Assembly (NCBI RefSeq): GCF_026651855.1
Contig: NZ_CP093280.1
Span: 4,628,001-4,692,000 of the forward strand
DNA: 64,000 nt
Direction: 5' to 3'
DNA from: Pseudomonas silvicola
Lineage (GTDB): Bacteria; Pseudomonadota; Gammaproteobacteria; Pseudomonadales; Pseudomonadaceae
Below the pieces are notes generated by a model, which was not told where the DNA came from, did no database searches, and saw nothing but the letters and a program-made list of their open reading frames with translations. A program made the position numbers and the translations under genes. Positions 1-64,000 of this stretch are shown here, piece by piece; position 1 is the first letter of the stretch, and every line of letters starts with the position of its first letter.

Positions 1-1239
1 GACGTTGGCCACCGGCATGCCGAACTGATCCTTGACCGCGTCGTTAACGGTCACGCGGTTGGTTTCGCGCGGCATGTCTTCGCCCACGATCCACAGGCCC
101 GCCAGGTGCGTGTACTGGTCCATCACGCGGGTGAAGTCCGGTCCCCAGGCACCGGGGTTGAAGAACGCACCCAGGAACGATGGGCCAAGCGAGATCGTCT
201 CCATCTCGTAGCCGCCGACGAAGCCGCGCTCCGGCTTGAACTTGACCTCGTCGCTGATGATGCCAGCCATGATGGTGCCGCGGTAAAAGTGCACCGGTTC
301 GCTGAACTCGGCAAACACGGAGCCAGTGGTGTGCCGCATGTAGTGTTTGCCGACCATGCCCGCGCCGTTGCCCAGGCCTTGGGGGAACCGGCTGCTGGAG
401 GAGTTGAGCAGCAGGCGCGGGGTTTCGATGGCGTTGCCGGCCACGGCCACCAGGCGGGCGGCCTGGCGCATCTGCTGGCCGGTGGCGTCAGCGTAGACCA
501 CGGCGCTGACCAGGCCCTGGTCATTGTGCTCGATGTGCAGCACCTGCGAGGAGGGGCGCAGGTCCAGGTTGCCCGTGGCTTCGGCCGCAGGAATCTCGGT
601 GTACAGGGTCGACCACTTCGCGCCCATCTTGCAGCCCTGGAAGCAGAAGCCCAGTTGCTGGCACGAGGCGCGGTTGGCGCGCGGGCGGCTGTTGATCGCC
701 ATGTGGCCGGTGGAGCATTCGGTGTAACCCAGTTTCTGCGCGCCGTTGTACAGCACCTTGAAGTTGTTGTTGCCCGGCAGCCCGGGGATGTCATGGGTGC
801 GGGTCACGCCCATCTTGTCTTCGGCGCGGGCGTACCAGGGCTCAAGTTCCGCCAGGGTCACGGGCCAATCCAGCAGGTTGGCGTCTTTCACCGCGCCATA
901 GGTGCTCAATGCATGGAACTCATGTTCCTGAATACGCAGGCTGGCCCCCGCCCAGTGGGTAGTGGTTCCGCCGACTGTCTTGCAGATCCAGGCGGGCAGG
1001 TTGGGGAAGTCCTTGGCCACCCGCCAGGTCCCCGAAGTGGTGCGGGTGTCGCCCCAGGACAGTTGGGCGAAGGAGGGCCACTCGTCGTTGATGAAGGTGC
1101 CCTGGTTCTGGCGCGCACCGGCTTCCAGGAGCACTACCTTGATGCCTTTCTGGCACAGTTCATTGGCCAGGGTGCCGCCGCCTGCGCCGGACCCGATGAT
1201 CACCACCACCGAGTCGTCGTCATGTTTGAAGTCAGCCAT
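1..1239 (-). CDS. GMC-family gluconate 2-dehydrogenase flavoprotein subunit (3' end outside window)
   Basis: The N-terminal 413 codons are present; the C-terminus lies beyond the window edge. The N-terminus shows an FAD-binding dinucleotide motif (IIGSGAGGGTLANEL, about residues 14-28) and the GMC signature stretch with TVGGTTTHWAGAS. This is the large subunit of the membrane-bound gluconate 2-dehydrogenase family, which oxidises gluconate to 2-ketogluconate in the periplasm and passes electrons to a cytochrome c subunit, expected just beyond the edge. It follows the subunit 3 gene by 12 nt. The start at 1239 was chosen over 1245 because an AGGA motif lies at a better distance. No signal peptide is visible, as usual for this subunit, which is thought to be co-exported with the Tat-dependent subunit 3. 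The family is sure; the substrate is inferred from the partner. Confidence 0.9.
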   Translation of the reverse strand, partial: MADFKHDDDSVVVIIGSGAGGGTLANELCQKGIKVVLLEAGARQNQGTFINDEWPSFAQLSWGDTRTTSGTWRVAKDFPNLPAWICKTVGGTTTHWAGASLRIQEHEFHALSTYGAVKDANLLDWPVTLAELEPWYARAEDKMGVTRTHDIPGLPGNNNFKVLYNGAQKLGYTECSTGHMAINSRPRANRASCQQLGFCFQGCKMGAKWSTLYTEIPAAEATGNLDLRPSSQVLHIEHNDQGLVSAVVYADATGQQMRQAARLVAVAGNAIETPRLLLNSSSSRFPQGLGNGAGMVGKHYMRHTTGSVFAEFSEPVHFYRGTIMAGIISDEVKFKPERGFVGGYEMETISLGPSFLGAFFNPGAWGPDFTRVMDQYTHLAGLWIVGEDMPRETNRVTVNDAVKDQFGMPVANV

Positions 1240-1251
1240 GTGCATGCATCC

Positions 1252-1812
1252 TCAGGAGAAGGGATCGGGGCTCGCGGAGGCGGGCGGGTTCGGTAACCAG
1301 GACAGGTCGTTGAACCCACGCATCAGGTAGCCACCCTTGGGAAAGGAGGCGCCTTCATAGCCAAAGTGCAGGTAGGCCAGTTCGTTGCTGTACAGGGTGT
1401 TGACCGCGTTGCCGCGCACCAGGGCGAAGAACGGTGTGTCCTGGATGTCCTGGAGGATGGCGAACTGCTTGTCGGCGTCGATCTTGCGCCAGTCGCCGCC
1501 GGCCTTCTGGTCGAGCATGGCGACGCCTTGCCTGAGGGTGTCGGCGACGCCGGGGTCGGTGCTGGCTTTCTGGTCCAGTGCCTTGACGGGAAAGGCGTAG
1601 ACCGCGTCTTCCATGGTGTCGTGGGGGTAGATGCGCCGCACCATCAGCAGCAGCTTGTCGCCGCTGTCACTGTCCAGGGTGGTCATGGGCAGGGCCCAGC
1701 TCAGGCTGGGGGCCATCAGCGCGATGGGACCGCTGGTGAACAGTAGCGTACCGAGCAGCAGGCCGCCGCTGCCCTGAAGAAACCGGCGACGGTCGAGTGT
1801 CAGGTTACTCAT
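1252..1812 (-). CDS. Gluconate 2-dehydrogenase subunit 3 family protein (Tat signal)
   Basis: A 186-residue protein with a twin-arginine signal at the N-terminus (DRRRFLQGSGGLLLGTLLF), followed by a compact domain typical of gluconate 2-dehydrogenase subunit 3. The subunit is thought to carry the flavoprotein through the Tat system. The start at 1812 is supported by AAGGA 7 nt upstream; a longer reading from 1845 has no better ribosome site. It is the first gene of a minus-strand operon with the GMC subunit. Its upstream region is shared with divergent gloA and carries a long inverted repeat. The product of the enzyme, 2-ketogluconate, is the substrate of the kgu genes at 12.7-16.7 kb. Confidence 0.88.
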   Translation of the reverse strand: MSNLTLDRRRFLQGSGGLLLGTLLFTSGPIALMAPSLSWALPMTTLDSDSGDKLLLMVRRIYPHDTMEDAVYAFPVKALDQKASTDPGVADTLRQGVAMLDQKAGGDWRKIDADKQFAILQDIQDTPFFALVRGNAVNTLYSNELAYLHFGYEGASFPKGGYLMRGFNDLSWLPNPPASASPDPFS

Positions 1813-1873
1813 GGCGATGTCCTTTTTATTGTTGTTGTCACGCAACCCATAGTAGTAACGCCAGCCGGGGGCA

Positions 1874-1931
1874 GGTAATAGGCGCCTACTACGTTGGAAT
1901 AAGCTTAGACCCGTAGTAGGCGCCTATTACC
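1874..1931. promoter_or_regulatory. Paired 20-bp perfect inverted repeats in a divergent promoter region
   Basis: Positions 1874-1893 read GGTAATAGGCGCCTACTACG, and 1912-1931 are its exact reverse complement. The 18-bp spacer is centred near an AAGCTT. Each arm contains its own perfect 10-bp palindrome, TAGGCGCCTA. The element sits between the divergent gluconate dehydrogenase and glyoxalase genes, so it may be a double operator for one or both. The regulator is unknown; it does not resemble the PtxS operator. A cruciform role cannot be excluded. Confidence 0.7.
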
Positions 1932-1986
1932 ACCGCCGGGCGCACGCTTCCTAGAATGGGTTCACTGCCCCCCGGAGAACCCTGTC

Positions 1987-2514
1987 ATGTCCTTCATCAG
2001 CGAAACCCAGCCCGGCGTGTGCCTGACGCCCGACGCCGAAACCCAGGCCTACGTGTTCAACCACAGCATGATCCGCGTCAAGGACCCGCAGCGGTCCCTG
2101 GACTTCTACACCCGGGTGCTGGGCATGCGCCTGCTGCGCCAGGTGGATTTTCCCGAGGCGAAGTTTTCCCTGCTGTTCCTGGCCATGACCGCTGGCGAAA
2201 CCGTGCCTGAAGAGCGCGGCGCCCGCCAGGTGTACACCTTCGGCCGCCAGTCGGTGCTGGAGCTGACCCACAACTGGGGCACCGAGAGCGACGACTCTCA
2301 GTACCACAACGGCAACAAGGACCCGCGTGGCTTCGGCCATATCTGCTTCAGCGTGCCGGACATCGAAGCCGCCTGCGCGCGGTTCGAGCGCCTGCAGATA
2401 CCCTTCGTCAAGCGGTTGGACAAGGGCATGAAGCACGTGGCGTTCATCAGTGACCCGGATGATTACTGGATCGAGATCGTTCAGGCTGACCTGCTGGCTG
2501 ATCTGGGCCAGTAA
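1987..2514 (+). CDS. gloA: Lactoylglutathione lyase (glyoxalase I)
   Basis: A 175-residue glyoxalase I that isomerises the hemithioacetal of methylglyoxal and glutathione to S-lactoylglutathione in the cytosol. The long eukaryote/pseudomonad-type form is visible (MIRVKDPQRSLDFYTRVLGM). The likely metal ligands are H26, E92, H118 and E163, in the contexts NHSMIR, VLELTH, GFGHICF and YWIEIV. The start has a CGGAGAA ribosome site about 8 nt upstream. It is divergent from the gluconate dehydrogenase genes across the inverted-repeat element and convergent with glutaminase. Confidence 0.95.
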   Translation: MSFISETQPGVCLTPDAETQAYVFNHSMIRVKDPQRSLDFYTRVLGMRLLRQVDFPEAKFSLLFLAMTAGETVPEERGARQVYTFGRQSVLELTHNWGTESDDSQYHNGNKDPRGFGHICFSVPDIEAACARFERLQIPFVKRLDKGMKHVAFISDPDDYWIEIVQADLLADLGQ

Positions 2515-2516
2515 CG

Positions 2517-2552
2517 CCGGTCCCAACCCTGTGGGACCGGGCGAAGCTCGGG
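2517..2552. repeat. REP-like hairpin between convergent genes
   Basis: A 9-bp stem (2517-2525 with 2532-2540) is followed by the sequence GGGCGAAGCTCGGGAA. The same GGGACCGGGCGAAGCTCGGGAA core recurs near 17080, 22210 and 49065, so this is a solitary member of a dispersed REP-type family. It lies just after gloA and before the 3' end of glutaminase, where it may also act as a transcription barrier. There is no T-run. Confidence 0.7.
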
Positions 2553-2575
2553 AATGGAACACCACCGGTGGCGCG

Positions 2576-3484
2576 TCAGAACACCGACCAGTTGATTCGC
2601 TCGCTCAACAGCTCGAGCGCTTTCATGCCCACCAGCGAGTTGCCCGCCGGGTTGAGCTCCGGCGACCACACGCACACGGTGAACTGCCCCGGCACCACGG
2701 CGATGATGCCGCCACCCACGCCGCTCTTGCCGGGCAAACCGACGCGGTAGGCGAAGTTGCCGGCTTCGTCGTACAGGCCGCTGGTGGCCATGATCGAGTT
2801 GACCTGCTTGCTCTGCCGCGGCGTCAGGATCTGCTCGCCGCTGTGTTTGCAGAACCCGTCATTGGCCAGAAAGCAGAATGCCTTGGCCAGGTCGATGCAG
2901 TTCAGGCGCAGGGCGCAGTGGCTGAAGTAGCTGCGCAGCACCGCTTCCACGTCGTTGTGGAAGTTGCCGAAGGACTGCATCAGGTAGGCCATGGCCGCGT
3001 TGCGCGAGCGGTGCTGGTATTCGGACTCGGCCACCTTGCCGTCCACCAGCACATTCGGGTTCCCAGACAGCCGCCGCACGAAGTCGCGCATGGACAGTGC
3101 CGGGGCGGCGAAGCGCGACTGGTTGATGTCGCAGATCACCAGGGCGCCGGCGTTGATGAACGGGTTGCGCGGCCGCCCGCGTTCGAATTCCAGTTGCACC
3201 AGCGAATTGAACGGCTGCCCCGAGGGCTCGTGGCCAAGGCGCTCCCAGATGGCTTCGCCGGAATGGCCGATGGCCTGGACCAGGCTGAAGACCTTGGAAA
3301 TGCTCTGCACCGAAAACGGCGTGTCGGCGTCGCCTGCGCTGTACAGGCTGCCATCGTTGCCGTAAACGGCGATGCCCAGCTGGTTGGCGGGTACATCGGC
3401 CAGTGCCGGGATGTAGTCGGCGACCTTGCCCTGGCCGATCAGCGGGCGGACTTCGTCGAGGATCTGGTTCAGCAGTGCTTGCAT
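2576..3484 (-). CDS. glsB: Glutaminase
   Basis: A 302-residue serine-dependent glutaminase that hydrolyses glutamine to glutamate and ammonia. It belongs to the beta-lactamase-fold family: the catalytic SxxK is S61-I-S-K64 within [12 protein letters not shown]. The stretch [14 protein letters not shown] and a C-terminal [13 protein letters not shown] are typical of the family, and the length is normal. It is convergent with gloA, and its start region is divergent from the acetyltransferase gene 87 bp away. Confidence 0.95.
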
Positions 3485-3570
3485 GGGTGGGCCTGTGCCT
3501 GTGGTGAGGGTGGCTGTTGCCTAGACGTCGGCGGCCAGCCCGGCATCACACCGGTGTATGATGGCGGCTC

Positions 3571-4278
3571 ATGAACCGGAGCCAGTCCATCGCGATGCCC
3601 AGTATCACCCTGTTCCAGACCCCGCCCCCCGAGTCGTTCCAGAGCCAGATCCAGCAACTGGTGATCGACAACCTCACCACCATCAGCCAGGTGGCGCTAC
3701 CGGCGTCCAACCGGCTGTACCCCTTGTACCAGTACGGCGTGGGCTATGAGATGCACCTGTACCTGCAGGCCATGGACGGTTCGCGTGGTTTCCCTGTGGA
3801 AGTGGTGGCAGCACTGGACGACGATGACCCCTCGCAGGTGCTGGGTTTCGTGCTTTACCTGCCACTGACCAACGACCCCCAGGCGTGCACGCTGCTTTAC
3901 CTGGCGGTGCAGGAAGGCCACCGTCGAAAGGGTATCGCCCGGGCGATGCTGGCCAGGGTACTGGAGCGCTACCCTCATGCGGAAATGGGGTGCACGGTAA
4001 GCCAGGTGGCGTGCGCCCAGGCCCTGGGCTTCCAGGTGCTGGGCACGCGCGGTTCACAGGTGTTGATGAATACCCGCGACCACGCCAGCGCCGGCCTGAC
4101 GCCGTTGCTGGATACGGCGCCCATCTACCGCTCGGTAGAGGTACGTCAGATTCACGCCTACTTGCTCAAGCAGCACGGCGAGCAGGCCATGGTCAATGCC
4201 GAACGGCAGCGTGACCGCCACCTGGACCAGTTGACGAAAGACGCCCAGGCATTCGTCAAGGTGCACCTGGGGCGCTGA
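3571..4278 (+). CDS. GNAT-family N-acetyltransferase
   Basis: A 235-residue protein with a GNAT acetyl-CoA binding motif (GHRRKGIARAMLARVL, about residues 112-127). The C-terminal third, after about residue 170, has no recognisable domain. A second in-frame ATG at 3595 (MPSITLFQ) is an equally plausible start, since neither has a strong ribosome site. The substrate is unknown. It is divergent from glutaminase and 49 bp upstream of a DNA repair gene. Confidence 0.8.
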   Translation: MNRSQSIAMPSITLFQTPPPESFQSQIQQLVIDNLTTISQVALPASNRLYPLYQYGVGYEMHLYLQAMDGSRGFPVEVVAALDDDDPSQVLGFVLYLPLTNDPQACTLLYLAVQEGHRRKGIARAMLARVLERYPHAEMGCTVSQVACAQALGFQVLGTRGSQVLMNTRDHASAGLTPLLDTAPIYRSVEVRQIHAYLLKQHGEQAMVNAERQRDRHLDQLTKDAQAFVKVHLGR

Positions 4279-4327
4279 GCCGCGCTTTTTCGAGGCCATC
4301 CAGCGAGCGTCCAAGCAGGAGAATGAA

Positions 4328-4966
4328 ATGAACATGGAAGGACACCAGGCGCGCCTTCGCGCGCACTTGATCGAGCTGCTCAAGGTCGACCCGCGTCTGG
4401 ATGCGGTGTATGCGCTGGCGGGCGATTTTCCGCCACGGGTGCGCGAGCCTGGGTTCGCCGGGCTGGCCCGCATCGTCTGCGGCCAGCAAGTATCGGTGGC
4501 CAGCGCCGACGCCATCTGGAAGCGCTTGGCAGCGCTGCCCCACGCCACCACGCCCGGCGGCTTTCTGGCCCTGGGCGAAGCCGGGTTGGCCGGGGTGGGG
4601 CTGAGCCGCGGCAAGTTCAAGACCCTGACGGCCCTGGCCACCGCCGTGGAACAGGGCGACCTGGACCTGGCCCACGTCACAGGATTGCCCGGCGAAATGG
4701 CATTGGCCGAACTGACCCGCCACCCTGGGATAGGCCCGTGGACGGCGGAAATCTACCTGATGTTCTGCGCCGGTCACCCGGATATTTTTCCTTCCGGTGA
4801 CCTGGCCCTGCAAAAGGCCGTGGCCCACGCCCTGCAACTGCCAGCGCTGAACGCCCGCCAACTGGCCGACTTGGCGCTGGCATGGGCACCGTACCGGGCC
4901 ACGGCGGCGCTGCTGTTCTGGCGGTTGTACGCGGTGATGCGCGGCCGCCAGGCGTTACCGCTGTAG
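4328..4966 (+). CDS. AlkA-like DNA-3-methyladenine glycosylase II (HhH-GPD)
   Basis: A 212-residue glycosylase of the helix-hairpin-helix GPD superfamily that removes alkylated bases as the first step of base excision repair. The hairpin region is LTRHPGIGPWTAE (about residues 129-141), and the catalytic aspartate is D158 in PSGDLALQ. It lacks the N-terminal domain of E. coli AlkA, so it is the short form common in pseudomonads. AGGAG lies 6 nt before the start. The last 12 bp overlap the convergent MFS gene. Confidence 0.9.
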   Translation: MNMEGHQARLRAHLIELLKVDPRLDAVYALAGDFPPRVREPGFAGLARIVCGQQVSVASADAIWKRLAALPHATTPGGFLALGEAGLAGVGLSRGKFKTLTALATAVEQGDLDLAHVTGLPGEMALAELTRHPGIGPWTAEIYLMFCAGHPDIFPSGDLALQKAVAHALQLPALNARQLADLALAWAPYRATAALLFWRLYAVMRGRQALPL

Positions 4967-6142
4967 CCTGAGACTGGCCAGGGCCAGCAGCGCCAAGGTG
5001 GCGATCAGCGCGGCCAGTACGGTAACGCCGGTGGTGATGCCGTGCACATCGATCAGGTAGCCGGCCACCACCGGCAGCGCGCCAGCGGGCACATAGCCGC
5101 CCATGTTGAATACGCCGTTGGCTTCGGCGCGGCGGGCCGCTGGCACATGCAGGGCGATCAGGCTCAGCCCCCCCAGTTGCCCCATGCCCTGACCCGCCCC
5201 GGCCAGCAGCGCTGACACCACCAGCCACTCTACCGACTGGCCATTCAACGCCAACCACAGGGTGGCCATGGACAGCACGGTGGCAAGGCCGCTGAGCACG
5301 AAAATACGCGCCACCGCCAGGCGCTGCACCAGCAACTGCACGGCCACACCTACCATGAACATCGCAAACGCGGTGCCGCCAGCGATCAGCGGACTGCTGA
5401 CGTGGACAAAGCTGGCGAACAGGCTGGGGCCCAGGCTGAGCACGAACGACGTCGAGGTGATACCCGGCCCGAAGAAGCCGATGCCGCGCAGTACATGGCC
5501 AACACTGTTGCGCGGTACCGAGGGCAGCCGCAGCCTCAACGCGCCCGACGCCCGCGGATGTGCAGGCTGTGCCAGTACCACCCCCAGTGCCAGGGCCAGC
5601 AGCGCCAGTTCCAGGTTGAAGACGATGGCCACCGGGTGCTCGCTGAACCGCGCGATGAGCCCCGCCAGCAAGGGGCCGGTGCCAGCGCCCAAGACCATGG
5701 CCACCGATGCCAGCAAGGATGCCTGGCGCTTGTGGGTGTCGGCGGCCTGATCGACCACGTTGGCCATGCCGGCGGACACGATGATGCCCACCGCAATGCC
5801 GGTGAGCAGCCGCGCCAGCATCAGCACCGTGACGCTGCTGGCCAGCTGGAACAGCACGGCGGCGCTCATCGCCAGGCCCAGGGCCGGCACCAGCAAGGCC
5901 TTGCGACCAAAGTGGTCGGCCAGTTGGCCCGCCACCAGCAGCGTGCCGAGCAGGCCCAGGATGTAGCAGGTGAAGACAGTCGCCAGGGTGGCGGCGCTGA
6001 AGCCCATCTGTTGTTGCCAGTGGCCGTACAGGGGCGTGGCGGCATTGGAGAGGATGAACACTGCCGTCACTACCCAGGCGGCGCGCAGCACCGGCAGGGA
6101 CGAGGGCGGGGTAGCCGTCAGGGCTGAAGGGGAAGGGGTCAT
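4955..6142 (-). CDS. MFS transporter (DHA1-type)
   Basis: About 395 residues with 12 predicted membrane segments and the MFS motif A (GQLADHFGRKALLVPA) between segments 2 and 3. The family exports drugs or small metabolites across the inner membrane; the substrate here is unknown. The start at 6142 (MTPSPSALT) puts the first membrane segment near residue 20. A longer reading from 6235 adds 31 residues with no obvious function. It lies downstream of, and on the same strand as, a LysR regulator that may control it. The 3' end overlaps the convergent glycosylase gene. Confidence 0.88.
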   Translation of the reverse strand: MTPSPSALTATPPSSLPVLRAAWVVTAVFILSNAATPLYGHWQQQMGFSAATLATVFTCYILGLLGTLLVAGQLADHFGRKALLVPALGLAMSAAVLFQLASSVTVLMLARLLTGIAVGIIVSAGMANVVDQAADTHKRQASLLASVAMVLGAGTGPLLAGLIARFSEHPVAIVFNLELALLALALGVVLAQPAHPRASGALRLRLPSVPRNSVGHVLRGIGFFGPGITSTSFVLSLGPSLFASFVHVSSPLIAGGTAFAMFMVGVAVQLLVQRLAVARIFVLSGLATVLSMATLWLALNGQSVEWLVVSALLAGAGQGMGQLGGLSLIALHVPAARRAEANGVFNMGGYVPAGALPVVAGYLIDVHGITTGVTVLAALIATLALLALASLRLQR

Positions 6143-6283
6143 GGGCGAGGTGCCATTGCAATCAATCGAGGGGGGTGATGCTAGTGCGCGCAGGTGCGGG
6201 TTTGAATTCCCCAGGAGCGCAGGCTGCTTGTGCAAAAATTCACACCTCGCATCAAGAGCGGGCGTTTGCGCCAGGAAATGGGG

Positions 6284-7126
6284 TCAGGCCGAGGTGACGC
6301 AGTCGGCGATAAAGTCCATCACGGTACGAATGGGGGCCGCGTTGCGCACGTCTTCGTGCACCGCCAACCAGACTTCGCGCACCAGGCAGGGACCGGCCGG
6401 GTCCAGCAACTGCAAGGAGTGCTGTGCGGCCATGAAGGCTGGCAGCGATACCACGCCAGCACCCCCGGCGGCGGCGATCGCCTGGATGCGCAGGTCGTTG
6501 CTGGTGACCGCAAGGGGCCGGCCGGCGGCCTGTTCCAGCAGCCACTCCTGCTGCACCGAGCCCTCCATGCTCTCGTCGTAGCCAATGAAGCTGTAGTCGG
6601 TAGTGCGCGCGAGGTAGTCAGGGCTGGCGTACAAGCGAAACTCCAGTTGCCCCAGGCGCCGGGCCACCAGCGTCGGCTCACTGGGCCGTGCCAGGCTGAC
6701 GGTGATATCGGCTTCACGGCGTGTGAGCGAGGCGCGGGACTTGGTGCCCACCAGGCGCACCTTCAACAGCGGGTGGTGCTGCATCAGGGTGCCCAGCCGA
6801 GGGGCCAGCAGGGTGCCCGCCAGCGCGGGTGGCGACGACACCACCACCTCGCCCTGCACCTGGTCCTGCTCGCCACCGGCGAAGCGTTCCAGGGCGAAGG
6901 AGGCCAGGTTCATCTGCTCGCCGAACGCCGTCACCCGCAAGCCGTCCTCGGTCAGCACGTAGGCGCGCTGACGCCGGTCCACCAGCTTGAGGCCCAGCGC
7001 CGCCTCCAGTGCCGCGATACGCCGCGCCACGGTAGCGTGGTCGACCCGCAGCACCTTGGCCGCCGCCGACAGCGAACCGGCCTGGGCGAACAGGCAGAAA
7101 TAGCGGAGGTCTTCCCAGTCGAACAT
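6284..7126 (-). CDS. LysR-family transcriptional regulator
   Basis: A 280-residue LysR protein. The N-terminal winged helix-turn-helix (DLRYFCLFAQAGSLSAAAKV, then VARRIAALEAALG) is followed by a substrate-binding domain. It lies 141 bp upstream of the MFS gene on the same strand, so it may regulate the transporter, although LysR genes are more often divergent from their targets. No inducer can be inferred. Confidence 0.9.
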   Translation of the reverse strand: MFDWEDLRYFCLFAQAGSLSAAAKVLRVDHATVARRIAALEAALGLKLVDRRQRAYVLTEDGLRVTAFGEQMNLASFALERFAGGEQDQVQGEVVVSSPPALAGTLLAPRLGTLMQHHPLLKVRLVGTKSRASLTRREADITVSLARPSEPTLVARRLGQLEFRLYASPDYLARTTDYSFIGYDESMEGSVQQEWLLEQAAGRPLAVTSNDLRIQAIAAAGGAGVVSLPAFMAAQHSLQLLDPAGPCLVREVWLAVHEDVRNAAPIRTVMDFIADCVTSA

Positions 7127-7246
7127 GATGTATCCCGTGCAGAGCGAGCAGGGATGATAGCGCCCCGAGGGGCGCAGCGCACGGGCAGGAGCTGGCGCGC
7201 CGGCAGGCCAGCGGGCCAGCTCCCGAGGGGGGCAGTTATCGCAGGG

Positions 7247-9370
7247 TCAGTATTTCCAGGTCACCGAGGCCATCACGTTGCGTGGGTCGCCGTAGTTGCT
7301 CTGGGCGTAGCGCACGGTCTGCAGGTACTTGCGGTCGGTCAGGTTGTTGACGTTGACCTGGGTGCTCCAGTGGCTGTCGATGTCGTACTTGCCCATCAGG
7401 CCGACCAGCGCGTAGGCGCCCTGGTCGGCGAGGGGAGTGTCGTCGTTGGCGATCTTGCTCTGCCAGGTCACATTGGCACCGACCTTGAACTGCGGAGCCA
7501 TCGGCAACTGGTATGTCACCGAGCCATTCATCTGGTGGCGAGGAATGAAGCGCCGGGCGCGACTGTCGTCGGCATCGGTGATGTACACGTAGGTGTAGCC
7601 ACCGCTGACCTGCAGCCCAGGTGCCAGTTCGCCGGAGGCTTGCAGTTCCAGGCCGTCGCTCTTGTACGACATGCCGTTGTACAGGTAGCCGCCCAGGCTG
7701 GCGTCATAACCGGCATAGGTCGCCACGTTATCCTGCTTGGTGTGGAACACGGCTGCTGAAACGTCCAGCTTGTTGTCCAGCAGGTGGCCCTTGATGCCCG
7801 CTTCATAGCTCTTGCCCTGCAACGGGTCCAGCACCTTGCCCTGCGGGCTCAGGGAATACTGCGGGTTGAAGATCTCGGTGTAGCTGGCGTACAGCGCATA
7901 TTGCGGGGTCAGGTCATAGACCAGGCCTGCGTAGGGAGTCACCTTGCCATGGATGCGTACATCGCGTGGGGTGGCGTAGCTGTCGCCGTCGCTGTCGGCG
8001 CTGAGCATGCGCGCGCCGGTGATCAGGTGCAGGTCATCGGCCAGGCTCCAGCGTGCGCCGGCGTACAGGCTTTTCTGACGGTCTACGTAGTTGGAGGTGG
8101 CGGCCGCGCTGGCGATATTCCAGTCGGTGGTGCGCGGGATGCTGCCATTCAGGGCATCTTGCAACGACACCGGGGTGTAATACGACGATTCGCCGTACAG
8201 GGAGGTTTCCTGGTTGTGCGAGCGCGCCACGTTGGCGCCGAAGGTGAACTGATGCTCGCGGCCAAACAGGGTGAGCGGGCCGCTGAACGATACGTCGCCG
8301 TCCAGCTCGCGGTTGTCGTCCTTGTACTTGGAGGGGAGGCCCGTGTAGCCGGTGGCCGAAGTGGCATCGCTGTAGATGTAGAACATCTCGGTGTCTTCGC
8401 GGTGCTCCATGCCGGTCAGCGTGACCGTGGACTTCCAGTCATTGGCGAACTGGTGCTGCCACTCGGCGAAGGCGCGGGTGGTGTGCACGTTCCAGTACAC
8501 CCACGGCTGCGAGATGTTGCTGGAGCGGCTGCTGTAATGAATGGCGTTGCCATTGCGGTCCACCAGCGGCAGCGCGCCCCAGCTGGAGCCGTTGGCGTTG
8601 GTTTTCTGGTCTTCGTAGCCAACGGTGAGGGTGTCGCTATCGGTCAGGTCGAACGCCAGCGTGCCGGCGAACACGTTCTTCTCCCGGGCGTAGCGGTCCA
8701 GGTAGGAGTTGCCTTTTTCATAGGCGTAGACCAGGCGGCCGCGTACGTTGCCGGTCTCGGTGAGCGGGCCTGACACGTCGATGTCCACTCGCCGGTCGTC
8801 CCATGAACCACCGCTCACGGTAACCGACGCCTGCGGGTCATACGTCGGGCGCTTGCGCACGAAGTTGACCGTGGCCGATGGGTTGCCGTTGCCGGTCATC
8901 AAGCCGTTGGCGCCGTGCAGGATGTCTACCTGCTCGTAAGGCGCCATGTCATAGTCGCCCACCAGCAGGCCATTGGTCAGGGGCATGCCCATGCCGTCAT
9001 ACTGGAAGTTGGTGATATCGAAACCCCGGGCGGTGAAGTAGGTGCGGTCAGTCTCGACTTTCTGCACGTTGACGCCCGGGGTGTTGCTCAGCACATCGCG
9101 GATGCTGTTGAGTCTGAAGTCGTCCAATTGCTCGCGCTTGACCTCGGTCACGCCTTGTGGCGTCTGCTGGGCGGTGAGGTTCAGGCGGGTGGTCGTGCTG
9201 CTTGGCTTACCCTGGTAGCCCGGTGTCGGCGCGTCGTCCTGAGCGTCGGCGGTGGTGCTGATGGTGGTGGAAGGAAGATTCAGCGTGCTGTCCTCAGCAT
9301 ACGCGTGGTCAAGGATGCCCAGGGCGATCAGCGAAAGAGCCGATACGGCCAGGGGAGAGGGTTTACGCAT
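7247..9370 (-). CDS. TonB-dependent siderophore receptor
   Basis: A 707-residue outer-membrane receptor. It has a signal peptide (cleavage near DHAYA), a plug domain with a TonB-box-like N-terminus (SSTTTRLNLTAQQTPQGVTEV), the stretch LSNTPGVNVQKVETDRTYFTARGFDI, and a beta-barrel ending in the aromatic signature VTWKY. It resembles the FhuE/FpvA branch of ferric-siderophore receptors but lacks the N-terminal signalling (STN) domain, so it should not signal through an anti-sigma factor. Two Fur-like boxes precede it, and the divergent thioredoxin-like gene shares them. The cognate siderophore is unknown. Confidence 0.93.
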   Translation of the reverse strand: MRKPSPLAVSALSLIALGILDHAYAEDSTLNLPSTTISTTADAQDDAPTPGYQGKPSSTTTRLNLTAQQTPQGVTEVKREQLDDFRLNSIRDVLSNTPGVNVQKVETDRTYFTARGFDITNFQYDGMGMPLTNGLLVGDYDMAPYEQVDILHGANGLMTGNGNPSATVNFVRKRPTYDPQASVTVSGGSWDDRRVDIDVSGPLTETGNVRGRLVYAYEKGNSYLDRYAREKNVFAGTLAFDLTDSDTLTVGYEDQKTNANGSSWGALPLVDRNGNAIHYSSRSSNISQPWVYWNVHTTRAFAEWQHQFANDWKSTVTLTGMEHREDTEMFYIYSDATSATGYTGLPSKYKDDNRELDGDVSFSGPLTLFGREHQFTFGANVARSHNQETSLYGESSYYTPVSLQDALNGSIPRTTDWNIASAAATSNYVDRQKSLYAGARWSLADDLHLITGARMLSADSDGDSYATPRDVRIHGKVTPYAGLVYDLTPQYALYASYTEIFNPQYSLSPQGKVLDPLQGKSYEAGIKGHLLDNKLDVSAAVFHTKQDNVATYAGYDASLGGYLYNGMSYKSDGLELQASGELAPGLQVSGGYTYVYITDADDSRARRFIPRHQMNGSVTYQLPMAPQFKVGANVTWQSKIANDDTPLADQGAYALVGLMGKYDIDSHWSTQVNVNNLTDRKYLQTVRYAQSNYGDPRNVMASVTWKY

Positions 9371-9399
9371 GGACGACGATTGCTCCTACAGGTTTTTTA

Positions 9400-9453
9400 A
9401 GTGATATTGTTTCTCAATCATGCCAGTGGAAACAAATGGTAATCAATATCATT
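9400..9453. promoter_or_regulatory. Two Fur-box-like sequences
   Basis: Read on the minus strand, AATGATATTGATTACCATT (9435-9453) closely matches the Fur consensus built from NATWAT repeats, and TGATTGAGAAACAATATCAC (9402-9421) is a weaker second match. They lie 30-85 bp upstream of the siderophore receptor start, as expected for iron repression. A TTGACA at 9465-9470 may belong to the divergent gene at 9500. Confidence 0.7.
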
Positions 9454-9499
9454 CCGTCGTTTTGTTGACATATTTTTCACATCTGTTCAGGAAAGGTTC

Positions 9500-10009
9500 A
9501 TGAGCGGCTATCGCGAGTTGTTTGAGAAGGGCATGGGGTTCGCGGCGTTTGTCGCCACGGGGCTTGATGCCGAGCAGGAAGGCGTGGTGCGTGCAGGGCA
9601 AAACCTGGCGGCAGCCGGCTTGAGCAAGGTCACTCGTCAGCGCCTGGCTACCTTGGTGGGCGACTATTACCTGCTGGTGGCGGGCGAAATGTGGTGCCCG
9701 GACTGCCAGGTGAACCTGGTGGCACTGGATGCCCTGTGCGCTGCCCAGCCCCGGGTGCGCCTGGCGGTCATCAGCAAGGCCCGGGCTGAACAGCAGTTGC
9801 GCGAGCGGCTGGGGCTGACCAAGGTCTCCATCCCGCTGGTGGTGGTGCTCGATGCCGGTTTTGAACCGGTCGGTCTATTCGTCGAACGCCCCCAGGTAGT
9901 GATCCAGGGCGATGAGCAAACCCTGGCCGCGTACAAGGCTGCCCAGCTGCTCGAAGCCACGGTGACCGATGTGCTGGCCCTCATGGAACGGGCCGAAAAA
10001 AGCCGATAG
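9500..10009 (+). CDS. Thioredoxin-like protein with WCPDC motif
   Basis: A 169-residue soluble thioredoxin-fold protein with active-site motif W65-C-P-D-C69 and a cis-proline in VSIPLVVV. There is no signal peptide, so it is cytosolic. Motif and length match the thioredoxin_9/bacillithiol-reductase-like group often annotated as thioredoxin family protein. An AGGAAAGG ribosome site lies 3-10 nt before the ATG. It is divergent from the siderophore receptor across Fur-like boxes, so iron limitation probably induces it. The redox partner is unknown. Confidence 0.85.
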
Positions 10010-10100
10010 CCCGGCAAACGTAGGGGAAAAGCCGCCGGACGGTCTCACCCCGCGCAAAAGCTCGCCGATACTCTCCATACCACATGGAGGTCGTCGGTTT

Positions 10101-11414
10101 ATGTTCAACAACCAACTGAAGAAGCAACTGGCTGATCAACACGCTGAACTGACCGAGTTGCGCCAACTGGTCGGCGGCTTGCAACAGGAAATGCTGACCC
10201 TGGATGTCGACCCCCACCTGCGCATCCTGGGGTGCAACGAGCGCTTCGCCAAGGCGCTGGGTTACAGCCCGGCGCAATTGGCCGGGCGGCCCATGGCCGA
10301 GATCGTCCCCAGCTACGTGTCGAAGCTGCCGTGCTACCACCAATTGATGGCGGCGATTTCCGGCGGTACCTCCATCACCGATGACTACCGTTTCCTGCGC
10401 GCCGATGGCGTGCTGGTGTGGATACGCGCCCATTGGCAGCCGGTCAAGGATGCCCAGGGTGTGCTGCAACATGTGTGCTGCTTTGCCAACAACATCACGG
10501 TGAACGTCGAGAAAAGCGCGGAAAGCACCTCGTTCATGGAGGCTTTGCTGAGGTCAACCGCGGTGATCGAATTCGACCTCAAGGGCGTGGTGTTGTCGGC
10601 CAACGACCAGTTTTTGCGGGCCATGGGCTATAGCCTCAGCCAGGTAAAGGGGCAGCACCACCGTCTGTTCTGCACGCCGGAAGAAACCGGCTCAGCCAAG
10701 TACCAGGAGTTCTGGGCCACCCTCAACCGTGGGGAGTTCGTGGCCGGGCGGTTCAAGCGTGTCGACGCCCATGGTCAGGTGGTGTGGTTGGAAGCCACTT
10801 ACAACCCGGTATACGACCCCGAGGGAAACTTGAGCAAAGTGGTGAAGTTCGCCACCGTGGTCAGCGACCAGGTGGCCCGGGAGGAGGAGGTCAATGCCGC
10901 GGCCCACACGGCCTACGACATCTCCCAGCAAACCGACGTCAGCGCCCAGCGGGGCGCCGTGGTGGTCAATGACACGGTGCAGACCATGCGCAAGCTGGCC
11001 GACGACATGCAGTCCGCTGCCAGCGGAGTTGAAGCGTTGGGCAAGCAATCGTTGTTGATCAACTCGATCATCCAGACCATCAGCAGCATCGCCCAGCAGA
11101 CCAACCTGCTGGCCCTTAACGCCGCCATCGAGGCCGCGCGCGCCGGGGAGCAGGGGCGTGGCTTCGCCGTGGTCGCCGACGAAGTGCGCCAATTGGCCGG
11201 GCGAACCAGCACCGCCACCGAGGAAATCGCCGCGGTGGTACAACAGAACCAGACCCTGGTGGAAGGCACCGTGCGCGAAATGGCCAACAGCAAGCACCAG
11301 GCCGAGCAGGGCGTGCAACTGGCCAGCCAGGCGGGCGAGGTAATCGTCGAGATCCAGGAAGGTGCGCGCAAGGTGGTGGACGCCGTTGGGCGCTTCGCGA
11401 ATCAGTTGGGCTAA
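10101..11414 (+). CDS. Soluble PAS-PAS methyl-accepting chemotaxis protein (BdlA/Aer-2-like)
   Basis: A 437-residue chemoreceptor with no membrane segment. A short coiled N-terminus is followed by two PAS domains (about 25-135 and 145-265) and a truncated MCP signalling domain with the conserved hairpin tip ([37 protein letters not shown]). The architecture matches cytosolic receptors such as BdlA, which link redox or energy sensing to biofilm dispersal in P. aeruginosa. The start at 10101 follows GGAGG by 10 nt; a longer reading back to 9969 overlaps the thioredoxin gene and adds no domain. The ligand or cofactor cannot be determined. Confidence 0.88.
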
Positions 11415-11445
11415 GCGCGATGCCTGGACTTGCTGGTGTTAACAA

Positions 11446-12636
11446 TTGGCCCGAAACAGATGTAGGAGCGAGGGGGGGCGCCGAGCCCTTGCTCGCGAAG
11501 CGCCGCGCGGGCGGCGCACGGTCTCAAGGGCGCCGGAAAAACTAAGACATGCACCTGGCGGCCCTGACCCAATCTCAAGCCGGAAAAACAAGGCGGTCCA
11601 GGTAATCCCACAGACATAATTGGCCCGAAACAGATGTAGGAGCAGAGCTTGCTCGCGAAGCGCCGCGCGGGCGGCGCACGGTCTCAAGGGCGCTAGAGAA
11701 ACCAAGGCATGCACATGGAGGCCCTGACCCAATCTCCAGGCGGACAACCAAGGCGGTCCAGGCAATGGCACAGACATAACTGGCCCGAAACAAACGTGGG
11801 AGCAGAGCTTGCTCGCGAAGCGCCGCGCGGGCGGCGCACGGTCTCAAGGGCGCTAGAGAAACCAAGGCATGCACATGGAGGCCCCGACCCAATCTCCAGG
11901 CGAACAACCAAGGCGGACCAGGCAATGGCACAGACATAACTGGCCCGAAACAGATGTAGGAGCAGAGCTTGCTCGCGAAGCGCCGCGCGGGCGGCGCACG
12001 GTCTCAAGGGCGCTACAAAACCATCGACTAGCGCTTGGTGGCCATGATGAGATTTCCAGCGGGGCCCCTAAAAGCCTGTCAAGAAATCGCGTCATGGCCA
12101 CCAGGTGCATGGCTTGGGTTTCTACAGCGCTCTTGAGACCGTGCGCCGCCCGCGCGGCGCTTCGCGAGCAAGCTCTGCTCCCACGTTTGTTTCGGGCCAG
12201 TTATGCCTGTGGGATTGCCTTGTCCGCCTTGTTTTTCCGGCTTGAGACCGTATCAGGGCCTCTAGATGATGGCTTGGGTTTCTCCAGCGCCCTTGAGACC
12301 GTGCGCCGCCCGCGCGGCGCTTCGCGAGCAAGCTCTGCTCCTACATCTGTTTCGGGCCAGTTATGTCTGTGCTGTTGCCTCGTCCGCCTTGTTTTTCCGG
12401 CTTGAAACCGTATCAAGGCTGCCAGGTGCATGGCTCAAGGTTTCCAGCGCCCTTGAGACCGTGCGCCGCCCGCGCGGCGCTTCGCGAGCAAGCTCTGCTC
12501 CTACATCTGTTTCGGGCCAGTTATGTCTGTGCCATTGCCTCGTCCGCCTTGTTTTTCCGGCTTGAAACCGTATCAAGGCCGCCAGGTGCATGGCTCAAGG
12601 TTTCCCACATCTGTTTCGGGCCAGTTATGTCTGCAG
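11446..12636. repeat. Palindromic array of 160-bp REP-type units (4 forward, 4 inverted)
   Basis: Four units in plus orientation start with GGCCCGAAAC at 11448, 11622, 11782 and 11942. Inverted units carry the complement at 12193, 12353, 12513 and 12617. Spacing is exactly 160 bp within each half, except the first unit (174 bp, with a small insertion) and the last (104 bp, missing its core). Each full unit has the hairpins GAGCA...TGCTC and GCGCCGC...GCGGCGC. The centre holds a perfect 12-bp inverted pair, TGGTGGCCATGA (12036-12047) with TCATGGCCACCA (12093-12104). It fills the 1.26-kb gap between the 3' ends of the chemoreceptor and kguD. Apparent reading frames inside it are repeat artefacts. 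Confidence 0.9.
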
Positions 12637-12677
12637 GATCACCTTGCCCACTGCAGATCAGTGAAAGCTGGCCTTCA

Positions 12678-13640
12678 TCAAGGATTCACCAGGTTCTGCG
12701 GCCGCTCGCCCCGTAGCGCCGCCAGCAGGTTGTCGACCGCGCAGCGGGCCATGGCCTCGCGGGTTTCATGGGTGGCGGAGCCGATGTGGGGCGTGGCCAC
12801 GACATTGTCGAGGGCGAGCAACGGCGAGTCTGTCTGCACCGGTTCTCGTTCGAACACATCAAGGCCCGCCGCGCGAATCTGGCCGGTTTGCAAGGCGTGG
12901 ATCAAGGCCTTTTCATCGACCACCTTGCCACGGGAAATGTTGATGAAGATGCTGTCCTTGCCCATCAACTCGAATTCCCGCGCCCCGATCAGGCCAGTGG
13001 TTTCCTTGGTCAAGGGCAAGGTCAGGCAGATGAAGTCTGCCTCGCGCAGCAGTTCGTCCAGCGTGCAGTGACGGGCGCCGAAACGCTGGTCCACGGCGGG
13101 CTTGGGCGAGTGGCTATGGTAGATCACCGGCATGTTGAAGCCGAAATGGCCGCGCTGGGCCAAGGCTTCGCCGATGCGGCCCATGCCGATGATGCCCAGG
13201 GTCTTGCCGTGCACATCGGTGCCGAAATGCCGGGGGCCGATGCTGGCGGTCCATTGCCCGGCGCGTACCAGCGTCGCCAATTCGACCACCCGCCGCGCGG
13301 CGGCCAGCACCAGGGCAAATCCGGTGTCGGCGGTGGTTTCGGTGAGCACGTCCGGGGTGTTGGTCAGCATCACCCCGCGACGGCTGAGGTCGGCGATGTC
13401 GTAGTTGTCCACGCCTACCGATACGCTGGCCACGGCCTCAAGGCGCGGGGCCAGGTCCAGCAGCGCCGCGTCCAGCTTCAGGCTGGCGCCCAACAGGCCG
13501 TGGGCGTGGGGCAGGGCCTGACGCAAGCGCGCCAGGCCGTCGCTGGCCGGGTCGTCGATGTAGGTCACGTCCACTTCGTTTTCCAGGCGGGCCAGCAGGG
13601 CCGGGGAGAGTTTCTTGTACAGCACCACATGCTTTTTCAT
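12678..13640 (-). CDS. kguD: 2-ketogluconate-6-phosphate reductase (D-2-hydroxyacid dehydrogenase family)
   Basis: A 320-residue NAD(P)-dependent D-2-hydroxyacid dehydrogenase. The Rossmann motif is GKTLGIIGMGRIGEALAQRG, and the catalytic Arg, Glu and His lie in NISRGKVVDE, DVFEREP and ATPHIGSAT. By position in the kgu operon it is KguD, which reduces 2-keto-6-phosphogluconate to 6-phosphogluconate for the Entner-Doudoroff route. It is last in the operon, 15 nt after kguT. On sequence alone it could also be called glyoxylate/hydroxypyruvate reductase B; the neighbours decide. Confidence 0.92.
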   Translation of the reverse strand: MKKHVVLYKKLSPALLARLENEVDVTYIDDPASDGLARLRQALPHAHGLLGASLKLDAALLDLAPRLEAVASVSVGVDNYDIADLSRRGVMLTNTPDVLTETTADTGFALVLAAARRVVELATLVRAGQWTASIGPRHFGTDVHGKTLGIIGMGRIGEALAQRGHFGFNMPVIYHSHSPKPAVDQRFGARHCTLDELLREADFICLTLPLTKETTGLIGAREFELMGKDSIFINISRGKVVDEKALIHALQTGQIRAAGLDVFEREPVQTDSPLLALDNVVATPHIGSATHETREAMARCAVDNLLAALRGERPQNLVNP

Positions 13641-13655
13641 CGGGAATGCTCGTGT

Positions 13656-14954
13656 TCAGGAATGGTGGGCGGTGAGCGGTCGGGCGTCGGCCTTGGGCAG
13701 CACCCGATCACAACCACCGGGTGTCAGCAGAATGGTCAGCACCGCCGAAACCACCAGGGCGCCACTCATCAGCAAGTAGGAGGCACCAGGGTTGCCGGTG
13801 GTGCTGTTGAGGTAGCCCACCAGGTAGGAGCCGGCGAACGAACCCAAGGCGCCCATGCTGTTGATCAACGCCATGGCGCCGCCGGCAACGTTGGCCGGCA
13901 GCACTTCGGGGACAATGGCGAAGAATGGCCCGTAGGGTGCATACATGCACGCGCCGGCCAGTACCAGCAGGCCGTAGGACCACCAGAAATGCTCGGTGCC
14001 CAGGGCGTAGGAGCCGTAGAACGCCAGGGCCGCCAGCAGCAATGGCGGCCACACGAAACGCTTGCGCCGCTGGATGCGGTCCGAGCCCCAGGACACCGCC
14101 AGCATGGCGATGGCCGCGGCGAGGTAGGGCAGCGCCGACAACCAACCGGCTTCGACCATGTCCATTTCCTGGCCTTGCTTTAGGATCGACGGCAGCCACA
14201 GCACGAAGCCATACACGCCGATGCTCCAGCAGAAGAACTGCACTGAAAGAATGATGACCTTGCCCGAGCGGAACGCCTCGGCGTAGTTCTTCACCGGCTT
14301 GATGCCTTCCTGTTCAGCGGCCAGCGTGGCTTTCAGGTCTTTTTTCTGCTGGCCGCTGAGCCAGGTGGCGTTGGCCGGTTTTTCGTCGGCCAGGCGCCAC
14401 CAGATGAACGCCCAGAGAATGGCCGGCAGGCCCTCGATGATGAACATCCAGCGCCAGCTGAAATGCTGCACCAGGTAGCCGGACACCACCGACATCCACA
14501 GCATGGTCACCGGGTTGCCCAGGATCAGGAAGGTGTTGGCCCGCGACCGCTCGGCGCGGGTGAACCAGTAGCACAGGTACACCAGCATCGCCGGCATCAC
14601 CACCGCTTCCACCACGCCGAGCATGAAACGGATGGCGATCAGCCAATAGGCGCTTTCCACCATGCCCGTGAGGCTGGCCAGCGCGCCCCAGGCGATCAGG
14701 CTGACGAAGATCAGTTTCTTCACACTGCGCTTTTCGGCGTAAATGGCCCCTGGCACCTGGAAGAAAAAATAGCCGAGGAAGAACAGCGCCCCCAGCAGTG
14801 ATGAGAGACCCGGCGTCATGGCCAGGTCCTTGGCCATGCCGGAGGCCGCGGCGAAGCCATAGTTGGCCCGGTCCAGGTAGGCCAGGCTGTAGGTGATGAA
14901 TACGATGGGCATGATCACCCACCAACGGCGGGTCGCCAATTTCAGGTTGTCCAT
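13656..14954 (-). CDS. kguT: 2-ketogluconate MFS transporter
   Basis: A 432-residue MFS transporter of the anion:cation symporter type, with about 12 membrane segments. The N-terminus carries YLDRANYGFAAASGMAKDL, typical of the sugar-acid branch. It imports 2-ketogluconate across the inner membrane, as inferred from its place between kguK and kguD. The start at 14954 has AGGAG 7 nt upstream; a longer reading to 14987 adds only polar residues. Confidence 0.92.
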   Translation of the reverse strand: MDNLKLATRRWWVIMPIVFITYSLAYLDRANYGFAAASGMAKDLAMTPGLSSLLGALFFLGYFFFQVPGAIYAEKRSVKKLIFVSLIAWGALASLTGMVESAYWLIAIRFMLGVVEAVVMPAMLVYLCYWFTRAERSRANTFLILGNPVTMLWMSVVSGYLVQHFSWRWMFIIEGLPAILWAFIWWRLADEKPANATWLSGQQKKDLKATLAAEQEGIKPVKNYAEAFRSGKVIILSVQFFCWSIGVYGFVLWLPSILKQGQEMDMVEAGWLSALPYLAAAIAMLAVSWGSDRIQRRKRFVWPPLLLAALAFYGSYALGTEHFWWSYGLLVLAGACMYAPYGPFFAIVPEVLPANVAGGAMALINSMGALGSFAGSYLVGYLNSTTGNPGASYLLMSGALVVSAVLTILLTPGGCDRVLPKADARPLTAHHS

Positions 14955-15008
14955 GGCGTGCTCCTGAGCATTTTGTTGTTGTCGCAACAGGCCAGTCGGG
15001 TAAAGGGT

Positions 15009-15953
15009 TCAGGCGCGGCGCAGGGCCACGGCATCGAGCAATTGGTCGCGGCTGGGCAGGCCTTCCATGTCGCCCTGGCTCTGCACCGCGCGGCTACCGA
15101 TCCAGTTGCCACGGTCCACGGCCTGTTCGATAGTTAGCCCTTCAAGCAGGGCGCTGATCACGCCCACGGCGAAACCGTCGCCAGCGCCCACGGTGTCCAC
15201 TACCCGGGCGACAGGGTGGGCGGCCACGAAACCTTCACCCAGGGCCGTGCGGTAGTAAGCCCCTTCGGCACCTAGCTTGATGGCCACGGCCTCGGCGCCG
15301 TGGTCCAGGTAGAAGGCCGCAATGTCACCGGGCTCTTCGTAACCGGTGAGCAGGCGGCCTTCGGAGAGCCCCGGCAGCACCCAGTCGGCATGGCTGGCCA
15401 GGGCGTTGACCTCGCTGATCATGCGCGTCTGGCTGGACCACAGCGAAGGCCGCAGGTTGGGGTCGAAGGACACGCTGCGGCCCGCGCCGCGCATTGTCTG
15501 CATCAGGTGGCTGGACAGTTCCTGAGCGCTGGCCGACAGCGCCGGCGGAATGCCGGTGGCGTGCAGGTGGCGCGCGCTCAGCAGGTCATCATTGAGGTCG
15601 GCGACGCTCAGGTGGCTGGCCGCAGAGCCGCGGCGGAAGTACTCCACCACCGGGTCCTGGCCGTCGTCCTCGCGGGACTTGAACTGAAAGCCGGTCGGGT
15701 GGGCTGGGTCCACCGCGACATGGCGGCAGTCGAGGCCTTCACGCTGCAGGGTATTGACCACGAAGCGGCCCAGGGAATCATCGCCCACCCGGCTCAGCCA
15801 GGTGACGTCGAAGCCCAGGCGCGACAGGCCGATGGCGACGTTGCTGTCGGCCCCGGCAATGCGTTTGTGATAGTGAGTGACGGCGGCCAGGTCGCCGGTC
15901 TGTTCGGCGACCAGCATCGCCATGGTTTCACCGAAGCACAGGACATCAGCCAT
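15009..15953 (-). CDS. kguK: 2-ketogluconate kinase (PfkB family)
   Basis: A 314-residue ribokinase/PfkB-type sugar kinase. It has the N-terminal FGETMAMLV and substrate motif RIAGADSNVAIGLSRLG, and the C-terminal ATP/anion-hole motif DTVGAGDGFAVGVISALLEG with the catalytic Asp. It phosphorylates 2-ketogluconate to 2-keto-6-phosphogluconate. The start at 15953 overlaps the kguE stop by 8 bp (ATGGCTGA), indicating translational coupling. Confidence 0.93.
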   Translation of the reverse strand: MADVLCFGETMAMLVAEQTGDLAAVTHYHKRIAGADSNVAIGLSRLGFDVTWLSRVGDDSLGRFVVNTLQREGLDCRHVAVDPAHPTGFQFKSREDDGQDPVVEYFRRGSAASHLSVADLNDDLLSARHLHATGIPPALSASAQELSSHLMQTMRGAGRSVSFDPNLRPSLWSSQTRMISEVNALASHADWVLPGLSEGRLLTGYEEPGDIAAFYLDHGAEAVAIKLGAEGAYYRTALGEGFVAAHPVARVVDTVGAGDGFAVGVISALLEGLTIEQAVDRGNWIGSRAVQSQGDMEGLPSRDQLLDAVALRRA

Positions 15954-16731
15954 GACGGGCAGCCTCCGAATGCGGTTGGCCCAAGCGGGCAAGGGTGGCC
16001 ACATGGCCACGGGTTACCTGCAGTAGATCCTCACCTTGCAGCGGGAATTCCGCAGCGCGCATCACGCCAGGCGCCATGCGCAGGATCAGTTCATCCCAGG
16101 CTTGCAGGTCCTTGGCGCTTGGCGGTATCGCAACCAGTTTGCCCACGCTGGTGCGCTCCACTGCCTTGCAGTGCACGTATTCCACGTACTGGCCCAATTG
16201 CACAGCGGCGCTGAACACCGACTGTTCCTGCCACTGCCAATTGCCGATGTCGAAGGTCATGGCCACGGGCACCTGATGCTCCTTGGCGCGGGTAAAGAAA
16301 CGCACCAGCGGGTCGATGCGCCCACCCTGCACCGTCTGGTCGTTTTCAACCAGCAGGCGCACCGGCTGCTCGGCCAGGGAGCGGTTGAGGGCGTCGAAAT
16401 CGTTGTGTGGTGCGAAAAAGCCGAGGGACACCTTCAGCCAGCGCGAGCCACAGGCGGCGGCGTTGGCCAAGGCGTCAATCAATGCCGGGTTGGGTTCGGC
16501 GCGGCCTTGTTCCCAGAGTTCCAGGGGGGCGGAGTACACGCTGCTCAGGCCTTGAGCCTGGGCGGCGTCACGCAGGTGCGTGGGCTCAAACGCAGTGAAC
16601 AGCTCTTCGCGCCATTCAATGACGTCAGCGCCTGCTTGCTTGAGCAGGCTGGCGAAGGGCGCTTGGCCCTTTTCGCGGATCAGGGTGGCGCCGTAGCTGG
16701 ACAGGCTGATGGACACGGGGTAGAGATTCAT
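15946..16731 (-). CDS. kguE: KguE, TIM-barrel sugar isomerase/epimerase-like protein
   Basis: A 261-residue protein of the xylose-isomerase-like TIM-barrel/AP endonuclease 2 superfamily (VIEWREELF, LLVENDQTVQGG, MTFDIGNWQW), with His/Asp/Glu residues suited to metal binding. It is first in the kgu operon, and its exact biochemical role in the family is not settled. A GAGGACC ribosome site lies about 8 nt before the ATG, and a PtxS operator ends directly upstream of that site. Confidence 0.88.
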   Translation of the reverse strand: MNLYPVSISLSSYGATLIREKGQAPFASLLKQAGADVIEWREELFTAFEPTHLRDAAQAQGLSSVYSAPLELWEQGRAEPNPALIDALANAAACGSRWLKVSLGFFAPHNDFDALNRSLAEQPVRLLVENDQTVQGGRIDPLVRFFTRAKEHQVPVAMTFDIGNWQWQEQSVFSAAVQLGQYVEYVHCKAVERTSVGKLVAIPPSAKDLQAWDELILRMAPGVMRAAEFPLQGEDLLQVTRGHVATLARLGQPHSEAARHG

Positions 16732-16745
16732 TGTTATTGGTCCTC

Positions 16746-16759
16746 TGTAACCGGTTTCA
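16746..16759. promoter_or_regulatory. PtxS operator upstream of kguE
   Basis: On the minus strand this reads TGAAACCGGTTACA, one mismatch from the known PtxS palindrome TGAAACCGGTTTCA. It sits 15 bp from the kguE start codon, directly before the ribosome site. A TTGACT lies just upstream at 16769-16774. PtxS bound here could block RNA polymerase. 2-Ketogluconate is the known inducer of the family. Confidence 0.85.
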
Positions 16760-16806
16760 TTTTTGTATGAGTCAAAGACCCCTGGAAGCGGGGCGGGTTC
16801 ATTTTT

Positions 16807-16899
16807 TCAACGGGGCGCGACGGTGCACGGTAAGGGCGGCGCGGAAGGGCCGGCACCGCAGGAATGAGCGAGGGCTGGGAAAATACCAATAGGTTTCAT
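16807..16899 (-). CDS. Possible 30-residue leader ORF upstream of kguE
   Basis: An ATG at 16899 follows AAGGA by 10 nt and opens a 30-codon frame (beginning MKPIGIFPALAHSCG) that ends 76 bp before kguE. Its start aligns with the GTG start of ptxS in a duplicated leader segment, so the ribosome site is inherited from that copy. The peptide is rich in Pro, Ala and Cys and resembles no family known to me. It may be a regulatory leader peptide or only a relic of the duplication. Confidence 0.35.
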   Translation of the reverse strand: MKPIGIFPALAHSCGAGPSAPPLPCTVAPR

Positions 16900-16900
16900 G

Positions 16901-17006
16901 GCCTGTTTTCCTTTTTGGAATTGTTGTTGCCAGGCGGCTGGGGGTGCGGCTCTGAAATCGGTTTCAGTCTGAGAACAGGAAACACCTTTGGTCGAGGCTC
17001 GTCAAG
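16901..17006. repeat. Duplicated ptxS-type promoter/leader segment (copy 1)
   Basis: This segment aligns with 18181-18284, the promoter and leader of ptxS, at an offset of 1,278-1,280 bp. Shared landmarks are CTTTTTGGAATTGTTGT, CCAGGCGGC, the operator TGAAA-CGGTTTCA, AAACACC and CGTCAAG. It contains a PtxS-like operator (TGAAATCGGTTTCA, 16953-16966) and points toward kguE. It therefore probably serves as the upstream promoter of the kgu operon. The 17007-17153 stretch beyond it holds a REPIN-like element and the ptxS 3' end region. Confidence 0.8.
16953..16966. promoter_or_regulatory. PtxS operator in the kgu upstream region
   Basis: TGAAATCGGTTTCA differs at one position from the consensus TGAAACCGGTTTCA. 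It is about 220 bp from the kguE start and lies inside the duplicated promoter segment. Together with the site at 16746 it gives two operators ahead of kguE, which would allow cooperative binding or looping by the LacI-type repressor. Confidence 0.8.
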
Positions 17007-17065
17007 TTCCACAGCAGTTTCACCGCCGACGCGGTCCACGGCTGCCGCAGGGCCATGGCAACCTG

Positions 17066-17140
17066 CAGGACCGACCGAAGCTCGGGAAAAGCCCTGCCAG
17101 ATCGACCGCGTATTCCGCTTCCCGAGTGTGCGCGCGGTCT
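17066..17140. repeat. REPIN-like inverted doublet (copy 1)
   Basis: GACCGAAGCTCGGGAA (from 17074) faces an inverted TTCCCGAGTGTGCGCGCGGTC end (near 17119-17139) across a spacer containing GATCGACCGCG. The same spacer core and arms occur at 22208-22282 and 49062-49142. It lies just beyond the ptxS stop codon and may separate ptxS from kgu transcription. Confidence 0.65.
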
Positions 17141-17153
17141 TGCAACGCCGCGC

Positions 17154-18179
17154 TCACGAGGCCTTTTGCGGGGTGGAGCCGCGTACGATCAGCTCGGCCG
17201 CGAAATCAAACCGCTGCGCCGGACCGGTGTCGCCGCGCAGGCGCTCCAGCAGGCATTCGAAGGCGCGTACGCCAATGGCGTGGGTGGGCTGGGCCAGGGC
17301 GGTGATGCCGCTGCCTACCAGCGGGTACCAGTCCAGGTCGTCGAGGGCTATCAGGCCCACGTCGTCGAACAGGTTGCAGTTCAGGGCGCGCAGCGCCTGG
17401 GTGGCCGCCAGGGCGGCGAGGCCGTTGGCGCAGAACAGGGCCTTGGGGCCCGGCCCCGGGGCGTCGAGGTATTCCTGCAGGCGGCTTTCCAGTTCGGCGC
17501 CGGTCTGCAGCAGGCTGCCGCGCAACTCGCGGTCCTGGGTAACCAGGCTATCGAAGGCGCTGATGCGTTCGTTGCGTGAACTGGTGCCATCCTGGGGCTC
17601 GCTGACCAGGGCCACGTCACGGTAACCACGCGCCTTCAAGTGCACCAGGCCCATGCGCATGGCGCCGGCGTTGTCCAGCCCGGCGATGTCGCTATGGAAG
17701 TCCTCCAGCTTGCGGTCCACCAGCACCATGGGCCGCTCACCCTGCAGTTCGCGCAGTTCGTCCATGTGCTTGCCCAAGGTGTTCACGATCAACCCTTCGA
17801 TGTTGTACGAACGCAGCGCTGCCAGTTGCTGGCGCTCCTGCTCGCCATCACGGTCGGTGTTGCACACCACCAGGCTGTAGCCGTGGCGCCGGCAGGCGGT
17901 TTCCACGCCATGCATCACGGCGATCGAATAGGGGTTGCGGATATCGGCCATCAGCATGCCGATCAGGCGCGTGCGTCCGCGTTTCAGGCCGCGGGCCATC
18001 TGGTTGGGCCGGTAGCCCAGGTCATCGATGGCTTTCTCGATGCGCAGCGCGATGGCGTCGGACAGCAGGGCGCGGTCGTCACCGATGAAGCGCGATACGC
18101 TGGCTTTGGAAACGCCGGCGCGCTGGGCCACGTCCAGCATGGTCACGCGGTGGCGGGGCAGGGCGGTGGAACTGCTCAC
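17154..18179 (-). CDS. ptxS: LacI-family repressor PtxS
   Basis: A 341-residue LacI/GalR regulator. The N-terminal helix-turn-helix (TMLDVAQRAGVSKASVSRFI, about 13-32) is followed by the hinge (YRPNQMARGLK) and a periplasmic-binding-like effector domain. It starts with GTG at 18179, after AAAAGGA. In Pseudomonas PtxS represses itself and the kgu genes and is released by 2-ketogluconate. Palindromes matching its site occur at 18231, 16953 and 16746, supporting the identification. Confidence 0.93.
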   Translation of the reverse strand: MSSSTALPRHRVTMLDVAQRAGVSKASVSRFIGDDRALLSDAIALRIEKAIDDLGYRPNQMARGLKRGRTRLIGMLMADIRNPYSIAVMHGVETACRRHGYSLVVCNTDRDGEQERQQLAALRSYNIEGLIVNTLGKHMDELRELQGERPMVLVDRKLEDFHSDIAGLDNAGAMRMGLVHLKARGYRDVALVSEPQDGTSSRNERISAFDSLVTQDRELRGSLLQTGAELESRLQEYLDAPGPGPKALFCANGLAALAATQALRALNCNLFDDVGLIALDDLDWYPLVGSGITALAQPTHAIGVRAFECLLERLRGDTGPAQRFDFAAELIVRGSTPQKAS

Positions 18180-18180
18180 G

Positions 18181-18284
18181 GGCCTGTGGTCCTTTTGGAA
18201 TTGTTGTCGCCAGGCGGCGTTGGTTCAGGCTGAAAACGGTTTCAGCGTGGGGATAGAAAACACCGTCGACGGGGTGTCGTCAAG
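18181..18284. repeat. ptxS promoter/leader segment (copy 2 of the duplication)
   Basis: Homologous to 16901-17006. It holds the ribosome site of ptxS (AAAAGGACC), the conserved GGAATTGTTGTCGCCAGGCGGC leader core, the operator at 18231 and the AAACACC/CGTCAAG upstream part. The similarity covers both regulatory and untranslated sequence, which points to a past segmental duplication rather than two independent operators. Confidence 0.8.
18231..18244. promoter_or_regulatory. PtxS operator (autoregulation)
   Basis: TGAAAACGGTTTCA matches the PtxS consensus palindrome except at one central base. It lies 52 bp upstream of the ptxS GTG and fits the known autorepression of ptxS. Confidence 0.85.
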
Positions 18285-18352
18285 TGTACCGTTTGTCGGT
18301 GGGCGGGGGAAACGCGGCGCGGCCTGTCAGCCCCGACACGTGTGTCGCCCGC

Positions 18353-18997
18353 TCAGTTGATCAGCCCGGCCGCGATGTTGATCGAGAACCCCAGGATGGC
18401 CGTGTTGAACAAGAAACCAATCAGCGAATGCCCCAGTACCACCCGCCGCAAGGCTTTGGTCGCCACCCCTACGTCCGAGGTTTGCACGGCGACGCTGATG
18501 GTGAAGGAAAAATACAGAAAGTCCCAGTAATCGGGTGCTTTTTCGCCATCGGCGAAGCGCAACGGCGGCTCGTTGCCCCGGCTGAGGTAGAACAGCCGTG
18601 CGTAATGCAAGGCGAACACCATGCCGGTCATCAACCAGGAGCCCACCACGGTCACGCCGGTAAAGGCATAGTGCAGGCCGCGGATGCCCGGCGGCAGTTG
18701 TTTGCCCCCGGCGAGCTCGAACCCGATGGCCGCGAGGCTGGCGATGGCGGCGATGCACACGGTCACCAGCACGAGGCCGGCGTTTTCATCTTCCTGCTGG
18801 GCCGTCTGCTGCACTTTTTCCGGGCTGGCATGGGTGGCCAGCCAAGCCATCAACAGCAGGTAACACCACACTCCTACGTTCCAGCCGATGAGTATGCGCA
18901 TGACAGCGTCGGCCGGGGCCAACAGGCTGGCGACCACGCCGACGGCGACGGCGCTGGACAGGCGAGGATGGGTGCGGGGCAGGCTGGGCAGGGCCAT
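18353..18997 (-). CDS. DUF1345 inner-membrane protein
   Basis: A 214-residue protein with about five membrane segments. The C-terminal half carries the family pattern [20 protein letters not shown] and ends [12 protein letters not shown], which identifies DUF1345. The function of the family is not known. It stands alone, with its 3' end facing the ptxS promoter region. Confidence 0.85.
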
Positions 18998-19466
18998 GGA
19001 GATCCTTGATGGGGCTGTGCCAGGAACACAGCCGGAGAGTTTTCAGAGGGGCGTACGCTTTTTTTCAAAGCGTGTCACCTGTCAAATCTACCAGTAGCCA
19101 AGCGTTTTATTTCCCCGTTGAATGTAGGACGAATACTACATGGAGCGTACGAAATGGGCACAATAGGCACGTTTAAAGAGTCCTCGTTGCTGCTGGGGAT
19201 GATGAGCCAGGCACGGCTGTTCCAAGGTGCGCGCGATGCCAGCCGGCCAGCGAGCAACCAGGCGGCATTCGACGCGCTGCCGGTTGTTCCGAGCCCCAGC
19301 GAGCCCCGGCCCCTCCAGCCGCCCGAACCTCGATAAATACCCGGGCGACAACGTTTTGAGCGTCGACCGCTGGCAATGGTTCTTTCCATGCACTGCGCTT
19401 TTTACCAGTTACGTGGCGGATGTCGAGGCCCTTCAATGACGATTCCCCCGTCTATTGGAGCGCCTC
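18998..19466. other. Divergent intergenic region with a hairpin and a possible small ORF
   Basis: Between the divergent DUF1345 gene and the gene at 19467. It holds a hairpin, ACGCTTT-TTTC-AAAGCGT, at about 19055-19073, and a possible 60-codon frame at 19154-19336. Nothing else is recognised. No RNA gene was seen. Confidence 0.5.
19154..19336 (+). CDS. Possible small protein of 60 residues
   Basis: An ATG at 19154 is preceded by GGAG at an 8-nt spacing and opens 60 codons. The N-terminus (MGTIGTFKESSLLLGMMSQA) could be a short amphipathic helix; the C-terminal third is proline-rich (PSPSEPRPLQPPEPR). I recognise no family. It ends 131 bp upstream of the next gene. The ribosome site favours a real gene and the composition is neutral. 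Confidence 0.35.
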   Translation: MGTIGTFKESSLLLGMMSQARLFQGARDASRPASNQAAFDALPVVPSPSEPRPLQPPEPR

Positions 19467-20657
19467 ATGGATTTTTTCACCTTTACCCTCATTGGCCTGT
19501 TCACGGGTGCGATGGGCGGTTGGGCCGCCTTCGCCTTCGGCAGCAAGACCGGCAAATTCATCGCTGGCTCGGCGAGCCTCAGCGCGGCAGCCCTTGAGGC
19601 CGACTCGGCGCTCAAGGGTTTTATCGGTTCAGGTCACGACTCGGGCGAGCTGGTGTTCAGCCTGTGTGGTGCCTACATCATTGGGTTCATCGCCACCATC
19701 GTGCTGCTGACCCGCATGCTATTGCAGCAGGACTCGCGCTACCGCATTACCCTGATCGACGTCGTGTTCGGCAATAACCGTGCGCTGGACGCTTACCATG
19801 AAGCCAAGCGTGTAGAGCTCGATAGCCTGCTGGAGCGGGAGCTGAACGTGGGCGCCCTGCAGCAGGAAAGCCAACTGCTGGAAGCACGCAAGCGGGCGCT
19901 GGATGAGCAGGCGCGTGCGTTGCAGCTGGAAACGGAGGAGGCCAGGGCGGTACTGCAGGCACGTGATGAACTGGTGGGCGGCCAGCCCAGCATCAGCCTG
20001 CCGCATGGCTATCGGTTGCCGATAAAATCCGTGTTCCTGCAACTGCTTCCGCATCATGTTGCCCGGGCGTGCCAATGCCACCTGGGGCTTCAGCAACTGA
20101 ACGCTCGATTCCTCGCGGACGCGCCCGCGGCCATCAACGGCATGGACCTGTTCGATGCTTACCTGATGGAGGTGGCGGGCTGCATCAAGCAGCATTTGTT
20201 CGATCAACACGGGCCGGCCGTCGACGATGAGGTGCGGGTGCATTTTCGCCGCTTCGACCCCGGGGACCGGTTGTACAAAGGCCACGTGGTGCATGGGCAG
20301 GTGGGCCGCCAGCTGACCGCGCTGGCGGCGGGGAGCGGGCTGATCGGTTTATCCCGCCAGACCGGCCGCAGCCTGGTTTATTCGGTCAACCGGCAGGCAG
20401 CGGTGAGCACCGCGAGTGCCCACTGGTGGCAGGACTACCTGACCTATGTGTTCGACGGCATTCTGGAGCATGGCGAGCCGACCTACACCCTGGGGATTTC
20501 GGTGCGCCATGGCGCGGTGCATTCCGGCATGCTCTATTTTCTCAGCTTCAACCAATGGGAGCACGGCCTGCAGCAGGACCTGATCACGGTCCATCGGGCG
20601 TTGTGCCCGCCGCGTGCCAGTGCACCTCAAGCAGCCGAGGTGCAGCCGTCTTTTTGA
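19467..20657 (+). CDS. Membrane-anchored coiled-coil protein of unknown function
   Basis: A 396-residue protein starting at 19467 (GGAG 6 nt upstream). It has two membrane segments (about 3-25 and 53-77). Between about 95 and 165 lies a charged region predicted as coiled coil (LLERELNVGALQQESQLLEA, QARALQLETEEARAVLQ). A soluble C-terminal domain of about 220 residues follows, rich in His and hydrophobic strands, and may be GAF-like. The topology suggests an inner-membrane sensor or scaffold with a cytoplasmic output domain, but no catalytic motif was recognised. Confidence 0.7.
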   Translation: MDFFTFTLIGLFTGAMGGWAAFAFGSKTGKFIAGSASLSAAALEADSALKGFIGSGHDSGELVFSLCGAYIIGFIATIVLLTRMLLQQDSRYRITLIDVVFGNNRALDAYHEAKRVELDSLLERELNVGALQQESQLLEARKRALDEQARALQLETEEARAVLQARDELVGGQPSISLPHGYRLPIKSVFLQLLPHHVARACQCHLGLQQLNARFLADAPAAINGMDLFDAYLMEVAGCIKQHLFDQHGPAVDDEVRVHFRRFDPGDRLYKGHVVHGQVGRQLTALAAGSGLIGLSRQTGRSLVYSVNRQAAVSTASAHWWQDYLTYVFDGILEHGEPTYTLGISVRHGAVHSGMLYFLSFNQWEHGLQQDLITVHRALCPPRASAPQAAEVQPSF

Positions 20658-20754
20658 GAGGTATTACCGCAGGGAATTCACTACATAAAAAACATGAATT
20701 TTATTTATGAAGGGGCTGGCGGTAGCGTAGGGCGACCTGAGAGGAGAGCACTCC

Positions 20755-22005
20755 ATGGATTTCCCCGACAACGAACAACACTGGCAGCGCAACCTGGCAG
20801 TGTGCGTGTTCGGCGCCTTCACCACTATTGTTGCCATGACCCTGTTGCTGCCGTTCCTGCCTCTGTACGTGGAGCGCCTGGGTGTGACCGATCCGGCGGC
20901 CATCGTGCAATGGTCTGGCGTGGCCTTCGGCGCCACCTTTCTCTCCGCGGCGCTGACGGCGCCACTGTGGGGACGGTTGGGTGACCGCTACGGGCGCAAG
21001 CTGATGCTGATGCGGGCCAGCCTCGGCATGGCCATCGCCATGTCGCTGATCGGCCTGGCCGAGACTATCTGGCAACTGGTGCTGCTGCGGCTGTTGGCCG
21101 GGCTGCTGGGTGGCTACGCTTCGGGGGCGACTATCCTGGTGGCCACCCAGACACCCAAGGCCCGCTCGGGATGGGCGCTGGGGGTTTTGTCGTCGGGCAT
21201 CATGGCGGGCAGCCTGGCCGGGCCTTTGATCGGTGGGGCGTTACCGCCGCTGGTGGGTATCCGCAACACGTTTTTCCTCGCCGGCGCGGTGATCTTCGTG
21301 GCTTTTCTGGCCACCACGTTCCTGCTCAGGGAAGTGCCGCGGCCCAAGCGTGAACCCGGGGCCAGGGCGGGTGCCCCGGTGGACCGCGTGGCCAACCTGG
21401 CGCCGGTGCTGGCGATGTTCGTGGTCGCTTGCCTGGTCACCTTTTCCAACATGTCCATCGAGCCCATCATCACGGTGTACCTGATGCAGCTGGGCACCGC
21501 CAATGTCACTGTGGTGGCCGGGCTGGTGATGTCGGCGGCGGCACTGGGCAGTATCCTTTCGGCATCACGCCTGGGCAAGCTCGCCGACCGCGCAGGGCAC
21601 TGGAAGGTGGTGATCGCCTGCCTGGTCGCCGCCGCGGTGTTGCTCATTCCCCAGGCGCTGGTGACCCAGCCTTGGCAACTGGTCGTGCTGCGCCTGCTGA
21701 TGGGCCTGACGCTGGGCGGCTTGTTGCCCTGCATCGCCAGTATCATTCGCCATTCGGTACCCGAGGGCGTGGCCGGGCGGATGCTGGGGTATTCCACTTC
21801 CTGCCAGTATGTGGGGCAGGTGCTGGGGCCGTTGGCAGGGGGTTACCTGGGGGGGCATGTGGGCATGCGTGTCGTGTTCATCGTTACCTGCGGGCTGATG
21901 GCGCTGGGGGCAGTGATCACTGCCCTGGCGCGCCCACGGCCTGCGGTATCAGAAGGACATGGCGACGGCGAAGAACACGCCGCAGGCCACCACCACGTAA
22001 AGTGA
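20755..22005 (+). CDS. MFS multidrug-type efflux transporter (MdtG-like)
   Basis: A 416-residue MFS protein with 12 membrane segments, motif A (GRLGDRYGRKLMLMRA), and the drug:H+ antiporter motif C region (GIMAGSLAGPLIGG). It resembles MdtG-type efflux pumps. The C-terminal tail is His-rich (EEHAAGHHHVK). AGGAGAG lies 6 nt before the ATG. A small frame on the opposite strand overlaps its last 57 bp. Confidence 0.9.
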   Translation: MDFPDNEQHWQRNLAVCVFGAFTTIVAMTLLLPFLPLYVERLGVTDPAAIVQWSGVAFGATFLSAALTAPLWGRLGDRYGRKLMLMRASLGMAIAMSLIGLAETIWQLVLLRLLAGLLGGYASGATILVATQTPKARSGWALGVLSSGIMAGSLAGPLIGGALPPLVGIRNTFFLAGAVIFVAFLATTFLLREVPRPKREPGARAGAPVDRVANLAPVLAMFVVACLVTFSNMSIEPIITVYLMQLGTANVTVVAGLVMSAAALGSILSASRLGKLADRAGHWKVVIACLVAAAVLLIPQALVTQPWQLVVLRLLMGLTLGGLLPCIASIIRHSVPEGVAGRMLGYSTSCQYVGQVLGPLAGGYLGGHVGMRVVFIVTCGLMALGAVITALARPRPAVSEGHGDGEEHAAGHHHVK

Positions 22006-22041
22006 AAACCTGATCAGTTCCTTCACGCCGAACTCTTGCAT
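21949..22041 (-). CDS. Possible 30-residue single-pass membrane peptide
   Basis: On the minus strand an ATG at 22041 follows GGGAG by 8 nt and opens 30 codons. They encode a short charged start (MQEFGVKELIR) and then a hydrophobic helix (FSLYVVVACGVFFAVAMSF). This is the classic shape of a bacterial small membrane protein. It overlaps the 3' end of the MFS gene antisense. I do not recognise a family. Confidence 0.55.
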   Translation of the reverse strand: MQEFGVKELIRFSLYVVVACGVFFAVAMSF

Positions 22042-22207
22042 CGCTTGAACTCCCGTATCGCTGTGCTGGTGAGTTCACTATGCGCTGCCAGAGGTAAAGG
22101 ACACCAGATTCAGAAACGCGATAAAAAACCGGATCAGATGTCCCGCACCGGTTGCCGCTGCTGCAGGGCCATGGCAATCCTGAACTGAGGTAGCGGGGTT
22201 TGCCTGC

Positions 22208-22282
22208 GGGACCGGGCGAAGCTCGGGAAAGGGGCCCGCCCGATCGATCGCGTTGCTCGCTTCTCGAGCTTGCGCTTTGCCG
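22208..22282. repeat. REPIN-like inverted doublet (copy 2)
   Basis: GGGACCGGGCGAAGCTCGGG at 22208 faces an inverted TTCTCGAGCTTGCGC at 22261-22275, with GATCGATCGCG between. It has the same layout as the elements at 17066 and 49062. It lies in the gap between the small membrane peptide and the SDR gene; the rest of that gap (22042-22332) shows nothing else. Confidence 0.7.
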
Positions 22283-22332
22283 AAGCGGCCTTGCGGTCGC
22301 TTGCCCGATACTGGTTGCGGCTACGTGTTGCG

Positions 22333-23127
22333 TTACACCAGGCTGTCGACCACGCCGCCATCCACGCGCAACGCTGCTCCGGTGGTGGCGCTTGCCTGGG
22401 GCGACGCGATGTAGACGACCATGTTCGCTACCTCTTCCATGCTCGCCGCCCGCTGGATGATGGAGGTGGGGCGGTTTTTCATGACGAAGGCGGCCGCGGT
22501 TTTTTCCAGCGACTCACCACTGGCCGCTTGCTGGTCCTTGAGCATGTCCTGCAGGCCCTCGGAGAGGGTAGGCCCCGGCAGGATGGCGTTGACCGTCACC
22601 CCGGTGCCGGCCATGCGCTTGGCCAGGCCACGGGACACGGACAGGTTGGAGGTCTTGGTGAAACCGTAGTGAATCATGTCCGCCGGAATATTCAGCGCCG
22701 ACTCCGAGGAAATGAACAGCACCCGCCCCCAGCCACGTTCGGCCATGCCGGGCAGGTAGGCACGTGACAGGCGGACACCGGACATCACGTTGACCTGGAA
22801 GAAGCGCTCCCATTCATCGTCCGGGGTCTCGAAAAAGTCCTGCGGCCCATACACACCGACGTTATTGACCAGAATATCCACCCTGGGCAACTGTTCAATG
22901 GCCTGCCGGCAGCCTTCGGCGCTGCCGACGTCGGCCGTCAGGCCCTGTACCTGGGCGCCGCTGACGGCCTGTTGCAGCTTGGCCACGGCCGCGTCCACCG
23001 CCGGGGCCTTGCGGCCGTTGACCACTACATGGGCGCCGGCTTCGGCCAGCCCCAGGGCAATGGCGAAGCCAATGCCCTGGGTAGAGCCGGTGACGAGGGC
23101 AGTCTTGCCGTGCAGATCGATGTTCAT
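22333..23127 (-). CDS. Short-chain dehydrogenase/reductase
   Basis: A 264-residue classical SDR with cofactor motif T13-GSTQGIG-20, NNVG at 88-91 and the catalytic S140/S141, Y154 and K158 (YGFTK). The arginine after the first strand (NGRK) suggests NADP(H). The oxidoreductase substrate is unknown. It is followed upstream on the same strand by a Nudix gene 75 bp away; co-transcription is possible. Confidence 0.9.
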   Translation of the reverse strand: MNIDLHGKTALVTGSTQGIGFAIALGLAEAGAHVVVNGRKAPAVDAAVAKLQQAVSGAQVQGLTADVGSAEGCRQAIEQLPRVDILVNNVGVYGPQDFFETPDDEWERFFQVNVMSGVRLSRAYLPGMAERGWGRVLFISSESALNIPADMIHYGFTKTSNLSVSRGLAKRMAGTGVTVNAILPGPTLSEGLQDMLKDQQAASGESLEKTAAAFVMKNRPTSIIQRAASMEEVANMVVYIASPQASATTGAALRVDGGVVDSLV

Positions 23128-23202
23128 GGGCTGTCTCCAAGCGAATGGGCGATAGCATCAAGACCGGTCATGGCCGCCAGCGTTCCCTCGGCAAGGCGAG
23201 TA

Positions 23203-23562
23203 TCAGGCGGCGCGCAAGGTCTTGATGATGGCCTTGGCGTTGGGGGTCAGGCGCAGTTCATGCGACTGCTGGCGGTGCTGCCAGCGGCATTCGGCGATCT
23301 CGTTCTGGGCCTTGGGCTGGGCGTTGTCCGCCAGGCGGGCCTCAAACAGGTGGTGCAGGGTGTCGTCGCTTTGATACGCACCCAGGAACACCAGTTCGAG
23401 CACGCTCAAGCCGGTTTCTTCCTGCAGTTCGCGGGCGGCGGCAGCGGCCGGGCTCTCGTTTTTTTCGATCTTGCCGCCTGGCAGGTTCCAGCGCGACTTG
23501 GCTTTGCGCACGTAGAGAATCTGGTCTTCACGGCGGCAGATGAGGGTGGCGCGCTCTTTCAT
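23203..23562 (-). CDS. Nudix hydrolase
   Basis: A 119-residue Nudix protein with a perfect Nudix box (G30-x5-E36-x7-R44-E-L-Q-E-E-T-G51-L), which binds Mg2+ and cleaves nucleoside diphosphate derivatives. The exact substrate cannot be told; the small size fits a MutT-like or house-cleaning enzyme. It probably precedes the SDR gene in one transcript. Confidence 0.9.
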   Translation of the reverse strand: MKERATLICRREDQILYVRKAKSRWNLPGGKIEKNESPAAAAARELQEETGLSVLELVFLGAYQSDDTLHHLFEARLADNAQPKAQNEIAECRWQHRQQSHELRLTPNAKAIIKTLRAA

Positions 23563-23799
23563 GGTGCGTGTTTCCTTCTTGCCTCAACGCTTTGCCCGGT
23601 GATGGGCACTGGCGCTGTCACAAATTCGTCATATCCTTGACTCAAGCATTAAGAATGCCAAGTAATTATGACAAAGACTCGGTCGCCTGCCGGTCGTTCG
23701 GCCATTTGCCCAAAAAAACCATGACCGGTGGGCCGCTGTCACACAATTTGCAGGTGCTCAGCGTTAAAGTTAAGAAAAACAACAAGAAGGAGGCCGCCC

Positions 23800-24033
23800 A
23801 TGAGCTGCTTGATATGCGCGGGAAGCGCGGAAGACCTGCAGTGCGATGGTGAGTGGGAAGAGCGTCATTGCCCCGACTGCGGGCGCTACCGCATGTCCCA
23901 TGAGTTGGTACTGACCCTGATGGAGCAGGGGCAGATATTCGACGTGCACAAGATGCGTGCCTGGTTGCAGGCGCAGCGGCACCATTGTCAGGTGCCGAGC
24001 GTGGAGATCCATGAAGCGTTGCTGGTGCCATGA
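23800..24033 (+). CDS. Small zinc-ribbon-like protein
   Basis: A 77-residue protein starting at 23800 behind a strong AAGGAGG. It has two CxxC pairs (CLIC at residues 3-6, and CPDC near 24-27), as in a zinc ribbon, followed by a helical C-terminal half. It may bind nucleic acid or protein; no family is recognised. It is followed by a hairpin. Confidence 0.75.
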   Translation: MSCLICAGSAEDLQCDGEWEERHCPDCGRYRMSHELVLTLMEQGQIFDVHKMRAWLQAQRHHCQVPSVEIHEALLVP

Positions 24034-24037
24034 CGTG

Positions 24038-24059
24038 GGAAAGCCAATAGCGGCTTTCC
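24038..24059. terminator. Hairpin after the zinc-ribbon gene
   Basis: GGAAAGCC and GGCTTTCC form an 8-bp stem around AATAGC, 5 nt after the stop codon. There is no T-run, so it is a weak or Rho-assisted terminator between convergent genes. Confidence 0.5.
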
Positions 24060-24132
24060 GGGCCTGCAGGCGGGACAGCGGGGTGCCTGGGAGGCCGCGG
24101 CGTTCTTGACGCGGCCAGGCCCGCTGCGGGGT

Positions 24133-25920
24133 TCAGTCCTTTTTGCCGGGTAACAGGGCGCCCAGTACCTGCTTGGCGGTCTGGGTGATGATGCCGGCTT
24201 CGTCGGGGTCACCCTTGAACAGCGTGGTGGCGAATTTCTTCGCCTGCTCCAGGGTGATGTGGGGCGGCAGTGGCGCCACGTTGGGGTCGGTCTTGAACTC
24301 GATCAGCACCGGCGTGTCCGAGGCCAACGCCTGCTCCCAGGCGGCGGCGACCTGGTCTTCACGGTCGACGAAAATACCTTTCAGGCCAATGGAGATGGCG
24401 AACAGGTGGTACGGCACGTCAGGAATGTCCTGAGAAGCGGCGAATTTCGGGCTGCCTTCCATCACGCGCTGTTCCCACGTGACCTGGTTGAGGTCTTCGT
24501 TGTTGAACACCGCGCAAATCCACTGGGGGCTGTCCCAGGTTTTCCAGTATTTGGCCACCGTGATCAGTTCGGCCATGTTGTTCATTTGCATGGCGCCATC
24601 GCCCACCAGGGCGATCACCGGCTTGTCCGGGTGGGCGAACTTGGCGGCGATGGCATACGGGACTGCTGCGCCCATGGAGGCCAGGCCGCCGGACAGCGAG
24701 CATTGCATGCCTTTGCGGATCTTCAGGTCGCGGGCATACCAGTTGGCGCACGAGCCCGAATCGCTGGTGATGATCGCGTGATCGGGCAGGCGCGGTGACA
24801 GTTCGTAGACTACCCGCTGAGGATTGATCGGCTTGGCGCTGGCCAGGGCGCGCGCGGTCAGTTTTTTCTCCCAATCGTCACGCCAGCCCTCGACCTTGTC
24901 ACGCCAGGCACCGGCGCTCTTTTCGTGCAGCAGCGGCAGCAAGGCGCGCAGGGTTTCGGTGGCGTCGCCCGTCAGGTTGACCTCCATGGGGTAGCGCAGG
25001 CTGAGCATGTCGGGGGCCAGGTCAATCTGCACCCCCCGTGCCTGGCCCTCCTTGGGCAGGAATTCGGCATAGGGGAAGCCCGAGCCGATCATCAGCAAGG
25101 TGTCGCACTCGGTCATCAGTTTATAGCTGGGCTCGGTGCCCAGCAGGCCAATGCTGCCGGTGACCCAGGGCAAATCATCAGGCAATACCGCTTTGCCGAG
25201 CAACGCCTTGGCCACGCCGGCGCCCAGCAGTTGCGCCACCTGGATGACTTCGTCCGCGGCGCCCAAGGCGCCGGCACCCACCAGGATGGCGACCTTCTTG
25301 CCCTCGTTGAGCACATCGGCGGCCCGTTGCAGGTCGGGCGGGTAAGGCAGCACGCGCGGTTTGCTGTAGCCCACACCGGAATGCACGGTGCCGTGAGCGC
25401 GGGCCGGTTCCTGGTAGGGCAGTTCCTGGAGGTCGTTGGGTAAAATCAGCGCAGTGACCCGCCGTTCCCCCACCGCCGAGCGCACCGCGCGGTCGAGCAG
25501 GTGACGCACCTGGGACGGCACGCTGGCTTGCTCGACAAAGGTGCCGGCGACATCCTTGAACAGTGACGCCAGGTCGACTTCCTGCTGGTAGTGACCGCCC
25601 AGCGCGCCCCGGGCCTGCTGGCCGACGATCGCCAGCACTGGCATGTGGTCCAGGCGTGCGTCGTACAGGCCGGTGACCAGGTGGGTGGCGCCTGGGCCGG
25701 ACGTGGCGATGCACACGCCCAGCTCACCGGTGAACTTGGCGTGGGCCGAGGCCATGAAGGCGGCCATTTCCTCGTGGCGGGCCTGGATGAACTGGATCTT
25801 GCCGAAGCGCTGCAGTGCCCCGAACACCCCATTGATGCCGTCGCCAGGGTAGCCGTAGATACGGGTCACGCCCCATTCGTGGAGCCGTTGAACCAGGAAG
25901 TCGCCTACTGTCTGAGCCAT
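24133..25920 (-). CDS. TPP-requiring pyruvate oxidase/acetolactate synthase-type enzyme (PoxB-like)
   Basis: A 595-residue enzyme with the three-domain fold of TPP-dependent oxidases/decarboxylases. The catalytic glutamate is in QARHEEMAAFM (about 48-58). The cofactor motif is GDGAMQMNN...VAKYWKTW...FNNEDLNQ (about residues 445-490). It resembles pyruvate:quinone oxidase PoxB, but the longest tail helices needed for membrane binding are not evident, so the substrate is uncertain. The first 258 codons are duplicated immediately upstream as part of a 1,102-bp tandem repeat; this copy is intact. Confidence 0.88.
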   Translation of the reverse strand: MAQTVGDFLVQRLHEWGVTRIYGYPGDGINGVFGALQRFGKIQFIQARHEEMAAFMASAHAKFTGELGVCIATSGPGATHLVTGLYDARLDHMPVLAIVGQQARGALGGHYQQEVDLASLFKDVAGTFVEQASVPSQVRHLLDRAVRSAVGERRVTALILPNDLQELPYQEPARAHGTVHSGVGYSKPRVLPYPPDLQRAADVLNEGKKVAILVGAGALGAADEVIQVAQLLGAGVAKALLGKAVLPDDLPWVTGSIGLLGTEPSYKLMTECDTLLMIGSGFPYAEFLPKEGQARGVQIDLAPDMLSLRYPMEVNLTGDATETLRALLPLLHEKSAGAWRDKVEGWRDDWEKKLTARALASAKPINPQRVVYELSPRLPDHAIITSDSGSCANWYARDLKIRKGMQCSLSGGLASMGAAVPYAIAAKFAHPDKPVIALVGDGAMQMNNMAELITVAKYWKTWDSPQWICAVFNNEDLNQVTWEQRVMEGSPKFAASQDIPDVPYHLFAISIGLKGIFVDREDQVAAAWEQALASDTPVLIEFKTDPNVAPLPPHITLEQAKKFATTLFKGDPDEAGIITQTAKQVLGALLPGKKD

Positions 25921-26249
25921 GTGAACCTCGCCTGTCTAGGGATCTAAGGTTCTGGACCCGGCGCCCGGCGCGATAGTTTCATCGCATCCCGGTGGGGGCT
26001 CAACGTAGTGGGCGGAAGAACGCGCGGATGTCTTCGGCCAGGGCGTGGGGGCATTCCATGGCGGCGAAGTGGCCGCCGCGGTGCATGTGGGTCCAGTGCT
26101 GCACGTTGTAGCAGCGCTCTACCCAGCTGCGCGGCGGCATGGGCAGTTCGGCGGGGAACCGGGCCACCCCCAGGGGGGGCAGCACGCGTTGGCCGGGGCT
26201 GAAGTGCAGCGGCTTGCGGCGGCTTTCCAGGTACAGGCGAAACGAGGCA
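25148..26249. repeat. 1,102-bp tandem duplication, copy 1
   Basis: Begins at CCAATGCTGCCGGTGA inside the TPP-enzyme gene, covers its 5' part, the 79-bp intergenic gap and the 3' end of the epoxide hydrolase gene, and is repeated directly at 26250. Every stretch compared between the copies was identical, so the event is very recent, or is an assembly artefact. Confidence 0.93.
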
Positions 26250-27022
26250 CCAATGCTGCCGGTGACCCAGGGCAAATCATCAGGCAATACCGCTTTGCCG
26301 AGCAACGCCTTGGCCACGCCGGCGCCCAGCAGTTGCGCCACCTGGATGACTTCGTCCGCGGCGCCCAAGGCGCCGGCACCCACCAGGATGGCGACCTTCT
26401 TGCCCTCGTTGAGCACATCGGCGGCCCGTTGCAGGTCGGGCGGGTAAGGCAGCACGCGCGGTTTGCTGTAGCCCACACCGGAATGCACGGTGCCGTGAGC
26501 GCGGGCCGGTTCCTGGTAGGGCAGTTCCTGGAGGTCGTTGGGTAAAATCAGCGCAGTGACCCGCCGTTCCCCCACCGCCGAGCGCACCGCGCGGTCGAGC
26601 AGGTGACGCACCTGGGACGGCACGCTGGCTTGCTCGACAAAGGTGCCGGCGACATCCTTGAACAGTGACGCCAGGTCGACTTCCTGCTGGTAGTGACCGC
26701 CCAGCGCGCCCCGGGCCTGCTGGCCGACGATCGCCAGCACTGGCATGTGGTCCAGGCGTGCGTCGTACAGGCCGGTGACCAGGTGGGTGGCGCCTGGGCC
26801 GGACGTGGCGATGCACACGCCCAGCTCACCGGTGAACTTGGCGTGGGCCGAGGCCATGAAGGCGGCCATTTCCTCGTGGCGGGCCTGGATGAACTGGATC
26901 TTGCCGAAGCGCTGCAGTGCCCCGAACACCCCATTGATGCCGTCGCCAGGGTAGCCGTAGATACGGGTCACGCCCCATTCGTGGAGCCGTTGAACCAGGA
27001 AGTCGCCTACTGTCTGAGCCAT
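26000..27022 (-). CDS. Chimeric ORF: N-terminus of TPP enzyme fused to C-terminus of epoxide hydrolase
   Basis: A 340-codon frame made by the tandem duplication. Residues 1-258 equal the TPP-enzyme N-terminus, and the last 82 residues equal the epoxide hydrolase C-terminus. The two join in frame at a shared TGSIG. It keeps the TPP-enzyme start, ribosome site and upstream region. It lacks the TPP-binding domain of one parent and the nucleophile aspartate of the other, so it is unlikely to be an active enzyme. Probably a by-product rather than a selected gene. Confidence 0.9.
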   Translation of the reverse strand: MAQTVGDFLVQRLHEWGVTRIYGYPGDGINGVFGALQRFGKIQFIQARHEEMAAFMASAHAKFTGELGVCIATSGPGATHLVTGLYDARLDHMPVLAIVGQQARGALGGHYQQEVDLASLFKDVAGTFVEQASVPSQVRHLLDRAVRSAVGERRVTALILPNDLQELPYQEPARAHGTVHSGVGYSKPRVLPYPPDLQRAADVLNEGKKVAILVGAGALGAADEVIQVAQLLGAGVAKALLGKAVLPDDLPWVTGSIGASFRLYLESRRKPLHFSPGQRVLPPLGVARFPAELPMPPRSWVERCYNVQHWTHMHRGGHFAAMECPHALAEDIRAFFRPLR

Positions 27023-27351
27023 GTGAACCTCGCCTGTCTAGGGATCTAAGGTTCTGGACCCGGCGCCCGGCGCGATAGTTTCATCGCATCCCGGTGGGGG
27101 CTCAACGTAGTGGGCGGAAGAACGCGCGGATGTCTTCGGCCAGGGCGTGGGGGCATTCCATGGCGGCGAAGTGGCCGCCGCGGTGCATGTGGGTCCAGTG
27201 CTGCACGTTGTAGCAGCGCTCTACCCAGCTGCGCGGCGGCATGGGCAGTTCGGCGGGGAACCGGGCCACCCCCAGGGGGGGCAGCACGCGTTGGCCGGGG
27301 CTGAAGTGCAGCGGCTTGCGGCGGCTTTCCAGGTACAGGCGAAACGAGGCA
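26250..27351. repeat. 1,102-bp tandem duplication, copy 2
   Basis: Second copy, ending at the next CCAATGCTGCCGGTGA (27352). The three occurrences of this 16-mer at 25148, 26250 and 27352 mark the recombination points. In the ancestral order the TPP-enzyme gene followed the epoxide hydrolase gene directly. Confidence 0.93.
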
Positions 27352-28253
27352 CCAATGCTGCCGGTGAACCAGTACAGCGCGATATTGGTCAGCAGGGCAT
27401 CGAGGCCGAAGGCCTGTTCCACGTCGCCCTGGCAATCGCTCCAGGCCTGGAACTTCTCCAGGATCCACGCGGCAAGCCCCGCGGGCGAGTCGTTCAGGCC
27501 CACTGCGAGGGTTTGCGGGCGGGTGCCCTGGATCTGCCCGTACGCACCGTGCATCTGGCTCCAGGCGCTGGCCTGGTCGAGAAAACGCTGTTCTTCACTG
27601 CTGACCGGCGCCTGGTCCGGCCCCAGCGGTGGGCGGTAGGAGCCTGGCAGGAAATTCAGGTGCAGGCCTTTGACCCGTACCGGGTAACGGTAGGCCAGCC
27701 AGGTGGAGACACTGGCGCCCCAGTCACCGCCCTGAGCGCCGAAGGTGTCGTAGCCCAGGGCAGTCATCAACTGCGCCCAGAGGCCGGCGATTTCAGATGG
27801 GCCCGTGCCCTTGCTGGCGGGGGCTGGCGAAAAACCATAGCCGGGCAGGGACGGTACCACCACATGGAAGGCGTCGGCTGCGTCGCCGCCGTGGCTGGCA
27901 GGATCGGTCAGCAGCGGCAGGATGGCTTCCATTTCCACGAACGAGCCAGGCCAGCCGTGGGTCAGCACCAAGGGCAACGGCGCCGGCCCCTGGCCGCGCT
28001 GGTGCAGGAAGTGGATGCGTTGGCCGGGTATGTGCGCCATGAATTGCGGCAGGGTGTTGAGTCGGGCCTCCTGGGCGCGCCAGTCGAAATCCCGTTGCCA
28101 ATACTGCACCAGCCGGTGAAGGGTGGCGCTGTCGGTACCCTCGCTCCAGCCATTGCCTTCCACGCCCGTGGCCCAGCGCGTGGCGCCCAGGCGCTGGCGC
28201 AGGTCCTGCAGCGCCTCGTCGCTGATGGCAATGCTGAAAGGCTCGATCCTCAT
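27102..28253 (-). CDS. Epoxide hydrolase (alpha/beta hydrolase, EphX-like)
   Basis: A 383-residue protein of the microsomal-type epoxide hydrolase family. It has an N-terminal EHN-type extension (FSIAISDEALQDLRQRLGAT), the oxyanion-hole motif HGWPGS (99-104), the nucleophile D177 in GGDWGAS, and the C-terminal catalytic histidine H361 in HRGGHFAAME. It opens epoxides to diols; the substrate is unknown. The start at 28253 (MRIEPF) was preferred because it matches the family N-terminus. The final 82 codons are repeated downstream in the chimeric frame. Confidence 0.9.
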   Translation of the reverse strand: MRIEPFSIAISDEALQDLRQRLGATRWATGVEGNGWSEGTDSATLHRLVQYWQRDFDWRAQEARLNTLPQFMAHIPGQRIHFLHQRGQGPAPLPLVLTHGWPGSFVEMEAILPLLTDPASHGGDAADAFHVVVPSLPGYGFSPAPASKGTGPSEIAGLWAQLMTALGYDTFGAQGGDWGASVSTWLAYRYPVRVKGLHLNFLPGSYRPPLGPDQAPVSSEEQRFLDQASAWSQMHGAYGQIQGTRPQTLAVGLNDSPAGLAAWILEKFQAWSDCQGDVEQAFGLDALLTNIALYWFTGSIGASFRLYLESRRKPLHFSPGQRVLPPLGVARFPAELPMPPRSWVERCYNVQHWTHMHRGGHFAAMECPHALAEDIRAFFRPLR

Positions 28254-28305
28254 CCGTCCTACTCCCTGGCGCTGGCGGTGGCATGGGGATGATAAATGAC
28301 TACGC

Positions 28306-29445
28306 TCAGAAATGGTAATACACCCCCACCGACAGGTTCTGCGGGTCGTCGCCCGTCTGTTCCACCGGGGTGCCTGCATACGTCACCGCCGAGTTGCGCT
28401 GGTTGCTGATCATGCCCAGGTGCACGTAAGTCGCCAGGCGAGGCGTGAAGAAGTGGTCGTAGCCGATCATGGCACCGTAGGCATCCTTGGCGCCAAACTC
28501 CACGCTGCGCTTGACCAATACCAGGCGGGTCAGGTCGCGCTTGCCCAAGGGCATGATGAAGCCTGCGGTGACCACCGTTGTGCTGGGGGTGGCGCTCTGG
28601 TCCACGTCCTGGCGCTGCCAGGTGAGACTGCTGGAGAATGGCCCGAAGTCGTAGAACGCCGACAGGCTCTTGTAGTAGTTGGCGGTCTGCTTGAGTTGGC
28701 CGTCGTCTTCCCAGGGGTCGCTGAGGTAGCGGTTGAACGATGCCAGCAGAATGAGGCGTTTGTCCGTGTACTGCAGCTTCGCGCCGGCACCGCGCAGGGT
28801 GCGTCCTTCGCTGGCATGGTCGTCCAGGCCGAGGCTGGCGGCGGTGGCGATGCTCCAGCCATGGAAGGTAGGGGTGGTGTAGGCCACGGTGTGCTTGGGG
28901 CGCAGGTCCAGGTAGTAAGCGCCTTTGCCCGCCGCTGGCACGGCCAGGTAGGTGTAGGGCGAACCATAACTGGCCAGGAACGGGTCGGCAAAAGTGGGGG
29001 TGCCCATGCCGTAGGTCTTGCCGACCTCCAGTTTGCCGTACTCCCTGGAGCGCAAGGCCGCGACGGCCAGGCGCAGGGTACCGATGCTGCTCCAGTTCTG
29101 CCCCACGGTGTTGCCATTGACGTTGAAGCCTTCCTCAACGTCCATTTCCAGCACGGTATCGGTGGCCACCGGGGTGCGTGCATACACCCCGAGCTTGTTG
29201 GTCCACGCGCCGCCACCGCCCAGCTGGGTACCGGTGGAGTGGCCTGAGTCGTGGTAGCTGGCGAAGGCGTCGAGGGTGCCATAGGCCTTGAGTTTGCTGT
29301 CAAAACCGCTATCGATGGCGTAGTAGCCGAAGCCGGGGGCGATCATGGCAATACCGGGAAAACCATCGGCCTGGGCGGTAGATGCCAAGGCAAAGCCCTG
29401 GGCGAACACGGCCAGTGACGCGGCGGTAGCATAACCTTTGTTCAT
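28306..29445 (-). CDS. Outer-membrane porin (Porin_4-like)
   Basis: A 379-residue protein with a signal peptide (cleavage near ASTAQA, residue 26), glycine- and aromatic-rich beta strands, and the C-terminal outer-membrane signature ending in YYHF. It resembles the general trimeric porins (Porin_4 type) rather than OprD. The start at 29445 has AAGGAG 6 nt upstream. The solute is unknown. It lies upstream of the epoxide hydrolase on the same strand, only 52 bp apart, so it may supply that enzyme's substrate. Confidence 0.88.
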   Translation of the reverse strand: MNKGYATAASLAVFAQGFALASTAQADGFPGIAMIAPGFGYYAIDSGFDSKLKAYGTLDAFASYHDSGHSTGTQLGGGGAWTNKLGVYARTPVATDTVLEMDVEEGFNVNGNTVGQNWSSIGTLRLAVAALRSREYGKLEVGKTYGMGTPTFADPFLASYGSPYTYLAVPAAGKGAYYLDLRPKHTVAYTTPTFHGWSIATAASLGLDDHASEGRTLRGAGAKLQYTDKRLILLASFNRYLSDPWEDDGQLKQTANYYKSLSAFYDFGPFSSSLTWQRQDVDQSATPSTTVVTAGFIMPLGKRDLTRLVLVKRSVEFGAKDAYGAMIGYDHFFTPRLATYVHLGMISNQRNSAVTYAGTPVEQTGDDPQNLSVGVYYHF

Positions 29446-29761
29446 CGACGACTCCTTGGGCAAGACCGGGAGCGTCAGGGTCGCGGACGACGGGCCGCGA
29501 GGGGAATTGCCGATTGGTGCAGGCCATGCGTTTTGCGCAAGGAAGGCCTGGGCCCGTGAATGCATCGGGCCAGAGCCCGCGCCGCTCCAGGAAGCAGGGC
29601 TGCAGGGTGCGGGCGCGGTGCGCCATCGTGGGTCAAGGGCAGGGGAATCGCGTAGCAACCCGGCGGTGCTGGGGCAGGCCGTTGCGCGCAACGGCCAGGG
29701 CATCAACCGATGGTCAAGCCCTTGCCCAATTGGCACGGCGGGCGCGCATTTGCGACGTCGC
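29446..29761. other. Porin upstream region
   Basis: A 316-bp gap between the lipoprotein gene stop and the porin start. It is GC-rich, with the inverted repeat GGCCGTTGCGCGCAACGGCC at 29678-29697, which may act as a hairpin after the lipoprotein gene. No promoter was recognised with confidence. Confidence 0.45.
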
Positions 29762-30091
29762 TTACAGGCACTCGCGCACGGCTTTGTTCAGCGCGCCGCG
29801 GTTGAAGCTCAGCGGTTCGCGTTGATACCAGGAGACTTCGCTGCCGTTCTGGGTCTTGTAGATATCGAGGATTTCATCGGCGGCCATCTTGCTGCTGACG
29901 GTCAGCCGGTAGTGGCGCTGGTTGCCGGTGTTCTCGGTGTCCGGGCGCAGGGCCTGCCATTTGGGCAGGATGCAACTGCCCACTTCCTCGGGGGACTTGC
30001 TGCTGGTGAATGTCTTGGAAGGGGCGTTGGGTGCCGACGCACAGCCGGCCAGGCCGATGACACAGAGCAGGGAAAACAAGGGTAGTCGCAT
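29762..30091 (-). CDS. Small lipoprotein of unknown function
   Basis: A 109-residue lipoprotein with signal peptide and lipobox MRLPLFSLLCVIGLAGC (Cys at residue 17), so it is predicted to be lipid-anchored. The mature part is short and contains YRLTVSSKMAADEILDIY. The start at 30091 follows AGGA by 9 nt. The family is not recognised. It stands alone, downstream of the prp operon. Confidence 0.75.
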   Translation of the reverse strand: MRLPLFSLLCVIGLAGCASAPNAPSKTFTSSKSPEEVGSCILPKWQALRPDTENTGNQRHYRLTVSSKMAADEILDIYKTQNGSEVSWYQREPLSFNRGALNKAVRECL

Positions 30092-30267
30092 TGAACGGAA
30101 TCCTGAAGCGCGGGCGCAGCCGCGGGACGGCGTGAGGGTATAGGCACGCAACGTTCAATTATATCGAGAAAATACGATATGGGCATGTTTTTTAAGCATG
30201 GTTCAGCGCTGCGACAGCTCCCGCAGCTGCTGCAGCACCTGTCTGTCTTAGCGTCCTGGACGCCGGG

Positions 30268-31479
30268 TCATGGCTGGCGGCCAGGTGGCTCGTCCCAGGG
30301 CGCGGGCACGCGTATCCAGCCCTCCATCAATACCCGTGCGCTACGGCTCATGATGGCCTTGACCACGGCCCACTGGCCGTCGACAAGCTCGGCCTGGGCG
30401 CCGACGCGCAAGGTGCCCGAAGGGTGGCCGAAGCGCACGCTGTGGCGTTCGCCACCCCCTGCCGCCAGGTTCACCAGGGTGCCGGGGATGGCGGCTGCCG
30501 TGCCGATGGCCACCGCCGCGGTGCCCATCATGGCATGGTGCAGCTTGCCCATGGACAAGGCCCGCACCAGCAGGTCGACGTCTGCGGCCGCCACCGCCTT
30601 GCCGCTGGAGGCGGTGTAAGCGGCGGGGCCGGCGACGAACGCGATCTTGGGGGTGTGCTGGCGGGTGGCGGCTTCGCGCAGGTCCTTGATCAGGCCCATG
30701 CGCAGCGCCCCATGGGCCCGAATGGTTTCGAACCGGGCCAGGGCCAGCGGGTCGCCGTTGATGGCGTCCTGCAGTTCGGTACCGGTGTAGCCGATCTCGG
30801 CGGCATTGAGGAAAATGGTCGGGATGCCCGCGTTGATCAGGGTGGCCTTGAAGGTGCCGACGCCGGGTACCGGCAAGTCATCGACCACGTTGCCGGTGGG
30901 GAACATGGCGCCGCCACCGCCGTCCTCCTCGGCGGCGGGGGCCATGAACTCCAACTGCACCTCGGCAGCGGGAAAGGTCACGCCGTCCAGTTCGAAGTCG
31001 CCGGTTTCCTGTACCGCGCCCTCGGTGATCGGCACGTGGGCGATGATGGTCTTGGCGATGTTGGCTTGCCAGATGCGCACGGTGGCCACGCCATTGCGCG
31101 GCATGCGGCTGAGGTCCACCAGGCCATTGCTGAGGGCGAACGAGCCCACGGCAGCGGAGAGGTTGCCGCAGTTGCCGCTCCAGTCGATGAAAGCGGAGTC
31201 GATGGACACCTGGCCGAACAGGTAGTCCACGTCGTGCTCGGGCCGTGTGCTCTTGCTCAGGATCACCGTCTTGCTGGTGCTGGACGTGGCACCGCCCATG
31301 CCGTCGATCTGCTTGCCATAGGGGTCGGGGCTGCCGATCACGCGCAGCAGCAGCGCGTCACGGGCCGGGCCTGGCAGCCGGGCTTCCTCAGGCAGGTCAT
31401 CGAGCTTGAAGAACACGCCTTTGCTGGTGCCGCCACGCATGTAGGTGGCGGGTATTTTCAGTTGTGCGGGGTAGCTCAT
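30268..31479 (-). CDS. prpF: 2-methylaconitate cis-trans isomerase PrpF
   Basis: A 403-residue PrpF-family isomerase of the diaminopimelate-epimerase fold (YMRGGTSKGVFF, DWSGNCGNLSAAVG). It converts the AcnD product for further hydration in the AcnD/PrpF branch of the 2-methylcitrate cycle. It is last in the prp operon, 12 nt after acnD. Confidence 0.95.
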   Translation of the reverse strand: MSYPAQLKIPATYMRGGTSKGVFFKLDDLPEEARLPGPARDALLLRVIGSPDPYGKQIDGMGGATSSTSKTVILSKSTRPEHDVDYLFGQVSIDSAFIDWSGNCGNLSAAVGSFALSNGLVDLSRMPRNGVATVRIWQANIAKTIIAHVPITEGAVQETGDFELDGVTFPAAEVQLEFMAPAAEEDGGGGAMFPTGNVVDDLPVPGVGTFKATLINAGIPTIFLNAAEIGYTGTELQDAINGDPLALARFETIRAHGALRMGLIKDLREAATRQHTPKIAFVAGPAAYTASSGKAVAAADVDLLVRALSMGKLHHAMMGTAAVAIGTAAAIPGTLVNLAAGGGERHSVRFGHPSGTLRVGAQAELVDGQWAVVKAIMSRSARVLMEGWIRVPAPWDEPPGRQP

Positions 31480-31491
31480 GGGGTGAAGTCC

Positions 31492-34086
31492 TCAGGCGGC
31501 GGGCGCTTGTTCAAGGAAGTCCTGGGCAAAGCGTTGCAGCACGCCACCGGCTTCGTAGATGGACACTTCCTCCGCCGTGTCCAGCCGGCAGGTCACTGGC
31601 ACCTCCACGCGTTGGCCGTCGCGACGGGTGATCACCAGGGTCAGGGTAGCGCGCGGTGTGCGCGCGCCCAACACGTCGTACATTTCGCTGCCGTCGATGC
31701 CCAGGGTGTGGCGGTTCGTGCCCGGCAGGAACTCCAGCGGCAGCACGCCCATGCCCACCAGGTTGGTGCGGTGAATGCGCTCGAAGCCTTCGGCAGCGAT
31801 GGCTTCCACGCCGGCCAGGCGTACGCCCTTGGCCGCCCAGTCGCGGGAAGAGCCCTGGCCATAATCAGCCCCGGCGATGATGATCAGTGGCTGCTTGCGC
31901 TGCATGTAGGTCTCGATGGCCTCCCACATGCGCATCACCTGGCCTTCAGGCTCGACGCGGGCCAGGGAACCCTGTTTCACCTTGCCATCCTCCAGCACCA
32001 TTTCGTTGAACAGTTTCGGGTTGGCGAAGGTGGCGCGCTGGGCGGTCAGGTGGTCGCCACGGTGGGTGGCGTAACTGTTGAAGTCTTCCTCGGGCACGCC
32101 CATTTTCGCCAGGTATTCACCGGCGGCGCTGTCGAGCATGATGGCGTTGGACGGCGACAGGTGATCGGTGGTGATGTTGTCGGGCAGCACCGCCAGCGGG
32201 CGCATGCCCTTGAGGGGGCGGGCGCCGGCCAGGGCGCCTTCCCAGTAGGGAGGGCGGCGAATATAGGTGCTTTGCGGGCGCCAGTCATACAACGGCGCGA
32301 CCTTGGGCCCGGTGTCTTCGTGGACGGCGAACATGGGAATGTAGACCTGACGGAACTGCTCTGGCTTCACTGACGTTTTGACCAGCGCGTCTATTTCGTC
32401 ATCACTGGGCCAGATGTCTTTCAGGCGGATTTCCTCGCCGGCAGGGCCGTGGCCCAGGACGTCTTTCTCGATGTCGAAGCGGATGGTGCCGGCGATGGCG
32501 TAGGCCACCACCAGGGGCGGCGAGGCCAGGAATGCCTGCTTGGCGTAAGGGTGAATACGCCCGTCGAAGTTGCGATTGCCTGACAGCACGGCGGTGGCAT
32601 AGAGGTCGCGGTCGATGATTTCCTGCTGAATGGCCGGGTCCAGGGCGCCGGACATGCCATTGCAGGTGGTGCAGGCGAAAGCGACCACGCCAAAGCCCAG
32701 TTGTTCCAGTTCCGGCAGCAGGCCGCCTTCCTCCAGGTACAGTTTGACGGTCTTGGAGCCGGGGGCCAGGGACGTTTTCACCCACGGCTTGCGGGTCAGT
32801 CCCAGACGGTTGGCGTTACGCGCCAGCAGGCCCGCGGCAATGACGTTGCGCGGGTTGCTGGTGTTGGTGCAACTGGTGATGGCAGCGATGATCACCGCAC
32901 CGTCGGGCATTTGCCCCGGCGTCTCGGTCCACGGTGCGGCGATGCCCTTGGCGGCCAGGTCGCGGGTGGCCAGGCGAGCGTGAGGGTTGCTGGGGCCGGC
33001 CATGTTGCGCACCACGGTGCTCAGGTCGAAGCTCAGGCCGCGTTCGTATTCGGCGGTCTTCAGGCTGTCGGCCCACAGGCCGGTTCGCCGCGCGTAATCC
33101 TCGACCAGTTGCACCTGCTGGCCTTCGCGGCCGGTGAGCTTGAGGTAGTCGATGGTCTGCTGGTCGATGTAGAACATCGCCGCGGTGGCGCCGTATTCCG
33201 GGGCCATGTTGGAAATGGTGGCGCGGTCGCCCAGGGTCAGTTTCGAGGCGCCGGGGCCGAAGAACTCCAGCCAGGCCCCCACCACTTTCTGTTGGCGCAG
33301 GAATTGGGTCAATGCCAGCACCATGTCGGTGGCGGTGATACCGGGTTGCAACTGGCCGGTGAGTTCCACGCCGACGATGTCCGGCAGGCGCATCCATGAG
33401 GCACGGCCCAGCATCACGCTTTCGGCTTCCAGGCCACCGACGCCGATGGCGATCACGCCCAGGGCGTCGACATGGGGGGTGTGGCTGTCGGTGCCCACGC
33501 AGGTGTCGGGAAAGGCCACGCCGTTCTGCACCTGGATCACCGGTGACATTTTCTCCAGGTTGATCTGGTGCATGATGCCGTTGCCCGGGGGGATCACGTC
33601 GACGTTCCTGAAGGCCTTTCTGGTCCAGTCGATGAAGTGGAACCGGTCTTCGTTGCGACGATCTTCGATGGCTCTGTTCTGTTCGAACGCCTGGGGGTCG
33701 AAGCCGCCGCGCTCCACGGCCAGGGAGTGGTCGACGATCAGTTGCGTGGGCACCACCGGGTTGACCTGGGCCGGGTCGCCGCCTTGCAGGGCAATGGCAT
33801 CGCGCAGGCCGGCCAGGTCCACCAGGGCGGTCTGGCCGAGAATGTCATGGCACACCACCCGGGCAGGGAACCAGGGGAAGTCGAGGTCGCGCTTGCGTTC
33901 GATCAGTTGGGTGAGCGACGCCGTGAGGGTGGCGGGCTCGCAGCGGCGCACCAGGTTCTCGGCCAACACCCGCGCCACGTAGGGCAGGGTGGCATAGGCG
34001 CCTGGCTTGATCGCGTCCACGGCGGCGCGAGTGTCGAAATAGTCCAAGGCAGTGCCTGGCAGGGGCTTGCGGTACTGAGTATTCAT
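31492..34086 (-). CDS. acnD: Fe/S-dependent 2-methylisocitrate dehydratase AcnD
   Basis: An 864-residue aconitase-family enzyme with cluster cysteines in AITSCTNTSNP and ACTTCNGMSG, and the swivel domain in the C-terminal quarter (GADYGQGSSRDWAAKG). It dehydrates 2-methylcitrate to 2-methylaconitate. The start at 34086 (MNTQYRKPLPGTALDYFDT) fits the family; a GTG at 34104 is the alternative. Confidence 0.95.
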   Translation of the reverse strand: MNTQYRKPLPGTALDYFDTRAAVDAIKPGAYATLPYVARVLAENLVRRCEPATLTASLTQLIERKRDLDFPWFPARVVCHDILGQTALVDLAGLRDAIALQGGDPAQVNPVVPTQLIVDHSLAVERGGFDPQAFEQNRAIEDRRNEDRFHFIDWTRKAFRNVDVIPPGNGIMHQINLEKMSPVIQVQNGVAFPDTCVGTDSHTPHVDALGVIAIGVGGLEAESVMLGRASWMRLPDIVGVELTGQLQPGITATDMVLALTQFLRQQKVVGAWLEFFGPGASKLTLGDRATISNMAPEYGATAAMFYIDQQTIDYLKLTGREGQQVQLVEDYARRTGLWADSLKTAEYERGLSFDLSTVVRNMAGPSNPHARLATRDLAAKGIAAPWTETPGQMPDGAVIIAAITSCTNTSNPRNVIAAGLLARNANRLGLTRKPWVKTSLAPGSKTVKLYLEEGGLLPELEQLGFGVVAFACTTCNGMSGALDPAIQQEIIDRDLYATAVLSGNRNFDGRIHPYAKQAFLASPPLVVAYAIAGTIRFDIEKDVLGHGPAGEEIRLKDIWPSDDEIDALVKTSVKPEQFRQVYIPMFAVHEDTGPKVAPLYDWRPQSTYIRRPPYWEGALAGARPLKGMRPLAVLPDNITTDHLSPSNAIMLDSAAGEYLAKMGVPEEDFNSYATHRGDHLTAQRATFANPKLFNEMVLEDGKVKQGSLARVEPEGQVMRMWEAIETYMQRKQPLIIIAGADYGQGSSRDWAAKGVRLAGVEAIAAEGFERIHRTNLVGMGVLPLEFLPGTNRHTLGIDGSEMYDVLGARTPRATLTLVITRRDGQRVEVPVTCRLDTAEEVSIYEAGGVLQRFAQDFLEQAPAA

Positions 34087-34171
34087 GGTGCTGGACTCGA
34101 TCACGGTTAAGTCGCAGATCTGGGCCTGCTCAATTCCCTGTGGAACCGGGGGCGAGGCGAGGTGTGGTTGT

Positions 34172-35299
34172 TCAACGCTGCTCTATGGGCACATACGCGC
34201 GCTGTGCTGCGCCCACATACTCTGCACTGGGCCGAATGATGCGGTTGTTGGCCCGCTGTTCGAACACATGCGCGGCCCAGCCAGTCAGGCGTGAACACAC
34301 GAAAACAGGCGTGAACAGCTCAGTGGGCAGGCCCATGAAATGGTAGGCCGAGGCATGGTAGAAGTCGGCGTTGGGGAACAGTTTCTTCTGCTCCCACATG
34401 GTCTTGTCGATGGCCTCGGAGACGGGGAAGATCACGGTGTCGGCGACTTCCTGCGCGAGCTTTTCAGACCAGACCTTGATGACCTCGTTGCGCGGGTCAT
34501 TGTCCTTGTAGATGGCGTGGCCGAAGCCCATGATCTTGTCCTTGCGCTCGAGCATGGCCAAGGTCCCGCGAACCGCTTCTTCCGGGCTCTTGAACTTCTC
34601 GATCATGGCCATGGCCGCTTCGTTGGCCCCTCCGTGCAGCGGCCCGCGCAGGGTGCCGATGGCGGCGGTGATGCAGGAATGCAAGTCCGAGAGGGTCGAG
34701 GCGCACACCCGGGCCGTGAAGGTCGAGGCGTTGAATTCATGCTCGGCGTAGAGGATCAGCGATACGTTCATGACCTTGCGGTGCAGCTCGCTCGGCGTCT
34801 TGCCATGCAGCAGGTGCAGGAAGTGCCCGGCGGTGTCTGGCTCGTCAGTGCGGCAATTGATGCGCACGCCATGGTGGCTGAAGCGGTACCAGTAGCACAT
34901 GATCGCGGGGAACGCGGCCAACAGGCGGTCGGTGACATCGTGCTGCTGGTCGAAGTTTTTCTCCGGTTCCAGGTTGCCCAGGAACGAGCAACCGGTGCGC
35001 ATCACGTCCATGGGGTGAGCATTGGCCGGAATGCGTTCCAGCACTTCCTTCAGCGCCTGGGGCAGGTCGCGCAGGGTGGCGAGCTTGTGCTGGTAGTGGT
35101 CCAGGTCCGCGTGGTTGGGCAATTCGCCGTACAGCAGCAGGTAGGCCACTTCCTCGAACGTGGCCTGTTCGGCCAGTTCGCGCACGTCATAGCCGCGGTA
35201 GGTCAGGCCGGCGCCGGCCTGGCCCACCGTGGACAGGGCAGTCTGCCCGGCCACCTGGCCACGCAGGCCAGCACCACTCAATACTTTTGCTTCGGCCAT
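34172..35299 (-). CDS. prpC: 2-methylcitrate synthase
   Basis: A 375-residue citrate-synthase-fold enzyme with the catalytic His and Asp in GPLHGGANEAAMAMIEK and MGFGHAIYK, and the substrate region NASTFTARVCAST. It condenses propionyl-CoA with oxaloacetate. The start at 35299 has GGAGAG 4 nt upstream. It lies between prpB and acnD. Confidence 0.96.
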   Translation of the reverse strand: MAEAKVLSGAGLRGQVAGQTALSTVGQAGAGLTYRGYDVRELAEQATFEEVAYLLLYGELPNHADLDHYQHKLATLRDLPQALKEVLERIPANAHPMDVMRTGCSFLGNLEPEKNFDQQHDVTDRLLAAFPAIMCYWYRFSHHGVRINCRTDEPDTAGHFLHLLHGKTPSELHRKVMNVSLILYAEHEFNASTFTARVCASTLSDLHSCITAAIGTLRGPLHGGANEAAMAMIEKFKSPEEAVRGTLAMLERKDKIMGFGHAIYKDNDPRNEVIKVWSEKLAQEVADTVIFPVSEAIDKTMWEQKKLFPNADFYHASAYHFMGLPTELFTPVFVCSRLTGWAAHVFEQRANNRIIRPSAEYVGAAQRAYVPIEQR

Positions 35300-35385
35300 G
35301 GTTCTCTCCATTCTTGAATTTATTGTCTGGATTCACGGTAAAAAAATGTTGTGAGCGCGTCCGGCACGCGGCTTGGTGGCCGCTG

Positions 35386-36282
35386 CTAAAGGGCCGTCTT
35401 CGTCTGGGCGAACAGCGCGTCAAGCTTCTGTTCGAACAGGTGGTAGTCGATGGCGTCATACAGCTCCATGCGAGTCTGCATGGTATCGATGACATTTTTC
35501 TGCGTGCCATCGCGGCGGATGGCACCGTAGACGGTTTCGGCGGCCTTGTTCATGGCCCGGAAGGCCGACAGCGGGTAGAGCACCAGGGCCACGTCCACGC
35601 TGGCCAGTTCCTCGGTGGTGTACAGCGGCGTGGCACCGAACTCGGTGATGTTGGCCAGGATCGGCGCGCGCACTCGCTCGGCGAACTGCTTGTACATGGC
35701 CAGTTCGGTGATGGCCTCGGGGAAGATCATGTCGGCACCGGCTTCCACGCACGCCTCGGCCCGGTCCAGGGCAGCCTGCAGGCCTTCCACTGCCAGGGCG
35801 TCGGTGCGTGCCATGATGACGAAACTGTCATCGGTGCGCGCGTCCACCGCGGCTTTGATACGGTCGACCATTTCCTGCTGGCTGACGATTTCCTTGTTCG
35901 GCCGGTGGCCGCAGCGCTTGGCGCCCACCTGGTCTTCGATGTGGAGGGCGGCGGCGCCGAATTTGATCATCGACCTCACCGTGCGCGCCACGTTGAACGC
36001 CGAAGAGCCAAAGCCCGTGTCCACGTCCACCAGCAACGGCAGGTCGCAGACATCGGTGATGCGCCGCACGTCAGTGAGCACATCGTCCAGGCCACTGATG
36101 CCCAGGTCCGGCAAGCCCAGGGAACCGGCCGATACCCCGCCGCCCGACAGGTAGATGGCCTTGAAACCGGCCCGCTTGGCCAGCAGGGCATGGTTGGCAT
36201 TGATGGTGCCCACCACTTGCAGCGGGTGTTCGCTGGCCACGGCATCGCGAAAACGCTGGCCTGGGCTGTTCTTGTTATTCAT
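35386..36282 (-). CDS. prpB: 2-methylisocitrate lyase
   Basis: A 298-residue enzyme of the isocitrate lyase/PEP mutase superfamily, with active-site loop [10 protein letters not shown] and metal-binding DVDTGFGS. It splits 2-methylisocitrate to pyruvate and succinate. Its start overlaps the stop of the GntR gene by 4 bp (ATGA). Confidence 0.96.
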
Positions 36283-36989
36283 GACTCACCTCGAGGGTTG
36301 GTGGCGGCGTCCGGGTAGTGACGCTCGATATTGCGGCGGGACGCACCGATATGGCGGCGCATCAGCAATTCGGCCAGTTCGCCATCGCGGTCGGCGATGG
36401 CGTCCAGAATTCGGTGGTGTTCGGTGAAGGCCTGCCGGGGGCGGTTGGGCGTGGTGGAAAACTGGATGCGGTACATGCGCACCAATTGATAGAGCTCGCC
36501 GCACAGCAGTTGCGCCAGGGTGCGGTTACCGCTGCCCTGGATGATGCGGTAGTGAAAGTCGAAGTCGCCTTCCTGCTGGTAATAGCCCAGCCCGGCCTGG
36601 AACGCTGCGTCGCGCTCGTGGGTGTGCAGCACCTGGCGCAGTTCGTCGATCTCGGCCTCGCTCATGCGTTCGGCGGCCAGGCGGCAGGCCATGCCCTCCA
36701 GTGACTCGCGAATCTCGTACAGTTCGATCAGTTCAGCGTGGCTGAGCGACACCACGCGGGCACCCACGTGGGGTACGCGCACCAGCAGACGTTGGCCCTC
36801 CAGGCGGTGAATGGCCTCGCGCAGCGGGCCCCGGCTGATGCCGTAAGTGCGCGCCAGCTCGGGTTCGGAGATTTTGCTGCCCGGGGCGATCTCGCCGCTG
36901 ACGATGGCGGCCTGAATGCGCCGGAAGACATTTTCCGAGAGGGTCTCGGTGTCTTCGCCGGTAACGATGGTGGAGGAGTCCGCGAGCAT
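36279..36989 (-). CDS. GntR-family (FadR-type) regulator of the prp operon
   Basis: A 236-residue GntR regulator: winged helix at 17-75 ([20 protein letters not shown]) and a C-terminal FCD ligand domain with the metal-binding His/Asp pattern. It is first in the prp operon and translationally coupled to prpB, so it very likely regulates the operon. Palindromes matching ATTGTCGACAAT flank its promoter. Propionate catabolism intermediates are the likely effectors. Confidence 0.92.
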
Positions 36990-37074
36990 ATTGTCGACAC
37001 AATGTTGGGATGTCCGCTAAAAAATAGCGCTGCACGCCAAATTGGTCAATCATGAAATTGCTATTGTCGACAAT
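36990..37074 (-). promoter_or_regulatory. prp operon promoter with two GntR-type operators
   Basis: On the minus strand a -35 TTGACC (37044-37049) and a -10 TATTTT (37021-37026) are separated by exactly 17 bp. A perfect palindrome ATTGTCGACAAT (37063-37074) sits upstream of the -35, and a related ATTGTCGACACAAT (36990-37003) lies just before the regulator start. The pair suggests repression by the co-encoded GntR protein. Confidence 0.75.
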
Positions 37075-37166
37075 CGTCGAATGTCACGGCCATGTTGCCG
37101 TCCGTGTGGGCGCCGCTGTGGCCGTATGCTTTACACTGATGCTTCATGAACCGCCCAGGGGGCCCC

Positions 37167-37664
37167 ATGCCGTACACCTGCTCACTGATCGATTCCCCCG
37201 TCGGCATGCTCACCCTGGTCGCCCGCGGCCCCAAGCTGGCCGCCATCCTCTGGCAGGATGACCGCCCTGGCCGTGTGCGCCTGGGTGAGGTGCGCGAGCA
37301 GCGCGACCACCCGATGCTGGTGCGTACCGCCACGCAGTTGGACGAATATTTCGCGGGGCGCCGGGAAACCTTCGACCTGGAACTGGATTTTGCCGGCACA
37401 GCGTTTCAGGTGCAGGTCTGGCAAGCGCTGCTGCGCATTCCCTTTGGCGAAACCCGCAGCTACCTGGATATCGCCCTGCAGTTGGGCAACCCCAAGGCCG
37501 TGCGGGCGGTGGGCGCCGCCAATGGCCGCAACCCCATCTCCATCATCGCACCCTGCCACCGGGTGATCGGCAGTTCTGGCAGCCTGACCGGGTTTGCCGG
37601 CGGCCTGGCCGCCAAGCAGTACTTGCTGAACCTGGAGCGCCGGGATCTGTTGTTCGGCTGTTAA
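37167..37664 (+). CDS. ogt: Methylated-DNA--protein-cysteine methyltransferase
   Basis: A 165-residue O6-alkylguanine-DNA alkyltransferase with the acceptor cysteine in IIAPCHRVIG and the helix-turn-helix FGETRSYLDIALQLGNPKAVRAVG. It directly repairs alkylated guanine. The start at 37167 was chosen because AGGGGG precedes it; 37146 is possible. It is convergent with thiM, with a 4-bp overlap. Confidence 0.93.
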   Translation: MPYTCSLIDSPVGMLTLVARGPKLAAILWQDDRPGRVRLGEVREQRDHPMLVRTATQLDEYFAGRRETFDLELDFAGTAFQVQVWQALLRIPFGETRSYLDIALQLGNPKAVRAVGAANGRNPISIIAPCHRVIGSSGSLTGFAGGLAAKQYLLNLERRDLLFGC

Positions 37665-38515
37665 AGGCGCAGCCCTTCAACCTGCGCCTTGGCGCGAATC
37701 AGGTCGGCGTCGACCCGGTCCAGCCCGTCCAGAAAGGCCGGCAGGAACGAGCCGGGGCCCTGGGCCAGGGGCTCGGCATATTCGGCGGCCAGGGCGAAGT
37801 GCACATGGGCGGCGGCCACGGCGCAAAAACCATCCTGGGTAGCGGCGGCATAGGCCGCCACCAGCGCACCCAGCGAGCAACCCGAGGCCGTGATACGTGG
37901 CAGCAGGGCGCTGCCGCCGGCGATGCGCAGCAGGTAATGGCTGACCTCGCCGCGGTCGTCCCGCACCTTGCCCACCACATGGTCGATGGGCCCCGACGCC
38001 GATACGCAGGTCGCGTGCTTGAGCAAGGTGATCGCCGCGGGCATGGCATCGGCCGGGTCGCTGGAGCTGTCGAAGCCTTTCGCCTGGCTATTGCCCAAGC
38101 CTGCCAGGCCGATGATTTCCGCCGCGTTGCCGCGGATCACCGTGGGCCGCAGGGCCAGCAGCTCGGCCGCTACCTGGCCACGCCAGGGAAGCACGCCGGC
38201 CCCGATAGGGTCCAGCACCCAAGGGCGGCCGAGGGTGTCGGCGGCCTGCACAGCCAGGCGCATGGCCCGCACCTGGGCGTCGGTGGGGGTGCCCAGGTTC
38301 ACCAGCACGGCCCCGGCGATGGCGGCGAAGCCCGCGGCTTCCTCCGGGTTGTCGACCATGGCCGGGGAGGCCCCGGCGGCCAGCAGTACATTGGCCATGA
38401 AATTCACCGATACGCTGTTGGTCAGGCACTGCACCAGCGGGCCCTCGGCGCGCAGCGCAGCGTGGGCGGTGATGATGGATTCGACGGTGGGCGGCTGGCG
38501 GGGGATGAGCGACAT
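37661..38515 (-). CDS. thiM: Hydroxyethylthiazole kinase
   Basis: A 284-residue ThiM-type kinase (NSVSVNFMANVLLAAGASPAM, WVLDPIGAG, VIRGNAAEI, ITASGCSLGALV) that phosphorylates hydroxyethylthiazole for thiamine salvage. It stands alone; thiE and thiD are not next to it. No TPP riboswitch elements were seen in the 157-bp upstream gap. Confidence 0.93.
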   Translation of the reverse strand: MSLIPRQPPTVESIITAHAALRAEGPLVQCLTNSVSVNFMANVLLAAGASPAMVDNPEEAAGFAAIAGAVLVNLGTPTDAQVRAMRLAVQAADTLGRPWVLDPIGAGVLPWRGQVAAELLALRPTVIRGNAAEIIGLAGLGNSQAKGFDSSSDPADAMPAAITLLKHATCVSASGPIDHVVGKVRDDRGEVSHYLLRIAGGSALLPRITASGCSLGALVAAYAAATQDGFCAVAAAHVHFALAAEYAEPLAQGPGSFLPAFLDGLDRVDADLIRAKAQVEGLRL

Positions 38516-38672
38516 GGGGAACGTCCGAAAAGGCGGGGGTTGATCAAAATACTCTCTTCTTTTGTGGTTGGCGCCAGGGCGCTCGGAAAACCTGGAATTG
38601 AGCAATATCATTCAAGACCCACCCAGTCGCCTCTGCGACACTCACCGTCCGTTCCAGCCATTTCAATAAAAC

Positions 38673-39371
38673 ATGCCGACTACCCTGCTCCCTCGTCACG
38701 CCTTTCTACGGGGCGCCGCTGCCATCGTGCCACTGTCCCTGGCCACCGCGCCGTGGGGGCTGCTGGCCGGCTCCATGGCCATCGAGGCCAACCTCACCCC
38801 GTTGCAGGGCCAGGGCCTGTCGGCCATCGTCTTCGCCGGTGCCGCGCAACTGGTAGCCATTGGCATGCTCAAAGGCGGAGCGGGGGTGCTGTCGATTCTG
38901 TTGACCACCGTGTTGCTGACCTCCCAGCACCTGTTGTACGGCATGAGCCTGCGGCCGATGATCGCGGGGTTGCCAGGGCGCTGGCGCGCAGGCCTGGGCT
39001 TTCTGCTCACCGATGAACTGTTTGCCCTGACCAGCCGTTACGACCAGCAGACCTTCAGCCGGTGGTACGCCCTGGGTGTGGGGCTGACCTTCTACATGGC
39101 CTGGAATTTCTTTACCCTGCTGGGCATCCTGTTGGGCCGTAGCCTCCCGGGCCTGGAACACCTGGGCCTGGATTTCTCCATCGCGGCCACCTTCATCGCC
39201 CTGATCACACCCGTGGTGCGCAACATCCCCGCGCTGGTGTGCGTGGCGGTGTCGTTGTTCTGCTCGGTGCTGTTCAGTTATTGGCAGTGGGGGTCCGCCC
39301 TGGTGCTGTCAGGCCTGGCAGGCATGACGGCAGGTTTTGTGTGCAGCAAACTTCAAGGAGCACGTTCATGA
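38673..39371 (+). CDS. AzlC-family branched-chain amino-acid exporter large subunit
   Basis: A 232-residue membrane protein with the AzlC pattern PWGLLAGSMAIEANLTPLQG and GAAQLVAIGML near the N-terminus. AzlC/AzlD pairs export branched-chain amino acids or analogues. Its stop overlaps the start of azlD by 4 bp. It is divergent from thiM. Confidence 0.9.
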   Translation: MPTTLLPRHAFLRGAAAIVPLSLATAPWGLLAGSMAIEANLTPLQGQGLSAIVFAGAAQLVAIGMLKGGAGVLSILLTTVLLTSQHLLYGMSLRPMIAGLPGRWRAGLGFLLTDELFALTSRYDQQTFSRWYALGVGLTFYMAWNFFTLLGILLGRSLPGLEHLGLDFSIAATFIALITPVVRNIPALVCVAVSLFCSVLFSYWQWGSALVLSGLAGMTAGFVCSKLQGARS

Positions 39372-39688
39372 TCTGGGTCGTCATCATCGGCATGGGTACC
39401 CTGGTATTCCTCAACCGCTACGTATTCCTGGAACCGCGCTTGCCAGTACGGCTGGGCAGCAATGTGCGGCAGTTTCTGGGGTTCGCCGTGCCGGGCATGC
39501 TCACGGCCATCTGCGGGCCGATCGTGTTCATGCCGGACCGGCAATTGAACCTGCACCTGGACAACCCTTACCTGATCAGTTCGGCGGTAGCGGTGGGCCT
39601 GGTACTGTTCACCCGCAATACCCTGCTGAGCATGGTCTTGAGCATGACGTTCTTCTTCCTGCTGCGCGTCTGTACCGGCCAGGTCTAA
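39368..39688 (+). CDS. AzlD-family small subunit
   Basis: A 106-residue membrane protein with about four short hydrophobic segments, typical of AzlD (DUF931-like). It starts within the azlC stop codon (ATGA), with AAGGAG upstream inside azlC. Its stop overlaps the convergent quinone reductase gene by 3-4 bp. Confidence 0.88.
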   Translation: MIWVVIIGMGTLVFLNRYVFLEPRLPVRLGSNVRQFLGFAVPGMLTAICGPIVFMPDRQLNLHLDNPYLISSAVAVGLVLFTRNTLLSMVLSMTFFFLLRVCTGQV

Positions 39689-40473
39689 CGATTTGACCGG
39701 CGCACATGGGCGGCAAAACCCTGCACCCCTGGCGCGATATCCTCACGCAAGGTCAACTGCGGAATGGCATAGTCCCCGCCATTCTGCGGCCTGAACGCGA
39801 TGGGCGCGTCGCTCCACAGGGCGTCGAGTCGCTGCCCCAGCGCGTGGGCCACGGTAGCGTAGCGGTCATCATCCATGCGGCCGGTGCGGTGAATGACCAT
39901 GGCCGGCAGTACGTCGAAGCCGGGGTAGTGGAGGATGCCGTGCTGGATGGGAAACAGCAGGTCGTCCATGGGCCCGTTGATGCCTCGGGCGCTGTAGTGT
40001 GAATCCCAGCCCCCCGTGGTAACCAGAAGCATGGCGCGCTTGCCCGCCAAGGTACCTTCACCGTAGCGCTCGCCCCAGCGCGCTTCGGAATGTTCACCCA
40101 CGCCGTAGGCAAAGCCATGGGCGTACACCCGGTCGACCCACCCTTTGAGAATCGCTGGCATCGAGAACCACCACAGTGGAAACTGCAGGATCACGGCGTC
40201 GGCCCACAGCAATTTCGCCTGTTCGGCCGCGATGTCCGGGCTTTGCAGGCCATGTTCCAGGGCGTGGCGGGATTCGCCTGAGGGTGAAAAGCATCGCGGG
40301 TCCAGGCGCCCCAGGGTGTCGCCGGCGTCCAGGGTGGCTTTCCACTGCATGGCGTACAGGTCGGATACCTGTACCTGATGGCCGGCGCGTTGCAGGTGGG
40401 CCACCGCAAAATGCTTCAGGGAGCCGTTCAGCGATTGCGGTTCAGGGTGGGCATACACAATCAGGACGTTCAT
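39685..40473 (-). CDS. NAD(P)H:quinone oxidoreductase, flavodoxin-like (MdaB/KefF/NQO1 type)
   Basis: A 262-residue FMN/FAD-dependent reductase with YAHPEPQSLNGSLK at the N-terminus, the core FPLWWFSMPAILKGWVDRVY (about 95-115) and LLVTTGGW. It reduces quinones or other electrophiles by two electrons. It is divergent from a LysR gene 88 bp away that probably regulates it. Confidence 0.92.
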   Translation of the reverse strand: MNVLIVYAHPEPQSLNGSLKHFAVAHLQRAGHQVQVSDLYAMQWKATLDAGDTLGRLDPRCFSPSGESRHALEHGLQSPDIAAEQAKLLWADAVILQFPLWWFSMPAILKGWVDRVYAHGFAYGVGEHSEARWGERYGEGTLAGKRAMLLVTTGGWDSHYSARGINGPMDDLLFPIQHGILHYPGFDVLPAMVIHRTGRMDDDRYATVAHALGQRLDALWSDAPIAFRPQNGGDYAIPQLTLREDIAPGVQGFAAHVRRSNR

Positions 40474-40561
40474 CGTTGGCACCTCGTGGTCAGTGAATGG
40501 CATCAGCGTGCGCGGTGCTAAGGTATAGTGGAAATGAATAACCGATATTCCAGGTATAGCC
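40474..40561. promoter_or_regulatory. Divergent promoter region with LysR-type site
   Basis: The short AT-richer gap between the quinone reductase and the LysR gene contains AGGTATAGTGG (40522-40532) and AGGTATAGCC (40553-40562) as direct repeats, and GATATTCC between them. This is the usual place for LysR binding; the exact site is not defined. Confidence 0.45.
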
Positions 40562-41464
40562 ATGGTTAATCTCAGGCAGTTGGACCTGAACCTGCTGGTG
40601 ACGCTGGACGTGCTGCTGGCCGAACAGAACGTCACCCGCGCCGCCCAGCGTTTGAGCTATTCCCAGCCGTCCATCAGTGTGCACCTGGCCAAGTTGCGCG
40701 ACCTCTTCGATGACCCCCTGCTGTTACCGGGGCCGCGGGGCATGCGCCCGACCGCGCGGGCACTGGCCTTGCGCGAACCGCTGCGCCAGGCCTTGGCGGG
40801 GCTTGAGGAGGCCGTGGCGCCGCTGGCACCCTTCGACCCGGCTGAGGCACGCGACACCTGGCGGGTGGCGGCGTCCGACGGCAGTGCTTCGTCCCTGGTC
40901 CTGCCAGCGTTGCAGGGGGTGCGCCAGGCCGCGCCACACACTCGCCTGGCACTGCTGCAACTGGTTCCAGCGCGTCTGGCGCGGCAAGCCGAGGAGGGGG
41001 AGGTGGACATGGCGTTCCACACCCGTGACGAGGCGCCGGAAAGCCTGCGCAGCCGCGTCCTGTTCACCGAACGCTATGTGCTGGTGGGCCGGCAGGATCA
41101 TCCGCGCCTGCGCCGCCGACCCACCCTGGCGCAGTTCTGCAAATTGGAACAGGTAATCGTGTCACCCGATGGCGGCGGCTTTTCGGGGGTGACCGACAGC
41201 GCCCTGGCAGCCGTGGGCCTGAGCCGCAAGGTGGTGTTGTCGGTCGCGCATTTTCTGCTGGTGCCCAACGCCCTGGCCAGTACCGACCTGGTAGCGCTGC
41301 TGCCCGAGCGGCTGGTGCGCGGCCATCCGGCCTTGCGCGTGGTCGAACCGCCGTTGGCGTTGCCGACGTACCAGATGACCCTGTTGTGGCCGGAGCGCTG
41401 CCACCGCGACCCGGGGCATCGCTGGCTGCGCGAGTTCATGGTGCAGGCGCTGGGCGAGGGGTGA
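40562..41464 (+). CDS. LysR-family transcriptional regulator
   Basis: A 300-residue LysR protein of the NodD/PA-type branch: DLNLLVTLDVLLAEQNVTRA, AAQRLSYSQPSISVHLAKLR (helix-turn-helix, about 18-48), then the effector domain. It is divergent from the quinone reductase gene, its probable target, with inducing quinones or electrophiles as plausible ligands. Confidence 0.92.
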   Translation: MVNLRQLDLNLLVTLDVLLAEQNVTRAAQRLSYSQPSISVHLAKLRDLFDDPLLLPGPRGMRPTARALALREPLRQALAGLEEAVAPLAPFDPAEARDTWRVAASDGSASSLVLPALQGVRQAAPHTRLALLQLVPARLARQAEEGEVDMAFHTRDEAPESLRSRVLFTERYVLVGRQDHPRLRRRPTLAQFCKLEQVIVSPDGGGFSGVTDSALAAVGLSRKVVLSVAHFLLVPNALASTDLVALLPERLVRGHPALRVVEPPLALPTYQMTLLWPERCHRDPGHRWLREFMVQALGEG

Positions 41465-41645
41465 GCGCACGCTAAAGCGGCCCGTGAACCGAATTTCATC
41501 CTGTGGCAACTTGACGCACCCCCGTCAAAATTGCGCTAATTCGTTTTTTGACGTGAAAAGAGAAGCCGTCGCCCACCCTGTCACGCCCGCGCAGCCTGCG
41601 GGCGCTACCGTGCGTGGTGCGCCCTAGCCTATGACGGATAAAGAG

Positions 41646-43343
41646 ATGAAAAACGTGCCTAACCAGTCCCGCCCGCTCTACATCGCCTACGCCGGCCCCT
41701 CGCTGCTGGAGATGCCGCTGCTCAACAAGGGCAGCGCCTTCACGCCTCAGGAGCGTATCGACTTCAACCTGATCGGCCTGCTGCCGCAGAACGTCGAGAC
41801 CATCGAAGAGCAGGTCGACCGCGTGTATCGCCAGTACGAGCAGTGCGCCAGCGACCTGGACAAGCACATCTACCTGCGTTCGATCCAGGACAACAACGAG
41901 ACCCTGTTCTTCCGCCTGCTGGAATCGCATCTGGACAAGATGCTGCCGATCATCTACACCCCGACCGTCGGCCAGGCCTGCCAGGAATTCTCCAAGATCT
42001 ACCGTACCCACCGCGGCCTGTTCATCTCCTGGCCGGACCGCGACCGCATCGATGACATCCTGCGCAGCGCCACCAAGGACTCGGTGAAGATCATCGTGGT
42101 TACCGATAGCGAGCGCATCCTTGGCCTGGGCGACCAGGGCATCGGCGGCATGGGCATCCCGATTGGCAAGCTGTCGCTGTACACCGCGTGCGGTGGCATC
42201 AGCCCGGCCTACACGCTGCCGATCGTGCTGGACGTGGGCACCAACAACCAGGAACTGCTGGACGACCCGATGTACATGGGCTGGCGCCACCCGCGCGTGA
42301 CCGGCCAGGAATACGCCGAGTTCGTCGACCTGTTCATTCAGGCGGTCAAGCGCCGCTGGCCGGGCGTGCTGCTGCAGTTCGAAGACTTCGCCCAGACCAA
42401 CGCCATGCCGTTGCTGGAGAAATATCGCGACGAACTGTGCTGCTTCAACGATGACATCCAGGGCACCGCTTCGGTGGCCGTGGGCACGCTGCTGGCGGCC
42501 TGCAAGGTCAAGAACCAGAAACTGGGCGAACAGGTGGTGGCCTTCGTGGGCGCCGGTTCCGCGGGGTGCGGCATTGCCGAACACATCGTCGCCGCCATGC
42601 AACTGGAAGGGCTGTCGGAAAGCGAGGCGCGTCAGCGCATCTTCATGGTCGACCGGTTCGGCCTGCTGACCGACGACATGAGTGGCCTGCATGATTTCCA
42701 GATGCGCCTGGCGCATAAGGCCGGCGCCGTGCAAGGCTGGCAGCGCGACGACAATGGCATCGCGCTGCTGGAAGTGGTCAAGCAGGCCAAGCCGACCATC
42801 CTGATCGGGGTTTCGGGCCAGCGCGGCCTGTTTACCGAAGCGGTGGTGCGTGAGGTATACGCTCATTGCCCGACACCGCTGATCATGCCGCTGTCCAACC
42901 CCACCTCGCGGGTCGAGGCCACCCCGGCCGAAGTCCTGGAATGGACCGACGGCAATGCCCTGGTCGCCACCGGCAGCCCGTTCGCCCCCGTGGAAATCAA
43001 CGGCCGCACGCTGCCGATCGCACAATGCAACAATGCCTACATCTTCCCCGGCATCGGCCTGGGCGTGGTGGCCGCCAAGGCCACGCGCATCACCGACGCC
43101 ATGCTGATGGCTGCCTCCAATGCCCTGGCAGAGTGCTCGCCCGTGGTCACCGGGACTGGCGATGCCGTCCTGCCGCCGCTCAAGGACATTCAGGCGGTGA
43201 GCAAGAAGATCGCCGTGGCGGTTGCCAAGCAGGCTCAGGCCGATGGCGTGGCCCTTGAAACCCCTGAGGAACTGCTGTTGCAGGCCATCGAACGCAACTT
43301 CTGGTTCCCGCGGTATCGTTTCTACCGCCGCTCGGCGGTGTAA
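41646..43343 (+). CDS. maeA: NAD-dependent malic enzyme
   Basis: About 565 residues with [12 protein letters not shown], the catalytic Tyr/Lys regions, the NAD-binding [17 protein letters not shown] and the metal-binding [12 protein letters not shown]. It decarboxylates malate to pyruvate. An in-frame ATG at 41631 would add five residues. It is followed by a strong terminator. Confidence 0.94.
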
Positions 43344-43351
43344 GCGGCACG

Positions 43352-43377
43352 ACGGGCCTGGTTGCCAGGCCCGTTTT
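43352..43377 (+). terminator. Intrinsic terminator after malic enzyme
   Basis: A perfect 10-bp stem, ACGGGCCTGG/CCAGGCCCGT, with a TTG loop is followed by TTTT. It lies 9 nt after the stop codon. Confidence 0.85.
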
Positions 43378-43440
43378 CCATCGCTTTTTTTCGCGCTTTC
43401 GCCTATTACTGTGTGTCTTCCATGACACAGGATTGTCGGC

Positions 43441-45048
43441 GTGAACCCACCTCCCAAACACCCCCGGCGTTTCTCGCTGGTATGGCTGCTGCCCGTGGCC
43501 GCGGCCATCGCTGCCGTGCTGGTGTTGTCCGGGCATTTTCGCGGCCTGGGCCCGCGCATCACCGTCAGCTTCCAGACCGCCGAGGGGCTGGAGGCCAATC
43601 AGACGCCAGTGCTGTACAAAAGCGTGCCTGTCGGCAAGGTGGTGAGCATCAGCATCGACAAGGCCCGCGACCGGGTGGACGTGGATATCCAGTTGCAGGC
43701 GGACGCTCGCGCATTTGCCGACAAGGGCACGCGTTTCTGGGTGGTACGGCCCCGTATCGGCCTCAGCGAGATTTCCGGGGTCAAGACGCTGCTCACTGGC
43801 AGCTTCATTGGCGCCGACGCGGGGCGTGCGGGGGAGACTGCCGAGCGTTTTCGCGGCCTGGAACACCCGCCGGCCATTCGCTTTGGCGAGATGGGTACCC
43901 GTTTCGTGCTGCATGCCGATAGCCTGAATTCCCTGAACATCGGCTCGCCGGTCTATTACCGCCGTGTGCAAGTGGGGAGGGTGATCGGCAGTGGGCTGAG
44001 CAGCGAAGGCAAGGGTGTGGATGTGACCGTGTTCATTGCCGCGCCCAATGACCGTTTCGTGACCCAGAACACCCGCTTCTGGAATGCCAGCGGTGTGGAC
44101 ATCAAGGTGGGCGTGGGCGGCCGTCAGGTCAATGTCGAGTCCATGGCGGCGGTGCTCAACGGCGGCGTGGCGTTCCAGGCGCCGGCCTACCCGCCGGATT
44201 CGCCCGTGGCCGAGGCCAACAGCCGCTTTACCCTGTTCGACGAGCGGGGCGATGCGCTGTCGCGGCCCTTGGGGTATGCCCGGTACCTGGTGATGCATTT
44301 CGATGACTCGACACGTGGGCTGGCGGTGGGCGCGCCAGTGGAATTCTTCGGTATCGAAATCGGCCGAGTGGTGTCCGTGCAACTGGACTACGACCCGCGC
44401 CGCCAGTGGCTCAGCAGCCGGGTGGGCGCGGTGATCTACCCCAACCGCCTGGGCGCCGTGCATGACAAACTGCACAAGGACATGGGCCGCGATGACGAGT
44501 CCACCACCGCCCTGTTGATGGGGCGCTTCATCGAGCACGGCCTGCGCGCCCAGGCGCGGGTGGGCAACCTGCTGACGGACCAGAAATACATTCAGTTGGG
44601 CTTTGTGCCGGGGGCGCCGGCGGTGCCGTTCGACTATGACGCGCGGCCCATCGAAGTCCCGACCGTGGCGGGTAGCTTCTCGGTCATGGAAGACCAGATC
44701 AAGCGCATCATGGCCATGGCAGGGCGCGTGCAGGGCAGCGAGCTGTCGCGCAACCTCACCCGCAGCCTCGAGCAATTGCCGCTTGTGGTGAACCAGGTGA
44801 ACCAGCAGGTGGTACCGCAACTGCGCGATACGTTGCTGGAAGCGAACCAAACCTTGCACGGGGTGGTCGATAGTGTCGCCGAGGGTTCGTCCCAGCGTGA
44901 ACAGCTGGACCAGACCACCACACAGCTCAAACAGGCCTCGCGCTCGGTGCAGGCGCTGCTGGACTTGTGGAACCGCTACCCGGAACTGTTCCTGCGCGGG
45001 CGCTCGGCCGAAGACCCGGCGGCGGCCGCGTCGTTGCCACGAAACTGA
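43441..45048 (+). CDS. MCE-domain protein, PqiB/YebT-like
   Basis: A 535-residue protein starting with GTG at 43441. One N-terminal membrane helix (LVWLLPVAAAIAAVLVLSGH) is followed by three MCE/MlaD domains (about 40-130, 155-245 and 285-390) and a C-terminal helical region with coiled-coil character. PqiB-type proteins form tubes that carry lipids across the periplasm. The usual partners pqiA and pqiC are not adjacent, so it may work with distant partners. Confidence 0.85.
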   Translation: MNPPPKHPRRFSLVWLLPVAAAIAAVLVLSGHFRGLGPRITVSFQTAEGLEANQTPVLYKSVPVGKVVSISIDKARDRVDVDIQLQADARAFADKGTRFWVVRPRIGLSEISGVKTLLTGSFIGADAGRAGETAERFRGLEHPPAIRFGEMGTRFVLHADSLNSLNIGSPVYYRRVQVGRVIGSGLSSEGKGVDVTVFIAAPNDRFVTQNTRFWNASGVDIKVGVGGRQVNVESMAAVLNGGVAFQAPAYPPDSPVAEANSRFTLFDERGDALSRPLGYARYLVMHFDDSTRGLAVGAPVEFFGIEIGRVVSVQLDYDPRRQWLSSRVGAVIYPNRLGAVHDKLHKDMGRDDESTTALLMGRFIEHGLRAQARVGNLLTDQKYIQLGFVPGAPAVPFDYDARPIEVPTVAGSFSVMEDQIKRIMAMAGRVQGSELSRNLTRSLEQLPLVVNQVNQQVVPQLRDTLLEANQTLHGVVDSVAEGSSQREQLDQTTTQLKQASRSVQALLDLWNRYPELFLRGRSAEDPAAAASLPRN

Positions 45049-45134
45049 CCGTTAATTTACCTTTTGCAGACGTTGCCGGTGGTTTTTTCGCCGATACTGA
45101 AGGTGCACGGGCCGAATGCCCCATGGAGCTTTAC

Positions 45135-45593
45135 ATGAAGAAAATCATTGCCGCCAGTTGTGCCTGCCTCATGCTGCTGACACCGCTGGCCAGCTTTGCC
45201 CAGCCTGGCCCCGATAACGGCGGCCCGGACCGTGGCCACCAGGGCCAACAGCAAGGGCGCCCGCCACAGGATAACGGTGGGCAGCGCGGGGGGCCGCAGC
45301 ACGGGGGCCAGAACCGGCCACCCCAGCAGCATGGTGGGCCCCAGCGCCCCGGCGGCCATGGCGGTGGCCAGGCCTACCAGCCGCAACCGAACATGCCGCG
45401 CCCTCACAGCGAGTGGCACCGTGGCGGCTTCGCTCCCCCGCAGTACCGCAGCGACCGTTACTGGGTCACCGACTGGCGCGCCCGTCACCTGCGTCAGCCG
45501 CCGCGTGACCACCGCTGGTTGTACGTGAATGGTGATTACGTGCTGGTCGGTATCGCCACCGGTGCCATCGTGCAGATCCTCAGCGGTTACTGA
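45135..45593 (+). CDS. RcnB-like periplasmic protein
   Basis: A 152-residue protein with a signal peptide (cleavage near ASFA), a Gly/Gln/Pro/His-rich low-complexity middle (about 24-95), and a C-terminal RcnB-type domain with RHLRQPPRDHRWLYVNGDYVLV. RcnB is linked to nickel/cobalt homeostasis in E. coli; in pseudomonads the role is unproven. Ribosome site GGAG, spacing 6. Confidence 0.8.
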   Translation: MKKIIAASCACLMLLTPLASFAQPGPDNGGPDRGHQGQQQGRPPQDNGGQRGGPQHGGQNRPPQQHGGPQRPGGHGGGQAYQPQPNMPRPHSEWHRGGFAPPQYRSDRYWVTDWRARHLRQPPRDHRWLYVNGDYVLVGIATGAIVQILSGY

Positions 45594-45626
45594 CGCCACC
45601 GGGTCCGCCGCCATGTCCTTGTCGGG

Positions 45627-45641
45627 CCGAGCTTCGCTCGG
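45627..45641. terminator. Short hairpin between convergent genes
   Basis: CCGAGC-TTC-GCTCGG lies between the RcnB-like gene and the convergent symporter gene. No T-run; probably REP-related. Confidence 0.4.
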
Positions 45642-45677
45642 TCTCGCAGGGAATGCCTTCACCACGGGGCGGGGCGA

Positions 45678-47120
45678 TCAGCCGTTGGCCAACGCGCCGT
45701 CGAATTCACGGCCGCGCTTGTTCAACGGCGGCAACAGCGAACCTGCCAGCATCCCCAGAGCGCTGATCAGCAACCCGGCCAGCTGCGGCGGCCACAGGTC
45801 ACCCTCCTGGTGGGTGAGCTCCAGCAGGCCCCACGACGTCAACCCGAAGATGATCGCGGTGATCGCACCCTGGTTGGTGGCGCGCTTCCAGAACAGCCCG
45901 GCGAACAACGGCACCACGGCCGCTACCAGGGTGACCTTGTAGGCGTTGCCGACCATCTCGTAGATGCTCGAATTGGAGTACAGCGCGAACAGGCACGTCA
46001 GCCCCGCGCCCACGGCGATGGTGATACGCATGGCCAGCAGGAACTGGCGGTCGGTCATGTCCGGGCGCAGGCGCTTGAGCACGTTCTCGGTGAAGGTCAC
46101 CGACGGCGCCAGCAGGGTGCCGGAAGCCGTGGACATGATCGCCGACAGCAGTGCACCAAAGAACATGATCTGCGCGAACAGCGGGGTGCGTTCCATGATC
46201 AACCGCGGCAGGATCATCTGTGCGTCACTGTCCAGCAGCTCGCTGACCATCTGCGGGTCGATCATCGACGCCGCGTAGGTCAGGAAGATCGGCAGCATGC
46301 AGAAGGTCAGGTAGCAGCACGCACCCGCGACGGACGCGCGGGCGGCGACTTTTTCGGTCTTGGCTGACATCACGCGGGCATACACGTCCTGCTGGGGAAT
46401 GGAACCAAACATCATGGTCACCGCCGCACCCAGAAACGCCAGGATGTCCTTGGCCGAGGTGCTGTGGACCATGGTGAACTTGCCTGCCTGCGCCGCGTGT
46501 TCGATCACATGGGTGGGGCCGCCCGCCATGTTGCCCAGCAGCCAGGTCAGGTAGGCCAGGCCGCAGACGATGATCAGCATTTGCATGGAGTCGTTCATGG
46601 CCACCGACCACATGCCGCCGAACAGGGTATAGACCAGCACGATGAACGTACCCAGCAACATGCCCTGGGTGGTGCTGATGGCGCCGTCGGAGAGCACATT
46701 GAAGACCACGCCCAGGGCGGTCAGTTGCGCGGCGATCCAGCCCAGGTACGAGCCGATGATCACCAGGCTGACGAACAGCTCTACCTTGGGCCCGTAGCGT
46801 TTGCGGAAGAAGTCACCGATGGTCAGCATGTTCAGCCGGTATAGCGGCCGGCAGAACACCAGGCCTACCAGCATCAGGCAGCCGAAGGAGCCGAAGGGGT
46901 CTTCGATGATGCCGGAGAAACCGTTCTTCATGAACGCGGCGGGAATGCCCAGCACGGCCTCGGAGCCGAACCAGGTCGCGAAGACCATGGCCGTCACTAC
47001 CGGGAATGACATGCTGCGGCCAGCGGCCGCGAAGTCCTTGGAGTTTTTGACACGAGTGGAGGCGTAGAAACCTACACCTACGGTGATCAGCAGGTAAACC
47101 GCGACAAACCAGATCAGCAT
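45678..47120 (-). CDS. Sodium:solute symporter (SSS family)
   Basis: A 480-residue transporter with about 13 membrane segments and the SSS-family core (FATWFGSEAVLGIPAAFMKNG, MFGSIPQQDVYARVMSAKT). It uses the sodium gradient for uptake; the substrate is unknown. The start at 47120 (MLIWFVAVYLL) follows GGGAAG; an upstream extension to 47279 is not membrane-like and was excluded. Confidence 0.9.
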   Translation of the reverse strand: MLIWFVAVYLLITVGVGFYASTRVKNSKDFAAAGRSMSFPVVTAMVFATWFGSEAVLGIPAAFMKNGFSGIIEDPFGSFGCLMLVGLVFCRPLYRLNMLTIGDFFRKRYGPKVELFVSLVIIGSYLGWIAAQLTALGVVFNVLSDGAISTTQGMLLGTFIVLVYTLFGGMWSVAMNDSMQMLIIVCGLAYLTWLLGNMAGGPTHVIEHAAQAGKFTMVHSTSAKDILAFLGAAVTMMFGSIPQQDVYARVMSAKTEKVAARASVAGACCYLTFCMLPIFLTYAASMIDPQMVSELLDSDAQMILPRLIMERTPLFAQIMFFGALLSAIMSTASGTLLAPSVTFTENVLKRLRPDMTDRQFLLAMRITIAVGAGLTCLFALYSNSSIYEMVGNAYKVTLVAAVVPLFAGLFWKRATNQGAITAIIFGLTSWGLLELTHQEGDLWPPQLAGLLISALGMLAGSLLPPLNKRGREFDGALANG

Positions 47121-47502
47121 GTGTTCTTCCCGTTCGCACGCCTGGCCTGGCCAGGGTAGAACCCTGGGCGCGGGGGGCGTTGCGCTAGACAATTGTTTTT
47201 TTTGGACGCGTACGGGGCGCTCAAGCGGGGCGTGGCAACCTGGGCAGGCTGGCCGGCGGCCCGGTGATCTCCGGTACAACGGGTCGGCAGTGTGCCAAAC
47301 ACGTCAAATATGTCAAACGTTTACAGCGTGTAATGTGCAAAATAACGACACATGTTTTTGCTGAAACGATGTAACTGTTTGAAAATAAACAGGCTTTATG
47401 GGTGGTGCGAAAACCGACACGTCAATAATTATGAACCGCGTGAGGCTTGACCTGCCAAGGCCGTGGGCCAAGAATGGGCCACTCGACTGACAAGGATTTC
47501 TC
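47121..47502. other. Divergent promoter region, 382 bp
   Basis: The gap between the symporter and the DUF2784 gene is AT-rich in its right half. It contains the near-palindrome TGTCAAACGTTTACA (47311-47325), with TGTC/ACA ends around AAACGTTT, and tandem GTCAAA motifs just before it (47303). These may be an operator for an unknown regulator of the symporter. No gene was seen. Confidence 0.5.
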
Positions 47503-47886
47503 ATGATTTTCAGCGTGGCTGCCGATGGAGTGGTGCTGTTCCATGGCCTGTTCATTATTTTTGTACTGCTGGGTGGGCTGCTGGTACTCAAGTGGCGCGC
47601 GGTGGCATGGCTGCATGTGCCAGCGGCGGTCTGGGGCGTGGTGGTAGAGGTGTTTCACCTGACCTGTCCACTGACGCACTGGGAGAACCTGTTGCGGCTG
47701 ATGGCCGGGCAGCAGGGGTACACGGGAGGGTATGTGGAGCATTACCTGTTGCCAGTGATCTACCCGGCCGGGCTCACGGCGGGTATCCAGCTGGTGCTGG
47801 GCAGCGTGGTGCTGCTGATCAATGGCACGGTCTACTGGCGGTTGTGCCGCCAATGGCGCGGCGGGACGAAGCAGGCTATTCCTTGA
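47503..47886 (+). CDS. DUF2784 membrane protein
   Basis: A 127-residue protein with three or four membrane segments and the DUF2784 hallmark [11 protein letters not shown]. Function unknown. Ribosome site AGGA about 7 nt before the ATG. Its last 11 bp overlap the convergent gene at 47876. Confidence 0.85.
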
Positions 47887-48745
47887 CGTCCATGAACTCG
47901 CGCGCCCAGACAATGTAGCTTTCGGGCAAGGTGTAGGTGTGTGTCAGTTCCGTGGCACTCAGGTTCTGGGTGCTGCGGGTCAGCTTGCGCTGTTCGCGCA
48001 GGGAGTCGTAGGTCGCCTTGATGGCCGCGAAATACGCCCCGTGGCCATCGACGCTGATGCGCACCCCCAGTTTCGCCAGGCGCTCGTCGTCCTGCAGCGC
48101 GGGGTTGCCATAGGTCACCAGCATCAGCGGCACGGTGAGGTGCTGGGCAATCTCTTCCAGGTGGTCGAAATCCCGTACGCCTACCATGCAGATGCCGTCG
48201 GCGCCGGCTTCCTGGTAAGCCTTGGTGCGGGCGATGACATCTTCGGTGGACAGCACGCCGGCGTGGGTGCGAGCGATGATGGTCAGTTCCGGGTCCACGC
48301 GTGCTTCCAGGGCGGCCTTGATCTTGCCGATGCCTTCGGCCACCGAGATCAGGTCGGTGGATTTGCGCCCGAACTGGGCCGGCAGCAGGGTGTCCTCGAT
48401 GGTCAGCGCGGCGACGCCGGCGCGCTCCAGCTCGGCCACGGTGCGCATCACGTTCAAGGCATTGCCGTAGCCGTGGTCGGCGTCGGCGATGAACGGCAGC
48501 TGGGCGACACGGCCGATGCGGGTAGCCTGTTCGACGAACTCGCTCAGGGTGATCAGGGCGAAGTCAGGGGCGCCCAGCACCTGCAGCGAGGCCACGGAGC
48601 CGCCGAGGATGCCGACTTCAAAGCCCAGGTCCGCGGCAATGCGTGCCGACATGGGGTCGAAGACGGAGGCTGTGTGGAAGCAGGCATTGGAGGCGAGCAG
48701 TTGCCGAAACGCGCGACGCAAACCTTGATGGGAAATTCTGGGCAT
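47876..48745 (-). CDS. Oxaloacetate decarboxylase-like enzyme (PA4872 type)
   Basis: A 289-residue member of the isocitrate lyase/PEP mutase superfamily, with [24 protein letters not shown] and IIARTHAG. Its length and motifs match the PA4872-type oxaloacetate decarboxylase, which has this fold but lacks the lyase loop cysteine of PrpB. It stands alone. The start is at 48745. Confidence 0.88.
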
Positions 48746-49306
48746 GACCGCTCCTCAATATGGCATGAATCGGTGGTACCTTGCGGGCCGATAGGAAAAT
48801 GGTGGGAGACTATCACAGGCGACCCAGCCATTGATGTCGTTTTCGCATCACTCGATGCGCGTGCGTTATCAGCAGCTTAAACGTTTCAGGCGCAAGAACT
48901 CCCCCACCATCGGCTGGCGATTATACAGCGTGGGATCAACGACTTGGGAGTTTCTGCAGGCTGGCGAAGCGACGGCCTGTAGCAGCCATGAGTCTGCGTC
49001 GGCGGTAAATGGGCCATGTCTGAGCTGCGGGCTGTGACGTGGTCAGGTCCGCGCGGGCCGTTGTGGGACCGGGCGCAAGCTCGGGAAGCAGGCAACGCGG
49101 TCGATCTGCCAGGCCCGTTCCCGAGCTTCGCCCGGTCCCACAGGGTTTCCATGGCTTTGAGCAGTGGGCCTGATGCTGCGCAGCGGCTGTGACGTGGTCA
49201 GGTCCGCGCAAACCCGTAGCGGCCTTGGTCGAATCCCAGCTGTCGGCTAATTCAGGCGCACTGGGTGTGCCGCCGACGAGGCAAAGGCTGCTGTTGAACC
49301 AACTGT
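48746..49306. other. Boundary region with repeats, 561 bp
   Basis: No gene was recognised between the decarboxylase-like gene and the microcin-type island. It holds a REPIN-like element at 49062-49142 and a 25-bp direct repeat, GGCTGTGACGTGGTC..., at 49030-49054 and 49185-49209 that brackets the element. The left part (48746-49020) contains the decarboxylase promoter region but no clear consensus boxes. Confidence 0.6.
49030..49209. repeat. REPIN-like doublet (copy 3) inside 25-bp direct repeats
   Basis: TGTGGGACCGGGCGCAAGCT (from 49062) faces its inverted partner ending at 49142. The spacer contains CGCGGTCGATC, the complement of the core seen at 17101 and 22242. The 25-bp direct repeats at 49030 and 49185 enclose the whole unit. 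This is the best-preserved copy of the family and marks the left border of the AT-richer island. Confidence 0.75.
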
Positions 49307-50008
49307 TCAGTGGCCTCGTGCACTCCTGATGAATGCCTCATCCAACGTGGCCTCAGCAAAATGATCCAGAAACTCCCGAGCCCCGGCAAACTTCAGAAAA
49401 CGCCGCTTGTGAATCAGGTGGAACACATCACAGTGCTCAGTGATTTCATGGATATTATGAGACGACACCACAATCGTTGCTCCCTCGTCCCTGGCTTTAT
49501 GCAGGACCTGCCAGATGTAATGCCTCGACTCAGGATCTACGCCTGCCGTAGGTTCATCCAGAATAATCAACTTATTAGGTAGCGACAGAAGCGACAGGGT
49601 GAAGAAAAATCGGATTTCCCCGTAGCTGCAATGACTCGGCCGTTTTTTCAGGGTTTCGGCGTATTTACCGGCCAGGTACGGGTCCCAGTGTCTAAGCTTC
49701 GTCAGGGTGTCGTCCGTTGATATAGAACGTTTGGAAGACAGTACCGCCAGCAGCCCATAAATTTCCCGCATCGTAAGATTGGCGGGCATCCCTAACGTCT
49801 GCGATAGATAAGAGCGCGCTTCGCACGCTACCTTCAAGGTACCGGAGTCCGGCCGCCGAACGGAACAGAGCAAATCAAAAAAGGTCGTTTTCCCAGCACC
49901 GTTCGGCCCGATGATGCCGGTTATCTGCTGTCGATCAATATCGATGCTCGCACCGTCGAAAATGGGCTTGCCGGCGATACGAAGGTTAATGTTCCTGGCG
50001 CTGATCAT
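49307..50008 (-). CDS. mcbF: ABC exporter ATPase of microcin-type cluster (McbF-like)
   Basis: A 233-residue ABC ATPase. It has Walker A GPNGAGKTT, Walker B KLIILDEPTAGVD and H-loop VVSSHN, but the signature motif is degenerate (CSYGE in place of LSGGQ). The start at 50008 overlaps the permease stop by 1 nt (TGATG) and has GGAG 9 nt upstream; an ATG at 50023 is the alternative. By position and size it corresponds to McbF, part of the exporter that pumps the modified peptide out and gives partial self-protection. It is last in the operon. Confidence 0.9.
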   Translation of the reverse strand: MISARNINLRIAGKPIFDGASIDIDRQQITGIIGPNGAGKTTFFDLLCSVRRPDSGTLKVACEARSYLSQTLGMPANLTMREIYGLLAVLSSKRSISTDDTLTKLRHWDPYLAGKYAETLKKRPSHCSYGEIRFFFTLSLLSLPNKLIILDEPTAGVDPESRHYIWQVLHKARDEGATIVVSSHNIHEITEHCDVFHLIHKRRFLKFAGAREFLDHFAEATLDEAFIRSARGH

Positions 50009-50742
50009 CAGTAACGGCTCCATACGGGGTTAATCCGGAGGGTTTTTATCGTCAGCAGTACGGTGCCTGACAAAAGCGCAGCGCTGCCGGCCAGCGCCAT
50101 GAGCGGGATCTGAGCATTCTCCATGACTTGTTTGGCAATCACGAACGGGTTTAGCGCAGTGAGCCACTGGAAAGAGGGGCTAACGGCTTGCGTACCCATC
50201 AGTGCCGTCATGATCCCGCAAAACAGCAAGACAGAGATCAAGGTATTGGCGGTCTGGAACTTGAGCCGAGCGTTGGCGAGTAGCAAGGCCGGCGTGCAGA
50301 AACCCAGGAAGCAGACGTAGAAACGGAGGGTGAGGGCGATCGCCTCGCGTGGGTCGTAAGGCCCAAACGAGGGTTTGGTGATGAGGTAAAACGTACAGGC
50401 GTAAAGCAATGAAACGAGGGAATAGCTTAGAAAATGGCTGGTTAGAAATACGACTTTCGCAGAGCGCGTGTGCATGAAGGAGCGCACGAAACCGCTTTCT
50501 CTTCGGCCGATGAGGTAGAAGCAGAACCCGAAAAAGGCGACGCTTGAGGCTATGTAGGCATAGAACCAAGAGGTGGCGTGGGAGTAACCAAGCGTTACAG
50601 CAGTTTCGCGATTGTGGGATAGCAGATAAAAAAGTGCCGCAGGGGAAATGATTGTCCATATCAGTGAAAGAGGCTCTCTGATTTGTTCGAGGGTAAAAAT
50701 CCAGGTGAGAGACAAGACGCGGCGTGGTAGGGATGCTGTCAT
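50008..50742 (-). CDS. mcbE: ABC-2 type permease of microcin-type cluster (McbE-like)
   Basis: A 244-residue protein with six membrane segments of the ABC-2 type and few charged residues. It starts inside the stop of the YcaO gene (ATGA) and is followed by the ATPase. Size (McbE is about 241 residues) and position match McbE. It should form the membrane channel exporting the mature peptide. Confidence 0.88.
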   Translation of the reverse strand: MTASLPRRVLSLTWIFTLEQIREPLSLIWTIISPAALFYLLSHNRETAVTLGYSHATSWFYAYIASSVAFFGFCFYLIGRRESGFVRSFMHTRSAKVVFLTSHFLSYSLVSLLYACTFYLITKPSFGPYDPREAIALTLRFYVCFLGFCTPALLLANARLKFQTANTLISVLLFCGIMTALMGTQAVSPSFQWLTALNPFVIAKQVMENAQIPLMALAGSAALLSGTVLLTIKTLRINPVWSRY

Positions 50743-51941
50743 GGGAATGGCACCATTGTTTTTGAACGGTTCGGGTTTATTTTTGATGAAAAGGTGCCGG
50801 AGTACGCGTTGTGTAAGTTTATGCTTGTGGCATTATTCATGTGCATAAATATTCTGGGTGAAATGTATTTGCAGTAAAAATATATTGTTTTCTCACTGGT
50901 TTTTTGTTGTAAATATAAAAAGCCGTCTAGGTTGTTCTGGATAATATTTTTCCGGAGAGTTTCCAGCGATAGGGGGCGGGGCGGGGGAGTGGGTAATGAT
51001 GTGGCTATCGTGTTGCCTGATGTGGCTTCAAGATAGGTTGTGAATTTGTTGCATAGCATGAAGTGAAGTAGGTAGGGGTCCTCGATATCTTCGATGCATC
51101 GCGCTGTTAAGTGAAAGTCTCTAATGAACCTGAAGGTTTGCCAAAGCTCCAGAGCGGCCTTTTCAATAGCGCTGCCAACATCCGAACCATACCCCATGCC
51201 GGCACAGTAATGTACGTGCTGAGTAGTGTGTTCCGCGCCGTACAGCATCAGCGCGCAGTGGCCTGGGTAGGCGCTATCGGTGATATCAAATACACTAATC
51301 GAGCCCTCCGCTAGCAAGGCGTCGAGAAGCGGTGCCGCCGGTGATCCTGTTAAAAGTGCTTTGCACAGTGAGATGTTGTGCTGGCGGGTGATTTCTTTGG
51401 TGAGCCAATACCTGAGCAGGAACTGGCGTTCAAGAGACTCTTTCAGTGCCCCGGTTATTACGGTTTCGAGGTCCCAATGGAAGCTACATCCACAGGTGTC
51501 GCGTACCGGAAAAAAGTTGTTATCTATGTTTAACCCGGTCGGGTTGATTGACAAGCAAACCGTGGGTATTTCACATTCTGAGTAGTCGATGAGCCTCAAG
51601 GCGGTTGTTTTTCTGAAATGATGGGTAGTGATTGAGAGGTCAGATTGGGTAGCGTTTTTTGTTTGCTTGAAAGCCTTGGTGAAGTCATCTGTTTCCTGTG
51701 GGGTCAATGTGTCTTCGATTCGAGCCATTCCGGAGGTAGCGACCTCCATATAGAAGTGGCGCCGTTCGTAAAACTCACCGAGAGCACAACGCGTCGCGGA
51801 GGTTCCCCTACCGATACCAGAACCATACCGTTGCCACGGGTCTCCTATCTCTACTATGTTTGGGTAATGCCGGTTAAGCGCCGGCTGGTATAGTAGGTGG
51901 GTGGGTTGGTCGATGTTGAATGAAGTAGAAAAATGGTGCAT
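50739..51941 (-). CDS. mcbD: YcaO cyclodehydratase (McbD-like)
   Basis: A 400-residue YcaO protein that uses ATP to convert Ser/Cys of the precursor into azolines. ATP/Mg-binding residues are visible in SATRCALGEFYERRHF and GALKESLERQFLLRYW, and in SAIEKAALELWQTFRF. The C-terminus ends MVPFP, recalling the proline-rich tail of azole-forming YcaOs. Start at 51941, 2 nt after the McbC-like stop and 8 nt from AGGA; a longer reading from 51968 overlaps that gene. McbD is 396 residues. The gene is AT-richer than the flanking chromosome. Confidence 0.93.
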   Translation of the reverse strand: MHHFSTSFNIDQPTHLLYQPALNRHYPNIVEIGDPWQRYGSGIGRGTSATRCALGEFYERRHFYMEVATSGMARIEDTLTPQETDDFTKAFKQTKNATQSDLSITTHHFRKTTALRLIDYSECEIPTVCLSINPTGLNIDNNFFPVRDTCGCSFHWDLETVITGALKESLERQFLLRYWLTKEITRQHNISLCKALLTGSPAAPLLDALLAEGSISVFDITDSAYPGHCALMLYGAEHTTQHVHYCAGMGYGSDVGSAIEKAALELWQTFRFIRDFHLTARCIEDIEDPYLLHFMLCNKFTTYLEATSGNTIATSLPTPPPRPLSLETLRKNIIQNNLDGFLYLQQKTSEKTIYFYCKYISPRIFMHMNNATSINLHNAYSGTFSSKINPNRSKTMVPFP

Positions 51942-51943
51942 GG

Positions 51944-52735
51944 TTAGTATCCTACGAATTGAACGCAAAGGGGAACCGCCAGACCTGGATTTATAGATAA
52001 CGCATTGCTTACCATATGGTCGGTGTACCCGGACCAGACACGGTTTTTGAGGCCGAGAGCTCTACATTGCAAATCAACAAGCATATACATGGACCCTACT
52101 TCCATGAGCGCAAGACGATAGCCGCGATAACGGTATTTGAATAGGGTTTTTGGTAAGAATGCTACGTATATTAGAGCGAGGTAAGGTGTGCCTATAAAGC
52201 TTTGCCCTAGAAGGGCTTCTTTTAAATAATCATCTGGCTGGGTTGCTACAATGATCTCCAGTTTTCTGGATGCGGGTAACAGATGTAAAATATCGGATTC
52301 ACTGGGCCATCTGTCATTGCCTGGGCCCAGCCTGCAGCAAAACACGTCCACGGGATACAGCGCACCTCCACTCGGGTAAAGCCGATGGTGACCTTCCGCC
52401 GACGCTGTCGTAAGCGCTGAGAGCAGGCCTTTAACTGTCGGGAAACTGATTGGATCGTCTGTAAATCTGTCGCAGGAGCGATCTCGATTGAGAGGTGAGT
52501 TTGGTGGAAGAGGTCCGAGGTTCTCACTATTCAATGTGTTTTCCTGTAGTAGGTCGTAGCGTAGTTCTTTCCCGGATAATAGAGTTAAGGTGCTATGATC
52601 TATACCGTGAAGTATAGTCAGGTTTGAGGTTGCGGGGTGGAGGCAGTAGTTGCCCAAGGCGTGAAAGGCGAGCGTCTCGTCAAGGACCTGGGGGTCGCAA
52701 GATTTTAGGAAATGCTCATGCGGAATGTTATGCAT
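51944..52735 (-). CDS. mcbC: FMN-dependent azoline dehydrogenase (SagB/McbC-like)
   Basis: A 263-residue SagB-type nitroreductase-fold enzyme. RLYPSGGALYPVDVF is the family signature, and KYRYRGYRLALMEVGSMY contains the Lys-Tyr pair equivalent to the catalytic K201-Y202 of McbC. It oxidises thiazolines and oxazolines to thiazoles and oxazoles using FMN. Its start overlaps the McbB-like stop by 8 bp (ATGCATAA), with GGGAGG upstream. McbC is 272 residues. Confidence 0.93.
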   Translation of the reverse strand: MHNIPHEHFLKSCDPQVLDETLAFHALGNYCLHPATSNLTILHGIDHSTLTLLSGKELRYDLLQENTLNSENLGPLPPNSPLNRDRSCDRFTDDPISFPTVKGLLSALTTASAEGHHRLYPSGGALYPVDVFCCRLGPGNDRWPSESDILHLLPASRKLEIIVATQPDDYLKEALLGQSFIGTPYLALIYVAFLPKTLFKYRYRGYRLALMEVGSMYMLVDLQCRALGLKNRVWSGYTDHMVSNALSINPGLAVPLCVQFVGY

Positions 52736-53600
52736 GGGTACCTCCCAAACAGTCGCATAGGTGCCAGTGGGGAGGCCTTTCTTCGCAGATGACTGAGCTA
52801 TGAAGATTAATAGTGGTGTTTGAAAGAACGTTGTCCTGGTAGAACGAGGGGGCGCGTTGCGCTGTCATGGCGGATATTTTCCTCCCGATCAGTCCGATGA
52901 CCAGTGAATGCTGAAGTGCAGAGAGCTTTGGGTTGGGCAGGTCCACGTTGTTTGTCGAGCAGAACTTCATGGTTGCATTCCAGGCGCTCCGACTAGGTAG
53001 TTGGGTCTCGAAATGTACAACTCGGTCAACTGAGCAGAACAAGCAAGGGTTCGCGAGGCTGATGGAGTAAGGCTGTGTCATGGTAAAGCTATCTGGGGTG
53101 AAGTATCCAACGGTTGTAAAGTTTTCCCGGTGGCCTCTCGCAAGCGCAAAGTACATGGTCTTGATTGAATTAATGTTCTGGCTATTAGGGAGCAGGATTA
53201 CAAGGCTAGGGCCGCCGTCGATGTTTTTTATTGAGTCCATCTCGAGCGGGAGCCAGGTCAACGGCAATTTGATTTCCTGCTCTAGAATGTTTCGGGCTGC
53301 GGCCCAATGTTCGCCCTGCGTATGAAGGATGACTATTCTCTTGAAGTATGGCGAAGGAATATCAATATCAATTTTCAGCAGGGTATCCAGGTCGGGGAGG
53401 TCGATATGGGTTAACTGATGTCTTTTTAAAATATTATCGATATGTGCGGTCGTGGTAGGGGTGTCGCAATAGTCTTTGAGTTCGTGCAATGCTTTTATCA
53501 TTTTTTTGGATTTGATTCGAGTTATGCCTTTTTTTGAAGAAAGGAGGCTATAGTCTTCAAAATTTAGCAGTTCGTAGTTGTGGATTTTTATAGTGGTCAT
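52728..53600 (-). CDS. mcbB: McbB-like Ocin-ThiF/E1-like leader-binding protein
   Basis: A 290-residue protein. The stretch NPCLFCSVDRVVHFE and the C-terminal SSVICEERPPHWHLCDCLGG match the two Cys pairs of E. coli McbB (about 295 residues; TPCHFCHIERW and ...CKEPVIHWQACSCL), which bind zinc. The N-terminal part should contain the precursor-binding winged-helix. McbB presents the leader peptide to the cyclodehydratase. It is 64 bp downstream of the precursor gene. Confidence 0.92.
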   Translation of the reverse strand: MTTIKIHNYELLNFEDYSLLSSKKGITRIKSKKMIKALHELKDYCDTPTTTAHIDNILKRHQLTHIDLPDLDTLLKIDIDIPSPYFKRIVILHTQGEHWAAARNILEQEIKLPLTWLPLEMDSIKNIDGGPSLVILLPNSQNINSIKTMYFALARGHRENFTTVGYFTPDSFTMTQPYSISLANPCLFCSVDRVVHFETQLPSRSAWNATMKFCSTNNVDLPNPKLSALQHSLVIGLIGRKISAMTAQRAPSFYQDNVLSNTTINLHSSVICEERPPHWHLCDCLGGTHA

Positions 53601-53615
53601 CGTTGTCCCCAGCAG

Positions 53616-53635
53616 CGCCCGCCAATTGGCAGGCG
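53616..53635 (-). promoter_or_regulatory. Stem-loop between precursor and synthetase genes
   Basis: CGCCTGCCAATTGGCGGGCG forms a hairpin around GCCAATTGGC (one internal mismatch) 29 nt after the precursor stop. It has no T-run. It may limit read-through or protect the precursor mRNA so that precursor is made in excess over enzymes. Confidence 0.5.
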
Positions 53636-53664
53636 TGCATTGGTTTGTTGATGGGGTAATAATC

Positions 53665-53880
53665 TTAATCGGTCACTTCGTCCATAGTGATCGCATTGCC
53701 GCCGGAACCACCTCCACAACCTCCGGATCCCCCACTTCCACCGCTACAGCCACCGCCACCCCCACTCCCCCCACTTCCACCGCCACCACCAGACCCTCCG
53801 GATCCGCCGTTGACTGAAAGCAGCAGGTCATCGTGATTGTCGTCTAGCGCGAGCAGAATTTCATAGGTTTCATTGTTCAT
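53665..53880 (-). CDS. mcbA: Microcin B17-like precursor peptide, Gly/Ser/Cys-rich
   Basis: A 71-residue peptide. Residues 1-24 (MNNETYEILLALDDNHDDLLLSVN) form an acidic leader, with Y6 and L10 placed like the recognition residues F8 and L12 of McbA. Residues 25-61 are almost only Gly, Ser and Cys: eight Ser (27, 30, 36, 39, 46, 49, 52, 59) and two Cys (45, 55), including one adjacent Cys-Ser pair (45-46) able to give a fused bis-azole. The tail NAITMDEVTD is acidic. GGAG lies 10 nt before the ATG. McbA is 69 residues. The first gene of the island operon. Confidence 0.93.
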   Translation of the reverse strand: MNNETYEILLALDDNHDDLLLSVNGGSGGSGGGGGSGGSGGGGGCSGGSGGSGGCGGGSGGNAITMDEVTD

Positions 53881-54414
53881 CGTTATGGTTCTCCGATTCA
53901 ACTATGTGCCCCTGGACTCCAGAGGTAAGTACTTTTTAGTTTTGAAGTTTGGGTACGTCAATCGGGAGGTGGGCATAGAGGCGGGTGTTGGGGGATGCGG
54001 TTTTTCAGAGTTGTAGGAATGGTCTGGCGGACATATCCTAGGGTGGTGTAGGGAGAAAATGATAAGCTGTATGTCGTGGCTGTTATTTGTATCTTTCTGT
54101 AATATTAGGTAGGGGAGTTCTTGAATTAGCGTAGGATAGTTCCGAAAATAGATGAGAAAAGTATTTTTAAACGCTATGAATTATTGATTCGTTTCCGATG
54201 AACGGTCGTGGGGCGAGGAGGGATTTTTTGCCACGGAGGCATTTTCCTAAAAAACGGGGGAGCTCGCCCCGGGTACGGATGTACGGCGCGTGACGCACGC
54301 TCATGGGGCTTGTTCGGGGCATCAAAATGCGGCTGGATGCTTGTGGCGCTCCCAGGACCAGCTCTACTCGCACCGAGCCCGATGTTGGGAACGCCGAAAC
54401 ATAGAGGCTTGCAC
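53881..54414. other. AT-rich leader/promoter region of the microcin-type operon
   Basis: A 534-bp gap upstream of the precursor. On the minus strand a -35 TTGACG (53956-53961) and a -10 TAAAAA (53933-53938) are 17 bp apart, about 55 bp from the start codon. The stretch 54060-54200 is strongly AT-rich. A minus-strand frame at 54167-54421 runs into the next gene's 3' end and has no recognisable family; it is probably not a gene. Confidence 0.6.
53933..53961 (-). promoter_or_regulatory. Candidate promoter of the precursor gene
   Basis: TTGACG and TAAAAA, separated by 17 bp, point toward the precursor gene. The -35 has five of six consensus bases and the -10 four of six. Confidence 0.45.
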
Positions 54415-56058
54415 CTAGCAAGCCGTATCGGCTAGTCCTACCTCCTGAACCAAGATCCGACGCCCCGGTATCGCGTCCAGCAACTCCCGCGTATACCGAT
54501 CCGACGGCTGCCCCAGCACTCGGCTCGCCGGCCCTTGCTCAACCACTTCCCCACGCCGCAGCACCACTACCTCATGAGCCAGGCTGGCAACCACGGCCAG
54601 GTCATGGGACACCAGCACATAAGCAACGCCCAACTCAGCCTGCAAGCCGCGCAGCAGTTCGAGGATCTGTGCCTGCACCGACACGTCCAGCGCCGACACC
54701 GGTTCGTCCAGCAACAGCAGGTCAGGCTTCAGCGCCAACGCGCGAGCGATGGCCACGCGCTGGCGCTGGCCGCCGGACAGTTCCCGGGGCAGGCAGTCCA
54801 GGTAGCTGGCCGGCAGTTGCACCTGATCCATCAGTTGCCGCGCCGCCTGGCGCAGTGGCTCGCCCTTGAGCAGGCCGAAGGACACCAGGGGCTCCACCAC
54901 GCTCTCGAAAATCGTGAAGCGCGGGTTGAGCGAGGCGAAGGGGTTCTGCTGCACCAGTTGCATGCGTTGGCGCAGGGGACGGAATTGCTGCCAGGTGAGG
55001 TGGGTGAGGTCCTGGCCGTCAAAGCGCACCTTGCCTTCGCTGGCGGTTTCCAGGCCCAGGGCGATGCGCAGGCTGGTACTTTTCCCCGAGCCGGATTCCC
55101 CGACGATGGCCACGGTTTGCCCTCGGTGCACATTCAGGCTCAGCCCCTGCAGGGCCTGGAAGCTTTGCGCCTGGCCGTTGCGGGCGGGCAGGGCGTAACG
55201 CTTGCCGACCTTTTCCAGGGCGAGCAATGGCCGCGAGGCGCCGGAAGGCAGGGGCACGGGGCCTTTGCCCTGGCCAAAGGCCGGCGCCGCGGCGAGCAGG
55301 GCGCGGGTGTAGGCCTGGGTCGGGGCGCCGAGCACCTGGCGCGCAGGCCCCTGTTCCACCCGTTGGCCGTCTTTCATGACCAGTACGCGGTCAGCGCGGT
55401 CAGCGGCCACGCCCAGGTCGTGGGTGATGATGATCAGTGAAATGCCGCGCGCCTGTACCAGCTGTTCCAGATGGTCGAGGATGCGTCGCTGCACGGTGAC
55501 GTCCAGGGCACTGGTGGGTTCGTCGGCGATGATCACCTTGGGGTTGCCGGCCAGGGCGATGGCGATCAGCACGCGCTGGCGCATGCCGCCGGAGAGTTCG
55601 TGGGGGTATTGCCGCGCGCGCAGGGCGGGGGCATCCAGGCCGACCTGGGCCAGCAGTTCGAGCACGTCGGCATCCAGCGCTGGGTAGCGGCGGCCGTGGG
55701 CCAGGATCAGGCTTTCACCGATCTGCCGGCCGATGGTCAGCGTCGGGTTGAGGCTGACCATGGGGTCCTGGGGTACCAGCCCGATGACCCGGCCGCGTAG
55801 CTGACGCTTGACCCGCTCGCTGGCGTGGCTGATGTCGGTGTCGGCGACCCGCAGGCTGCCGCCGCTGATGCGCGCGCTGGCGGGCAGCAAACCGAGCAGC
55901 GCGCTGGCCAGGGTGGTCTTGCCGGAGCCGGACTCGCCCACGATAGCCAGGGTTTCGCCCTGCTTCAGGCTGAAGGACAGCTGGCGCACAGCCTCCTTCA
56001 CGCGCCCGGCGGTGTGGTAGCTCACGCTCAAGTCACGTACTTCGATCAGGGCACTCAT
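54415..56058 (-). CDS. Double ATPase of a dipeptide/nickel-type ABC importer
   Basis: A 547-residue fusion of two ABC ATPase domains, each with Walker A (GESGSGKTT at about 40 and GESGSGKST at about 315), a signature motif (LSGGM and LSGGQ) and Walker B ([24 protein letters not shown]). It corresponds to fused DppD/DppF. Its start overlaps the permease stop by 4 bp (ATGA), after GGAGG. Last gene of the importer operon. Confidence 0.93.
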
Positions 56059-56948
56059 GGTTGAACCTCCTCGAGGGTGCGGGCAATGTGGTTGAGGCTG
56101 AACACCACCAGTACCACCACCAGGCCAGGCAGCAGCGAGACCCAGGGCGCGGTGATCAGGAACTGACGGCCGTTGGCGATCAGCGTGCCCCACTCGGCGG
56201 CCGGTGGTTGTGCGCCGAAACCGAGGAAGCTGAGGCCTGCGGTGGCCAGGATGGCCGCGCCGAAGTCCAGGGTCGCCAGCACCGCCACGGGGCCCCAGGC
56301 GTTGGGCAGCACGTGGCGCAGCAAGGTGCGGCGCCAGCTGGCACCCCCCAGGCGGGCGGCTTCCACGTAGGGCAAAGTCTTGACCCGCAGCACTTCGGCG
56401 CGGGTGGTGCGGGCGAAGCCGGGAATGATCCCCACGCCCACCGCCACGGCGACGGGCAGGGTGCCGAAGCCGATGGCGGTGACGATGGCCAGGGCCAGGA
56501 GCAGCCCAGGCAAGGCCAGCATGACGTCTATCAGGCGCATCACCACTGCGTCAACCCGGCCGCCAAGGAAGCCAGCCACCACGCCCAGGCCCAAGCCGGC
56601 GACCAGGGCCAGGCCCACCGCCAGCAACGCCGCGAGGATCGACAGCCGTGAGCCATACAGCACCCGGGTGTACAGGTCGCGGCCCAGTTCGTCGGTGCCG
56701 AACCAGTGCCCCGCGCCCGGTGGCAGCAACTTGGCCACCGGCACCGTGGCATAAGGATCGACGCTGGTGAACAGCCACGGTGTCAGGGCCGCCAGCAGGC
56801 TCGTCACTACCAGCACCACGGCCAGGACGAAGCCGGGGCGACGGAGCAAGGGCAGTGCCACGTCCAGCGTGCGGCGCAGACGGCCGCGTGGTTGCCAGTG
56901 GGGGCGTGGCAGGTCGGCGGGGGCAAGGGTGGTATCGGTGGCGGTCAT
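56055..56948 (-). CDS. ABC importer permease (DppC-like)
   Basis: A 297-residue permease with six membrane segments and the cytoplasmic EAA-like loop PYVEAARLGGASWRRTLLRHVLPN. Starts 1 nt after the stop of the DppB-like gene. Confidence 0.92.
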   Translation of the reverse strand: MTATDTTLAPADLPRPHWQPRGRLRRTLDVALPLLRRPGFVLAVVLVVTSLLAALTPWLFTSVDPYATVPVAKLLPPGAGHWFGTDELGRDLYTRVLYGSRLSILAALLAVGLALVAGLGLGVVAGFLGGRVDAVVMRLIDVMLALPGLLLALAIVTAIGFGTLPVAVAVGVGIIPGFARTTRAEVLRVKTLPYVEAARLGGASWRRTLLRHVLPNAWGPVAVLATLDFGAAILATAGLSFLGFGAQPPAAEWGTLIANGRQFLITAPWVSLLPGLVVVLVVFSLNHIARTLEEVQP

Positions 56949-56949
56949 G

Positions 56950-57900
56950 TCAGGTCACCTTGGGCGCGTGGCTGATGCGCGGGTCGAGAATGGGGTACAG
57001 CAGGTCCACCAGCAGGTTGACCAGGACGAAGGCGGCGGCCGAGACCGTGACCACCCCCAGCACCACGGGGATGTCCTGGCGCAGCACGGCTTCCTGTACC
57101 AGGCGGCCGACGCCGTTGCGGGCGAAGATTGTTTCCACCAGAACCGCCCCGGACACGGTGTTGCCCACCTGCAGGCCCACCAGCGTCAACAGCGGCAGCG
57201 CGGCATTGCGAAAGCCGTGCCGCGCCTGCACCTGGCCACGGCTCAGGCCCTTGGCCTGGGCGGTGAGGATGTAGGGCTCGCGCGACACGTCAAGGAAGCC
57301 TCGTTGCAGCACCTGGGCGTAGACCGCGGCGCTGGGGATCGCCAGGGTCACCGCCGGCAGCACCAGGCTTGCCGCACCGATACTGCCGGTGGAGGGAAAC
57401 CAGCCCAGGCTGAAGGCGAACACCTGGATCAGCAGCAGCCCCATCCAGAACACGGGCACCGAAAACCCCAGGGCCGGCAGGCGTGACAGGGCAGTTTTCA
57501 ACGGCCGCCAGCGCACGTACGCGGCCAGGTAGGCCAAGCCAATGCCACCGGCCAGCGACAGCGCGATCGCGCTGGCGGCCAGGGCCAGGGTTTGCGGCAG
57601 GCGCTCGGCGAGAATCGCCGTCACCGGCCGGTTCAGGGTCAGTGACTGGCCCAGGTCACCGTGCAGCACGCCCCACAACAGGTGCCCGTAGCGCACCAGC
57701 AGGCTCTGGTCCAGGCCGTAGTAAACCTTGGCCTTGGCCAGCTGTTCGGGCGTCAGGGCATCGATCTCCATGCCCGAGGCGTTGAGCATGATCGACAACG
57801 GGTCGCCTGGCAGCAGGTACAGGATGAAGTAGGTGATGGTGAAAGCGCCCCACAGCACCAGCAGCGCCTGGCCGATGCGGCCTAGCAGGTAGCGGCTCAT
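56950..57900 (-). CDS. ABC importer permease (DppB-like)
   Basis: A 316-residue permease with the typical N-terminus MSRYLLGRIGQALLVLWGAF and LPGDP, and six membrane segments. Overlaps the substrate-binding protein stop by 4 bp (ATGA). An upstream extension in the same frame was excluded. Confidence 0.92.
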   Translation of the reverse strand: MSRYLLGRIGQALLVLWGAFTITYFILYLLPGDPLSIMLNASGMEIDALTPEQLAKAKVYYGLDQSLLVRYGHLLWGVLHGDLGQSLTLNRPVTAILAERLPQTLALAASAIALSLAGGIGLAYLAAYVRWRPLKTALSRLPALGFSVPVFWMGLLLIQVFAFSLGWFPSTGSIGAASLVLPAVTLAIPSAAVYAQVLQRGFLDVSREPYILTAQAKGLSRGQVQARHGFRNAALPLLTLVGLQVGNTVSGAVLVETIFARNGVGRLVQEAVLRQDIPVVLGVVTVSAAAFVLVNLLVDLLYPILDPRISHAPKVT

Positions 57901-59519
57901 GGGCTGACCTCGATGTCGTTGAGGAAGGCAAAGCCCTCGGCGCTCCAGCGGAAGTTGTGCACCCGTGGCGCCGTGGCGGCCTGCCACACGCGTTCGAACA
58001 CCGGAATGGCCACGCTCTGGTCGATCAGGAAGTCCTGCAGGTCGCCGTAGGCCGTGGCGCGCTGGTCACTGGCAGTCGCGGTCAGGCCCGCGTCGAACAG
58101 CCCTTGCGCATGGCCGAGGATGGCGGGCGGATAGGTATTGGTGGCCATGGTCGGGCTGATGGCGCTGCGCGGGTCGAGGATGGTCTGCAGCACGATCGGG
58201 TCGGCACGGGTCATGTAGGAGAACGTCAGGTCATAGTTGCCCGCGGCGTTGGCGGTGAACCATTCGGCGGTGGTGCGCACCTTCAGCGCCAGGTCGATGC
58301 CCACTTTGCGCAGTTGGTCCTGGATCAGCACATCGCCGGCGGTTTCCTTGGTCGGCACGTTGTATGACAGGCTCAGGCGCTTGCCGTCCTTCTGCCGGTA
58401 GCCGTCGGCCCCCAGTTTCCAGCCGGCCTTGTCCAGCAGCGCGGCGGCGCCCTGAGGGTCATAGCCGAGCTTGGGGCCCTGGCTGCGAAAGTACGGCGTG
58501 GTCACGTCATAGACGCCGTCCACCACGGGGAACTCGGGGCTGTACACGGTGCTGGCGTAGGTCTTGCGGTCGATGGCCTTCTGCACGGCCAGGCGCACGT
58601 CGGCATCGGCCAGGATGCGGTCGCCGTGGGTGTTGGGGTAGAGGTTCCAGGCCGGACCGGGCAGCGAGCGGCTCTGGATGGTGGCCTTTTTGCTTTGCAG
58701 CAATTTCAGGTCGACGTCGGCGAACGGATTGCGCGGCCACAGGATGTCCACCTGGCCCTGCAGGAACTGACCATTGCGCACGCTTTCTTCCGGTACGTAG
58801 GTCACCTCGACGGCGGCAACGTGGGACTCGCCCTTGTTCTGCACGTTGGCCGACGCCCAGGCATAACCGCTGCGCTTGACCAGCTTGAGGCCCGACTCGG
58901 GCGTGTAATGGTCGAGCACGAACGGCCCGGTGCCGATGATCGCGCCCAGGGAGCGCTCCTTGGCGGTGTGGCGGTAGGATTCCGGCGCCAGGATGGCCAG
59001 GTTGGTGGTGGACGTGGCTTGCAGGAAGCCAGCGTTGGGCGTGCTCAACACCAGCTTGATGGTATGCGGGTCAATCACTTCGGCGTGGTCATAGCCGGTC
59101 AGGTAGGTGGCGCCGAATGCACTGAGTACCTCTGCCGTGAAGGCCTTGTCGCTGTCGAAGGCGGTCTTCACGGCCTGGGCGTCGAAGGCCTCGCCGTTGC
59201 TGAAGGTCACGCCTTGGCGCAGGTGAAAGGTGTATTCGCGGGCATCGGCACTGACGTCCCAGCGCTCGGCCAGCCAGGGGATGATCTGGCCGGTCTGCGG
59301 GTCCTGGTCGGTGAGGGATTCGACCACGTTGCGCAGCACCACCCGGTGCTCCAGCCAGTACACCTGGAAGGGGTCCAGGCTGACCAGTTGCGTGTTGTCA
59401 CCGAAGAAAGCGATTTTCAAGGTGCTGGCCGCCTGGGCGTCAGGGTGCGAGGGCGAGCAGCCCGCCAGGCCCAGGGCCAGGAGGATGGCCGCGCTGGCCA
59501 GGGTTCGTTGTAGCTTCAA
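57897..59519 (-). CDS. ABC importer substrate-binding lipoprotein (SBP family 5)
   Basis: A 540-residue family 5 binding protein of the dipeptide/nickel/opine type. It appears to start with TTG at 59519, 6 nt after GAGGAA. The signal peptide ends in the lipobox LGLAGC (Cys near residue 21), so it is an inner-membrane or periplasmic lipoprotein. No ATG-initiated start yields a proper signal peptide. The ligand is unknown; the TonB receptor upstream suggests a solute too large or scarce for porins. Confidence 0.9.
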   Translation of the reverse strand: MKLQRTLASAAILLALGLAGCSPSHPDAQAASTLKIAFFGDNTQLVSLDPFQVYWLEHRVVLRNVVESLTDQDPQTGQIIPWLAERWDVSADAREYTFHLRQGVTFSNGEAFDAQAVKTAFDSDKAFTAEVLSAFGATYLTGYDHAEVIDPHTIKLVLSTPNAGFLQATSTTNLAILAPESYRHTAKERSLGAIIGTGPFVLDHYTPESGLKLVKRSGYAWASANVQNKGESHVAAVEVTYVPEESVRNGQFLQGQVDILWPRNPFADVDLKLLQSKKATIQSRSLPGPAWNLYPNTHGDRILADADVRLAVQKAIDRKTYASTVYSPEFPVVDGVYDVTTPYFRSQGPKLGYDPQGAAALLDKAGWKLGADGYRQKDGKRLSLSYNVPTKETAGDVLIQDQLRKVGIDLALKVRTTAEWFTANAAGNYDLTFSYMTRADPIVLQTILDPRSAISPTMATNTYPPAILGHAQGLFDAGLTATASDQRATAYGDLQDFLIDQSVAIPVFERVWQAATAPRVHNFRWSAEGFAFLNDIEVSP

Positions 59520-59575
59520 GGGCGGTTCCTCATGCAAAAAGGCCGCACGCCGGTGGGGGCGATGCGGCCGCTGGG

Positions 59576-62023
59576 TCAGAAGTCGTAGGCGAGCTTGGTG
59601 TACCAGGAGCCACCACCGGGGTAGAACGGCGGGTTGCCGTACGGGGCCAGGCCCAGGCTGCTGTACACCGCGTTCTTGTCCGGGCGCACATCGAAAATGT
59701 TGCTGCCGCCCAGGCTCACGGTCAGGTGGTCGAAGAAGGTGTAGCTGACGTCCAGGTCGGTCAGCCACTTGGCGCCGAAGCTGCGGTCGCCGCTTTCGTT
59801 CACCGCCAGGGTCGACACCGAGCCGTAGCGGGTGGTGGTCAGGTTGGTGTTCCAGTTGCCCACCTTCCAGTTGGCCCCCAGAATCCATTTGGTCTTGGGC
59901 AGCGCGTCGGTCAGGTCGCCTTCGCGGTTGCGGCCCACCAGGGTCACGCCGGCATTGGCCAGCGAAGCCGGGGTGTCCTTGGCGTCAGTGATGGTGGTCT
60001 TGTTGTAGTTGAAGGCGGCGCTCCAGCGCACATCGCCAAACTCGCCGAACGGCGTGGTGTGGTCGGCCACCACGTCCAGGCCGCGGGTGCGGGTGTCGAA
60101 GGCATTGGTGTAATAATCCACCCAGGTGCCGGCGGTCACGCCCTGGGCGGCCAGGATGCTATTGACCACGCCGTCGCCGTGGTCATAGATGGCACTGGTG
60201 AGTGCGATGCGGTTCTGGATGTCCACCAGGTAGGCATCGGCAGTGACGCTGGTGCGCGGCGCCGGTTGCCAGGTGATGCCCAGCCCCAGGTTCTGGGATT
60301 TTTCCGGCTTCAGCGCGCTGCCGCCCAGCGCCTGGGCCAGGCTGCTGTCCGACGGGGTCAGGCGGGTGGTGGCAGGCACCACGTTGCCGTTGACGTCGGT
60401 GTTCACGCGGCTGTCGGTGGTGGTGTAACCGGTCTGGGTCAGGGACGGGGCGCGCACACCGGTACCGAGGGTGCCGCGCACGGCCACGGTATCGGTCAGC
60501 TTGTAGCGGCTGTTGAATTTGAGGCCCAGCTTGTTACCGTTGTAGTCGTCGAAATGCTCCAGCCGCGCGGCCACGTCGGCGTACCAGCGGCTGGTCAGGT
60601 CAAAGCCCAGGTCCAGGTAGGTGGCGTAGGTGTTGCGGATCAGGTCCACTTCGTCTTCGGGGCGGATGATGACGGACGCCTGGGCGCCGCTGGCCGCGTT
60701 GTAGGTACCGGTTTCGTAGGAATCCGCAGAGCCTGCGAAGGTGCTGAACCGCTCCCATTTATGCTCGATACCCGTGGACACGGTCACTGGCACGCCCAGG
60801 TTGAAGGGGTTTTCGAAACGGCGGCTGAAGTCCAGGTTGTTGACCCACTGGTCGGAGCGGAAGGTGGCCAGGTTGTTGAAGCTGGTGGGCGAGTCCACGC
60901 CCAACGACGGGTTGAGGTTCAGTTCGCTGGAGTATTTCAGCGTGTCCCGGCCGTAGCTGGTGCTCAGGTCATAATTCCAGCCGCCCACATCACCCTTGCC
61001 ACCGAACACGAACTGGTAGTCGATGTCGCGCAGGTTGTTCACCGGGTAGTAGCCGTCGGGAAAAATCTCCGGTACCGAAGCCGTGCCATTGGGGAAGCGG
61101 TAGTAGTTCTGGATCACCGCCTTGCGTTCGCCATAGGTGCCGAAGGAGTACAGGGTTACGTCATTGAGCGGCAGTTCGGCGTTATAGCCCACGTTGTAGG
61201 CCTTGAGCTCGGGGTCGCCGTTCTTGATCGCCACCCGGTCCCAGCTGGCTTCCTTGGCTGGGTCGCTGTAGGCGGTGACAGTGCTGTCGGCCTTGCCGTC
61301 CCACGACGCGTAGCCGCGTTTGCGGGCGTCGGCGGACAGGTGCAGGAAACCGCCGTTGTCGCCGAGCTTGAAGCCCTCGTCGGCGGCGATTTTCTTGGTG
61401 GCGCCTTCGCCGGAAAACAGCTCGCCATAGCTGGTTTCCACATGGCCGCCCGAGTCCTGGGACTTGAGAATGATGTTCACCACCCCGGCCACGGCGTCGG
61501 AGCCATAGCGCGCGGCCGCGGCGTCCTTGAGCACCTCGATATGGTCGATGGAGCTGATGGGGATCATGTCGATGTCCACGACATTGGCGCCGCTGTTATC
61601 GGTGGAGCCTTGTTGAATGGCCGCACCCAGGTGGCGCCGCTTGCCGTTGACCAGCACCAGCGTGTACTCCGGGCCCATGCCACGGTTGCTCAGCGGCCGG
61701 GTCGTGGAGTTGAACCCGGCAATGTTGCTGCCGAAGGTGAAGGAGGGCAGCAGTTTGGCAATGGCCTCGGACAGCTCCGCCCGGCCGGTCTTGACCAGCG
61801 CATCGTTGCTGATGATGTCGGTGGGCGTGGAGCTGTCAACGATGGTGCGCTGCTGCGCACGGGCGGTTTCGGCGGTGGTGGTCACCGTCACGGTCTTGAG
61901 CTGCGTGTCAGTGGCGGCGGTATCGGCGTTGGCCAGGGGCGCGGCGGTGGCCAGCAGCATGGCAACGCTCAAGGTTGAGAGCGGGAAAGTCCGGGGCTGC
62001 TTGACTGAAGGCGAATACGGCAT
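59576..62023 (-). CDS. TonB-dependent receptor
   Basis: An 815-residue outer-membrane receptor: signal peptide (cleavage near PLANA), TonB-box region KTVTVTTTAET, plug domain with RGMGPEYTLVLVNGKRRH and EVLKDAAAARYGSDAVAGVVN, and a barrel ending in KLAYDF. The plug resembles receptors of the BtuB/vitamin or oligomer type more than siderophore receptors. It is the first gene of an operon with the ABC importer, so it should bring the same solute across the outer membrane. Confidence 0.93.
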   Translation of the reverse strand: MPYSPSVKQPRTFPLSTLSVAMLLATAAPLANADTAATDTQLKTVTVTTTAETARAQQRTIVDSSTPTDIISNDALVKTGRAELSEAIAKLLPSFTFGSNIAGFNSTTRPLSNRGMGPEYTLVLVNGKRRHLGAAIQQGSTDNSGANVVDIDMIPISSIDHIEVLKDAAAARYGSDAVAGVVNIILKSQDSGGHVETSYGELFSGEGATKKIAADEGFKLGDNGGFLHLSADARKRGYASWDGKADSTVTAYSDPAKEASWDRVAIKNGDPELKAYNVGYNAELPLNDVTLYSFGTYGERKAVIQNYYRFPNGTASVPEIFPDGYYPVNNLRDIDYQFVFGGKGDVGGWNYDLSTSYGRDTLKYSSELNLNPSLGVDSPTSFNNLATFRSDQWVNNLDFSRRFENPFNLGVPVTVSTGIEHKWERFSTFAGSADSYETGTYNAASGAQASVIIRPEDEVDLIRNTYATYLDLGFDLTSRWYADVAARLEHFDDYNGNKLGLKFNSRYKLTDTVAVRGTLGTGVRAPSLTQTGYTTTDSRVNTDVNGNVVPATTRLTPSDSSLAQALGGSALKPEKSQNLGLGITWQPAPRTSVTADAYLVDIQNRIALTSAIYDHGDGVVNSILAAQGVTAGTWVDYYTNAFDTRTRGLDVVADHTTPFGEFGDVRWSAAFNYNKTTITDAKDTPASLANAGVTLVGRNREGDLTDALPKTKWILGANWKVGNWNTNLTTTRYGSVSTLAVNESGDRSFGAKWLTDLDVSYTFFDHLTVSLGGSNIFDVRPDKNAVYSSLGLAPYGNPPFYPGGGSWYTKLAYDF

Positions 62024-62161
62024 GTCGGGCGTTGTCCATTAAAGCTGACACTGGCCCGTGGTGGGGGTACAGGTTCCATTTCCTGAAGGCAATCGTTTGG
62101 GACGGCAAGAGTGGCGTCTTGGATTGATAGTATTTTCATAACAAATTCATTGGAAATTCTT

Positions 62162-62187
62162 TTTTGGAATAACGATATTATTCAAAA
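62162..62187. promoter_or_regulatory. Imperfect palindrome upstream of the TonB receptor
   Basis: TTTTGGAATAA and TTATTCAAAA face each other across CGATA in an AT-rich stretch 140-165 bp upstream of the receptor start. It has the shape of a LysR-type binding site, and the remnant of a LysR gene lies next to it. Confidence 0.5.
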
Positions 62188-62243
62188 CATGCATTAAATA
62201 AAATCTAATTATGCGGTCAGGTTATGTTGTTTTGGCTGATTCG

Positions 62244-62546
62244 CTACGCATGTACCACGGCAATGCCCGCCGTCAGTGGCCCGTGCAAGGGCTTGAGCGG
62301 CCTGAACACCACCCCTTGGCGCCTGACCTGCTGCAGCGATGCGGGCAGCAGGGCCATGCCCTGGCCCTCGGCGATCAGGCCCAGCAGGTTGTGATGGTCG
62401 TCGGGCTCCGGCAGGCGGTTCGGGGTGAACCCGATGCGGTCGAAGTACGCCTGACAATGGTCATGAAAACCGGGGTTCAGCCGCCGTTCGAAACGAAACA
62501 GCGGCTGCTCGCGCAAGTCGTCGAAGGACAGGCGTAGTAATATCAC
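62244..62546 (-). pseudogene. LysR-family regulator fragment (C-terminal domain only)
   Basis: About 100 codons match the C-terminal part of a LysR effector domain (ILLRLSFDDL, NPGFHDHCQAYFDRIGFTPN, HHNLLGLIAEGQGMALLPAS). The DNA-binding domain and first effector half are missing, and the frame stops early, so this is a remnant. It lies in the divergent position usual for a regulator of the TonB/ABC operon, suggesting that the original regulator was lost. Confidence 0.8.
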
Positions 62547-62598
62547 TTTAACATTGGTTCGCTAGCATCGCGCATTCACCACGGGTTGGTCCTTGAGC

Positions 62599-63846
62599 AT
62601 GCACGCCGAACACTTCCCCTTCATGCGTCCCACACTCCTGCGCGATCACCGCTGTGCCGGTGATCTGTGCAAGCAGATGCCCACCGTCGAGTCCAGCGCC
62701 ACCAATGCCCTGGTCATGGACATCTTCAGCTCGCAGAAGGACATGGTCTGCCTGGCCGTGGTAGAAGGCGCACGGCCCATTGGCTTGATCAACCGCAACA
62801 TTTTTCTGTCGCAAATGAGCCGCCCCTTCCACCGTGAGCTGTACGACAAGAAAAGCTGCATTGCCTTCATGGACAAGGAGCCCTTGATCGTCGACGCGCA
62901 GATGAGCATCGAAACTCTGACGTTCAAGACCGTCGAATACGGCGAGAAAGCGCTGTCCGATGGCTTCATCGTCACCCATCAAGGGCGCTTCGCCGGCCTG
63001 GGCAATGGCCTGCAGTTGATGTCGGTGGTGGCCGAGATGCAGGCGCAGAAGAACCGTCAGATGATGCAGAGCATCGAGTACGCCAGCGTCATTCAACGAG
63101 CGATGTTGCGCGCCTCTCGCGACGCCCTGAAGTCGACCCTGGATGACGCGGCGCTGCTGTGGGAGCCACGTGACGTGGTCGGCGGTGATTTCTACCATTT
63201 CTGCGCCTACCCCGATGGCTGGTTCGGTGCCATCGCTGATTGCACCGGCCATGGTGTGCCGGGAGCGTTCATGACCCTGATTGCCTCCTCGTCGTTGACC
63301 CAGGCCCTGGCCCGGTGCGGGCCGCGTGATCCGGCGCGGCTGCTGTCGGTAGTCAACCGCAGCGTCAAGGAGCTGCTGGGCCAGGTCCAGGGCGTGGCCG
63401 AAACACCGGAGTCGGACGACGGCCTGGACGCGGCATTTTTCTGGGTCGACACCGTCAGCCAAACGCTCAGCTTCGCGGGTGCGCGCTTGTCCCTGGCGCT
63501 GCTGCACCCCGGCGCCGAGCAGGTGGAGACACTGGCCGGCCAGCGCATGGGCGTGGGTTACGTAGGCAGCGCCCTGGATTATCAATGGGCCAGCACCCAG
63601 GTGGCGCTGCAACCCGGCAGCCTGCTGTTCGTGGCCACCGATGGCCTGACGGACCAGATCGGCGGCCCCCGCAACATTGCGTTTGGAAAGCGCAAGGCAT
63701 TCGACACGCTGCTGGCTCACCGCCAGGCGCCGGCGAATGAAGTCTGCACGGCGGTACACCAGGCACTGGCCGGGTGGCAAGGATCGCAACGTCGACGTGA
63801 CGACCTCACTCTATTCTGTGCCCGACTCAGGACCCCCCATGGCTAA
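62599..63846 (+). CDS. SpoIIE-family PP2C phosphatase
   Basis: About 415 residues: an N-terminal CBS/regulatory-like domain (about 10-145), a short coiled coil (VVAEMQAQKNRQMMQSIEYA) and a C-terminal PP2C/SpoIIE phosphatase domain with metal-binding aspartates in DVVGGDFYHF, IADCTGHGVPGAFM and DDGLDAAF. There is no membrane segment, unlike P. aeruginosa SiaA. TTG at 62593 is the alternative start. The 8-bp overlap with the SiaB-type gene suggests a phosphatase acting in the same partner-switch. Confidence 0.85.
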   Translation: MHAEHFPFMRPTLLRDHRCAGDLCKQMPTVESSATNALVMDIFSSQKDMVCLAVVEGARPIGLINRNIFLSQMSRPFHRELYDKKSCIAFMDKEPLIVDAQMSIETLTFKTVEYGEKALSDGFIVTHQGRFAGLGNGLQLMSVVAEMQAQKNRQMMQSIEYASVIQRAMLRASRDALKSTLDDAALLWEPRDVVGGDFYHFCAYPDGWFGAIADCTGHGVPGAFMTLIASSSLTQALARCGPRDPARLLSVVNRSVKELLGQVQGVAETPESDDGLDAAFFWVDTVSQTLSFAGARLSLALLHPGAEQVETLAGQRMGVGYVGSALDYQWASTQVALQPGSLLFVATDGLTDQIGGPRNIAFGKRKAFDTLLAHRQAPANEVCTAVHQALAGWQGSQRRRDDLTLFCARLRTPHG

Positions 63847-64000
63847 CCCACACACCGCCCAGGATTGCACCTTTTTCGAACTGGCCCAGCAGCGCAATGT
63901 GATCTTCTATCACATGGGCTATTTCTCCCACGGCATCATCACCACCATGGCCGAGGTGGTGAAGGTGCAGCTGGAAGTGGCTGGCGTCAGCGGGCCGACG
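63839..64000 (+). CDS. siaB: SiaB-family protein (DUF6272), 3' end outside window
   Basis: The first 54 codons only (MANPHTAQDCTFFELAQQRN, VIFYHMGYFSHGIITTMAEV). It matches the SiaB-type histidine-kinase-fold proteins that phosphorylate SiaC and thereby control the diguanylate cyclase SiaD. The start overlaps the phosphatase stop by 8 bp (ATGGCTAA), with AGGA upstream. Confidence 0.8.
   Translation, partial: MANPHTAQDCTFFELAQQRNVIFYHMGYFSHGIITTMAEVVKVQLEVAGVSGPT

Follow-up and report, generated by a model that had tools for sequence, protein, structure and literature searches.

A McbG-less microcin B-like operon in Pseudomonas silvicola with Gly and Ser at two conserved core Cys positions

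What would a microcin B-like operon make when two of the three cysteines that are nearly invariant in its precursor core are replaced, and what would the product act on? The question is raised by positions 49307-53880, minus strand, of a 64,000-nt stretch (the window) of contig NZ_CP093280.1 from Pseudomonas silvicola (GCF_026651855.1), where the list of ORFs and their translations displays six minus-strand frames, all of them open. The genes, with the basis for each name, and the associated low-GC island are as follows.

53665..53880, minus strand: McbA-like precursor gene, 71 aa (open frame; Gly/Ser/Cys core aligned with 21 relatives)
52728..53600, minus strand: McbB-like, E1-like protein, 290 aa, with two Cys pairs (TIGR04424; McbB of PDB 6gos)
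51944..52735, minus strand: McbC-like FMN azoline dehydrogenase, 263 aa (McbC of 6gos; Pfam Nitroreductase)
50739..51941, minus strand: McbD-like YcaO cyclodehydratase, 400 aa (McbD of 6gos; Pfam YcaO; alignment)
50008..50742, minus strand: McbE-like ABC-2 permease, 244 aa (match to E. coli McbE)
49307..50023, minus strand: McbF-like ABC ATPase (match to E. coli McbF; Pfam ABC_tran)
49310..54460, no strand: low-GC island (GC content and synteny; left edge approximate)

The mcbB and mcbC frames overlap by 8 bases, mcbC and mcbD are 2 bases apart, mcbD and mcbE overlap by 4 (ATGA) and mcbE and mcbF also overlap, while a GGAG lies 10 bases upstream of the precursor ATG. The coordinates, the minus strand and the gene sizes given in the sequence-only reading all hold, the 233 aa of McbF being obtained only from the second ATG (238 aa if the first is used). 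The GC content is 50.2% in the operon and 64.4% in the remainder of the window, and on the right flank homology to the chromosome of a relative (G009) starts again at 54461, syntenic and at 78%. In a search for an empty site, the left flanking gene of P. silvicola was found in G009 on a different contig from the right flank. Promoter-like sites (7, with 4.6 expected by chance) and terminator-like sites (7, with 5.5 expected) are both near chance.

The earlier reading had announced a complete microcin B17-like operon, which is confirmed for mcbA to mcbF by gene order and family matches: McbB to McbF match their E. coli counterparts, and McbB, McbC and McbD are nearest to the E. coli microcin B17 synthetase (PDB 6gos; best matches 5.1e-11, 5.6e-44 and 2.3e-66, respectively). 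McbB matches TIGR04424 (8.6e-40; 137.2 bits, cut-off 65) and its four Cys, noted before as two pairs, align with those of E. coli McbB; it would be expected to bind zinc and also the leader. McbC matches Pfam Nitroreductase, scores 73.9 bits with the SagB model TIGR03605 (under the 78.4 cut-off) and bears the motif FKYRYRGY, in which F199, the Lys200-Tyr201 pair and R202 are invariant (22/22). McbD matches Pfam YcaO above cut-off (2.2e-12) and has the C-terminal MVPFP, with 16 bits for the SagD model TIGR03604, far under its cut-off of 219. McbE is 32% identical to McbE of the E. coli plasmid (4e-38; 21.7 bits for Pfam ABC2_membrane_3, under the 31.6 cut-off) and would serve in export and self-protection, while McbF is 28% identical to the plasmid McbF (1e-36) and matches Pfam ABC_tran. 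Outside the operon, PF01523 (PmbA/TldD) is found above cut-off at three places in the genome, two of them adjacent genes about 2 kb apart (G000:C1:2012521 and 2014599), candidates for TldD and TldE.

The precursor sets the locus apart, and its features are the following.

53809..53880, minus strand: leader, residues 1-24, with a putative boundary (sequences compared by eye)
53668..53808, minus strand: core, residues 25-71 (translation and alignment with relatives)
53782..53784, minus strand: codon 33, GGC (Gly); Cys in 45 of 46 distinct relatives (alignment)
53764..53766, minus strand: codon 39, AGT (Ser); Cys in 45 of 46 distinct relatives (alignment)
53729..53783, minus strand: 16-base exact repeat in the core, two copies at 53768-53783 and 53729-53744 (repeat measurement)

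In the by-eye comparison, Tyr6 and Leu10 of the leader occupy the positions of Phe8 and Leu12 of E. coli McbA, two residues with a role in the E. coli leader. Lys, Arg and His are absent from the core; its candidate ring sites are Ser 27, 30, 36, 39, 46, 49, 52 and 59 and Cys 45 and 55, and it ends with the tail NAITMDEVTD, with three acidic residues. Its stretch between the first Gly and the site of the third conserved Cys, both included, aligns with 45 other distinct Pseudomonas-type precursors, in register with their Gly spacing and with extra Ser at 30, 39 and 59, so the possibility of a precursor unrelated to known ones was rejected. These relatives define the motif G(G/A)SG(G/S)(A/Q/K)GGCGGSG(G/D)CGGGGGCxGGSG, derived in the present analysis and not a published definition, which is common to 45 of 46 distinct relatives (Pseudomonadaceae and Litchfieldella); the remaining one has a 12-residue deletion. 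P. silvicola departs from it at the first and second Cys, which are replaced by Gly33 and Ser39, and is the only precursor, when compared to the 46 distinct relatives, with motif Cys substituted (C33G and C39S). It is not the sole Cys-poor core, as the P. reinekei precursor has one core Cys, through deletion. A change of one base would be enough for each codon, TGC to GGC and TGT to AGT, going by the codons of the first 43 relatives. As P. silvicola is nested in the Pseudomonas clade and a Litchfieldella sequence outside this clade has all three Cys, both substitutions look derived. Searches of Pfam and NCBIfam with the precursor returned no family match, and its 28 matches in PDB (E 0.0013 or worse) are taken as reflecting common Gly/Ser composition. 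The earlier statement that the precursor is far from McbA thus stands for E. coli McbA and fails for the 45 aligned Pseudomonas-type precursors, and the expectation of a new compound narrows to the replacement of two Cys within a known core frame.

This type of cluster is itself not rare in Pseudomonas. A McbC of the McbG-less type is found in 22 of 298 sampled Pseudomonas genomes and in 25 of 398 and 14 of 398 genomes in two further samples (own genome included; the samples overlap), and mcb-like clusters without McbG have already been published from Pseudomonas (PMC4603692, PMC8719888, PMC7136475). On these two grounds the view of the cluster as a rarity, or as a new kind in the genus, was not borne out and was rejected. 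Close relatives of the cluster itself are absent from the genome samples, viral contigs gave none, and a search of plasmid DNA with the region gave no record covering 80% of it; among the 20 of 75 plasmid matches listed, coverage is at most 4% of the region and the named features are ABC-transporter genes. Identity to the nearest relative is no more than 37-51% for McbB to McbF; among the 48 compared, P. silvicola has the lowest nearest-neighbour value for McbB (37%) and McbF (51%), and its branch is long (0.96 substitutions per site, in a tree without L097, L098, L107 and unnamed duplicates). This long branch and the low McbB and McbF identities could reflect relaxed constraint. Some relatives have synthetase genes that are broken or shortened (McbD at L040, L050 and L079; McbB at L032, L065, L088 and L089; McbC at L086 and L092); a precursor was not found at L088, nor by the Gly-rich test at L095-L108.

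We consider it quite probable that the mcbA-F operon makes and exports an azole peptide that differs from those of its kin by Gly33 and Ser39 in place of Cys. In the pathway that we infer by homology, McbB would bind the precursor leader; McbD, a YcaO enzyme using ATP, would together with McbB convert Ser and Cys of the Gly-rich core into azolines, and McbC would oxidize these to oxazoles and thiazoles. A chromosomal protease of the TldD/TldE type would then remove the leader, and McbE and McbF would export the product and protect the producer. Cys45-Ser46 is positioned for a fused thiazole-oxazole. Because Cys33 and Cys39 are replaced, the product would have at most two thiazoles (45 and 55) and at most eight oxazoles; the calculated [M+H]+ of the core from Gly25 is 3550.34 unmodified and 3350.08 with ten rings (20.026 Da lost per ring). 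Cys cyclises faster than Ser, and this Cys-poor substrate may be processed slowly; the two conserved Cys may also be required for activity. The product is most likely antibacterial against related bacteria. That it is an oxazole-dominant microcin B, with a synthetase diverged to cyclise Ser, a changed target or range and self-protection by export alone, seems to us unlikely.

The target has to be weighed against what is known of immunity. McbG is absent from the operon, and with the E. coli protein as query none was found in the genome at E 1e-3. Against this stand two places in the genome that match PF00805: a qnrB-like gene on contig C2, readable only as two separate frames (one piece against McbG: Rahnella 1.7e-8, E. 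coli 6.3e-4, in a small set), and a short ORF that scores weakly with the family. An immunity McbG elsewhere in the genome was considered and is unsupported. Likewise, among the Pseudomonas-type loci scanned, none showed McbG within the stretch fetched, some stretches stopping shortly after mcbF. A McbG homologue occurs in 1 of 398 genomes (G317), adjoining a partial mcbF inside which the contig ends, in a search with the Rahnella protein at an E limit of 1e-10, which more distant homologues would escape; McbG-bearing clusters thus exist, and the P. silvicola cluster is not among them. We also considered an altered gyrase in the producer; in its GyrB, the C-terminal 400 residues align without gaps with E. 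coli GyrB and the Trp751 equivalent is present. In E. coli, change at GyrB Trp751 gives resistance, described as full in PMC7680869 and as modest in PMC10886550.

The product had been proposed to be probably a DNA gyrase poison, and it could be a plain one, with the E. coli microcin B17 mechanism and a merely cosmetic core change. The GCSGGSGGSGG of P. silvicola resembles E. coli GCSGGNGGSGG, both cores are without Lys and Arg, gyrase is the reported target of the microcin B-like products of P. syringae (PMC7680869, PMC7136475), and an E. coli fragment from which both the poly-Gly and one bis-heterocycle are missing is still a gyrase poison in vitro (PMC3622597). However, the producer has neither McbG, within the limits given above, nor a change at Trp751 of GyrB, its tail NAITMDEVTD replaces the Ser-His-Ile whose removal abolishes cleavage-complex activity in E. 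coli (PMC3622597), and clusters without McbG are argued in PMC7136475 to have a different target. The gyrase claim is thus unproven and weak, and we rate this mechanism rather below an even chance. That same published argument, the absence of McbG from the Pseudomonas-type loci scanned and the existence of a McbG-bearing cluster (G317) unlike that of P. silvicola speak instead for an antibacterial peptide with the same azole build that acts on a target other than gyrase, for instance the ribosome, which is the target of the azole peptides klebsazolicin and phazolicin (PMC7680869, PMC7136475). Against such a target, PMC7680869 has Pseudomonas congeners acting on DNA topology, where PMC10886550 allows that they may inhibit translation; and phazolicin is said to contact rRNA phosphates via positive side chains (PMC7136475), while the P. 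silvicola core, devoid of Lys, Arg and His, carries three acidic residues in its tail. In our estimation a target other than gyrase is also somewhat below an even chance, if marginally above the gyrase reading.

Two further explanations concern the precursor itself. The cluster might be decaying, with the Cys loss marking a product that no longer matters, as could be read from the long branch, from two Cys losses seen as substitutions in no other precursor and from the shortened or fragmented synthetase genes of some relatives. Yet the six frames are open with their overlaps intact, the precursor is in register with its Gly spacing kept and has extra Ser, and P. silvicola is never the sole deviator at otherwise invariant columns of McbB, McbC and McbD (45 sequences, own included; set without L095-L108, L088, L086, L040, L079, L081, L053, L065, L089, L092 and L076), which makes decay decidedly improbable. 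An assembly or sequencing artefact in the Gly-rich repeat could be suspected from the 16-base internal repeat (at most 14 bases in the other Pseudomonas-type precursors measured, 17 in E. coli McbA) and from an assembly rated 8.04% contaminated; but the locus lies on a contig of 7.6 Mb, the precursor keeps its frame and codon phase from end to end, and the changes are substitutions rather than an error in repeat length alone, so that this explanation is very hard to sustain.

The P. silvicola locus is a natural experiment, in which the whole enzyme set is present while two of three near-invariant thiazole sites have been lost. Set beside the product of a relative with all three Cys, its own product would inform on the target of the McbG-less Pseudomonas clusters, an open question in PMC7136475, and on the parts of microcin B that matter for gyrase, studied so far via E. 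coli fragments (PMC3622597). An active product would be an antibacterial scaffold that is new and has more oxazole than thiazole.

When compared to known systems, the cluster shares with klebsazolicin and phazolicin, by their description in PMC7136475, the same kinds of enzymes and the absence of McbG, but its precursor is Gly-rich and microcin B-like with no positive residues in the core. With the P. syringae microcin B-like compounds it shares the genus and an mcb-like operon; those are reported with a McbG homologue (PMC8719888) and gyrase as target, and are set apart by this description. Order and homology from McbA to McbF are common to E. coli mcbA-G (plasmid pSK1144, L156; PDB 6gos), whereas the P. 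silvicola cluster is on a chromosomal contig, has McbB to McbF 20-36% identical, differs in leader, tail, poly-Gly spacer and expected ring pattern, and, lacking the McbG immunity gene in the operon (and in the genome at E 1e-3), falls outside microcin B17 sensu stricto. As an A-F operon without McbG it belongs with the McbG-less Pseudomonas clusters (PMC8719888, PMC4603692, PMC7136475), with which it shares gene order A-B-C-D-E-F, the low-GC island, the frame of the Gly-rich core and a tail start that is often GGNA(I/V). From these it differs by McbB-F identities of 37-51% at best, by Ser30 in place of Ala, Gln or Lys, by four extra residues ahead of the tail relative to the usual form and, above all, by Gly33 and Ser39 where 45 of 46 distinct relatives keep Cys.

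The sequence-only reading had described a complete microcin B17-like operon of six genes, and this was borne out by the open frames:

53880 to 49307, minus strand: six open frames, running from the precursor through McbB, McbC, McbD and McbE to McbF

McbB and McbC overlap by 8 bases, a 2-base gap lies between McbC and McbD, McbD and McbE share an ATGA, and McbE overlaps McbF, which is 238 aa long with the first ATG and 233 aa with the next. The assignment of the three synthetase proteins to the McbB, McbC and McbD families also held. McbB matches the curated model TIGR04424 (137.2 bits against a cut-off of 65), and the proteins of 6gos, the PDB entry for the E. coli microcin B17 synthetase, are the only or best solved-structure matches for McbB (5.1e-11), McbC (5.6e-44) and McbD (2.3e-66). 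The homology extends to the last two genes, as E. coli plasmid McbE aligns along the length of the window McbE (32%, 4e-38) and plasmid McbF aligns with its counterpart at full length (28%, 1e-36). McbC, McbD and McbF score above the Pfam cut-offs for Nitroreductase, YcaO and ABC_tran, respectively, and McbE falls under that of ABC2_membrane_3. With the general TOMM models, McbC is slightly under the cut-off (73.9 of 78.4 bits) and McbD far under it (16 of 219 bits).

In order to compare precursors, the Gly-rich frame ahead of McbB was taken in each relative; six enterobacterial precursors and the Cupriavidus one were left out for their different core, leaving 46 distinct sequences. The Cupriavidus basilensis mcb-like locus (L091) has a short Ser-rich core that is neither of Pseudomonas nor of enterobacterial type. 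A core motif derived here from the collected sequences, G(G/A)SG(G/S)(A/Q/K)GGCGGSG(G/D)CGGGGGCxGGSG, is present in 45 of the 46; the sole exception, from P. reinekei (L071), has lost a 12-residue core block with two of the three conserved cysteines and retains one core Cys beside full-length enzymes. The window precursor was aligned from the first core Gly through the third conserved Cys position and reads GGSGGSGG-G-GGSGG-S-GGGGG-C-SGGSGG. It carries Gly33 (GGC) and Ser39 (AGT) where the others carry Cys, encoded by TGC or TGT in the 43 precursors with codons read, and Ser30 replaces the relatives' Ala, Gln or Lys. Its core contains two cysteines (45 and 55) and eight serines, compared with three (16), four (23) or five (6) cysteines in the 45 motif-bearing relatives. 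The recoded core is a new variant, found in none of the 46 distinct relatives.

Such a core could belong to a decaying cluster or to a functional lineage. Synthetase genes are shortened or fragmented in several relatives (McbD in L040, L050 and L079; McbB in L032, L065, L088 and L089; McbC in L086 and L092), so either decay or sequence error does affect clusters of this kind; in L088, with its truncated McbB, a precursor was looked for and not found. In a FastTree tree of McbB, McbC and McbD (66 tips), the window falls within the Pseudomonas clade, and its branch is long (0.96). Local support values along the path are modest (0.64, 0.84 and 0.91), and their places may move on rerooting. Because of this nesting, with a three-Cys Litchfieldella locus outside, the Cys losses are best read as derived. 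Of the 48 compared, it is the window that shares least with its nearest neighbour in McbB (37% identity) and McbF (51%). We counted invariant columns in 45 sequences including the window, with 24 partial, distant or redundant loci named for exclusion; at none of the 7 (McbB), 29 (McbC) and 39 (McbD) columns found does the window alone deviate. Of the diagnostic residues anticipated, the four McbB cysteines and the Lys-Tyr of McbC (in FKYRYRGY) are present, and the McbD C-terminal MVPFP is kept as well. Altogether, the absence of lone deviations and these kept residues suggest, at sequence level, a set of enzymes that still functions, in a deep lineage with a recoded precursor.

The operon has a GC content of 50.2% against 64.4% in the remainder of the window, a gap also seen in 21/21 relatives compared (L031-L051; operons 39-48%, flanks 59-68%). 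Chromosome homology with a relative (G009, 78%) starts at 54461, immediately beyond the island; the opposite side was not traceable to that place, its flanking gene being on a different contig in G009. The window's contig is 7.6 Mb and the assembly 8.65 Mb, rated 8.04% contaminated. Leader removal would be covered by the genome's PmbA/TldD-family genes, a family with this role in E. coli according to an excerpt of PMC5810440. A second YcaO-domain gene (223.7 bits, 806-aa open frame) lies about 146 kb from the operon, at 4825513-4826520 of the contig C1.

This kind of cluster is already known. Full-length McbC of the window type (E 2.9e-69 or better) occurs in 22 of the 298 genomes sampled from the genus, after which the next match drops to 1.2e-8. 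A profile search built on 22 sequences recovered McbC in 25/398 genomes of the genus (E 1e-40) and 14/398 of the family (E 1e-30), one of the 14 in another genus; the three samples share some genomes, and the window's own is in all of them. When a single genome was scanned for each species, 64 loci came up: 37 titled Pseudomonas, one in Litchfieldella, 13 in Legionella/Legionellales, one in a gammaproteobacterium, five in Kosakonia, Erwinia, Cupriavidus, Tenebrionibacter and Mixta, and seven weak matches elsewhere. No relative was found in the viral contigs searched, and the 143 plasmid records retrieved (99 Escherichia, 27 Klebsiella) all have below 60% identity. The Legionella-type loci L095, L096, L098-L106 and L108 have McbB and McbC homologues, and McbD except in L098, with no Gly-rich precursor in the 2.6 kb upstream of their McbC matches, no McbE match, and an McbF match in L098 only; their product may be a different azole peptide.

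Immunity in E. coli involves McbE, McbF and the pentapeptide-repeat protein McbG (PMC10912980, in part). With E. coli and Rahnella queries, McbG was detected in 6/6 enterobacterial loci and in none of the Pseudomonas-type loci scanned, within stretches that in some cases stop shortly past McbF. Against whole genomes, E. coli McbG gave weak matches in 3 of 32 mcb-positive genomes (E 7.7e-5 or weaker), at least 0.9 Mb from mcb, and no match in the window's genome. However, a qnrB-like gene piece on contig C2 of that genome matches Rahnella McbG (1.7e-8, in a small set), contrary to a clean absence. This pentapeptide-repeat gene (C2:112000-114500, about 978-1621 of that stretch) is readable only as two separate frames. 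An McbG homologue (E 1e-10 or better) is present in 1/398 genomes of the genus, next to an incomplete McbF where the contig ends (L186, G317:C143, 7763-8635); that genome is 87% complete and the remainder of the cluster was not found in it.

The literature is divided on the target, and the present data do not decide between gyrase and another. In the parts consulted, PMC7680869 gives gyrase as the route of action of the P. syringae compounds, while Travin and colleagues (PMC7136475) argue that, in Pseudomonas, clusters lacking the pentapeptide protein act on something other than gyrase; an excerpt of PMC8719888 describes mcb-like clusters that lack McbG in the strains studied there. Against gyrase stand the absence of McbG and a window tail that differs from the one needed by E. 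coli microcin B17 (PMC3622597, in part). The ribosome is a rival target: according to PMC10886550, related Pseudomonas microcins may inhibit translation. Against the ribosome stands a window core with no basic residue. Change of GyrB Trp751 confers microcin B17 resistance (PMC7680869, same part), and the host GyrB, aligned with the C-terminal 400 residues of the E. coli protein, has Trp at that position. If gyrase is the target, self-protection probably rests on McbEF, since no McbG was found in the operon and the host keeps the Trp751 equivalent.

As for the origin of the recoded core, a 16-base repeat in the window precursor joins codons 33-38 with 46-51, and the first Cys loss may have come about by copying inside the gene. 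Repeats in the other Pseudomonas-type precursors measured are of at most 14 bases, whereas E. coli McbA has one of 17. Cys45-Ser46 of the window resembles the GCSGG stretch of McbA.
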